Below are positions 1 to 37,539 of a stretch of DNA of 37,539 bases, piece after piece. Source of the stretch: Ignavibacteria bacterium (lineage in GTDB: Bacteria > Bacteroidota > Ignavibacteria > UBA10030 > F1-140-MAGs086); the NCBI GenBank assembly GCA_016873775.1, contig VGWC01000018.1, positions 1 to 37,539 on the forward strand. Direction: 5' to 3'. How positions within the stretch are numbered: position 1 is the first letter of the stretch; each line of letters opens with the position of its first letter. The translations under genes were made by a program, and so were the position numbers. The notes below the pieces were generated by a model that saw nothing but the letters and a program-made list of their open reading frames with translations, had not been told where the DNA came from and ran no database searches.

Positions 1-2
1 AG

Positions 3-632
3 AAAATTTTTCTCAACGAGATGAAATACGGATTTTTTCCAAAAGAGAGAACGAAACCGAAGAAGAATTTTGGCAACGAGTACGTAAAGAGAAACAACAT
101 CTTTCGCAACGATACGATTCAACGTTTAGCGAAATTTGATTCGCTTCGTACAAACACATTTCAATATTGTTTAACCGCTGATTCACGAACGCTCGATATT
201 TTCAAAGAGTTAGAAAAGCGAAATATTGAACTGTTCAAACTTGCGAAGAAGAAAAAAATCAACGGAATATTTTCAAGTCCACCGTACGTTGGTTTGATTG
301 ATTATCACGAACAACACGCGTACGCTTACGATTTGTTCGGCTTTGATAGAAACGATGAATTAGAAATCGGCACAATGGAAAAAGGAAATGGACGAGAAGC
401 GAGAAATTTATACGTAAGAGGAATTGAAGAAGTTTTGAAGAACTGTAAAAAGTTTTTGATAGAAGATTACAATATTTTTCTCGTTGCGAACGACAAACAC
501 AATTTGTATCCAACAATTGCAGAGCAAAGCGGAATGAAAATTGTCAATCAATTCAAACGACCAGTTTTAAATCGCACAGAAAAAGACAAAGGTGCGTATT
601 CGGAAATAATATTTCAGATGAAGGAAAGATAA
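3..632 (+). CDS. DNA methyltransferase, C-terminal part (runs off left edge)
   Basis: The reading frame is open to the left end of the window, so this is the C-terminal part of a longer protein; the ATG at 21 is probably internal. It transfers a methyl group from S-adenosylmethionine to an exocyclic base amino group. An SSPPY motif (residues 85-89 counted from the ATG at 21) matches catalytic motif IV of amino-methyltransferases, a form common in cytosine-N4 enzymes. The glycine-rich SAM-binding motif I is not present here and should lie upstream of the window, which fits an alpha-type motif order. The end (AYSEIIF then a short tail) looks natural. Downstream, beyond a transposase element, lies a remnant of a TdeIII-like restriction enzyme, so it is likely the modification half of a type II system. 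Base specificity cannot be fixed from the sequence. Confidence 0.75.
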   Translation, partial: KIFLNEMKYGFFPKERTKPKKNFGNEYVKRNNIFRNDTIQRLAKFDSLRTNTFQYCLTADSRTLDIFKELEKRNIELFKLAKKKKINGIFSSPPYVGLIDYHEQHAYAYDLFGFDRNDELEIGTMEKGNGREARNLYVRGIEEVLKNCKKFLIEDYNIFLVANDKHNLYPTIAEQSGMKIVNQFKRPVLNRTEKDKGAYSEIIFQMKER

Positions 633-633
633 G

Positions 634-1179
634 AAACCTTAATAGCCATAAAGTAGCCCCAATTAACTAACCTTATCACCTTACATAAAATGAAGATAGA
701 ATACCGAAATTTATTCACACATTTTATTTTTACCACAAAGAATCGTTTTCCCATTATTCCAGAAGCGAGTCGTGAAAGAATTGAAAAATATATTACTGGA
801 ATCGTACATAAAAACGATTCGAGATTATATGCAATTTATGCTAATCCAGAACACATGCATTTTTTAGTTTCTCGTTCCCCGAAATTATCGGAAGAAAAAT
901 TAGCGACAATGGTTGCAGAAAGTTCTTCTGCGTTTATCATCAAAAACAAACTATGTACTGGAATGTTTGCGTGGCAAGAAACTGCTTCTGCTTTTTCCGT
1001 TTCTAAATCCGAAGTAGATAAAGTATGCAAGTATATTTTAAATCAGTCGGAACATCATCGAAAAGTAACGTTTGCAGAAGAGTACGTTGTATTTATGAAA
1101 CACTACAAAGAAAAACTGCTCTTTAAAAAATAAGGTGATAAGGTTGGAGTCTTGCGTGAATTCGTTGCTATTAAGGTTT
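634..1179 (+). mobile_element. IS200/RAYT-like element with nested inverted repeats
   Basis: A Y1 transposase gene is enclosed by two nested perfect inverted repeats. The outer pair is 13 bp (634-646, AAACCTTAATAGC, against 1167-1179). The inner pair is 15 bp (669-683, AACCTTATCACCTTA, against 1131-1145), and the inner right copy includes the transposase stop codon. The spacers between outer and inner repeats (22 and 21 nt) do not match each other. The left end begins one base after the stop codon of the methyltransferase gene. Classical IS200/IS605 elements carry subterminal hairpins, not long terminal inverted repeats, so this layout is closer to a REP-associated transposase with its cognate repeats. 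The element limits are inferred from the repeats; no target duplication was identified. Confidence 0.7.
690..1133 (+). CDS. Y1 (HUH) transposase, IS200-like/RAYT
   Basis: This is a 147-residue single-domain transposase of the IS200-like Y1 superfamily, which cuts and rejoins single-stranded DNA through a tyrosine-DNA intermediate. The metal-binding HUH motif is seen as HMH at residues 55-57 within PEHMHF. The likely catalytic tyrosine is Y115 in VCKYIL. The EHHRK...FAEEY tail is shared with the second Y1 protein of this window (36029-36475). The length is normal for the family, with no sign of truncation. It lies inside the inverted repeats of the 634-1179 element, and its stop codon is part of the right inner repeat. 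Whether it acts as a self-mobilising enzyme or a domesticated REP transposase cannot be told from sequence alone. Confidence 0.85.
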   Translation: MKIEYRNLFTHFIFTTKNRFPIIPEASRERIEKYITGIVHKNDSRLYAIYANPEHMHFLVSRSPKLSEEKLATMVAESSSAFIIKNKLCTGMFAWQETASAFSVSKSEVDKVCKYILNQSEHHRKVTFAEEYVVFMKHYKEKLLFKK

Positions 1180-1204
1180 TAAATAAATTACATTGCAAAA
1201 GAAT

Positions 1205-1628
1205 ATGAAAGAAAAAATTCTATACTCAATTTCTTCCGAAGATGTGGAAAACGTTTCGGGAGAAATTGATATTCCATTTACAAAGAAGGATTTACATTTT
1301 ATTGGAGAAAAAATAGGAGATTATTTGGGAAGCCAATGGTATGATGCAATAGAATTTGCTTGAATGGTTGGGAGTTTATTTTTTTCAACAACCAAAAGCG
1401 AAAATAAATACGTTAATAGCAATTCCTTACAATCCTTATGAACCGCAACCGTACAAACGATGGACAATGAAAGGAATGTTGGATTTAAAAAATGAAGTAA
1501 TGGTAGCAGAAGAGTTTTGGAATTTTCTTAATGGAGAAGGAACTTACAACGATTTACTCGATTGCTTTGAACAAGCGGGAATTGAATTGCGACCAGAGAT
1601 TGATACATATTTTTCTAAATTCAAATAA
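1205..1628 (+). pseudogene. Frameshifted remnant of TdeIII-like type II restriction endonuclease
   Basis: Two consecutive frames appear to make one protein. The first runs from ATG 1205 to TGA 1361-1363 (52 residues, ending YDAIEFA). The second continues to TAA at 1626-1628 and carries IPYNPYEPQPYKRW, a GMLDLKNEV segment, FWNFL and ELRPEIDTYFSKF. I recognise the latter as the C-terminal part of the TdeIII/MjaII restriction endonuclease family, known to cut GGNCC. Removing one base near 1358-1361 joins the frames smoothly (EF-LEWLGVYF). Even when joined, about 141 residues is shorter than I expect for this family, so the N-terminal catalytic part also seems to be missing. It sits directly behind the transposase element and close to a methyltransferase. 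The family call is from memory of its conserved C-terminus; a sequencing error at the frameshift is possible. Confidence 0.6.
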
Positions 1629-1653
1629 CGAATAACAGATAACAAACACAATT

Positions 1654-3099
1654 ATGCAACACAAACTCTTCACACTTCTCATTACAATAATTTCAATAAT
1701 CCCAAGTGTATTGTTCTCTCAACAATTTGAAAAATACTTCACCGCAACAACAATGCGTGTGGATTATTTTCATACGGGAACGAAAGGACAAGAAACAATT
1801 TCGCTCGATAAAGTGTACGAAGAAAACGAATGGAGCGGAAGCAAAACCAATCTCGTTGACAATTTGAACTTGGGAGAATTTTTCGTGAAAGTGTTCGACG
1901 TGCAAACAAACGAACTCATTTTCTCACGCGGATTTTCTTCCGTGTTCAACGAATGGCAAACAACGGACGAAGCGCTCAATGGCGTGTGGAGAACGTTTCA
2001 CGAAACAGTGCGATTTCCGTTTCCGAAAAATAAAGTGCAAGTTACGTTGTCGCGCAGAGACAAATTTATTGCGACAGGAGAAATGCAAACGTTCCGGGAA
2101 ATTTTTTCGTGCGTAATTGACCCGAATAATTCCAATGAAATCAATAGGGAGAAACGCACGGCAAAATTTACATCGTTCGATGTTATGAATAATGGCAAAC
2201 CTGAAAACAAAGTTGATATTCTTATTCTCGGCGATGGTTATGCGAAAAGTGATATGAAAAAATTCCACGATGACGCAAAACATTTTACTGATGTACTGTT
2301 TTCAACATCGCCATTCAAAGAACACAAAAAAGATTTAAATGTTCGTGCGATTGAAGTCGTTTCGGATGAATCGGGAATTGATAAACCCGGAAAAAATATC
2401 TGGAAGAATACAGCGCTCGGAACAAAATATGATTTCTTCGGTTCGGCGCGTTATGTTCTCACCGAAGAAAACCGAACGATGCGTGATATTGCAGGAAATG
2501 TTCCGTACGATTTCATCACGATTTTGATTAACGATGATAGATATGGCGGCGGCGGAATTTACAATCTCTACACAACTTGCTACACAAAAACCGACAAACC
2601 CGGAATGGAATGGCAAATGGATTATGTGTATGTTCACGAGTTCGGACATTCATTCGGCGGACTTGCTGACGAATATTATTCGTCGCAAGTTTCGTATAAC
2701 GATTTTTATCCGAAAGGAATCGAGCCGTGGGAACCGAATATTACTGCGAACACGAATAAAGCAACATTGAAGTGGAAAAATTTTGTAACGAGCGAAACAC
2801 CGATTCCAACGCCGTGGGAAAAGCAAGAATACGATAGTTTGGAAAAAGAGCGCGGAAAACTCGATCGGCTTGCGCCCGATTATTACGAAAAACGCAAACC
2901 GCTTTACGATAGAGGGCAAGAGATTTTGAAATCTTCGCGATACACAAAATCTGTCGGCGCGTTTGAAGGTGCGGGATATGTTTCAAAAGGAATTTTTCGT
3001 CCGCAGATTGATTGCAGAATGTTCACGCTGAGTTTGGGTAATTTCGATGCGGTATGTTCTGCGGCGATTGAACGCGTGATTGAGTTTTATACGAAGTGA
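1654..3099 (+). CDS. Secreted M64-family zinc metallopeptidase
   Basis: This 481-residue exported protease has an N-terminal signal peptide (hydrophobic to about residue 22, ending VLFSQQ). The zinc site is HEFGHSFGGLADE, with H328, E329, H332 and a likely third ligand D339, as in the M64 (IgA peptidase) family. The block VDILILGDGYAKSDM, about 130 residues before the zinc site, is the usual entry to the M64 catalytic domain, and the preceding region fits the M64 N-terminal domain. No T9SS sorting domain is seen at the C-terminus, unlike the other secreted proteins here. It stands alone, converging on the minus-strand cytochrome region with a possible two-way terminator between. The substrate is unknown; the family name does not imply IgA cleavage. 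Confidence 0.88.
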   Translation: MQHKLFTLLITIISIIPSVLFSQQFEKYFTATTMRVDYFHTGTKGQETISLDKVYEENEWSGSKTNLVDNLNLGEFFVKVFDVQTNELIFSRGFSSVFNEWQTTDEALNGVWRTFHETVRFPFPKNKVQVTLSRRDKFIATGEMQTFREIFSCVIDPNNSNEINREKRTAKFTSFDVMNNGKPENKVDILILGDGYAKSDMKKFHDDAKHFTDVLFSTSPFKEHKKDLNVRAIEVVSDESGIDKPGKNIWKNTALGTKYDFFGSARYVLTEENRTMRDIAGNVPYDFITILINDDRYGGGGIYNLYTTCYTKTDKPGMEWQMDYVYVHEFGHSFGGLADEYYSSQVSYNDFYPKGIEPWEPNITANTNKATLKWKNFVTSETPIPTPWEKQEYDSLEKERGKLDRLAPDYYEKRKPLYDRGQEILKSSRYTKSVGAFEGAGYVSKGIFRPQIDCRMFTLSLGNFDAVCSAAIERVIEFYTK

Positions 3100-3101
3100 A
3101 A

Positions 3102-3137
3102 AAAGTTCACGTTTTCGGAAAATGTATTGTGGACTTT
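3102..3137. terminator. Possible bidirectional terminator between convergent genes
   Basis: A 9-bp stem (AAAGTTCAC with GTGGACTTT, one G-T wobble) is extended inward by a second short AT pairing. It lies in the 58-bp space between the converging M64 peptidase and NrfD-like genes. A short A-run precedes it and there is no long T-tract, so this is a weak call. Confidence 0.35.
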
Positions 3138-3157
3138 CATAGAATAGTAGTGGTTTG

Positions 3158-4372
3158 CTAATCCGAAACTGCTTCGAGGTCGTCGGGTTTTTGAACATCC
3201 CACGCGGGAAATATTTTCAATAGAAGAGCAAGAACAAATAATGGAAGAATCAGCAGCACTAATGCAGTGAGTAATCCTTCAAGTCCGGTAATTTCCATTT
3301 TGTATGTTGTAAGTCCGCGAAAACTTTTGGAAAACATTTGTCCGCCGATAACAACGTTCCATCGTGTTGCAAATATTCCAAGTTGAATGAGAATTACGGA
3401 AACAAAGTATAAAAGTTTTCTGAGTTCGTCTTCCAATTTCAAAAGTTTTACGCTGACGATAATTCCGAGTGGGATGATCATTCCGAGTAAAACCTGAATA
3501 ATGACAAGACTGATGAACAGTTTATTCATCACGAGTTCACCAAGAATTTTTATGGATTCTTCGCTTTCGTATAAACGATGAATAAAGTCGAGCATTTCCA
3601 ACGAGAAATCCACAATAACGGCATAGAAAAGAAAGGATGCCATTTTATCGAGGCATTTCATATCAATGGCTTCGCCGCGCATCGGCGTAATGATCATATA
3701 GAGGAGAATCACTAAGGCGATACCGGAAACGATTGCGGAAAAGAGAAATACAATGGGGATCAAAACACTGCTCCACCAAGGATTCGCTTTAATCGAACCG
3801 AAAATAAATCCTACATATCCGTGTAAGAGAAAGGCAGAAGGAATTCCAATTATTGTAATGGCTTTCAATACTTTTTTATCGAACACGATTGAATCTTCAC
3901 TTGTATCTTTTGAAAAGAGTGAAAGCATCTTGTGAATCCACTTCATAGGAAACGTTTCTTGCTGCGACCATACAATCAAATCGCGACGATACGTGAACCA
4001 GATTTCCAACAATAGCACTACCATCAAATACCACGCATAAACAAACCCGAACATCGCCATCGCTGAAGTGAAATTCGGAGAAAGAAATATTTCGTAGGAA
4101 CGTTCGGGATGTCCGAGATGCAACAGTAACGGAAGCGGTGCAATTAAAAGAAACGCTAGTGCCGTAAGGAGCGAAAGTTTATACACTGATTGTACTTCTT
4201 TGACGTTAAATACTTTTACAAGAGATGCGAGAATAAATGCTCCCGCAACAAGTCCTGTAAGGTACGGATATACGACAATGAGAATTGACCAATGAACATC
4301 AATTTCGTTGGGATAGATGAATCCCGTTACGTGTTTCAAGAGTTCGTAGAGTCGTTCGTTCATTGGATTCAT
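3158..4372 (-). CDS. NrfD/PsrC-like integral membrane quinol-interacting subunit
   Basis: This 404-residue polytopic protein has about nine or ten hydrophobic helices, typical of the NrfD/PsrC/HybB family. Members exchange electrons and protons with the quinone pool and pair with a four-cluster ferredoxin subunit. The conserved HLGHPER stretch (around residues 85-91), after the second hydrophobic block, is a family hallmark. It contains no haem motif. The start codon overlaps the stop of the preceding ferredoxin gene as ATGA (4369-4372), which indicates translational coupling. Together with the ferredoxin and the 8-haem cytochrome it forms a c-FeS-NrfD unit. The same subunit set occurs in the Cbc4 (CbcSTU) complex of Geobacter and in NrfBCD-type modules. 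Direction of electron flow (quinol oxidation or quinone reduction) cannot be told from sequence. Confidence 0.88.
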   Translation of the reverse strand: MNPMNERLYELLKHVTGFIYPNEIDVHWSILIVVYPYLTGLVAGAFILASLVKVFNVKEVQSVYKLSLLTALAFLLIAPLPLLLHLGHPERSYEIFLSPNFTSAMAMFGFVYAWYLMVVLLLEIWFTYRRDLIVWSQQETFPMKWIHKMLSLFSKDTSEDSIVFDKKVLKAITIIGIPSAFLLHGYVGFIFGSIKANPWWSSVLIPIVFLFSAIVSGIALVILLYMIITPMRGEAIDMKCLDKMASFLFYAVIVDFSLEMLDFIHRLYESEESIKILGELVMNKLFISLVIIQVLLGMIIPLGIIVSVKLLKLEDELRKLLYFVSVILIQLGIFATRWNVVIGGQMFSKSFRGLTTYKMEITGLEGLLTALVLLILPLFVLALLLKIFPAWDVQKPDDLEAVSD

Positions 4373-5106
4373 CGCACTTCTCCGTCAAGATTTGAGTACA
4401 TTACTTTAGGTTCCGTGTTGAGTGATGGTTTCAACATAAATATTTTGTTCATCCGTTTAAATCGCGTGAGCGGACTTGCAGTGCTTTTTACATCGCCGAA
4501 GATTCTTGCTTGCGTTGGACATACTTCAACACACGCGGGCAACAATCCTTTCGTAATGCGATGATAACAGAACGTGCATTTATCCGCTGTTTGTTTTTCG
4601 GGATGAATATATCGCGCCCCGTACGGACACGCTTGTACACAATATCTGCATCCAATACAACGCTTATCGTCTATCAACACTACGCCATCGTCGGTTTTAA
4701 ACGTTGCACCAACGGGACATACTTGCACACAGGGCGGATTATCACATTGATTGCAAAGTTTCGGAACAAAGAAACTACGCAAAATATCTTTTTCCGTCGG
4801 ATCTTGGTCGCCGTTTTTCAAACTCACGTTTTGAACAATAGTTTCTCCATCTTTTTTGATGATATATCGTTCCACCCATGTGCGAAAGAAAAACGGTTCT
4901 TTCGGAACGCCATTTTCTTCTTTGCACGCTTCGACACACCGCGCACATCCGATACACTTATCAATTTGAATTCCCATTCCGTAATAATGGACTTTCGCAT
5001 TATATGATTCTGGCGTTTTGGCTTTCGCTTGTTTAAACATTCCTCCCGCGAGGATTCCTGTAAACAAAAACGATGCGAATCGTTCAACAAAATTTCGTCT
5101 ATTCAT
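4369..5106 (-). CDS. Tat-exported four-cluster [4Fe-4S] ferredoxin subunit (HybA/NrfC-like)
   Basis: This 245-residue iron-sulfur protein passes electrons between a membrane NrfD-like subunit and a periplasmic partner. Four cysteine groups are visible: CIGCARCVEAC, CNQCDNPPCVQVC, CIGCRYCVQAC and CTFCYHR...CVEVC. That is the pattern for four [4Fe-4S] clusters seen in HybA, NrfC, PsrB and DmsB. The N-terminus (MNRRNFVERF followed by a hydrophobic stretch) is a twin-arginine signal, placing the protein on the outer face of the membrane. It starts 2 bp after the stop of the 8-haem cytochrome gene and overlaps the NrfD-like gene, so the three are almost certainly one operon and one complex. No large molybdopterin or hydrogenase subunit is nearby, which favours a cytochrome-linked quinone oxidoreductase over a DMSO-, nitrite- or hydrogenase-type enzyme. 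Confidence 0.9.
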   Translation of the reverse strand: MNRRNFVERFASFLFTGILAGGMFKQAKAKTPESYNAKVHYYGMGIQIDKCIGCARCVEACKEENGVPKEPFFFRTWVERYIIKKDGETIVQNVSLKNGDQDPTEKDILRSFFVPKLCNQCDNPPCVQVCPVGATFKTDDGVVLIDDKRCIGCRYCVQACPYGARYIHPEKQTADKCTFCYHRITKGLLPACVEVCPTQARIFGDVKSTASPLTRFKRMNKIFMLKPSLNTEPKVMYSNLDGEVR

Positions 5107-5108
5107 CG

Positions 5109-5840
5109 TTATTCAATCTCCGGTAAATGGGGATAATGACATTGCCAACAAAGATATTTTTCGCCGTGACTTGCGAAATCAACTTTCGGAACATCTTTCA
5201 TTTCTTCGCCTTCGCCGTGACATTTTCCGCAGAAACTTCGTTCCGCAGGTATTGATGCTTTTACCATCCGCGGCGTTACTTTATGTTCGTTCGGAACTTC
5301 GTGACACGTTGTACATTCAAGAAGTACGTGCGCCGAAACTGCTTTTGTTCTTGCTATTTCTGCATGACACGCTTGACATTCCTGCGGAACTGATGGCGGT
5401 TTCGGGTCGTGAGGATTATGACAAAAAATACATGGTTTCTGTGGATTGTGAACAATGGGATTTATTTGTGGAAAACCCGTTGGTCGTGATGGATTGTACA
5501 TATGACAATGCGTACAAAATTCTCTTTTTTTCTGCGCCACCGGCTTTATTTCCGTTGGATTTTCCGAATGTTCTTTTGCAGTTCCATGACACGTTTCGCA
5601 CGAAAGATTTTTGTGGTATCCTTGTTTTTTTGTTTCACTTTGTTCGTGACACTCGACGCAAACTGCTGAACCTGCGTAACGCATCGGTTTTGCCGTTTCC
5701 CGTTCTATTGTTGCTTGAACGTGAATATCTTCGTCCGTAACGGAATCCGGAAGAAGAACTCGAATACCAATAAAACCGCCAATGAGTATTGCAAAAACGA
5801 TAAGCAATCTCGATGCGGCTTCGGGGAATTTATGTTTCAT
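5109..5840 (-). CDS. Membrane-anchored octahaem c-type cytochrome (CbcS-like position)
   Basis: This 243-residue protein has one N-terminal membrane segment (about residues 11-30) and eight CxxCH haem c motifs: CVECH, CETCH, CTHCH, CIFCH, CQACH, CTTCH, CGKCH and CWQCH. The anchor may be an uncleaved signal, placing the haem domain in the periplasm. It is the first gene of a three-gene operon with the ferredoxin and NrfD-like subunits, and would accept electrons from them and hand them to soluble or outer-membrane cytochromes. The start is supported by GGGAG five bases upstream of the ATG. In Geobacter the matching unit (CbcSTU) has a multihaem cytochrome in the same place; equivalence here is by gene order and domain content, not by alignment. 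Confidence 0.88.
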   Translation of the reverse strand: MKHKFPEAASRLLIVFAILIGGFIGIRVLLPDSVTDEDIHVQATIERETAKPMRYAGSAVCVECHEQSETKKQGYHKNLSCETCHGTAKEHSENPTEIKPVAQKKREFCTHCHMYNPSRPTGFPQINPIVHNPQKPCIFCHNPHDPKPPSVPQECQACHAEIARTKAVSAHVLLECTTCHEVPNEHKVTPRMVKASIPAERSFCGKCHGEGEEMKDVPKVDFASHGEKYLCWQCHYPHLPEIE

Positions 5841-6195
5841 TGATTCTCCCGAAGTATTGTTTGTGATGGTAATAATTCATTTCAATACTTGATGAAAAAA
5901 CTTCTACTCAATTTATACGGGTTGTGAATGAACGATTTGTGATAAGCAAAAGGTGTACCATTTATCGTCGGTATGAGTTTGTAAAAAAAATCCCCTCATT
6001 AATTTTCAAAAACGTTACGTATTCAATACAACTTAATAAAAAATGCCATTCGTCAATAAGGAAAAATGGCAACGACAAACGTAAATGATAATTCGAGTAC
6101 AAACTCTATGAGAAGTAATACTCCTTCGTTTTCAGTCGTGCAAACAGGCAAGTGAAATAATTTCAGATCTGAGAGGTGAAAAGTACATTTTACCG
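5841..6195. other. 355-bp intergenic region between two minus-strand cytochrome units
   Basis: No convincing gene is present. On the minus strand it should contain the end of the NapC-like transcript (terminator hairpin at 6036-6071) and the promoter of the 8-haem cytochrome operon, close to 5841-5990. A perfect 10-bp palindrome TCAGATCTGA lies at 6163-6172. No clear -35/-10 pair was found. Confidence 0.5.
6036..6071 (-). terminator. Rho-independent terminator after the NapC-like gene
   Basis: Read on the minus strand, TGCCATT, a 14-base loop and AATGGCA are followed directly by TTTTTTATT. The 7-bp perfect stem plus T-run is a standard intrinsic terminator. It separates the upstream minus-strand genes from the 8-haem cytochrome operon. 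Confidence 0.55.
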
Positions 6196-7692
6196 TTACT
6201 CTTCCGTATGATGACAATCGCTGCAATTCATTTCTTTCCACGCATCGCCGACATCAGTCGGATGCTGATAATCAATACCGCCTAACGAAATGCGCAATGT
6301 ATCTTGTTCAAAATGCTGCGCAAGAATTGTATGACATTGATTGCAATCGCGCGAAAGCACTTTTCCATTTTCACTCACGTGCTTTCCATCGTGGCAACGA
6401 AAACATCCTTTATAGTAAAGATGACCGATATTGTTGCGGAAATTTTTCCAGTTCACTTTCATTTCCGGAAAATAATTTCTGCTGAAAATTTTTTGCACTT
6501 CAGAAATCATTTGCTCAATTTCCTTTTTCTTCGACGTAACAATATGCGGATAATTCGATTGATAATATTCATCAATTACAATTCGAATACTGTCAATGCC
6601 GATTTGCTGCGTTGTATAAGGATACTCCAATGCTTTTACTGAAATATTTTTTGCGTTCGGAAGTTTCGGACTAATCCATCCAAGCGACATTATATGATTC
6701 ACCGAACGCGCCGGCGGGTGATAAATATGCGTCGGACGATTATGACAATCTATGCAATCCATTTTCCGCTGAAATGTTTTTGCAAGCGAATCGTCGCTTA
6801 TTACTATTTCCGTACTTTTGTAAATCGTAACTTTTCCGTCGGGAGTTTTCGAGCGTATCCACGGAATAATTTCCCTTTCTTGGTCAAGCGTTGCATACGT
6901 TACTTCGTGCGAAATATTCATATGCCAATGAATCCCCGACGTCGGTCCCGCTTCAATATTTCCTCCGCCGATTTTCATCAATAAATTCAACGTCCATTTT
7001 GTATTCTGTTCATCGGAAAGAAAATACGTATTCTCGTGTTGTTTTTCGCTGTAAAAATGTTTAGGCCAATGACATTGTTCACATGTTTCCTGTGCTGGTC
7101 GTAAATTTTCAATCGGTGTCGGAATTGGTTTCGGAACATTATCGGAAAGCACTGCGTATACTTGATAAGTTCCCGAAAGTTTTGATTTCACAAACCACCC
7201 TGCGCCGGAACCGATATGACATTTTGCACAACCCACACGCGCGTGCGGAGAAAATTGGTACGCAGTAAATTCCGGCGACATTACTGAATGACACATTTCG
7301 CCGCAAAATTCATCCGAATCAGTGTACTCATACGCTTTAAAACTTCCGAATGCAGAAAATAATAAGAGAAGTATTGCTCCAAACGCAATAAACGTAAATG
7401 CAGTTCGGTGCCGCGGTTTATTGAAATCTATTTGTGGAAGATGCAAACCGTGCGGCATTCCTGTTCGCTCTCTCCGGTGCTCACGAAAAATTCCGTAAAA
7501 AATTAACAGCAAGCCAAATATCAAAACAGCGGGTAAAATCACAAACGCAAGTATTCCCATATACGGTTTTGGGTTTGCCGCCAACGATTCGAGCAGCAAC
7601 AAAAACAAAATCAAACCGAAACTCACACTTGCAACCGCTGCTCCGATGAGTGTAGTAAGATTATAGAATGATGTGGGAAATATGCGTTTCAC
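6196..7692 (-). CDS. NapC/NirT-type inner-membrane heptahaem cytochrome, ImcH-like
   Basis: A protein of about 500 residues with three hydrophobic helices at the N-terminus (about 10-35, 43-67 and 95-115 from the GTG start), then a haem domain. Haem motifs are one CX3CH (CGEMCH, followed by SVMSPE) and six CxxCH (CAKCH, CEQCH, CIDCH, CFRCH, CNQCH, CSDCH). The block CGEMCHSVMSPE...SPHARVGCAKCH...GAGWFVKSKLSG is typical of NapC/NirT quinol dehydrogenases. Three helices, seven haems and about 500 residues match ImcH of Geobacter, which passes menaquinol electrons to the periplasm when the acceptor potential is high. The GTG at 7690-7692 lies 13 bp after the preceding small gene; a TTG at 7731 would add 13 residues but overlap that gene. 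Functional equivalence to ImcH is inference. Confidence 0.85.
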   Translation of the reverse strand: MKRIFPTSFYNLTTLIGAAVASVSFGLILFLLLLESLAANPKPYMGILAFVILPAVLIFGLLLIFYGIFREHRRERTGMPHGLHLPQIDFNKPRHRTAFTFIAFGAILLLLFSAFGSFKAYEYTDSDEFCGEMCHSVMSPEFTAYQFSPHARVGCAKCHIGSGAGWFVKSKLSGTYQVYAVLSDNVPKPIPTPIENLRPAQETCEQCHWPKHFYSEKQHENTYFLSDEQNTKWTLNLLMKIGGGNIEAGPTSGIHWHMNISHEVTYATLDQEREIIPWIRSKTPDGKVTIYKSTEIVISDDSLAKTFQRKMDCIDCHNRPTHIYHPPARSVNHIMSLGWISPKLPNAKNISVKALEYPYTTQQIGIDSIRIVIDEYYQSNYPHIVTSKKKEIEQMISEVQKIFSRNYFPEMKVNWKNFRNNIGHLYYKGCFRCHDGKHVSENGKVLSRDCNQCHTILAQHFEQDTLRISLGGIDYQHPTDVGDAWKEMNCSDCHHTEE

Positions 7693-7705
7693 AGTTGTTG
7701 AAAAA

Positions 7706-7918
7706 TTAATACGTAATGCTGGTAATCTCAATTATCTCTGCATCTTCGTCGTGTTCGTGAATGAACGCGAGAAAGTTGGGATTGAAATACTGCTGATGCA
7801 CACGCTCATATTCTTCGAGCAACTCTCTGATTCGCTGTTCCGAAAGAACGCTCTTAAAAAAATTGAGATGCTCTGTATCATCATAAATTCTGTAGTAAAA
7901 AAAAGTTTTGTTGTTCAT
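7706..7918 (-). CDS. Small conserved-looking hypothetical protein (70 aa)
   Basis: I do not recognise this family. The product is 70 residues, with a tyrosine- and aspartate-rich N-terminus (YYRIYDD), a helical middle (LSEQRIRELLEEYERV) and an acidic tail (HEHDEDAEIIEI). It has no signal peptide, membrane segment or cysteine, so a cytoplasmic protein is expected. It sits between the acyl-CoA dehydrogenase (31 bp upstream) and the heptahaem cytochrome, on the same strand, and is probably part of the same transcript. The biased but plausible amino-acid use and the fit between neighbours suggest a real gene. A role in assembling or regulating either neighbour is possible but nothing in the sequence shows it. 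Confidence 0.55.
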   Translation of the reverse strand: MNNKTFFYYRIYDDTEHLNFFKSVLSEQRIRELLEEYERVHQQYFNPNFLAFIHEHDEDAEIIEITSITY

Positions 7919-7948
7919 AATTGTGCGGTGAAAATAAAAAAAGTTGTT

Positions 7949-9670
7949 CTACTGTAAAATTTTATCCGCATGAAGAATATCGGAAAATGTTTCGCTCTTT
8001 ATCGTTTCGGCATTCCTGCGCGCATTGGCTAACGAATTTAAGATGTAGCGGTTTGCGATAAAAATTTTCCTTGGCTCTTGTTCTGCTTCATCAAGCAACA
8101 AGTAGCCGATGTACACATACGAATACAATTCCACTAATTCCTTTGCCGCCACATCTTGAAAACTTGTGTCTTTTTTGTCGAGAATATATTTCAAACAATC
8201 GAGATATAACGCGCGGATTTCTTTTAAATACTGTACAAGACGCGATAATCCGCCATTGTATTCTTTCTTTTCTTTTTCTGAAAAAAAATCAGCAAGAATA
8301 TCATTCAACACGTTTCCGCCGGCGGCAACTATCTGCATTTGCGACGTGCCTTCGTAAATATTCGTAATGCGCGCATCACGGGCAAGTCGTTCAATGTTGA
8401 ATTCTTTCATATATCCCGTTCCGCCATGAATTTGCAAGGCATCGTACGTAATTTTATTTGCCGATTCTGTAAGAAGGTATTTTGTCATCGGAGTAAGCAA
8501 GTTGGCAATTTTCGTTGCATTTTTTAATTCCGCATATTCTTCTGCGAACGATTTTCCTTCTGCTTTTAATTTCTCAACGAACTCCTCAAGTTTTTCTTTT
8601 GTATCCACACATTGCGCGCTGCTGTAAAAAAGCGAGCGATTGCTTTCCAACATCACGCGCATATCAATTAACATATTTGCTACAACCGGAATATTGTAAA
8701 TCGCTTTTCCAAACTGTTCACGCTCTTTGGCATACTTCAACGCTTCTTCATACGCCGCTTGCGCAATTCCCAACGCTTGCGCCGAAACTCCCATTCGCGC
8801 ACGATACATTAAATCGAGAACATATTTTATCAAACCGAATTTTCTGCTTCCAACAAGTTGCGCCGGTGTATCATTGAATTGCAATTCACACGTCGGCGAA
8901 CCGTGAATTCCCAATTTATTTTCGATACGACGAACTTTCACTGTGGTATCTCCATAACACGCAAACATACTCAAGCCGCGTCCATCTTTTGTTCCCGCTT
9001 CCGAGCGAGCAAGAACAAGCAGAACTTCTCCATTGCCATTCGTAATAAAACGTTTCACGCCGCGTAAGAACCATTTACCATTTTCGTTTTGATACGCTTG
9101 TAATTTCACTGCCTGTAAATCGGAACCAGCATCCGGTTCCGTTAATGCCATTGCTCCCGTATATTCCCCCGTTGAAAACTTTGGAAGAAACTCCCTTCGC
9201 TGGTCTTCGTCTCCGAATTTCCGAATGGTATCCGCAATATCCTGCAATCCAAAAATATTCATCAACGATGCATCGGCACGCGAAATCATTTCTACCGCCA
9301 TCATATATATGGTAAAAGGAAAATTCAATCCGCCATACTTTCGCGGAATAATCATTCCCATCAGTTCCGCTTGCGAAAGTTGACGTAAATTTTCCTGCGT
9401 TCCACTTGCATACGAAACGTTTCCTTCGGAAAATGTTGCTCCTTCTTCATCAACGTTTGCAGAACGCTGCGCAATCGTATTTCCCGCCAAATCGCCAACA
9501 ACTTCCAACACTTTACGATAATTTTCCATCGCATCTTCGTAATTGATAGGAGCGTAGTTGTAGTGTTTCGCTTGTTCGAAATTTTCTTCTGCAATTGCAA
9601 CAATTTCTCTTATACTGAAATTATTGAAATGAAAAAGAATGTCGCTATTATCAAGAAAAAAATTGGGCAT
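7949..9670 (-). CDS. Acyl-CoA dehydrogenase, long form
   Basis: This flavoenzyme oxidises acyl-CoA to trans-2-enoyl-CoA and passes electrons from FAD to ETF. Family motifs include GAMALTEPDAGSD, KRFITNG, YAKEREQFGKAI and IHGGTGYMKEF. The catalytic glutamate is expected at E440 in NIYEGTSQ. At 573 residues it is longer than the usual 380 or so, with extra N-terminal sequence and a C-terminal extension of about 120 residues, as in large bacterial acyl-CoA dehydrogenases. The ATG at 9668-9670 fits the gene spacing. EtfA and EtfB lie immediately upstream on the same strand, and an enoyl-CoA hydratase is elsewhere in the window (28273-29046). Chain-length preference cannot be read from sequence. 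Its place inside a multihaem cytochrome region is unusual. Confidence 0.92.
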   Translation of the reverse strand: MPNFFLDNSDILFHFNNFSIREIVAIAEENFEQAKHYNYAPINYEDAMENYRKVLEVVGDLAGNTIAQRSANVDEEGATFSEGNVSYASGTQENLRQLSQAELMGMIIPRKYGGLNFPFTIYMMAVEMISRADASLMNIFGLQDIADTIRKFGDEDQRREFLPKFSTGEYTGAMALTEPDAGSDLQAVKLQAYQNENGKWFLRGVKRFITNGNGEVLLVLARSEAGTKDGRGLSMFACYGDTTVKVRRIENKLGIHGSPTCELQFNDTPAQLVGSRKFGLIKYVLDLMYRARMGVSAQALGIAQAAYEEALKYAKEREQFGKAIYNIPVVANMLIDMRVMLESNRSLFYSSAQCVDTKEKLEEFVEKLKAEGKSFAEEYAELKNATKIANLLTPMTKYLLTESANKITYDALQIHGGTGYMKEFNIERLARDARITNIYEGTSQMQIVAAGGNVLNDILADFFSEKEKKEYNGGLSRLVQYLKEIRALYLDCLKYILDKKDTSFQDVAAKELVELYSYVYIGYLLLDEAEQEPRKIFIANRYILNSLANARRNAETIKSETFSDILHADKILQ

Positions 9671-9726
9671 CGGTTATTACGTTTCTAATAAATCTTCAAG
9701 ATTTGCATTGATGGCAAATGGAGACG

Positions 9727-10743
9727 TTATTTCAGTTTGCTTTTATACACTTCAATAAATTTCGGAATGATATCATTTGCGTCTCCGACTATTCCATAAT
9801 GACTGATGTTAAATATCGGCGCATCGGCATCGGTATTAATTGCAATAATTTTTTTTGCTTCCTGCATCCCCGCACGATGCTGAATTGCTCCGGAAATACC
9901 AACGGCAATGTAGAGTTTCGGGCGAACGGTAACTCCCGTTTGTCCCACTTGTCGTTCGTGGGGAATAAATCCCGCATCAACAGCTGCGCGACTTCCTGCA
10001 ACTTCTCCCCCAAGTGTATGCGCAAGTTCATAAATCCATTTGAAATTTTCTTTCGAACCAAGTCCGTAACCGCCGGAAACAATTATCGGCGCAGATTTTA
10101 AGTTCACTTTTGTTTCTTCGTGATGTTGTTCGATTATGGTTACCAGTTCATCAACCTCTTTCGCAACAAACGGAATTTCTGTAATCTTCTGGTGTTTCCT
10201 TTCTGCAACCGGATGCATTTCCATAACACCTTCGCGCACGGTTGCCATTTGTGTTGCCGTATCGGGAGTTATGATTGTTGCAATAATATTTCCGCCAAAC
10301 GCAGGTCGAATTTGCAACAATAAATTTTTGTACGTTGTATTCAAATACTCGACGTCTTCAATTTTTAGTTCCGTGCAATCGGCAGTGAGTCCGCTTTTCG
10401 TATGCGAAGCAACACGCGGTGCAAGGTCGCGTCCAATAATCGTTGCGCCAAAAAGCACAATGCGCGGAACATATTTTTCTATCAATTCTTGCAACGTTCT
10501 GCTGTACGGAATAGTGCGATACTGTTTCAACGCAGAATGTTCAATCAGCAACGCTTCATCGGTGCCATAGAGAAAGGATTCTTCCGCAATGTTTCGCACG
10601 CTTTCTCCTAAGACAATTGCTTTAAGTTTTCCGTACGAAGCGTCCGCTAATTTTTTCCCTTTCGAAAGTAACTCAAAACTTACATCAACAGGTTTTCCGT
10701 TTCGCTGTTCAATAAATACCCAAACTTCGTTTGAAAAATTCAT
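9727..10743 (-). CDS. etfA: Electron transfer flavoprotein alpha subunit
   Basis: This is the large subunit of the soluble ETF heterodimer, which carries FAD and moves electrons from acyl-CoA dehydrogenases towards the quinone pool. At 338 residues it has the family length. The C-terminal FAD-binding domain is clear: VSGGYGLGSKENF, GEVAGSRAAVDAGF, RQVGQTGVTVRPKLYIAVGISGAIQH and AINTDADAPIF. The start ATG (10741-10743) lies 6 bp after the etfB stop, so the two are co-transcribed and probably coupled. Acyl-CoA dehydrogenase follows 56 bp downstream. No ETF:quinone oxidoreductase gene is seen in the window, so the membrane acceptor of this ETF is unknown. Confidence 0.94.
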   Translation of the reverse strand: MNFSNEVWVFIEQRNGKPVDVSFELLSKGKKLADASYGKLKAIVLGESVRNIAEESFLYGTDEALLIEHSALKQYRTIPYSRTLQELIEKYVPRIVLFGATIIGRDLAPRVASHTKSGLTADCTELKIEDVEYLNTTYKNLLLQIRPAFGGNIIATIITPDTATQMATVREGVMEMHPVAERKHQKITEIPFVAKEVDELVTIIEQHHEETKVNLKSAPIIVSGGYGLGSKENFKWIYELAHTLGGEVAGSRAAVDAGFIPHERQVGQTGVTVRPKLYIAVGISGAIQHRAGMQEAKKIIAINTDADAPIFNISHYGIVGDANDIIPKFIEVYKSKLK

Positions 10744-10749
10744 ATCTGC

Positions 10750-11637
10750 CTATCCGAATATATGGTCTTCAAGTAATTCATCAACTAATTTCGCGATACC
10801 GATTTTTGTGTTTTCCACACGACGATGATTTCCGCTCCCGAGAACGACGGATTCCACTTTGTGAACTTTAGTCGGCGAACCTTTGATGCCGCAACGCTCA
10901 ATATTCACGGGCAAATCATCTGTAGTGAGTGTTGGAATAAACAATGAGCGCAACGTAAATTCGAGAACGAGAGAATCAGTGTTCAGCAGCGAATTTCCTT
11001 CTGCAAGTTTTTCAAGTTCCGTCTGTGATTTTGCATTTTTGTACGCCATCACTCGTTTTGCAGAAAATGGTCTTGGTTCTGCGGCACCTTTAAGAACTGT
11101 CAACATAACCGGAAGTTGACATTCGAGAATTTCAAAACCTCCGTCAATTTTTCTTTTCACTTTCGCTTTCCTGTTTTCTATTTTCAGAATTTTTTCTGCA
11201 TACGTTATTTGCGGAATGTTTAATTTCTCTGCTGTTTGCGGTCCAACTTGTGCAGTGTCGCCATCAATTGCTTGTCTTCCTGCAAATATAAAATCGAAGT
11301 TGCCGATTTTTTTTATTGCTTCGCTCAAAACATACGATGTTGCCAAGGTATCTGCGCCTGCAAATTTTCTATCGGTAATCAAATACACGGAATCTGCGCC
11401 CATCCATAAACATTCACGTAGAATATCGGAAGCGCGCGGAGGTCCCATCGTAATTGCGGTTACGTTTCCACCGTATTCATCTTTTACACGAAGCGCAATC
11501 TCTAACGCAACTTTATCTTCATAGTTAAAAATTGCCGGCAATTTTGCCCTATTAACCGTGCCGTCTTCTTTCATCACTTTGCCGGTAATGTTCGACGTAT
11601 CGGGAACTTGTTTTACTAAAACAACGGAGTTATACAT
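10750..11637 (-). CDS. etfB: Electron transfer flavoprotein beta subunit
   Basis: The small ETF subunit (about 295 residues from the chosen start) binds AMP or, in bifurcating forms, a second FAD. Recognisable blocks are VLVKQVPDT near the start, FNYEDKVALEIAL, DFIFAGRQAIDGDTAQVGP and a C-terminal segment that would wrap around EtfA. The ATG at 11635-11637 gives MYNSVVLVKQVPD, the normal N-terminus; the frame stays open 99 bases further upstream but that reading runs into the end of the 19-haem gene. It begins 22 bp after the 19-haem cytochrome gene on the same strand, so ETF and the fused cytochromes may share a transcript. Whether this is a simple or an electron-bifurcating ETF is not decided here. 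Confidence 0.93.
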   Translation of the reverse strand: MYNSVVLVKQVPDTSNITGKVMKEDGTVNRAKLPAIFNYEDKVALEIALRVKDEYGGNVTAITMGPPRASDILRECLWMGADSVYLITDRKFAGADTLATSYVLSEAIKKIGNFDFIFAGRQAIDGDTAQVGPQTAEKLNIPQITYAEKILKIENRKAKVKRKIDGGFEILECQLPVMLTVLKGAAEPRPFSAKRVMAYKNAKSQTELEKLAEGNSLLNTDSLVLEFTLRSLFIPTLTTDDLPVNIERCGIKGSPTKVHKVESVVLGSGNHRRVENTKIGIAKLVDELLEDHIFG

Positions 11638-11659
11638 TGTAAAAAAGAGTGCGCTTTTT

Positions 11660-14446
11660 CTATCTGTACGCAAAAAGCATTGCGTAAATAATCCAAATAA
11701 TAATGCTGAAACCAATCGTAACAGCGCACCATCCAAAGATGCGAATCGCTTTGATAACTATCGGAGGATACGGTTCGACAAGAAATTTTTCCAGTTCGCC
11801 GTTTGCAACAAGCGCTTCATATTCTTTTGGTTTATCGTGTTGAAATTCTTCTACAGAAACTCTTCCTGTGAACACAACAATATCCATCGGAAATTTTTCG
11901 GGACGAAGATGCGTGTTGAAAAAATGCACGGTGAAAATAAATCCCGTTGCAAGCAACGCTTCATCGCTATGAATAATTGTTGCAACATTTAAAAACCATC
12001 CGGGAAAAAATTGTGTAAAAAATTCCGGAAACCACAGCATCATACCCGTTGAGCCGATAATAAACACTCCCCAAAATACAGCGAAGTAATCGAACTTTTC
12101 CCAATACGTCCACCGTCCATATTTCGGTCGCTCTCCCATTCCCAAAAACCATTTGACAGAGCCGATACATTCTTGCAAATCATTTTTGGTTGGAAGCATA
12201 GTATTGGCACCGAATAACATTGCTTTCCATGTTTTGAAATCGTGTTTTTTCCGTTCAAACAAATCAACGATATGCACAACAAAAATAATTATCATCAATA
12301 TTGCCGCCGCGCGATGAATAACTCCGGCAGATTCAAATCCTCCGAAGAGATGCGATAAAATCACCGCCCATTGTGTGTACGAAAATTTGAGCGTTAATCC
12401 CGTCAACGCAAGACTGAGAAAACTTACAATCATCGCAATATGCAACATCCGATTTAAACGCGAAAAACGTTGATATTGTTTTGCGTTCTCTTCAATGTGC
12501 ATGTGTTTCTGATGTTTTCGCATTTGCAACGCACGCGGCAACCACATTATCGTATGCAATCCGCCAAGGATAAACACGGAAACCAGCAACGTCGTCATAC
12601 CCCAAAACACCCAAAAGAGATAGGGATATTTTCCCGGGTCGTGATGTGTTGCATGCGTAAGATACCCGGCAAATTGACGCGTTGCACCTTCGTGACATTT
12701 TTGACACGTTGCAACAACATTTTCTCTGCTCAAATGTGAACGCACATCAGAAACAGGAAGAATATCGTGCGCACCGTGGCAATCGTAGCATTTTGCAGTT
12801 TTTCCATAACCAAGTTGCGAAACTTTTCCGTGATATGTATCGAAATAGGTTTCCGCAATTTTTTCATGACATCGTCCGCAAGTATTCATTGTCATCAAAC
12901 GAAATCCTTCTTGGTCTGTTCTGCGAATCGTATGCGCCGTATGACAATCGTTGCATACGGGAAGTTCCTTTTCAGTTTTTGTTACATCGGGCGAATGTAC
13001 GCTTTGAGCAAATTGTTCTTCAATTCCATAATGACACGTTCCGCACGTTTGCGCAACATTTTTTTGGTGAATACTTGATTGCGGATTGGTATGCGGAAGT
13101 TCGCGATGCGCTGTATGACAATCGGCACACGTTGCCGTTACCGTTAATCCGCTTTTCAATAATCCTTTTCCGTGAATGCTTTCTTGGTAATGTTCAATTA
13201 TTTTTTGTTCGGAACCCTCATAACTCATTGCGGCTTTTTGACCTTCGCGATGGCAACGAGCGCACAATGCTGGAATATTCGTCGGAAAAATCGGCGACGT
13301 TTTTTGATTTCTCCCTAATACGTTGTGAGTTCCATGACATTCTTTACACGTCGGCGCATTCATATCATTCTTCGCACGCAGTTGTCCATGCGTACTTTGT
13401 TTGTACTCATCTCCTACGGCAGTATGACACGACGAACATTCAACTTTTTTCGTAATCGTTTCGCACGGGCGATGTTTCGATGCAATTACTTCCGAATGAC
13501 ATTGACTGCACGAAATATTTTTGTGCATTGATTGAACAAATTCATCGGAATTGATATGTAACGAACGATTATCTTTCGAAGATACAATATTCGGCTGCGC
13601 ATGACATTTCAAACAATCAATGTTCGACATTCCCAAATCGTAGAAAACTTTTCTCGCTTTATGCGGCTGATGACAATCCACACACGCGGGAAGCACGTGC
13701 GATTCCTTTTCCCACAATTCTCCTTGGATAATTTTTCGATGAACGGTTTCAATTTCAGTATGACATTGTGTGCAAGTCGCTGCAATATTTTTTCTTGAAA
13801 TGGAAGAACGCGCATCCGTATGCGGTAATATCCGATGCGGAGTATGACACGATGCGCACGTTGCGGCAACAACAAGTCCTTTCTTTAACAAACCTTCGGC
13901 ATGCATACTTTCGGAATAATTTTCTAAGATACGCTCCTGCGGAATATCGTGTTGCAACGAAACTTTCGAACCTTCGTGATGACATTTTCCGCACACAAAG
14001 GGAATACGAATCGGTGAAACTTTGGATTGTGGATTTTTTATCGGAACAATATCATGCGAACCGTGACAATCGGTGCAACGCGGTGCAAGAGGGTCGCCGC
14101 GTGCTTCTGCTTTTCCGTGCATACATTCATTATACAACGACTGTTCCGCATCGTGACACGTTCCACATTGTGCGGGCTTCAACGCTTCGTCGTGAGGAAT
14201 TTCTTTTCCTTCCAAATCCGTATGACACGTAACGCATTGCACTTCTGCGTGAACGGAAGAAGAAAGTTTTTTTTCGTCCACAAATACGGAAATCGTTTTC
14301 CCTTTCCGTATTCCTTTCAGTGTTCTATCTTCGTGACACGAATAACACTCGGAGTTTTCCTGAGCAACAGAAAATGTTGCAAAGAAAAAAATGAAAAAGA
14401 GTATTTTCTCGAACAATGTATGCAATATCTGTTCTCGAAAAATCAT
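11660..14446 (-). CDS. 19-haem cytochrome c fused to membrane cytochrome b (CbcL-type architecture)
   Basis: This 928-residue protein has a signal peptide (to about residue 28, FSVAQ), a periplasmic domain with nineteen CxxCH motifs (first CYSCH at 34, last CQKCH at about 571) and a C-terminal membrane domain from about residue 607. The membrane part resembles formate dehydrogenase gamma / HydC-type cytochrome b. Its histidines in or near helices (H669, H711, H725, H826, H841) could hold b haems. In Geobacter, CbcL has this design with nine c haems and acts as a low-potential menaquinol oxidase; here the count is about double. Residues 115-235 and 355-480 are clear internal copies (CGKCHHEG...CASCHTPHRILPH against CARCHREG...CADCHTAHRELPH). 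The start overlaps the preceding 13-haem gene as ATGA (14443-14446), indicating coupling. Quinol oxidation is inferred. Confidence 0.88.
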   Translation of the reverse strand: MIFREQILHTLFEKILFFIFFFATFSVAQENSECYSCHEDRTLKGIRKGKTISVFVDEKKLSSSVHAEVQCVTCHTDLEGKEIPHDEALKPAQCGTCHDAEQSLYNECMHGKAEARGDPLAPRCTDCHGSHDIVPIKNPQSKVSPIRIPFVCGKCHHEGSKVSLQHDIPQERILENYSESMHAEGLLKKGLVVAATCASCHTPHRILPHTDARSSISRKNIAATCTQCHTEIETVHRKIIQGELWEKESHVLPACVDCHQPHKARKVFYDLGMSNIDCLKCHAQPNIVSSKDNRSLHINSDEFVQSMHKNISCSQCHSEVIASKHRPCETITKKVECSSCHTAVGDEYKQSTHGQLRAKNDMNAPTCKECHGTHNVLGRNQKTSPIFPTNIPALCARCHREGQKAAMSYEGSEQKIIEHYQESIHGKGLLKSGLTVTATCADCHTAHRELPHTNPQSSIHQKNVAQTCGTCHYGIEEQFAQSVHSPDVTKTEKELPVCNDCHTAHTIRRTDQEGFRLMTMNTCGRCHEKIAETYFDTYHGKVSQLGYGKTAKCYDCHGAHDILPVSDVRSHLSRENVVATCQKCHEGATRQFAGYLTHATHHDPGKYPYLFWVFWGMTTLLVSVFILGGLHTIMWLPRALQMRKHQKHMHIEENAKQYQRFSRLNRMLHIAMIVSFLSLALTGLTLKFSYTQWAVILSHLFGGFESAGVIHRAAAILMIIIFVVHIVDLFERKKHDFKTWKAMLFGANTMLPTKNDLQECIGSVKWFLGMGERPKYGRWTYWEKFDYFAVFWGVFIIGSTGMMLWFPEFFTQFFPGWFLNVATIIHSDEALLATGFIFTVHFFNTHLRPEKFPMDIVVFTGRVSVEEFQHDKPKEYEALVANGELEKFLVEPYPPIVIKAIRIFGWCAVTIGFSIIIWIIYAMLFAYR

Positions 14447-16545
14447 TTCGATTCTTTCATTTTTTCAAGTTCCAATGGATGTTCTTCTTGCATTTCAGAT
14501 TCGGAAATTGTGCCTTTCCACCACGCAACATTCATCGGATACACATCGGGATTGAAAATGATAAAATAAAAATGCCACACAATAATAGCGAGTGTTGCAA
14601 GCCACGCTTCATAAAAATGAATGGTGCGCGAAATATCGTATCCAAGTTTTGTAATGATGCCGATGAACGTATTATCGAACCACATCACTACTCCGGTAAC
14701 TGCCATAACAATTGTTCCCCACACAAGCGCCCAATATTCGCTTTTCTCAATATAACTGAATCTTCCGAATTGCGGTTTAGTTGGGGAAATTCCACAGTTG
14801 AATTTCATCACCGCAATTGCATCCAATACATCCTGAATATTCGGAACTAAATCGGCAATGAGTTTTCTCCCTTTTATAGTGAACGAAACATATCCGATAT
14901 GCCAAACACTTGCCGTAACCATTACGACGGCAGAAATCCTGTGAATGAAACTTCTCCAGTCAAAAATATCTGCGCTCAAATCTCGAATAGATTGTACCCA
15001 CCACGCATCAGGATAACGCAGCATAAATCCCGTTATGACGAGGAGAATAAAACTTAGTGCGAGTGAACCGTGTTGCAATCGCTCATTCAACGTCATTCGA
15101 ACATAAAGAGCATGACCGACGTGTTCTTCAATGATTTGACCTCTGCGAATAAGGAATTTTCGTTTGGATTTTTTGAGAAAATCTGTACCATTATGAACAA
15201 ACATTCCGCCGACAACAGTTACAATCATTATAATATAAATAGTTGCAATCCAGTAGAGAATCGGCTCTTCATCTGTTGTTGCCACAATATGAATTGCTCC
15301 CATTCCGAAGCGTTCATTGGCGCCGCTATGACACTTTCCGCACGTTGCTGCAATATTTTTTTTATGAATTGTCGAAGTAGAATCACTTGATGATTTGATA
15401 TTGTGAACACCGTGACAACTTGCACAATTTGCAACTTCCGCTTGTCCTCCGCGTATTGCAAGCCCGTGATAACTATCGGAAAATGTTTTGAATCGGTCGC
15501 TTTCAATTCCATACTTCTGAGAAAGTTTCAGCGACGAATGACACGGCGAACAAACTTGTCCCGAAATATTTAATGGCGCAACGGGAGAACGCGGGTCGTT
15601 ATGCGAAAGGATATTATGTTCTCCGTGACATTGCGTGCAAGAAGGCGATTCGTTGACTCCCTTTGCAAGCGCAATTCCGTGAACGCTTTGATTAAATTCT
15701 TCCGCAATTCCGCGATGACATTGACCGCAAGTTTGCGGAATATTTTTTTTATTCACGAAAGAAGTCGGCTCAATCGCTTTTTTCATTTCGTGACTTCCGT
15801 GACAATTGATACAACTTGCAACGTTTTTATTTCCGTGTTGTAGCGCAATTCCGTGAACGCTTTTATCGTACGAAGAAATAAATCCGGCAGTTGGAGATGT
15901 TCTTGTTCGCACATCAGGATTATCGAGATGACACGACAAACAGAGTTTTTCCTGTGAAATTTTTACTGCAAACGAATCGTGTTGTTCGTCAACCGATGCA
16001 ATACCGTTGCGATGACACGAAATACAATTCGGCGCGCCTTGAACATTTTTTTCGAATGCCATTCCGTGCGACGAAACTGCAAACTTTTCCGTTACATTGC
16101 TATGACATTCGCCGCACGATTCGACAAGTTTTTCTCGAGAAAATTTTGAACCGGAAACTTTGGGCGAGACAACATCGTGCGTCCCGTGACAATCTTTGCA
16201 CAAAATATCGGAAGTTTCTTTGTTACGAATCGCTCGCACTAATTGAGGATGAAACGTATGTTTCGTTTCAACTCCGTTATGACACGTTAAACAATTTACC
16301 GGCAAAATTTTTTCTTTATGCGGAATATTATTCGGGTCAAATTTTGTATGACACGCTATGCAAACAAGTTTTTGATGAGAAGATTTGTTGAGGATATGTT
16401 CATCTACAAAGAGAGAATGCTGACTTCCGTTGCGTTCAGTTGTTAGTTCTTTGTCGCTATGGCACGTAAGACATTCCTCGCGAGTTTGTGAAAAAAGAAG
16501 CGCGTTGGAAGTAAGAACAATCCAAAAAAGGAAAACCACTCTCAT
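14443..16545 (-). CDS. 13-haem cytochrome c fused to membrane cytochrome b (CbcL-type architecture)
   Basis: About 700 residues, with a signal peptide (MRVVFLFWIV...LLFSQ), thirteen CxxCH motifs (CLTCH, CIACH, CLTCH, CKDCH, CGECH, CISCH, CLSCH, CINCH, CGQCH, CTQCH, CSPCH, CASCH, CGKCH) and a C-terminal cytochrome b-type membrane domain of about four or five helices. Helix histidines include those in FIHRISAV, WHIGYV, TIHFYEAW and VWHFYF. The haem part is built from repeats of the form CxxCHGxH-x(n)-CxxCH-x(n)-SVHG. It is the first gene of the minus-strand run, facing a long divergent intergenic region, and overlaps the 19-haem gene by four bases. The two share the same design and look like paralogues. 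I chose ATG 16543-16545 over an upstream TTG because it begins directly at the signal peptide. Confidence 0.88.
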   Translation of the reverse strand: MRVVFLFWIVLTSNALLFSQTREECLTCHSDKELTTERNGSQHSLFVDEHILNKSSHQKLVCIACHTKFDPNNIPHKEKILPVNCLTCHNGVETKHTFHPQLVRAIRNKETSDILCKDCHGTHDVVSPKVSGSKFSREKLVESCGECHSNVTEKFAVSSHGMAFEKNVQGAPNCISCHRNGIASVDEQHDSFAVKISQEKLCLSCHLDNPDVRTRTSPTAGFISSYDKSVHGIALQHGNKNVASCINCHGSHEMKKAIEPTSFVNKKNIPQTCGQCHRGIAEEFNQSVHGIALAKGVNESPSCTQCHGEHNILSHNDPRSPVAPLNISGQVCSPCHSSLKLSQKYGIESDRFKTFSDSYHGLAIRGGQAEVANCASCHGVHNIKSSSDSTSTIHKKNIAATCGKCHSGANERFGMGAIHIVATTDEEPILYWIATIYIIMIVTVVGGMFVHNGTDFLKKSKRKFLIRRGQIIEEHVGHALYVRMTLNERLQHGSLALSFILLVITGFMLRYPDAWWVQSIRDLSADIFDWRSFIHRISAVVMVTASVWHIGYVSFTIKGRKLIADLVPNIQDVLDAIAVMKFNCGISPTKPQFGRFSYIEKSEYWALVWGTIVMAVTGVVMWFDNTFIGIITKLGYDISRTIHFYEAWLATLAIIVWHFYFIIFNPDVYPMNVAWWKGTISESEMQEEHPLELEKMKESK

Positions 16546-17224
16546 ATTTGTTTTTCTTTTCAAACAAAAAAAGGTTTTGAAAACAAAAAAATCATATTAG
16601 GTAGCATAACAGTGTTCACTTTGCAATAATTGTGTCAAATAATCCGATTTTGAAATTTGAATGGAATGAAAACTATAATACTATTCGCTTGCACAAAAAC
16701 AAATTCAGAATATATATGAAGTCTTTACAAAAAGTATAGAGTGTGTCATTTCGAGGTGCGAAGCGACGAGAAATCTTCTAAAATCTTGCAAAATTTCAGA
16801 GTAGATTTCTCACTTCGTTTGAAATGGAAATTTACTTTTGAATTTCAGGAGCACAATTGTTCGTTCAAATTGTTCAATCTGTTTTCATCTTTGAGAACGG
16901 GAACTCAAATTGTAGAATAAACTTTTCTTAAAACTTTTTTGTTTCAATGCTGCTTCGTTCAAATGCTTCATAACTCAATTCATTTTTAAAGTAAACCTTA
17001 CATCACTTTTTGTTGCGAATTTTTATAACTCGATGCAATGAAAAAACAGGAAATTGTATTTCACTTATTGATAAAAAAGATAATATGATTTACGCTGGTT
17101 GTTGAATATTATTCTTTGGCTTCGCTTTTTTATTTCCATCCCACGTTGAACATTCTCCTATCCTTTCGTATTTTATCGCCGCTTTTTTATAGCGAACGAA
17201 TCTTCAAACCAACTAATTAAAATA
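16546..17224. other. 679-bp divergent intergenic region
   Basis: No gene is seen. The region separates the minus-strand cytochrome run from the plus-strand tricorn protease, so it should hold both promoters. On the minus strand a TTGACA lies at 16633-16638 upstream of the 13-haem gene, without a well-spaced -10. On the plus strand TTGATA and TATGAT occur at 17068-17089 but are too close together to be a standard promoter. The region also contains an imperfect inverted-repeat element (16745-16827). Confidence 0.5.
16745..16827. repeat. Imperfect inverted-repeat element of the GTCATTTCGA type
   Basis: The left arm begins GTCATTTCGA and ends CGAGAAATCT; the right arm runs AGATTTCTCACTTCG to GAAATGG. 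The arms pair imperfectly around an AT-rich centre. I know very similar palindromes as frequent interspersed repeats in Bacteroidota-type genomes, probably non-autonomous REP/MITE-like units. It carries no gene. Confidence 0.55.
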
Positions 17225-20200
17225 ATGAAACTCAAACTTCTCTCTCTCATTTTATTTTTATCAGCATTTTCATTTTCCCAACAGAAAGAAACTATTGACC
17301 GACTCTTTCGCTTTCCCGCAATTCACGGAAATCAAATTGTGTTTTCGTATGCAGGAGATTTGTACACGGTCGATACAAAAGGCGGCATTGCGCGAAAACT
17401 TACTAACGATGTCGGTTACGAAATGTTCGCGAAATTTTCTCCGGATGGAAAATGGCTTGCCTTTACAGGACAATACGACGGCAATACGGAAGTGTATTTG
17501 ATGTCGAGCGATGGCGGAGTTCCAAAGCGGCTCACATACACAGCAACACTTGACCGTGACGATGTTTCCGATAGAATGGGACCCAATAATATTGTAATGA
17601 CGTGGCGTGACGATAAAACAGTTGTTTATCGCTCACGAATGATTTCTTTCAATGATTGGAAAGGCCAGTTATTTTACGCAAGCACTGACGGAGGAAGCCC
17701 CGAACAACTTCCGCTTCCGCGCGGTGGTTGGTGTTCGTTTTCTCCTGACAAAAAGAAAATGGCATACAACAGAATTTTCCGCGAGTTCCGAACGTGGAAA
17801 CGATATCGCGGCGGACAAGCAGATGAAATTTCAACTTATGATTTCAACACAAAAAAGACGGAAAAAATAACCGACAATAACGCGCAAGATTATATGCCGA
17901 TGTGGACAAACGGAAATAAAATTTACTACAACTCCGACCGTGATGGAAGATTGAATTTATTTTGTTACGACGTTGCAACAGAGCAAACAAAGAAAGTTAC
18001 CGACTTCAAATATTACGATGTGAAATTTCCTTCGCTTGGTGATAATGCGATCGTGTTTGAAAACGGCGGCTACATTTATCGTTTGGATTTAGCGACAGAC
18101 AAATCGGAAAAAATTGCGATTACGATTGAAGAAGATTTTGCAAACGGAAGAAGCAAATTGATTGACGTTTCAAAGAGTACTACGAATTATGAGATTTCTC
18201 CCGATGGAAATCGTGCATTGTTTGGCGCGCGCGGCGATGTGTTCACCGTTCCAGTAAAATACGGCAACACGAGAAACCTTACACAAACTCCCGGTGTTCA
18301 CGAGCGAAGTTCAAAATGGTCGCCTGATGGAAAATGGATTGCCTACATTTCCGACGCGAGCGGCGAAGACGAAATTTGGATTGAAGCACAAGATGGAAAT
18401 TCCGAACCGAAACGCATTACAACAAACGGTGATAATTACAAATATCAAATCACGTGGTCGCCGGATAGCAAAAAAATTATGTGGGCAGATAGAAAACAGA
18501 AATTGTATTATGTTGATATCGAATCGAAAAATATTACCGAAGTTGCAAAAGCTGAAGCGTTTGAAATTTCCGATTACAATTGGTCGCCGGATAGCAAATG
18601 GATTACGTATGCAAAACCGGAAGTTGACGTACTCACAAAAATTTATTTGTATTCGCTCGATTCCAAAGAAACGATGGAAGCAACGGATGGTTGGTTTTCT
18701 TCATCGAATCCAACATTCAGCAGCGACGGAAAATATTTAATCTTCACGTCCGATAGAAGTTTCAATCCGATTTCGAGCAACACGGAATTCAACTATGCGT
18801 ATTTCGATATGCAAAAAATTTATTTCCTAACATTATCGAAAGACACAAAATCACCGTTTGAACCGAAGAGCGATGAGGTGAAAATAAAATCCGATGAAAC
18901 AAAGAAAGATGAAAAATCTGACGACAAAAAGAAGGATGAGAAAAAGGACGACAAGAAAAAAGTTGAAGTGAAAGTTGATGCGAATGGTTTGAAAGAACGC
19001 ATTGCTGTTCTTCCAATTTCTGCGGCGAACTACGGAAACATTACTGCGCTCGAAGGAAAAGTATTTTACAATCGCAATGGAAGTAAAGATGAAAAAGCAA
19101 AATTATTTCTTTATGATTTAGAAAAACAAAAAGAAACCGAACTCGGCGATTTCGGTGGTTATGAAATTTCTGCCGATGGAAAGAAAATGCTTGTCAGTGC
19201 GGATGGTTCGTTTGCGATTATTGATTTGCCTTCTTCAAAAATTGAAATGAAAGACAAACTCAATCTTTCCGATATGAAAGTTACGCTCGATAAGCAAGCA
19301 GAATGGAATCAAATCTACAATGAATGTTGGCGGCAAATGCGTGATTTCTTTTTCGACCCGAATATGCACGGCGTTGATTGGAAACACTTTCGTGAGAATT
19401 ATGCGCCGCTCGTAAAATCCGTGAACAACAGAATGGATTTAACGTACATCATCGGAGAAATGATTGGCGAAATTAATGCAGGACATACATACGTCGGTGG
19501 TGGTGAATACGCAAAACCGGAACGCATCAAAACCGGATTGCTTGGCGCTAAGTTGGAACGCGATGCTTCTTCGAAATATTATCGCATCAAGAAAATTTTC
19601 AAAGGACAAAACTGGGAAACGAATGTTCGTTCTCCGTTAACAGAAATCGGCGTGAAAGTGAACGAAGGCGATTTCATTATTGCAGTGAATGGAAAACAAA
19701 CAAACGAGATGAATGACATTTATGCTTCGTTGGTGAACACTGTCGGAAAACAAGTTACGCTGAAAGTGAATTCAAAAGCAAGCGAAGAAGGTGCGCACGA
19801 AACGGTGGTTATTCCGATTGGCGATGAAAAAGGTTTGTATTATTACGATTGGGTAAGTACGAACATCGAGAAAGTTTCCAAAGCGACGAACGGAAAAGTC
19901 GGTTACATTCACATTCCCGATATGGGAACGAACGGATTGAATCAGTTTGTAAAATATTATTATCCGCAACTTACAAAGCAAGCATTGATAATTGACGATA
20001 GAGGAAATGGCGGAGGAAATGTTTCTGCGCAAATTACCGAGCGGCTCAAACGTGAACTTGCGATGATTGATATTGCGCGCAACACTGTTCCATCTGTGAA
20101 TCCCGACGGAATGCAATATGGACCGAAAGTATGTTTGCTCGATGAATTTTCTGCAAGCGATGGAGATATTTTTCCTTATCGTTTCAAAAAATATAAATTA

Positions 20201-20500
20201 GGAAAACTGATTGGCAAACGCTCGTGGGGAGGAGTTGTGGGAATTCGAGGAACACTTCCATTACTCGATGGAGGATTTTTGAACAAGCCGGAATTTTCCC
20301 GCTACGATATCGACGGCAAAGAATGGATAATGGAAGGTTACGGCGTTGACCCCGATATTGTTGTAGATAATGACCCAGCGAATGAATTTGCAGGTGAAGA
20401 TGAACAACTCAACGAAGCAATCAAAGTCATTCTCGAAGAATTGAAAACCAAACCGCACGAACTCGCGAAACCGCCAAAGTATCCGGATAAGAGTAAGTAG
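17225..20500 (+). CDS. Secreted tricorn-type protease (S41 family)
   Basis: This 1091-residue exported protease has a signal peptide (MKLKLLSLILFLSAFSFSQ). The N-terminal two thirds hold beta-propeller repeats of the TolB/WD type (SPDGKWLAF, SPDGKWIAYISD, SPDSKKIMW, SPDSKWITYA). A lysine- and acid-rich linker near residues 555-585 is followed by a PDZ-like region and the S41 catalytic domain. Likely catalytic residues are H754 in NAGHTYVGGGE and S978 in EFSASDGD, matching the tricorn His and Ser-Asp positions. Homologues degrade peptides; in this lineage they are usually periplasmic or outer-membrane associated. It is a single-gene unit with no partner nearby. The length matches the family, and a short Shine-Dalgarno is not obvious before the ATG. 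Confidence 0.92.
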   Translation: MKLKLLSLILFLSAFSFSQQKETIDRLFRFPAIHGNQIVFSYAGDLYTVDTKGGIARKLTNDVGYEMFAKFSPDGKWLAFTGQYDGNTEVYLMSSDGGVPKRLTYTATLDRDDVSDRMGPNNIVMTWRDDKTVVYRSRMISFNDWKGQLFYASTDGGSPEQLPLPRGGWCSFSPDKKKMAYNRIFREFRTWKRYRGGQADEISTYDFNTKKTEKITDNNAQDYMPMWTNGNKIYYNSDRDGRLNLFCYDVATEQTKKVTDFKYYDVKFPSLGDNAIVFENGGYIYRLDLATDKSEKIAITIEEDFANGRSKLIDVSKSTTNYEISPDGNRALFGARGDVFTVPVKYGNTRNLTQTPGVHERSSKWSPDGKWIAYISDASGEDEIWIEAQDGNSEPKRITTNGDNYKYQITWSPDSKKIMWADRKQKLYYVDIESKNITEVAKAEAFEISDYNWSPDSKWITYAKPEVDVLTKIYLYSLDSKETMEATDGWFSSSNPTFSSDGKYLIFTSDRSFNPISSNTEFNYAYFDMQKIYFLTLSKDTKSPFEPKSDEVKIKSDETKKDEKSDDKKKDEKKDDKKKVEVKVDANGLKERIAVLPISAANYGNITALEGKVFYNRNGSKDEKAKLFLYDLEKQKETELGDFGGYEISADGKKMLVSADGSFAIIDLPSSKIEMKDKLNLSDMKVTLDKQAEWNQIYNECWRQMRDFFFDPNMHGVDWKHFRENYAPLVKSVNNRMDLTYIIGEMIGEINAGHTYVGGGEYAKPERIKTGLLGAKLERDASSKYYRIKKIFKGQNWETNVRSPLTEIGVKVNEGDFIIAVNGKQTNEMNDIYASLVNTVGKQVTLKVNSKASEEGAHETVVIPIGDEKGLYYYDWVSTNIEKVSKATNGKVGYIHIPDMGTNGLNQFVKYYYPQLTKQALIIDDRGNGGGNVSAQITERLKRELAMIDIARNTVPSVNPDGMQYGPKVCLLDEFSASDGDIFPYRFKKYKLGKLIGKRSWGGVVGIRGTLPLLDGGFLNKPEFSRYDIDGKEWIMEGYGVDPDIVVDNDPANEFAGEDEQLNEAIKVILEELKTKPHELAKPPKYPDKSK

Positions 20501-20508
20501 TTTTTTAG

Positions 20509-20566
20509 CCACGAATTGCACGAATTAACACAAAAATTCATTCGTGAAAATTTGTGTAATTCGTGG
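20509..20566. repeat. Interspersed palindrome CCACGAATT...AATTCGTGG
   Basis: A 58-base imperfect hairpin has exact 9-bp outer arms (CCACGAATT and AATTCGTGG) and a second pairing of ACACAAAAATT with AATTTGTGT. This resembles a family of palindromes spread through Bacteroidota/Chlorobi genomes. It starts 9 bases after the tricorn stop codon and ends where the truncated nucleotidyltransferase fragment begins. It could also act as a transcription end signal, though no T-tract follows. Confidence 0.6.
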
Positions 20567-20583
20567 CAAAAATTGTTATCAAA

Positions 20584-20835
20584 ATGAATCAGTACGATTT
20601 TTTAGACCGGAATAATATTATTCAACTCGGTATTGAACCTAATCGCATTGATATTCTAATGGAATTAGTAGGAGTCAATTTTGAGACTTGTTACAATTCA
20701 AAAATCGTAATCGAAGTTGATGGAATAAAAATCAACGTCATTGACAGAGATAATCTCATCAAAAACAAACACAGTGTTGGACGATTAAGCGATTTAGCCG
20801 ACGCTGAACAATTGAAACTGAAACGAAAGAACTAA
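20584..20835 (+). pseudogene. N-terminally truncated nucleotidyltransferase-like fragment (DUF6036-type)
   Basis: About 83 residues from ATG 20584. The stretch IIQLGIEPNRIDIL, then DGIKINVIDRDNLIKNK and GRLSDLADAEQL, is what I recall from the C-terminal half of DUF6036/AbiE-like nucleotidyltransferase-fold proteins (PNRIDIL, then LIKNK.A.GR.KDLAD). The N-terminal half, with the catalytic GS...D-x-D region, is absent. Its place is taken by the palindrome at 20509-20566, and a possible GTG start at 20563 even lies inside that palindrome. It is therefore probably a remnant, although a small expressed protein cannot be excluded. Family assignment is from memory and moderately sure. Confidence 0.5.
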
Positions 20836-20868
20836 TTCAAAAAAAGTTTGAACAATATGCAACTCGTG

Positions 20869-20898
20869 AAAGGCGATTCCCTACGGTTTCGCTTTTTT
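20869..20898 (+). terminator. Intrinsic terminator before the Rieske operon
   Basis: AAAGGCGA pairs with TCGCTTTT (one G-T wobble) around a 12-base loop, and the T-run continues to 20898. An 18-base stretch from the stem into the tail (TCGCTTTTTTGTTTTTCC) recurs exactly in the terminator at 28126-28159, so it may belong to a dispersed terminator family. Confidence 0.5.
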
Positions 20899-20970
20899 GT
20901 TTTTCCTTCGAGAGAAATTCAATAACTTTTTCCCGTTTTTTTTAGCCCACATAAAAAACTATGTTGATAA

Positions 20971-21423
20971 ATGAGCAATTCGAAAGTTTCACAGCCACAA
21001 ACAAAACGTGATTTTCTAAAATACATTTTAGGCGGCGGACTCTTTGCGTGGTTCGCATCCATAACGTATCCGATATTATCATATCTCAAACCGCCGAAGC
21101 AACGCGAAGTAGAAGTGAAAAGCGTGAAAGTCGGAAAACTCAGTGATATGGAAAAAGAAAGCGGGCAACTGATTCGATTCGGAAATAAACCGGTCATTGT
21201 TGTGCGAACGGCAAGCGGTGATGTTCACGCATTTAACGCAACGTGCACACATCTCGACTGCACCGTGCAATACAAAAAAGAATTCGGAGTTATTTGGTGC
21301 GCGTGCCATAACGGAAAATATGATTTGAACGGAAGAAATATCTCGGGACCTCCACCCAAACCATTGGAAGAATATCGTGTCGTCATTAAAAACGAAGAAA
21401 TTTTTGTTTCAAAAAAAGTATGA
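20971..21423 (+). CDS. Rieske [2Fe-2S] protein of a bc-type quinol oxidase
   Basis: A 150-residue Rieske protein with one N-terminal membrane anchor (about residues 17-38) preceded by TKRDFLK, a weak Tat-like signal lacking the second arginine. The cluster motifs are CTHLDC (92-97) and CACHNG (from 110), giving two Cys and two His ligands plus the stabilising disulfide. [10 protein letters not shown] near the end matches the conserved Pro-rich loop. It takes one electron from quinol at the Qo site of cytochrome b and passes it to a c-type cytochrome. The next gene, cytochrome b, overlaps by ATGA (21420-21423), and an 11-haem cytochrome follows. The three form an apparent operon for a cytochrome bc complex in which the usual cytochrome c1 is replaced. 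Confidence 0.93.
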
Positions 21424-22499
21424 AAACACTTCTGAAAAAAATATACTCGTGGATAGATGAGCGCGTTCACCTTGAAGACGTTATTCATTTTATGGGGAAA
21501 AAATATGTTCCCGTTCATAGTCATACTATATGGTACTATTTCGGCGGTGTTTCGTTGTTTCTCTTCATCATCCAAGTGTTCACCGGAATACTTCTTTTGT
21601 TGTATTATAAAAGCGGCGAAGAACTTGCATTTGAAAGCATTCAGTTCATAATGTCGAAAGTGCAATTCGGGTGGCTGATTCGTTCGGTTCATAGTTGGGC
21701 GGCAAATTTATTTATTCTTGCGGCGTTTATACATATGTTCAGCGTCTACTTCGGAAAAGCATATCGCAAACCGCGTGAAATAACGTGGCTTACAGGAATG
21801 TTGATGTTGTTTCTCGCTTTCGCATTTGGATTCAGCGGATATTTACTACCTTGGAACGAACTTGCATTCTTTGCAACGAAAGTAGGAACCGATATCGCAG
21901 GTGTTGTTCCCGTTGTTGGAAAATCCATCATGATTTTTCTACGCGGAGGAGAAGACGTAACAGGCGCAACACTGACACGACTTTTCGGATTTCATGTTGC
22001 AATTTTCCCTGGCATATTCACGGTGTTGCTCGCCATTCATTTGCTTCTTGTTCAGCGACAGGGAATGAGTGAACCACTGGAACATTCCGTAGAAAAAAAC
22101 AACGAGCGAAAAACAATGCCATTCTTTCCGAATTTCATTCTGCGCGATTTATTGTTATGGCTTATCGTATTAAATATTCTTGCGATACTTGCGGTATTTT
22201 TTCCGTGGGAATTGGGAAAGAAAGCAGATGCGTTTGCTCCTGCGCCTGCAGGAATAAAACCAGAATGGTATTTTCTTTTTATGTTTCAAACGCTCAAATA
22301 TATTCCCGCGCAAATTTGGTTTATTGATGGCGAAGTTCTGGGAATACTTCTCTTTGGAATTGCAGGATTGCTCTGGATGCTTGTTCCGTTTTGGGATAAA
22401 AAAAGTTCGCGCGGAGAACGAAACCGATTTGTTAATTATTTTGGGTTGTTTGCAGTGATATATATTATTGTTTTTACAATCATCGGATGGTTAGTATGA
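21420..22499 (+). CDS. Cytochrome b subunit of a bc-type complex
   Basis: This 359-residue membrane protein combines the cytochrome b6 half and the subunit IV half in one chain. The four b-haem histidines are visible as two pairs: H91 and H105 ([15 protein letters not shown]) and H192 and H207 (HVAIFPG...AIH). The Qo-site motif PEWYF lies in the second half ([14 protein letters not shown]). About seven or eight transmembrane helices are expected. It oxidises menaquinol, sending one electron to the Rieske protein and one across the membrane through the b haems. Both ends overlap neighbours by four bases: with the Rieske gene at 21420-21423, and with the 11-haem gene at 22496-22499. Co-translation is therefore likely. 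Confidence 0.94.
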
Positions 22500-23974
22500 A
22501 GAAAAATTTGTTGAAAAAATTCTTGCCGTTTCTTGTTTGCGTTTCATTGGTTGCGGCGAAAGAAAAGGATAAATGTTTCGAATGTCATCAATCGTTAGGA
22601 GATAAACCATCGGAATTGTTTGCGCACGATGTTCATTTTCAAAACGGAATTTCGTGCGCCGGTTGTCACGGAGGAAACGCTCACGCGGAAGATATGGAAC
22701 AAGCGATGAATACAAACGCGGGATTTCTTGGCGTTCCAAAAGGAGATGCAATTTCCGAAGCGTGCGCAAAATGTCATTCGAACGAAGTAATGGTTTCAAA
22801 ATATCAATCGCAGTTGCCTCGCAATCAACTGGAAAAGTTGGAAAGTAGTGTTCACGGAAAAATCGCAACATCGGGAAAAGAACATATCGTACAATGTATA
22901 ACGTGTCATAATTCGCATGGAATTGTTTCCGTAAAAAATTCTGCATCGCCCGTGTATCCGTTGAATGTTGTAAAAACGTGTACGCAATGCCACGCCGATG
23001 TAGCATATATGAAAACGTACAATCCTTCGCTTGCCGTTGACCAATTGGAAAAATATCGGACAAGTATTCACGGAGAAAAAAATGCAAAGGGCGATGCAAA
23101 CGTTGCTGAATGTGCAAGTTGTCACGGAAGCCACGATATTCAGAATGCTAACGATGTTCGCTCGCGCGTGTACCCTACGAATTTACCGCAAACCTGCTCA
23201 ACGTGTCACTCGAATGCAGAGTATATGAAAGAATATAATATTCCGACTAATCAGTTTTCGGAATTTGCGAAGAGTATTCACGGAGTTGCATTGTTGCAAA
23301 AAAAAGATTTTGGCGCGCCCGCGTGTAATGATTGTCACGGAAATCACGGAGCAACTCCGCCGGGAATTTCTTCTATTTCCAAAGTGTGCGGAAGTTGTCA
23401 TGCATTGAACGCAGAATTGTTTTCCGAAAGTCCACACAAAAAAGCATACGATGAACGCAACTTTCCCGAATGTGAAACGTGTCACGGAAATCACGGTGTG
23501 GTAGATGCAACGGATAAACTTCTTGGCGTTAATGAAGGAGCAGTATGCATCAAATGTCATCAGCAAGATAAATTTCCGAAAGGATATGCAACGGCAAAAA
23601 CATTTCGTTCACTCATTGATAGTTTGGAATACGTTTTGAGCGAAGCAATACGACTTGTGGAAGACGCAGAACAAAAAGGTATGGAAATTTCCGAAGCAAA
23701 GTTCAAACTTCGCGAAGCGCATCAGGCGCGAATGGAATCGCGTACGATGATTCATTCATTCAACGAAGAAAAATTTCTTGAGGTATCACAGCGAGGATTT
23801 GACGTTGCTGAATTTGTTCACAGTGAAGCCGCCACTGCGGTGGATGAATTTTATTATCGTCGCTGGGGATTGGGAATTTCGACATTTATTATTACGATTG
23901 TTGCTGTTTCGTTGTTTTTTTATATCCGCCGTATTGAAAAGCAACAACAAACTAACGAAACTTCGTTACCATAA
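22496..23974 (+). CDS. 11-haem c-type cytochrome with C-terminal membrane anchor
   Basis: A protein of about 492 residues with a signal peptide ([21 protein letters not shown]), eleven CxxCH motifs (CFECH, CAGCH, CAKCH, CITCH, CTQCH, CASCH, CSTCH, CNDCH, CGSCH, CETCH, CIKCH), a helical region without haems (about 365-445) and one C-terminal membrane helix near residues 455-480. Haem modules repeat as CxxCHGSHD...CxxCH...SIHG. It is the third gene of the Rieske/cytochrome b operon (ATGA overlap) and stands where cytochrome c1 or a small acceptor cytochrome would be expected. It should take electrons from the Rieske protein and spread them along a haem wire in the periplasm. An alternative reading is a separate multihaem reductase that happens to be co-transcribed. 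Confidence 0.88.
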
Positions 23975-23995
23975 AACCAATGTTTTTTTCATCAC

Positions 23996-24040
23996 AATGG
24001 AGTTTGCTTGTTTCAAATAATGTGAACTCCATTTTTATTT
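23996..24040 (+). terminator. Intrinsic terminator after the bc operon
   Basis: AATGGAGTT and AACTCCATT form a perfect 9-bp stem with a 20-base loop, followed by TTTATTTTTT. It lies 21 bases after the stop of the 11-haem cytochrome gene and before the haem lyase gene, so the latter probably has its own promoter or depends on read-through. Confidence 0.6.
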
Positions 24041-24061
24041 TTTACAACAATATTTATTTAT

Positions 24062-26302
24062 ATGAACTTCGGTCAACTCACAATCTTCGTCGCGTTTTTT
24101 TCTTCACTTATCGCAACAATTCTTTTTTTCTTTGATGGCAAAAAAATGTTTGCGCCTCAAAGCAAAAAAAGAAATTCGTTGTTCTCTTCAACTATTGCCA
24201 TTCGATTATTTTGGACAAACGTTGGAGCAGTCGTCGCCGCATCAGCAACGTTGCTGTATATTTTAGTATCTCATCAATTTCAATACGCATACGCGGTACA
24301 ATATAGTTCGTTGTCGCAACCGTTTATCTATTTGATTTCTGCATTTTGGGCGGGACAAGAAGGAACTTTTCTTCTTTGGGCGCTCTTCGTGAGTTTAATG
24401 GGAATTGTTATTCTTCAAAAAGAAAACAGTGATAACTTTGCCTTGTCGGTTGTAAGCGGATTCCTCGCATTTCTCTATCTCATTATGCTCGTAAAAAGTC
24501 CGTTTGAAGTTTCAAGTGAAATACTTTCCGATGGAAAAGGAATGAATCCGTTGTTGCAAGACCCATGGATGGCAATACATCCTCCGATTTTGTTTCTTGG
24601 GTATGCGGCAACAATTTTTCCGTTTGCGTTTGCTATATCCGCTTTACTTAGAAAAAATTATGAACAGTGGAATTCGCTTGGTTTTTCGTGGACACTTTTT
24701 GCAACACTTGCACTTGGAGCAGGAATTATTATCGGCGGCTTTTGGGCGTACGAAGTGCTTGGTTGGGGAGGATATTGGGGATGGGATCCGGTCGAAAATT
24801 CGTCGCTTGTTCCATGGATGACGTTGCTTGCATTGGTACACGGTTTTGTTGTTCAGAAAGCAAAAAATTCCCTTGCGCGTACGAATATCTTTCTTGCCAT
24901 CATTACGTTTATTCTTGTTTTATATGCAACGTTCCTTACGCGTAGCGGCGTACTTGCGGATTTTTCCGTTCATTCGTTTGTAGATTTGGGAATAAACAAT
25001 TATTTGATTGGTGGAATGTTTGCAAGTATTCTTCTGGGAGTTGGATTATTTTTCAAACGGTTTCGGGAAATTCAGTCGCCGAAAATTGACACATCTAATT
25101 TCAATCGCGAAGTTGCATTGTTGTTGAGTATTGTCATTATTTGCGCGGGAGCATTATTCACGTTTGTCGGAATGTCGTCGCCGATATTAACAAAACTTGT
25201 CGGAAATGCATCGCAAGTGGAACCATCATTTTACAATAAAGTGAATTTTCCGGTTGCGCTTGTCATTGCGTTGCTTCTCGGATTAACACCGTTTCTTAGT
25301 TGGTCAGAAGAACGATTGCAGTTTTTGAAAAAATATTCGTTGCCGCTTATGCTTACTGCGCTTGCAACGGTTATCGCGTACGTTGCGGGAGTTACTTCTG
25401 CATTGTTATTATTGTTTGTTGCGCTTTCTGTTTTTGCATTGATAAGCAATGCTATAATTATGTTTCGTCAATATCGAAGTGGATGGATGAATTTAGGAGG
25501 ACCAATTTCTCATATTGGTATAGCGCTGATGTTTCTTGGAATCATCGGTTCGGGAAATTATGATGAGAAAGTGCAATTTTCCTTACATGAAAATGAAACA
25601 AAAAGCGCATTAGGATTTCAATTTACTTTTAAGGGAATTTCGGAACAAAACTCGCTGAAACCAAAAGTGAATTTGGAAGTTTCGGACGGGAAAACAACGT
25701 TTCTTGCAACGCCCAAATTATATTTCAGCGAATACAATCAAGCGACGATGCGTGAACCGAGCATAAAAATATTTCCCTTGACGGATTTATACATTTCTCC
25801 GTTGGAACTTCAATCGCATAGCGCCGAACATTCGTATCCAACGTTTGAACTTGCGAAAGGCGATTCGTTGCAATTGGGAGGATATCTCATTAAATTCGTA
25901 CGCTTTGAAACGGGGCAACATACGGAACCAGGAATGATGAATGTTGGTGCGCTCTTAAAAGTTCTATCGCAAGGGAAAGAGTATGAACTTATCCCGCGCA
26001 TTTCGATAAACGAACGTGGAGAACAGAAATCTCTTCCAGCAGAATTACCGGCAATTCAGTTTCCAGCAAAAGGTGCTGCGCATCCTCAACTATCGCTTGA
26101 ACGAATGAGTGTCGAGCAAAAAAAAGTTGTTCTCGGTTTACACGGTTTTGATGAACATCGTAATGCTGGAATAGAGCAAACGTTGTTTCTTGAAGTGAAC
26201 ACAAAACCGTTGATGATGGTTTTATGGACGGGCGTTGTTCTTCTTCTTGCGGGAACATTTATTGCGTGGAGAAGAAATGGAAAAGAAAAAGGAAGTTCGT
26301 GA
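24062..26302 (+). CDS. CcmF/NrfE-type cytochrome c haem lyase
   Basis: A 746-residue polytopic membrane protein of the CcmF family, which attaches haem to CxxCH motifs on the periplasmic side in system I cytochrome c maturation. The tryptophan-rich WWD domain runs from W228 to about M253 (GWGGYWGWDPVENSS), preceded by the conserved HPPILFLGY stretch. Many helices surround it, and a periplasmic domain of about 200 residues precedes the last helix. The length fits the usual 600-750. No other ccm genes are in the window. Its place straight after the bc/11-haem operon makes sense for a cell that must mature dozens of haem sites, including one CX3CH. It overlaps the following beta-barrel gene as TGATG (26300-26304). 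Confidence 0.92.
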   Translation: MNFGQLTIFVAFFSSLIATILFFFDGKKMFAPQSKKRNSLFSSTIAIRLFWTNVGAVVAASATLLYILVSHQFQYAYAVQYSSLSQPFIYLISAFWAGQEGTFLLWALFVSLMGIVILQKENSDNFALSVVSGFLAFLYLIMLVKSPFEVSSEILSDGKGMNPLLQDPWMAIHPPILFLGYAATIFPFAFAISALLRKNYEQWNSLGFSWTLFATLALGAGIIIGGFWAYEVLGWGGYWGWDPVENSSLVPWMTLLALVHGFVVQKAKNSLARTNIFLAIITFILVLYATFLTRSGVLADFSVHSFVDLGINNYLIGGMFASILLGVGLFFKRFREIQSPKIDTSNFNREVALLLSIVIICAGALFTFVGMSSPILTKLVGNASQVEPSFYNKVNFPVALVIALLLGLTPFLSWSEERLQFLKKYSLPLMLTALATVIAYVAGVTSALLLLFVALSVFALISNAIIMFRQYRSGWMNLGGPISHIGIALMFLGIIGSGNYDEKVQFSLHENETKSALGFQFTFKGISEQNSLKPKVNLEVSDGKTTFLATPKLYFSEYNQATMREPSIKIFPLTDLYISPLELQSHSAEHSYPTFELAKGDSLQLGGYLIKFVRFETGQHTEPGMMNVGALLKVLSQGKEYELIPRISINERGEQKSLPAELPAIQFPAKGAAHPQLSLERMSVEQKKVVLGLHGFDEHRNAGIEQTLFLEVNTKPLMMVLWTGVVLLLAGTFIAWRRNGKEKGSS

Positions 26303-27354
26303 TGAAATATCTTGCATTTTTTTACTTGCTTGTTCTTTGTTGTTCTCCTGTTAGCATTTCGCAGGAAATAAAAACCGGCGGAACAATTTCCGGATACCTT
26401 TTCGGAGATTATTTTTACAAGGTAAAAGGAACTGCGGCGTTAACCGGAGTTTCCGTTTCACAGTATTCAGGTGCGAAAAAAACGGAGCAGGCGTTTCAAT
26501 TGCGCAGAATGTATTTGTATTATGATTATATATTCAACGAAACGTTTTCTTCTCAAATACTTGTTGAAGGAAATGATAAAACTCTCATCGGCGGAAAAAT
26601 GAGTGTGTTCGTCAAAACATCGTTTCTTGAATGGAAAAAATTGATTCCCGAAGGAAGTTTATACATCGGATTAGTGCCAACGCCGACGTGGAGTACTACG
26701 GAGAAAATTTGGAATTATCGTTCCATTGAAAAATCAATTATTGATTATCGAGGATTGGGCATTGGTTCCGATTTGGGGATTTCAGTAAAAGGAAAACTTG
26801 ATGGTGAAGGAATGTTTCATTATGCAGTAATGTTTGGAAACGGAACGGGACAAAAGCCGGAAAACAATAAATACAAAAAGTATTATTTTTCTTTGAGCGC
26901 AAAACCGTTCAACGATTTTATTGTCGAAGGATATTTTGACTTTGAACCGAATGAGCATCAACTTCATAAAACGACGAGAAGAATATTTTGTGCGTATCAA
27001 TCTTCCATTGCCTCCGCAGGATTAGAATTGGTACAACAAACGCAACGAAAATCAATTGCAGCCGGAGGCGATATAAAACCGTTCGGAATATCATTTTTTG
27101 CATGGGCGCCATTGCCAAAAACTGAACATTGCAATACGTTTTTTCGCTTTGATACGTATAATCCGAACACAGAAACAGATATTGCGGGATTCAACGAAAC
27201 ATTCGTTACACTCGGATTCGATTATATGCCGATTCCTAACGTTCATATAATGCCGAATATTTGGATAAATTCGTTTTCAGAAAAAAGTTCGGTAAACGCA
27301 AAAAAAGATTCAGATATTGTTGCACGATTGACTTTTTACTATGTGAATAAATAA
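26302..27354 (+). CDS. Outer-membrane beta-barrel (porin-like) protein
   Basis: About 350 residues, with a signal peptide (MKYLAFFYLLVLCCSPVSISQ). The mature part is rich in alternating aromatic and polar residues (SGYLFGDYFYKV, RRMYLYYDYIF, KYYFSLSAKPF), typical of an outer-membrane beta-barrel. The general look is that of OprP/DcaP-like porins, but I see no specific family signature. The chain ends in an aromatic strand (VARLTFYYVNK), as expected for barrel insertion. The ATG at 26302 overlaps the haem lyase stop and has AAGGAAG about 8 bases upstream, which supports this start. Being coupled to a haem lyase and next to a multihaem operon, it might let electrons or substrates cross the outer membrane. 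It lacks the size of known MtrB/PioB barrels, so that role is speculative. Confidence 0.7.
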   Translation: MKYLAFFYLLVLCCSPVSISQEIKTGGTISGYLFGDYFYKVKGTAALTGVSVSQYSGAKKTEQAFQLRRMYLYYDYIFNETFSSQILVEGNDKTLIGGKMSVFVKTSFLEWKKLIPEGSLYIGLVPTPTWSTTEKIWNYRSIEKSIIDYRGLGIGSDLGISVKGKLDGEGMFHYAVMFGNGTGQKPENNKYKKYYFSLSAKPFNDFIVEGYFDFEPNEHQLHKTTRRIFCAYQSSIASAGLELVQQTQRKSIAAGGDIKPFGISFFAWAPLPKTEHCNTFFRFDTYNPNTETDIAGFNETFVTLGFDYMPIPNVHIMPNIWINSFSEKSSVNAKKDSDIVARLTFYYVNK

Positions 27355-27480
27355 AAAGCAAAGTTAAAACTTACTATATGATAATGAGATTTATTGCGTT
27401 AGAAGTAAAAATATTCTCAATGCTGTAAAGAAATTCGGCAGATATTTTTCACACGTGAAAAGAGCAGCAAACGCATAAAA

Positions 27481-27500
27481 ATTTGACAAAAAGGTCAAAT
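27481..27500. promoter_or_regulatory. Dyad ATTTGAC-N6-GTCAAAT, possible activator or operator site
   Basis: The 7-bp arms are perfect and separated by 6 bases. The site lies about 80-95 bases upstream of the -24/-12 promoter, a usual distance for a bacterial enhancer-binding protein. The regulator is unknown. Confidence 0.4.
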
Positions 27501-27575
27501 GAATAAAAAACAGTTTTTTTGAATAATTTCAAATTGAAGTGAAAAAAAACTGTTATTTTTTTTTTAAAAATAATA

Positions 27576-27591
27576 TGGCACGAAAATTGTG
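27576..27591 (+). promoter_or_regulatory. Sigma-54-type (-24/-12) promoter candidate
   Basis: TGGCACG, four bases, then TTGTG matches the RpoN consensus TGGCACG-N4-TTGC(A/T). GG to the -12 G spacing is correct; the only departure in the core is T for C in the -12 GC. Transcription would start near 27601, leaving a leader of about 58 bases before the ATG at 27659. Confidence 0.5.
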
Positions 27592-27658
27592 TTAGTGAGG
27601 AACGTAGTTAATATCTCACAATAGAAAATTTTTATTACAATTTTCGGAGAATATTTTT

Positions 27659-27984
27659 ATGAAGCAATTCGTTTTATTCATCATTGCAATATTTTTTTCT
27701 ACAACAGCAGCGTATTCACAAAAAGCCGCAATTAAAGTAGAAGCAATCAATAACGGCGATTTGTCGCGTGTATCAATTTTGCTGTTAGGAATTAATAACG
27801 GAATAGAATTACCGAAAGAATTTGCCTTAAAGCAAAACTATCCGAATATTATGACGCCGGAAAATACGAAGTAACGTGGCTCGGAAAAGATGATATCGGA
27901 TTACATGTTTCAAGCGGCGTGTATATTTACCGATTGGAATCAGGAACATTTTCTGTCTCGAAAAAGATGTTAATGATGAAATAA
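27659..27984 (+). pseudogene. Collapsed T9SS-sorted secreted protein (deletion and frameshift)
   Basis: The first frame gives a signal peptide (MKQFVLFIIAIFFSTTAAYSQ), about 30 residues, and the start of a T9SS sorting domain (FALKQNYPN), then stops at 27872-27874. The rest of the sorting domain continues in another frame (YDAGKYEVTW, SSGVYIYRLESG, SKKMLMMK) and ends at TAA 27982-27984. Comparison with intact sorting domains in this window shows that roughly 40 residues between NYPN and YDAGKY have been deleted with loss of frame. The short distance between signal peptide and sorting domain suggests that the functional domain is also missing. A strong terminator (28006-28034) and a sigma-54-like promoter still frame it, so the locus may have died recently. 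Confidence 0.7.
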
Positions 27985-28005
27985 AATAATCTCTTCATCA
28001 AAAAA

Positions 28006-28034
28006 AACCCACGTTATTGAACGTGGGTTTTTTT
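28006..28034 (+). terminator. Strong intrinsic terminator
   Basis: AACCCACGTT, loop ATTG, AACGTGGGTT, then a T-run to 28034. A perfect 10-bp stem with a T-tract; the A-run on the other side could make it work on both strands. Confidence 0.8.
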
Positions 28035-28125
28035 GTTACATCTATGTTATTTAGCGTATTATACTTTTCAAAATCTTTATAGATAATGATTTCTTTCTTT
28101 AAGTAAAAAGCAATAACCAAAAGTG

Positions 28126-28159
28126 AAAAGTGATTTCTATACAACGAAATCGCTTTTTT
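28126..28159 (+). terminator. Intrinsic terminator, related to that at 20869-20898
   Basis: AAAAGTGATTTC pairs with GAAATCGCTTTT (one wobble) around TATACAAC, and the T-run continues to 28159. It shares an 18-base stem-and-tail sequence with the terminator before the Rieske operon. Confidence 0.6.
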
Positions 28160-28272
28160 GTTTTTCCAATTTCTTACTCAATTTCTTTCTATATTTCACA
28201 CAAGAAATTTTCAACAACAATTCATCCAATCTTCAATCTCAAATTCTCTACGTTTCTGAAACTTATTCCTCT

Positions 28273-29046
28273 ATGCACTACACAACCATTTCCGTTACGA
28301 AAGAACATTCCTACGCTATTATTCAATTTCAGCGCGCAGAAGTGTTAAACGCTCTCAATATCAAACTGATGCAGGAACTTGTTGATGCGCTTGAATTGCT
28401 CGACAAGGATGACGAAGTCCGCGCAATAATTCTCACGGGAAACGAGAAAGCATTTGCTGCGGGAGCAGATATAAAAGAAATGGCAGAAGCATCGGCGATG
28501 GAAATGTTGACTCGCGACCAATTTGCGCGATGGGATAAAATTCGAAAAGTGAAAAAACCCATCATCGCAGCAGTCAGCGGATTTGCACTTGGCGGCGGAT
28601 GTGAACTTGTAATGGCGTGCGATATTATTATCGCAAGTGAATCGGCAAAGTTCGGACAACCGGAAATAAACATCGGAGTAATGCCGGGAGCAGGAGGAAC
28701 GCAGCGATTAACACGAGCAGTAGGAAAAGCAAAAGCGATGGAAATCATTCTCACCGGAAAAATGTTTTCTGCAAACGAAGCGTTGCAGTGGGGACTCATC
28801 AATAAAGTTGTTCCCGCAGAATATTATTTGGAAGAAGCAAAAAACATTGCAAAAGAAATTGCAAGCAAGCCGCCAATCGCAGTTTGTCTTGCCAAAGAAT
28901 CTATTTTGAAATCGTTCGATACGACGATGGAGGGAGGATTGGAATTTGAACGGAAGAATTTCTATTTGCTGTTTGCGAGCGATGACCAGAAAGAAGGAAT
29001 GAACGCATTTGTTGAAAAACGAAAAGCGGAATGGAAAGGGAGATGA
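28273..29046 (+). CDS. Enoyl-CoA hydratase (crotonase family)
   Basis: 257 residues from ATG 28273, the normal length for enoyl-CoA hydratase, which adds water to trans-2-enoyl-CoA in fatty-acid or butyrate-type oxidation. The frame stays open 150 bases further upstream, but that part reads as low-complexity sequence and overlaps a terminator, so the start at MHYTTISV is preferred. Motifs: AFAAGADIKEM (first oxyanion-hole segment), SGFALGGGCELVMACD and GQPEINIGVMPGAGGTQRL, the last two with both glutamates expected at the active site. This points to a true hydratase, not an isomerase. It stands alone between terminators and the subtilase gene. Functionally it would follow the acyl-CoA dehydrogenase at 7949-9670. 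Confidence 0.92.
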   Translation: MHYTTISVTKEHSYAIIQFQRAEVLNALNIKLMQELVDALELLDKDDEVRAIILTGNEKAFAAGADIKEMAEASAMEMLTRDQFARWDKIRKVKKPIIAAVSGFALGGGCELVMACDIIIASESAKFGQPEINIGVMPGAGGTQRLTRAVGKAKAMEIILTGKMFSANEALQWGLINKVVPAEYYLEEAKNIAKEIASKPPIAVCLAKESILKSFDTTMEGGLEFERKNFYLLFASDDQKEGMNAFVEKRKAEWKGR

Positions 29047-29132
29047 TGTTGAAAAAGTTTTCCCAATGAAATTTTCATAACTTTTGCCGTAATTTTTTGC
29101 CGAATGTATCGGAGGTTCAACCAAAGTTTATT

Positions 29133-32100
29133 ATGAAGAAATCAATATTATTCTTACTTCTTGTATCTTTCTCGCCTTCCTTTTCGCAAGTGGAACAGAA
29201 AATCTCACCTCTGTTGCAACAGAAACTTTCCATCGCAACAGAAGATGAACAACTGCTCGTATGGATATTTTTTACAGATAAAGGAATTGCAACGGAACGA
29301 TATTTTGCGAACCCGATTGCTGTTGTAAGTGAAAAATCTCTTCAGCGTCGCGCAAAAGTTTTCCCCGTTTCTTCCCTTATTGATTACAGCGATTTGCCCG
29401 TGAATGAGCATTATATTTCTCCACTTCTGGAATTGGGTTTTCGTTTGAAACATACATCGAAGTGGTTTAATGGCATAAGCGGCTATGTTCAAAAATCATC
29501 TCTTGAACAATTTGCACAGTTTTCTTTCGTACAAAACATAGATGTTGTGTATACATTGAAAAAGAAATACAACGTTGAAGATAACGCAACACAAATTATT
29601 CCGAGTGACCATTTGCAAAAAAACGAACATACATATAATTATGGTTCATCGTTCACACAACTGAATCAAATCAATGTTCCCCCCGTTCACGATTTGGGAA
29701 TAACGGGACAAGGAATAGTTATCTGCGTAATGGATGCAGGTTTCAATAATCTTCCGCACGAAGTTTTTGCGAATATGAATATCATTGCGAAATGGGATTT
29801 TGTGAATAATGACCCCGATGTTGGCGATGGAAACGATATGGGAAGCGGCTCGCACGGAACGCAAACACTTTCGACGATTGGCGGATTTAAAGAAGGAAAA
29901 CTCCTTGGTCCAGCGTTTAGCGCAACGTACATTCTTGCAAAAACAGAAAATACCGACAGCGAAACTCCGATTGAAGAAGATAACTGGATTGCTGCTGCTG
30001 AATGGGCAGATAGTATCGGTGTTGATGTTACGTCCACTTCGCTTGGATATATTACATTTGATGCGCCGTATCCAAGTTACACGTGGCAAAGTATGAACGG
30101 AAATACTTGCAGAATAACAATCGGCGCAGATATGGCGGCGGCAAAAGGAATTGTCGTCGTGAATTCTGCTGGAAATGAAGGAGACGACGCAAACCATAAC
30201 ACGCTTGGTGCGCCTTCCGATGGCGATAGCGTTATTGCAGTTGGCGCCGTCGGTTCTTCCGGTTCGCGTTCGTCGTTCAGCAGTGTTGGTCCCACAGTTG
30301 ACGGAAGAATCAAACCTGATGTGATGGCGATGGGTTCAAGTGTTGCTGTAGCAAGTCCATCGAATGTTTCGGGATATACAACGAGCAGCGGAACGTCATT
30401 CAGTTGTCCGCTTGCAGCGGGAGTTGCAGCGTTGATACTTTCTGCGAATCCTGTTCTTACGCCAATGCAAGTTCGTGAAGCAATGAGAAATACCGCATCG
30501 CGGTATAATAATCCCGATAAGTATTACGGATGGGGAATTTTGGATGCGTATGATGCGCTCAATTATTTTCGAATTCAGATTGCACATATTCCGTTAGCAG
30601 ATACGGAAAATCCGAATCGCGAGCATAAAATTTCTGCAACATTTTCTTCTCATTTTCCGTTGAGTGAATCGCAATATGTTTTTTACTCTGTTAATTCTGC
30701 ACCGCATTTTGATTCTGTGTTGATGATACCAACGGGAAATACAAATTCGTTTGAAGCAGTAATACCTATTTCAGAAAACAATGTTACCATTCGCTATTTT
30801 ATACGCGCATCGCTTGCAACGCCCGTATATACGTATTTGCCCTTTAATGCGCCGGAAGGATATTTTCAGTTCTTTGTTGGAGAAGATACTATGCCTCCCG
30901 TTATTTCACATCGTCGCCTTGGAAATCAATCGCTTCTTACGTGGCCTCCTGTGATTACAGCAAACATTACTGATAACATTGGTGTAAAAAATGTTTCGGT
31001 TCAATGGAAACATAACGGCGTTCAACAGGAGGAATTTTTACTCGTGCGTTTCAACAATACCATAGAATTCCAATTAGAAATTCCTTTAGCCGATTCGTTG
31101 GTTTCCGTCGGCGATATTTTTTCGTACAGAATTATTGCAACAGATTCTGCAACGCAAACAAACACAACATTTTATCCCAACGCTTCAACGGAAATTTCTT
31201 TTACTGTTGTGAACTTCGCGAATTACACAACTACGTTTGATTTGACAAATGGCGAACTTACTTCAACAAACGATTGGCAATGGGGAACTCCACAACCTTT
31301 GCCTTCGCCGCATTCTTCGCCAAAAGTATGGGGAACAATTCTCAACGGTAATTACTCAACAGGTCCTTTACTTTCAACGTTGAACACACCTTCGCTTTAC
31401 GTAACAGATGCAAATGCGACATTTTCGTTTTGGCATTGGTACATCATTGAAAATAGATACGACGGTGGTAACGTAAAAATTTCCGTCAATGGAAATCCGT
31501 TTGTACTCATCACACCTCTCGAAAATTACGACGACGGTGGTAACGTAAAAATTTCCGTCAATGGAAATCCGTTTGTACTCATCACACCTCTCGAAAATTA
31601 CGACACAACACTTTCAACACAGTATCAAAATCCCATTGGAGGAGAGCGTGCATTCAGTGGAAATTCGGGAACGTGGAAAGTTGCAACATTTCATTTGAAT
31701 GGCATTGTTAATGTTGGCGACAACGTTATTTTCTCGTTTCAATTTGGTGTTGATACATACGTTGAATATTCGGGATGGTATATTGATGACATTGTTTGTA
31801 ACGGTTTAGGATGGATTCCGGTTTCCGTTTTGCAATCGCAAATGGAAATTCCGCAAACGATTTCGTTGTTGCAAAATTATCCCAATCCATTTAATCCGAC
31901 GACAACGATTCGATTTGAAATTCCCGTAGGGGCAATTCATGAATTGCCCTTACAAACAACGTTGAAAATTTACAACATTCTTGGACGAGAAGTAGCAACA
32001 CTTTTGAATAATGAAGAAATGGATGCAGGCAAACACGAAATTCAATTCGATGGAAGTAAATTTGCAAGCGGAGTGTATTTCTATCGGTTAAGTGTAATAC

Positions 32101-32153
32101 AACGTGGAAAGTTGTATTCTATTGAAACGAAGAAAATGATTTTGTTGAAGTAA
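29133..32153 (+). CDS. Secreted subtilisin-like serine protease with T9SS sorting domain
   Basis: About 1006 residues from ATG 29133: a signal peptide (MKKSILFLLLVSFSPSFSQ), a propeptide-like region, an S8 catalytic domain, beta-rich domains and a C-terminal type A sorting domain (LLQNYPNPFNPTTTI ... ASGVYFYRL). Catalytic residues are D201 (VMDAG), H241 (GSHGTQ) and S422 (GTSFSCPLAAGVAAL), with the oxyanion Asn in NSAGNEGDD. The sorting domain sends it through the type IX system to the cell surface. Two oddities are present. There is a perfect 72-bp tandem duplication (31461-31604) adding 24 residues to a domain after residue 775. There is also a palindrome insertion in the sorting domain (31926-31953). 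A GGAGG lies 17 bases before the ATG, too far to be a clear ribosome site. Confidence 0.92.
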   Translation: MKKSILFLLLVSFSPSFSQVEQKISPLLQQKLSIATEDEQLLVWIFFTDKGIATERYFANPIAVVSEKSLQRRAKVFPVSSLIDYSDLPVNEHYISPLLELGFRLKHTSKWFNGISGYVQKSSLEQFAQFSFVQNIDVVYTLKKKYNVEDNATQIIPSDHLQKNEHTYNYGSSFTQLNQINVPPVHDLGITGQGIVICVMDAGFNNLPHEVFANMNIIAKWDFVNNDPDVGDGNDMGSGSHGTQTLSTIGGFKEGKLLGPAFSATYILAKTENTDSETPIEEDNWIAAAEWADSIGVDVTSTSLGYITFDAPYPSYTWQSMNGNTCRITIGADMAAAKGIVVVNSAGNEGDDANHNTLGAPSDGDSVIAVGAVGSSGSRSSFSSVGPTVDGRIKPDVMAMGSSVAVASPSNVSGYTTSSGTSFSCPLAAGVAALILSANPVLTPMQVREAMRNTASRYNNPDKYYGWGILDAYDALNYFRIQIAHIPLADTENPNREHKISATFSSHFPLSESQYVFYSVNSAPHFDSVLMIPTGNTNSFEAVIPISENNVTIRYFIRASLATPVYTYLPFNAPEGYFQFFVGEDTMPPVISHRRLGNQSLLTWPPVITANITDNIGVKNVSVQWKHNGVQQEEFLLVRFNNTIEFQLEIPLADSLVSVGDIFSYRIIATDSATQTNTTFYPNASTEISFTVVNFANYTTTFDLTNGELTSTNDWQWGTPQPLPSPHSSPKVWGTILNGNYSTGPLLSTLNTPSLYVTDANATFSFWHWYIIENRYDGGNVKISVNGNPFVLITPLENYDDGGNVKISVNGNPFVLITPLENYDTTLSTQYQNPIGGERAFSGNSGTWKVATFHLNGIVNVGDNVIFSFQFGVDTYVEYSGWYIDDIVCNGLGWIPVSVLQSQMEIPQTISLLQNYPNPFNPTTTIRFEIPVGAIHELPLQTTLKIYNILGREVATLLNNEEMDAGKHEIQFDGSKFASGVYFYRLSVIQRGKLYSIETKKMILLK
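31461..31604 (+). repeat. Perfect 72-bp tandem duplication inside the subtilase gene
   Basis: Two identical head-to-tail 72-bp units (31461-31532 and 31533-31604), each encoding DGGNVKISVNGNPFVLI and the next seven residues. The frame is kept. No base differs between copies, so the event is very recent or an assembly artefact. Confidence 0.95.
31926..31953 (+). repeat. Palindromic repeat GTAGGGGCAATTC inserted in-frame in a T9SS sorting domain
   Basis: GTAGGGGCAATTC, AT, GAATTGCCCTTAC forms a 13-bp stem with one mismatch. It adds residues VGAIHELPLQ between FEIP and TTLKIYNILG, where intact sorting domains have no such segment. Palindromes of this type (GTAGGGGC...GCCCCTAC) are common interspersed repeats in several phyla. 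Confidence 0.7.
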
Positions 32154-32467
32154 GGTGTGCGGATTTCTCGAATCCGCGAGTTCGTGAACGTAGAGCCAAT
32201 TTGGGAAATGGTCTCTGCTTACGCATTCGTAAAAATGCGAGGGTGGCAAATATACCGAGGTAAGTTTTTCAGGTAAGAGGAAATAAGTTTTCCTTTTCAA
32301 GAAAATATTTCCTATTTTCAATCCGAAATTTTACTCTGAACTGCGTGGACGTTTTTTCACGTGGTTTTTTTCACGTGCAGTTATCTCTGAAATAAAACCT
32401 TTACCAAAGGTATCTGATTTTTCAAAAAATTACAATTCATTATCTATAATCGTTAAGGAACATTGTT
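32154..32467. other. 314-bp intergenic region with paired hairpins and a promoter
   Basis: No gene is seen. It holds two short hairpins (GCGGATT/AATCCGC at 32159-32177 and CGCATT/AATGCG at 32222-32239), separated by an imperfectly self-complementary stretch, together resembling a REP pair. Two CACGTG sequences lie in a T-rich stretch around 32355-32380. A promoter for the next gene is at 32421-32450. Confidence 0.5.
32421..32450 (+). promoter_or_regulatory. Candidate sigma-70 promoter and ribosome site for the Omp28-like gene
   Basis: TTCAAA (32421-32426), an 18-base spacer, then a perfect TATAAT (32445-32450). AAGGA at 32455-32459 stands 8 bases before the ATG at 32468, one of the clearer Shine-Dalgarno sites in the window. 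Promoter and ribosome site are close, so the true transcription start would leave a very short leader. Confidence 0.4.
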
Positions 32468-33517
32468 ATGAAGAATTTCAGCACTCTTCTTTTTACTCTA
32501 CTCATATTGTTATTTTCAACAAACGCTAACGCGGGTTTTCCACGTACGGTTCTTTGTGAAGATTTTACCAGTACAACGTGTCCACCGTGCGCGCCCGCAA
32601 ATCAATACTTTGATAACTGGTATGCAAATTACGGCGGACAAGACCAGGTTGCCGTTATCAAATACCACGTGTGGTGGCCCTCGCCTGGAAATGACCCGTA
32701 TTATCTCGCGAACACCTCCGATGTGCAAACACGAAACACGTACTACGCAAACAATTACGCGCCGCATTTGTTTATTGACGGAAATGTTGATGGCGGTTCG
32801 TCGTACACTTCGTGGCCCGGTTTGATTGAGCCGCGATTTTTCAGTTTCAGTCCGTTTGAAATAAAACTTTCCGGAACATTCAACGCAACAAGCGGAACAG
32901 TAATTATCAAAGTTCGAAACGATGGGACAACAATCCCAAGCGGAACATTGGTGTTGCATACAGTCGTTATCGAAAATGGTTTGTTATACACTGGTCCCAA
33001 CGGTGACCCGCGGCATGAACAAGTAATGCGAAAAATGTATCCGAATGCAAGCGGCGAAACATTTACTATTGCTTTAAACGATTCGCTTTCATTCACAAGA
33101 AATATTACGTGGAACTCGAATTGGGGGATGAACAATAGCGAAATAGTTGTCTTTGTACAGGTAAAAGAAACAAAAGCAGTGTTACAAGCCGCAAAACAAC
33201 GCATTGACGAACTCGTTGTTGGTGTCAATGAACAAACGGTGCTACCACAAAAAGTTCTGCTTCACCAAAATTATCCGAACCCGTTCAATCCTTCGACACT
33301 CATTACTTATGATTTACCCGTTAGTTCGTTTGTTACGCTTCGCATCGTGAATATTCTTGGACAAGAAGTCGCAACAATAGTGAACGAGCAACAGGAAGCC
33401 GGAAATCACTCCCTCGTATTTGATGCAAGCGGGAAAAAATTTTCCAGCGGTGTGTATTTTTATCGTTTAACAACGGGAAACACAACACAAACTCGAAAAT
33501 TTGTTTTGATGAAGTAA
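32468..33517 (+). CDS. Omp28-like thioredoxin-fold secreted protein with T9SS sorting domain
   Basis: 349 residues: a signal peptide (to about residue 22, STNANA), a thioredoxin-like domain with a CPPC motif (C38-C41 in FTSTTCPPCAPAN), a middle beta-sandwich-like region and a C-terminal type A sorting domain (LHQNYPNPFNPST ... SSGVYFYRLTTG ... KFVLMK). The N-terminal part matches the Omp28-related outer-membrane protein family. The CPPC pair suggests thiol-disulfide chemistry or binding at the cell surface, but the partner is unknown. A clear AAGGA site supports the start, and a strong terminator follows, so it is a single-gene transcript. The function of the family is poorly known. Confidence 0.85.
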   Translation: MKNFSTLLFTLLILLFSTNANAGFPRTVLCEDFTSTTCPPCAPANQYFDNWYANYGGQDQVAVIKYHVWWPSPGNDPYYLANTSDVQTRNTYYANNYAPHLFIDGNVDGGSSYTSWPGLIEPRFFSFSPFEIKLSGTFNATSGTVIIKVRNDGTTIPSGTLVLHTVVIENGLLYTGPNGDPRHEQVMRKMYPNASGETFTIALNDSLSFTRNITWNSNWGMNNSEIVVFVQVKETKAVLQAAKQRIDELVVGVNEQTVLPQKVLLHQNYPNPFNPSTLITYDLPVSSFVTLRIVNILGQEVATIVNEQQEAGNHSLVFDASGKKFSSGVYFYRLTTGNTTQTRKFVLMK

Positions 33518-33886
33518 ATTTTTGCAACGAGTTACAATTCAATCCCACGTATTTCACAATGCGTGGGATTTTTTTTCGACAGTTTTTTTTTCGGCGAATA
33601 TGGAAAAGAAAATATTTTTAGAAATCCACACCCCAAGATTTTTTGTATATATTCTCGCCCAAAGAAAATAAAAAGAATGGCGATTAAAATAACAACTGAA
33701 TTAAAGATGAAAGAAAACTCCGCAATAGCGGATATATCTTTGATGATGCTTGCAATATGTGATATAATATTCTCTTATCATTTTGTGAGTAAAGGAAACG
33801 TGTATTATGAAAACTACGATACGATGCGGCACAACACGACGTATTCGTCACTCTGAGCACAGTGCAACGAAGTCGAAAAGTGAAAT
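33518..33886. other. 369-bp region with terminator and repeat debris
   Basis: An intrinsic terminator lies at 33541-33576. An open frame at 33563-33856 starts inside that terminator, has no recognisable domain and odd composition, so I do not call it a gene. At 33847-33882 the sequence GTCACTCTGAGC...CAACGAAGTCGAAAAGTG looks like one arm of the GTCATTCTGAG-type interspersed repeat. Confidence 0.5.
33541..33576 (+). terminator. Strong intrinsic terminator after the Omp28-like gene
   Basis: AATCCCACG, a 12-base loop, CGTGGGATT, then a T-run to 33576. It is a perfect 9-bp stem with a clear T-tract. Confidence 0.75.
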
Positions 33887-34405
33887 ATGAAATTCTATCC
33901 CTTCATTCTCATCACCGAAGAAATGCTCGATGAAGCGTTGCGGCTTGTTCCAACAACGCAAGTGAAACGCACGATTGCATCGAACATTGATACGCTCGCT
34001 GGGCATTTGGGAGAATTTGCTTTTGCGCAATTTTATTTCGGTGATTGGAAGAAAAATAATGTCGGAAAGAATAAAGGCAAAACCGATTTCCAAAATTTTG
34101 AGATAAAGACTTCCGCGTTTCCATTCAGTGAAAAATTGAATTTACTTGTCCGCGAAGATTACGCGATGAAACGCAAACCAAAATTTTATGTACAAATTAT
34201 TCTCGATGTTGATTCACGAAATGCAAATACGATTTCGCCGAACACGAAAGCATACATTTGCGGTTTTGCTACTGCGGAAGATATTGATAACGCGCCGCTC
34301 AAAGATTTCGGAAGTAAACTTTCTGAACGCGGCGGATACAAGTGCAAATATATTTCCATCAAAAATTTGAAACCAATTGAAGAATTGAGAAGAGAACACG
34401 GATGA
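33887..34405 (+). CDS. Uncharacterised protein with a possible PD-(D/E)XK nuclease signature
   Basis: I do not recognise the family. The 172-residue protein has no signal peptide or membrane helix. A region GEFAFAQFYF (E43) followed by GKTDFQNFEIKTS, with D67, E72 and K74, fits the E ... D-x(n)-E-x-K layout of PD-(D/E)XK nucleases such as restriction and repair enzymes; the sequence beyond it (KFYVQIILDV) could be the next core strand. The last residues and the TGA stop come from a palindromic repeat (34394-34472), so the natural C-terminus may have been altered. No methyltransferase is adjacent. A nuclease role is a hypothesis from the motif alone. Confidence 0.7.
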   Translation: MKFYPFILITEEMLDEALRLVPTTQVKRTIASNIDTLAGHLGEFAFAQFYFGDWKKNNVGKNKGKTDFQNFEIKTSAFPFSEKLNLLVREDYAMKRKPKFYVQIILDVDSRNANTISPNTKAYICGFATAEDIDNAPLKDFGSKLSERGGYKCKYISIKNLKPIEELRREHG

Positions 34406-34472
34406 CACCGATGAAACGGATTTACACGGATTGAATCAGCGAAAATCAGTTTCATCCGTGTCATCTGTGTTC
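34394..34472. repeat. Interspersed palindrome GAACACGGATGACAC...GTGTCATCTGTGTTC
   Basis: The outer arms (GAACACGGATGACACCGATGAAAC against GTTTCATCCGTGTCATCTGTGTTC) pair almost completely around an imperfect centre. It is a widely seen repeat type in Bacteroidota-like genomes. It supplies the stop codon of the preceding gene and ends 11 bases before the next start codon. Confidence 0.7.
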
Positions 34473-34483
34473 AAAAAAAATTT

Positions 34484-35944
34484 ATGCTCGAAAAAATTAA
34501 ACAACTCGAACTCATCTCGCGAAAACATCTTGAACCAACCTCGCAACAACGCGATGAAATGACGAAGAAAATTCTTTCGTACTCGGAAAATTTTCTCGAC
34601 AACATTTACGAACTTCCCGCGTACGTGATGGATGAGAAAAAAGGAATTGACATTTACAAGACACCTATTTCTGAAAACGGAATTTCGCTCGACGCAACGC
34701 TTGATGTTCTCAAAACCAATGTTGACACGCCCGGATTGAATCCTGCAAGCGGCGGACATCTCGGCTATATTCCCGGCGGTGGAATTTATTATTCCGCGCT
34801 TGGTGATTTTCTCGCCGATGTTACGAATCGTTATGCAGGAATTTTTTTTGGTTCTCCCGGTGCAGTGCGTTTGGAAAATTTACTTATTGATTGGATGGCA
34901 GAAGTTGTCGGATATCCAAAATCCACTGCGGGAAATTTAACATCAGGTGGAAGCATTGCAAATCTCATCGGCATTGTTACCGCGCGCGATGCGATGAATG
35001 TGAAATCGAAAGATGTAGAAAAATCCGTTATCTATCTTTCCGAACAAGTTCATCATTCTGTTGATAAAGCGATTCGCATTGCGGGATTGAATGAATGTGT
35101 GTGGCGTTACGTTCCTCTCGATGAACAATATCGGATGAAAAGCGATGAACTCGAAAAGCAAATTCTTGAAGACAAAAAAAACGGATTGAATCCATTTCTC
35201 GTTATCGCTTCTGCCGGAACAACAAACACGGGAACAGTTGACCCGTTGAAAATAATCGGCGACATCGCAGGCAAATATAAGTTGTGGTACCATATTGATG
35301 CGGCGTACGGTGGATTTTTTATTTTATGTGACGAAGGGAAAAAAGTTTTGCACGGAATGGAAATGTCTGATTCGCTTTCGATTGACCCGCACAAAGGTTT
35401 GTTTCTTCCGTACGGATTGGGAACAATTCTCGTGAAAGATAGAACGAAAATATTTGAATCGCATCACTATCTTCCGCCGTATTTGCAAGACACATTGAAA
35501 GCAAACGACGAACTTTCTCCCGCAGATTTATCGCCGGAACTTACCAAACATTTCCGCGGATTGCGTTTGTGGTTGCCGCTGAAATTTGTTGGCGTTGCTC
35601 CGTTTCGCGCGGCGATTGAAGAAAAACTTTTGCTTGCGCGGTACTTTTGGGAAACAATTCAAACGTTCGACGGATTTGAAGTGGGACCGTATCCCGATTT
35701 ATCGGTCGTGATGTATCGCTATGTTCCGAAACGCGGCGATGCGAATGAATTCAACAAACGCCTTGTCCACGAAGTGCAAAAAGATGGAAGAGTTTTTATT
35801 TCTTCGACAATGATTGACGGAAAATTTGTTTTACGCGTTGCAATTTTGTGTTTCCGTACACATTTGCAAACAATTGATTTTGCATTGAAGATTTTAAAAG
35901 AGAAAGCGAAAGAGATTGAGAAAGAGTTTGAAATAAAAAAGTAA
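34484..35944 (+). CDS. PLP-dependent group II decarboxylase (aromatic amino acid/glutamate type)
   Basis: This 486-residue enzyme of the group II PLP decarboxylase family removes CO2 from an amino acid. The cofactor lysine is expected at K304 in SIDPHKGLFLPYG; the aspartate that contacts the pyridine ring is in HIDAAYGGF, and the histidine that stacks on it in EQVHHSVDKA. The N-terminal region NPASGGHLGYIPGGG and GNLTSGGSIANL match the family, in particular aromatic-L-amino-acid decarboxylase-like proteins. The substrate could be tyrosine, tryptophan, aspartate or another amino acid; sequence alone does not settle it. It appears to be a single gene, between two repeat elements, with no transporter nearby. 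Confidence 0.9.
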   Translation: MLEKIKQLELISRKHLEPTSQQRDEMTKKILSYSENFLDNIYELPAYVMDEKKGIDIYKTPISENGISLDATLDVLKTNVDTPGLNPASGGHLGYIPGGGIYYSALGDFLADVTNRYAGIFFGSPGAVRLENLLIDWMAEVVGYPKSTAGNLTSGGSIANLIGIVTARDAMNVKSKDVEKSVIYLSEQVHHSVDKAIRIAGLNECVWRYVPLDEQYRMKSDELEKQILEDKKNGLNPFLVIASAGTTNTGTVDPLKIIGDIAGKYKLWYHIDAAYGGFFILCDEGKKVLHGMEMSDSLSIDPHKGLFLPYGLGTILVKDRTKIFESHHYLPPYLQDTLKANDELSPADLSPELTKHFRGLRLWLPLKFVGVAPFRAAIEEKLLLARYFWETIQTFDGFEVGPYPDLSVVMYRYVPKRGDANEFNKRLVHEVQKDGRVFISSTMIDGKFVLRVAILCFRTHLQTIDFALKILKEKAKEIEKEFEIKK

Positions 35945-36009
35945 CTCACAAATTTATTTGTGGGACTGGAAAGAATCATTATGTTTTACGAAACCGTTTC
36001 AACGGTTTC
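35945..36009. repeat. Left REP-like hairpin pair (A and B)
   Basis: Hairpin A at 35945-35964 has a perfect 7-bp core CACAAAT-TT-ATTTGTG. Hairpin B at 35990-36009 is GAAACCGTT-TC-AACGGTTTC, a perfect 9-bp stem with a 2-base loop (8 bp with a 4-base loop). Confidence 0.75.
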
Positions 36010-36028
36010 ACAATCTGAGAAAAAAACA

Positions 36029-36475
36029 ATGCCACATTCATTCACTAAACTTTGGGTTCATTGTGTCTTTTCGACGAAAGATAGAGAACCGCTCATTGAA
36101 GAATCGTTTGCAGAACAATTATTCGAGCATATAAAAGAGAATTTGGTTTCTGATGGCTGTATTGTTCGCTGTATCAATGGCGTTCAAGACCACGTTCACA
36201 TTTTGTTTTTACAGAATGCGAAGAAAAGTATTTCAGAACTTGTAAAAAATCTCAAAGGAGAAAGTTCACATTGGGTAAATCAAAATAAATTTCTGAACAA
36301 AAAATTCGCTTGGCAAATTGGTTATGGTGCGTTTTCGATTAGTGAGTCAATGATTGAACAAGTAGAAAAATATATTCACAAGCAAAAAGAACATCACCGA
36401 AAGAAAACTTTTGCCGAAGAGTATGAAGGATTTTTGCAGCGTTATGGTTTTGAAGCCAAAAATGTTGAACAATAA
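36029..36475 (+). CDS. Y1 (HUH) transposase, IS200-like/RAYT
   Basis: 148 residues from ATG 36029 (MPHSFTKLWVHCVFSTK), the usual beginning of this transposase family; the frame stays open further upstream but runs through hairpin B. The HUH motif is HVH at 55-57 (QDHVHILF) and the likely nucleophile is Y115 (VEKYIHK), exactly the same positions as in the 690-1133 protein. The EHHRK..FAEEYEGFL tail is shared too. The sequences otherwise differ clearly and the flanking repeats are unrelated, so these are two families, not copies of one element. It cuts single-stranded DNA at hairpin ends through a 5'-phosphotyrosine. It seems intact. Confidence 0.88.
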   Translation: MPHSFTKLWVHCVFSTKDREPLIEESFAEQLFEHIKENLVSDGCIVRCINGVQDHVHILFLQNAKKSISELVKNLKGESSHWVNQNKFLNKKFAWQIGYGAFSISESMIEQVEKYIHKQKEHHRKKTFAEEYEGFLQRYGFEAKNVEQ

Positions 36476-36481
36476 ACAAGC

Positions 36482-36547
36482 GGAAAAATCGTTGAAACGA
36501 TTTTTCCTTGTAATATTTTTCTCTCCTCCCACAATTGAAATTGTGGG
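36482..36547. repeat. Right REP-like hairpin pair (B' and A')
   Basis: B' at 36482-36507 is GGAAAAATCGTT-GA-AACGATTTTTCC, a perfect 12-bp stem. A' at 36528-36547 is CCCACAATT-GA-AATTGTGGG, a perfect 9-bp stem. B' may also terminate transcription of the transposase gene. Confidence 0.8.
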
Positions 36548-36577
36548 TTATACGTTCACAAAAACAAATTTAATTCT

Positions 36578-37539
36578 ATGAACATTCTCGTACTTAACTG
36601 CGGCTCATCGTCTGTAAAATTTCAAATCATTGAAACGGATTTAGACTTGATTGATAAAAATTCCGACAAGCGTTTAGCAGGCGGAGTAATAGAACGCATC
36701 GGAAGTCAATCGCTCGTTACTTTTCAAGCGGAAGGAAAGCAAAAAGTAAAACAAGCAACACCGTTACGCGACCATCGTGCGGCAATTGATTTTATTCTGC
36801 GCTGGATAATTTCTCCTGAGTCAAAAATCGCAAACATCAATTCGCTCGCTGATATTCACGCCGTTGGTCATCGCGTTGTGCATGGTGCGGAAAAATTTAC
36901 CAAATCCGTTCTCATAGACGAGAGCGTCATTGAAGGAATTGAAGATTGCATCGAACTTGCGCCGTTGCATAATCCCGCAAACGTAAAAGGAATTCGTGTC
37001 GCGCGTGAACTTCTCGGAGCAGGAATTCCTCAAGTCGCTGTGTTCGATACGGCGTTCCATTCCACGATGCCGGAAACAAGTTATCTCTACGCAATTCCGT
37101 ATCAACTCTATCGCCGTTACAAAATTCGCCGCTACGGATTTCACGGAACGTCGCATCGGTATGTTGCATATCGCTATCGTCAATTGCTGAACATCAAGCG
37201 AGAGGAAACAAATATCATCACGATTCATCTCGGCAACGGATGTTCTGCTTGCGCAATTAAAAATGGAAACTCTGTTGATACATCAATGGGAATGACGCCG
37301 CTTGAAGGACTTGTAATGGGAACGCGAAGCGGCGATATAGACCCTTCAATTACGTATTTCATTCATCACAAAGAAGGATTATCGTTCGATGAGTTGGGCG
37401 TGATGTTCAACAAACAAAGCGGATTGCTCGGCGTTTCCGGTTTGACGAATGATATGCGTGAACTTATTGATGAAGAAACAGAACATCAGGATAGACGCGC
37501 GCGGCTTGCAATTGATATGTTTTGTTTGCGCGTGAAAAA
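36578..37539 (+). CDS. ackA: Acetate kinase (runs off right edge)
   Basis: The first 320 codons of a gene that continues past the window; the family is about 400 residues. It interconverts acetate plus ATP and acetyl phosphate plus ADP in the cytoplasm, giving ATP by substrate-level phosphorylation when run towards acetate. Clear family motifs: NCGSSSVKFQ at the start, GHRVVHGAEKF, VFDTAFHSTMP, YGFHGTSHRYV, IHLGNGCSACAIKNG, DTSMGMTPLEGLVMGTRSGDIDP and GVSGLTNDMREL. These include the expected catalytic arginine and histidine regions. No Shine-Dalgarno is obvious, but MNILVLNCGSSS is the standard N-terminus. Phosphotransacetylase is not in the window. With acyl-CoA dehydrogenase and enoyl-CoA hydratase present, acetate may be made or used alongside acyl-CoA oxidation. 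Confidence 0.95.
   Translation, partial: MNILVLNCGSSSVKFQIIETDLDLIDKNSDKRLAGGVIERIGSQSLVTFQAEGKQKVKQATPLRDHRAAIDFILRWIISPESKIANINSLADIHAVGHRVVHGAEKFTKSVLIDESVIEGIEDCIELAPLHNPANVKGIRVARELLGAGIPQVAVFDTAFHSTMPETSYLYAIPYQLYRRYKIRRYGFHGTSHRYVAYRYRQLLNIKREETNIITIHLGNGCSACAIKNGNSVDTSMGMTPLEGLVMGTRSGDIDPSITYFIHHKEGLSFDELGVMFNKQSGLLGVSGLTNDMRELIDEETEHQDRRARLAIDMFCLRVK

Follow-up and report, generated by a model that had tools for sequence, protein, structure and literature searches.

Introduction

The IS200/IS605 elements IS608 and ISDra2 carry one hairpin at each end, with left and right ends that differ, and behave as insertion sequences. In the class 2 REPtrons, REPs and REPINs of Escherichia coli, Pseudomonas, Stenotrophomonas and Marinomonas, hairpins are mirrored around the gene for a Y1 enzyme (TnpAREP/RAYT, with a Y---NP motif), inverted units without a gene are dispersed, and the hairpins have a 5' GT[AG]G foot. 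The REP of Marinomonas selects T, T and A at set positions of its 4-nt loop (PMC8266576), which by analogy may serve as a precedent for a code residing in the loop. The TnpAY1 enzymes of subclass 1.2 are defined by the motifs DH[IV]H, WQ and Y---Q--HH and a length of about 148 amino acids, together with cluster membership and a C-terminal HMM of their own (Quentin et al., 2018, Table 1; PMC6006769), and are described as near kin of the IS200 transposases without insertion-sequence properties or REPs; the table there gives “no” for REP and the text states that the properties of insertion sequences are not shared. From Caldithrix abyssi, 38 copies of aAACCGTTgaAACGGTTt (counted as a looser core pattern) have been published, directional by their central dinucleotide and strand-biased, with no transposase linked to them in that publication (PMC5317091).

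Here we describe a Y1 transposase gene and its four hairpins in the window, by which we mean the whole 37,539-nt stretch of an Ignavibacteria bacterium genome that was analysed. The enzyme has the motifs, the 148 amino acids, the low copy number and the Bacteroidetes-rich distribution of subclass 1.2, whereas ordered hairpins, listed as absent for that subclass, accompany most members of its clade that were examined. It resembles the class 2 systems in the hairpins mirrored around a Y1 gene and in the dispersed inverted units without a gene, but the enzyme is of the IS200 class rather than of the Y---NP type, the GT[AG]G foot is lacking, and an end combines two hairpins whose stems differ. IS608 and ISDra2 share with it the enzyme class and the distinction between left and right ends, but have one hairpin per end where this element has two. 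We consider it probable (roughly 0.8) that the locus is a REPtron-like module for single-stranded DNA transposition, in which a Y1 endonuclease lies between end modules that mirror one another and consist of an A and a B hairpin each.

A Y1 transposase gene framed by four hairpins

An initial annotation of the window had placed four hairpins around the transposase gene in an A-B...B'-A' symmetry with inverted loop cores; all four were found exactly at the positions it gave, A with one G-T pair, and the symmetry was borne out (Table 1).

Table 1. Features of the four-hairpin element (positions in the window).
Feature	Position	Strand	Loop	Sequence	Remarks
Outer left hairpin A	35945-35964	(-)	TTTA on +, TAAA on -	CTCACAAATTTATTTGTGGG	one G-T pair
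Inner left hairpin B	35990-36009	(-)	TTCA on +, TGAA on -	GAAACCGTTTCAACGGTTTC	19 nt 5' of start codon
Y1 (HUH) transposase gene	36029-36475	(+)			148 aa
Inner right hairpin B'	36482-36507	(+)	TGAA	GGAAAAATCGTTGAAACGATTTTTCC	6 nt 3' of stop codon; stem holds five T
Outer right hairpin A'	36528-36547	(+)	TGAA	CCCACAATTGAAATTGTGGG	

These four are the sole palindromes in the 37.5-kb window with a stem of at least 7 and a TRAA, TTYA or TTAA core, while a sample of 160 kb from the same genome (eight 20-kb stretches), in which TRAA and TTYA cores were counted, holds one such palindrome. The 603-bp region has five hairpins of any core against a mean of 0.27 and a maximum of 3 in 2000 shuffles, the fifth having a TTTT core and lying inside the transposase gene. 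Folded as single-stranded DNA and compared with dinucleotide shuffles, the flanks gave z values of -3.6 (1 of 200 shuffles as good) and -7.0 (0 of 200). The four-hairpin arrangement is real and not a product of chance.

A genome-wide search for the hairpins alone and for their orientation, as the initial annotation had proposed, was borne out in part: relatives contain ordered pairs without a gene (see below), whereas in the window's own genome both palindromic matches to A belong to the element itself, one further match to the pattern not being palindromic, and the four other palindromic matches resembling B are all inside open frames and for that reason probably chance. This distribution speaks against mobility in this genome, which seems to hold a single copy of the element, in intact form. 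Its flanking genes presumably encode a decarboxylase and an acetate kinase; in an empty-site comparison of 20 loci, the acetate kinase query matched beside the neighbour gene at the window's own locus and at none of the 19 others. That chance palindromes in AT-rich DNA, such as these B-like ones in coding genes, should also account for the four hairpins of the element is refuted by the shuffle counts above and by the polarity, spacing and stem-class counts below, and we give this explanation practically no weight.

The transposase belongs to PF01797 (93.5 bits) and matches the NCBIfam family NF033573 (IS200/IS605 transposase) with 67.7 bits, above the cut-off of 55, whereas its score against NF047646 (REP-associated transposase), 25.6 bits, is far below the cut-off of 80. 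A ten-sequence profile matched eight distinct solved sequences, all named transposases and ISHp608 among them; most of the eight we take to be of the ISDra2 or IS608 type. Residues H55, H57, W95, Y115, Q119, H122 and H123 occupy invariant columns in the alignment of relatives. With its DHVH, WQ and YIHKQKEHH motifs and 148 amino acids, the protein has the sequence features of subclass 1.2, and low copy number with divergent copies is likewise found, since the genome has four Y1 genes of which the other three are 35-36% identical to this one. The near-identical multicopy element that characterizes IS200/IS605 subclass 1.1, whose members often have tnpB in microsynteny, does not occur in this genome, and the marks of class 2 TnpAREP/RAYT systems are absent as well, the protein reading YIHKQ in place of Y---NP and the A feet being GTAA and ATAA in place of GT[AG]G. 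The motifs thus fit a putative class 1 (IS200-type) Y1 endonuclease of subclass 1.2. Taken strictly, the published feature of having no REP and no terminal hairpins does not hold for the window element; we read that statement, which is descriptive (“generally”), as needing correction for the window's clade and not as expelling the protein from subclass 1.2.

The window contains a second Y1 gene (690-1133), which the initial annotation had called unrelated. This turned out to be wrong, as the second protein is also PF01797 and 36% identical to the first, from which it is separated by its placement in a different clade of the protein tree. The catalytic residues H55, H57 and Y115 that had been noted in both proteins are indeed present, according to the alignment for 36029-36475 and to a hand count on the translation for 690-1133, and the repeat codes do differ, the ends of the second gene consisting of CCTTA-type repeats that do not fold. 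These are nested, inverted AACCTTA-type repeats without a hairpin at 634-683 and 1131-1179, with about 36 nt between outer and inner copies; similar AACCTTA repeats were seen in three relatives (L090, L091 and L094).

Other contigs of the window's genome (G000) carry further repeats. On contig C105, a block of four hairpins in the order > > < < is present in two direct copies, one on either side of another Y1 gene (L002, about 1486-1905). Near the end of contig C96 (L160, positions 34 and 136), there is an inverted pair of hairpins of the GGC type defined below, although all four Y1 genes of this genome fall outside that type. A different type of repeat, TAGGGGCAATTCATGAATTGCCCCTA, is located at the end of contig C15 (L045, 1-26).

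Ordered hairpins around related Y1 genes

Among 60 genomes, the window's own included, 41 hold a Y1 match, giving 102 matched Y1 genes, of which 86 were parsed and 16 short or fragmentary ones left out. TRAA/TTYA cores are present in 142 of 181 hairpins near Y1 genes (52.7 kb), compared with 21 of 55 hairpins more than 400 nt away at the same loci (123 kb); shuffling gave 0-2 such hairpins each time. Orientation follows the side of the gene. For the 86 genes, the nearest hairpin within 130 nt upstream is TTYA in 33 cases and TRAA in 5 (none in 48), and downstream it is TRAA in 25 and TTYA in 4 (none in 57). A second set, comprising the best 80 loci of a scan of named genomes and therefore not a random sample, was reduced to 73 by dropping 7 duplicates; here the upstream hairpin is TTYA at 49 loci and TRAA at 5 (none at 19), and the downstream one TRAA at 45 and TTYA at 7 (none at 21). 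Bacteroidota, Ignavibacteriota, Calditrichota, Verrucomicrobiota, Acidobacteriota and Planctomycetota are included among these best named loci.

The hairpins are distributed according to the protein tree. Most examined members of the window's clade (clade H) carry them in order: TRAA/TTYA hairpins are found in 32 of 40 rows, 8 being without, where two rows outside the tree, L006 and L101, were assigned by hand and the L006 gene has an internal stop. They also occur in 9 of 10 outgroup rows, and the 36 rows of clade N are mostly subclass 1.2-like by motif, yet just 2 have hairpins. As a separate observation, one relative (L018, G056:C202) has a tandem Y1 pair with long TTAA-centred hairpins, with arms of 15-16 bp.

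Hairpins so close to a gene could instead be RNA or DNA elements that control it, such as terminators, a start-site hairpin or autoregulatory operators, and would then not be transposition ends. B ends 19 nt ahead of the start codon, the B' stem contains five T, and the stop codon of several relatives is overlapped by B', as might be expected of control elements; against this, the loops show mirror polarity, the outer A hairpins lie away from the gene, ordered units are dispersed without any gene, and an Rfam search of 35500-37000 gave no match. We therefore regard gene control as a highly improbable main function of the hairpins, for which a secondary regulatory role is conceivable.

Two hairpins per end and two classes of stem

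Among relatives, the compared sequences establish that a typical end consists of two hairpins of one polarity, an outer A and an inner B, mirrored about the gene. In 109 elements (the 73 loci kept from the best named ones, plus 36 clade H rows from the 60 genomes), A is present on at least one side in 85, of which 61 also have B, 22 of them on both sides. With A chosen as the longest stem up to 8, and the outermost on ties, 91 hairpins of the same polarity were found on its gene side at a distance of 20-79 nt, and 83 of these fall within 32-47 nt, against a single hairpin of opposite polarity, at 64-67 nt; on the distal side there are 11 of the same and 17 of the opposite polarity, and the rule for choosing A partly builds in this difference between inside and outside, but neither polarity nor spacing. 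Within an element, the A stems of the two sides share an identity of 0.726, against 0.444 (sd 0.02) when reshuffled (58 elements; as in the preceding counts, best named loci are included). The full code is kept in three Melioribacteraceae relatives among the best named loci, with proteins 55-58% identical. Polarity appears to be carried by the 4-nt loop, TTYA on one strand and TRAA on the other, together with a weak 5' foot. A general terminal inverted repeat outside A was rejected, as 11 of 58 elements score at least 10, compared with 21 of 174 reshuffled pairs.

Two classes of B stem can be told apart, CCG (the window type) and GGC. On a protein tree of the quick kind, stem class changes once over 72 labelled rows (14 CCG, 58 GGC; shuffled mean 13), with labels defined after viewing the stems, from all mirrored stems including A, and with 35 of 107 rows unlabelled. 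Using B hairpins alone again resulted in one change over 55 rows (11 CCG, 44 GGC), where 200 shuffles had a mean of 10.1 and a lowest value of 8. At the level of the compared sequences, B stem type thus co-segregates with protein clade, in one event; being a single event, the split cannot by itself show that the enzyme reads the stem.

At positions 98, 100 and 102 of the enzyme, the two classes have no residue in common, and at 97 and 61 almost none; the same is true of position 3, at the ragged N-terminus. In E. coli TnpAREP, a region neighbouring the residues equivalent to 97-102 contacts the foot (PMC6006769), if the window-type residues are matched to it, as we infer, through the W motif. 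The CCG-type state at 98-102, G-[YF]-G-A-F, is also the commonest state in clade N, which is without hairpins, and the putative enzyme of Caldithrix, placed with the CCG type by the tree, reads E at 98 and T at 100 by eye. Both observations weaken the case that residues 97-102 read the B stem, an idea that may serve as a lead only. As the CCG-type state is common to most of clade N, the change lies in the GGC clade and amounts to one event. The A foot of this clade leans to ATTG/ATAG, with T (83%) at -3, T (69%) or A at -2 and G (49%) or A (34%) at -1.

Units without a gene and dispersed copies

The GGC-type hairpin pattern CCNCGANCTRAAGNTCGNGG was found in 21 of the 60 genomes, its reversed control giving one match in all of them together. 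Genome G019 has 36 matches (reversed control 0); counted by hand, 28 of them make up 14 (-)(+) pairs with a spacing of 112-121 nt, another 2 flank the transposase and 6 are single; in G039, with 26 matches, a hand count gave six (-)(+) pairs at 107-108 nt and one (+)(-) pair. We inspected 20 such units (13 of the 14 pairs from G019, 6 from G039 and 1 from G024), and 18 have the full <A<B B>A> order when inner stems of 3 bp are allowed. The 13 units of G019 are 0.49-0.93 identical to each other (median 0.64). Several G019 units have an outer inverted repeat of their own. Inverted doublets dispersed without a gene, as in REPINs, are therefore seen in G019, G039 and G024; the hairpins of the window element are not so dispersed in their own genome.

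Among CCG-type relatives, G059 (two), G009 and G040 contain B>A<B triplets centred on a symmetric TTAA, and two more triplets adjoin a transposase gene, while G001 and G024 have solo B>A> modules, spaced by about 42 nt. The B pattern AAACYGWTRAAWCRGTTT gave 52 matches in 16 of 60 genomes, against 3 in the reversed control. Counting also the hairpins that flank Y1 genes themselves, it occurs in 9 of the 10 genomes that have a CCG-type gene, compared with 7 of 50 without one (G048 and G056 not counted as CCG). Of 14 further genomes, all 8 that hold window-clade or CCG-type loci have it, as do 2 of the 6 others, and one of these 2, G060, holds a 57% identical relative. A strict link between hairpins and enzyme was rejected, since no Y1 match accompanies the 34 GGC-type hairpins of G014, which form an orphan population of repeats, and G039 has its 26 GGC-type hairpins alongside one distant Y1 only.

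These units bear on the possibility that the locus is an ordinary IS200-type insertion sequence, its hairpins being the left and right subterminal hairpins with no REP-like biology. The protein carries the NCBIfam name of an IS200/IS605 transposase and its solved relatives are transposases, and the outer stems of the gene-less units differ consistently, ACC versus AGC throughout, so that their ends can be told apart like LE and RE. Two hairpins per end in place of one, the lack of near-identical copies (the other Y1 genes of the genome being just 35-36% identical) and the many short gene-less units in relatives argue against it, and we regard an ordinary insertion sequence as unlikely. The gene-less copies and the paired-hairpin layout rather suggest a mobile repeat family, for a group of enzymes reported to be without one.

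The repeat of Caldithrix abyssi

The published sequence aAACCGTTgaAACGGTTt is, letter for letter, the core of B on the minus strand (35991-36008), and the two repeats have in common a polarity set by the central dinucleotide, while those of C. abyssi occur as single hairpins (PMC5317091). The 18-nt pattern was found in 7 of 40 genomes from the phylum of a Calditrichia bacterium. One of these (G074, a single contig of 4,978,541 bp), which by inference is C. abyssi, has 30 exact matches against 0 in the control, and 25 of the 30 fit one strand switch, the best among the points tried. An A hairpin at 38-47 nt from the B hairpins of this genome was seen at 0 of 19 loci, the B hairpins being solitary. 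The genome has three Y1 matches, the third of which (L378) groups with the CCG-type proteins (100/99) and sits between two B-type hairpins, AAACCGTT and AACTGTT. At this locus (G074:C1:4861087-4863494), the protein appears by eye to have F in place of the catalytic tyrosine. Identity with the B hairpin is a possible explanation for this orphan repeat.

Discussion

The comparison with relatives establishes, as far as sequences can, the anatomy of the system, its mirror polarity and spacing, the A stems shared between left and right, and the existence of units without a gene. For a REPtron-like module of this kind, the mechanism would follow the biochemistry of IS200/IS605 and TnpAREP enzymes, the source by analogy for binding, cleavage by Y115 and action in trans. 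The folded hairpins would be bound by the protein through loop, stem and foot on single-stranded, probably lagging-strand, DNA; Y115 would cleave next to the hairpins; the unit between two ends would be excised and then rejoined; and the protein would act in trans on the gene-less units. Cleavage and mobility are thereby both predicted.

A broader scenario, to which we give somewhat less than an even chance, is that one large clade of subclass 1.2 Y1 enzymes (in Bacteroidota, Ignavibacteriota, Calditrichota, Verrucomicrobiota, Acidobacteriota and others) runs a REP system of its own, with a two-hairpin end code, loop polarity and four-hairpin gene-less units. The change at residues 97-102 in the GGC clade would have accompanied a switch in the inner hairpin recognized by the enzyme, and the 18-nt repeat of C. 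abyssi would be the B hairpin of this system, in single copies left after its enzyme lost the catalytic tyrosine.

We found no description of a REP-like hairpin system of this kind in the open-access literature. If our reading is correct, REP-like repeats would not be limited to the class 2 RAYTs and class 3, and would extend to enzymes of the IS200 class. For subclass 1.2, whose DNA substrate was open, the hairpins offer a type of stem matched to each enzyme clade and a concrete substrate that can be tested.
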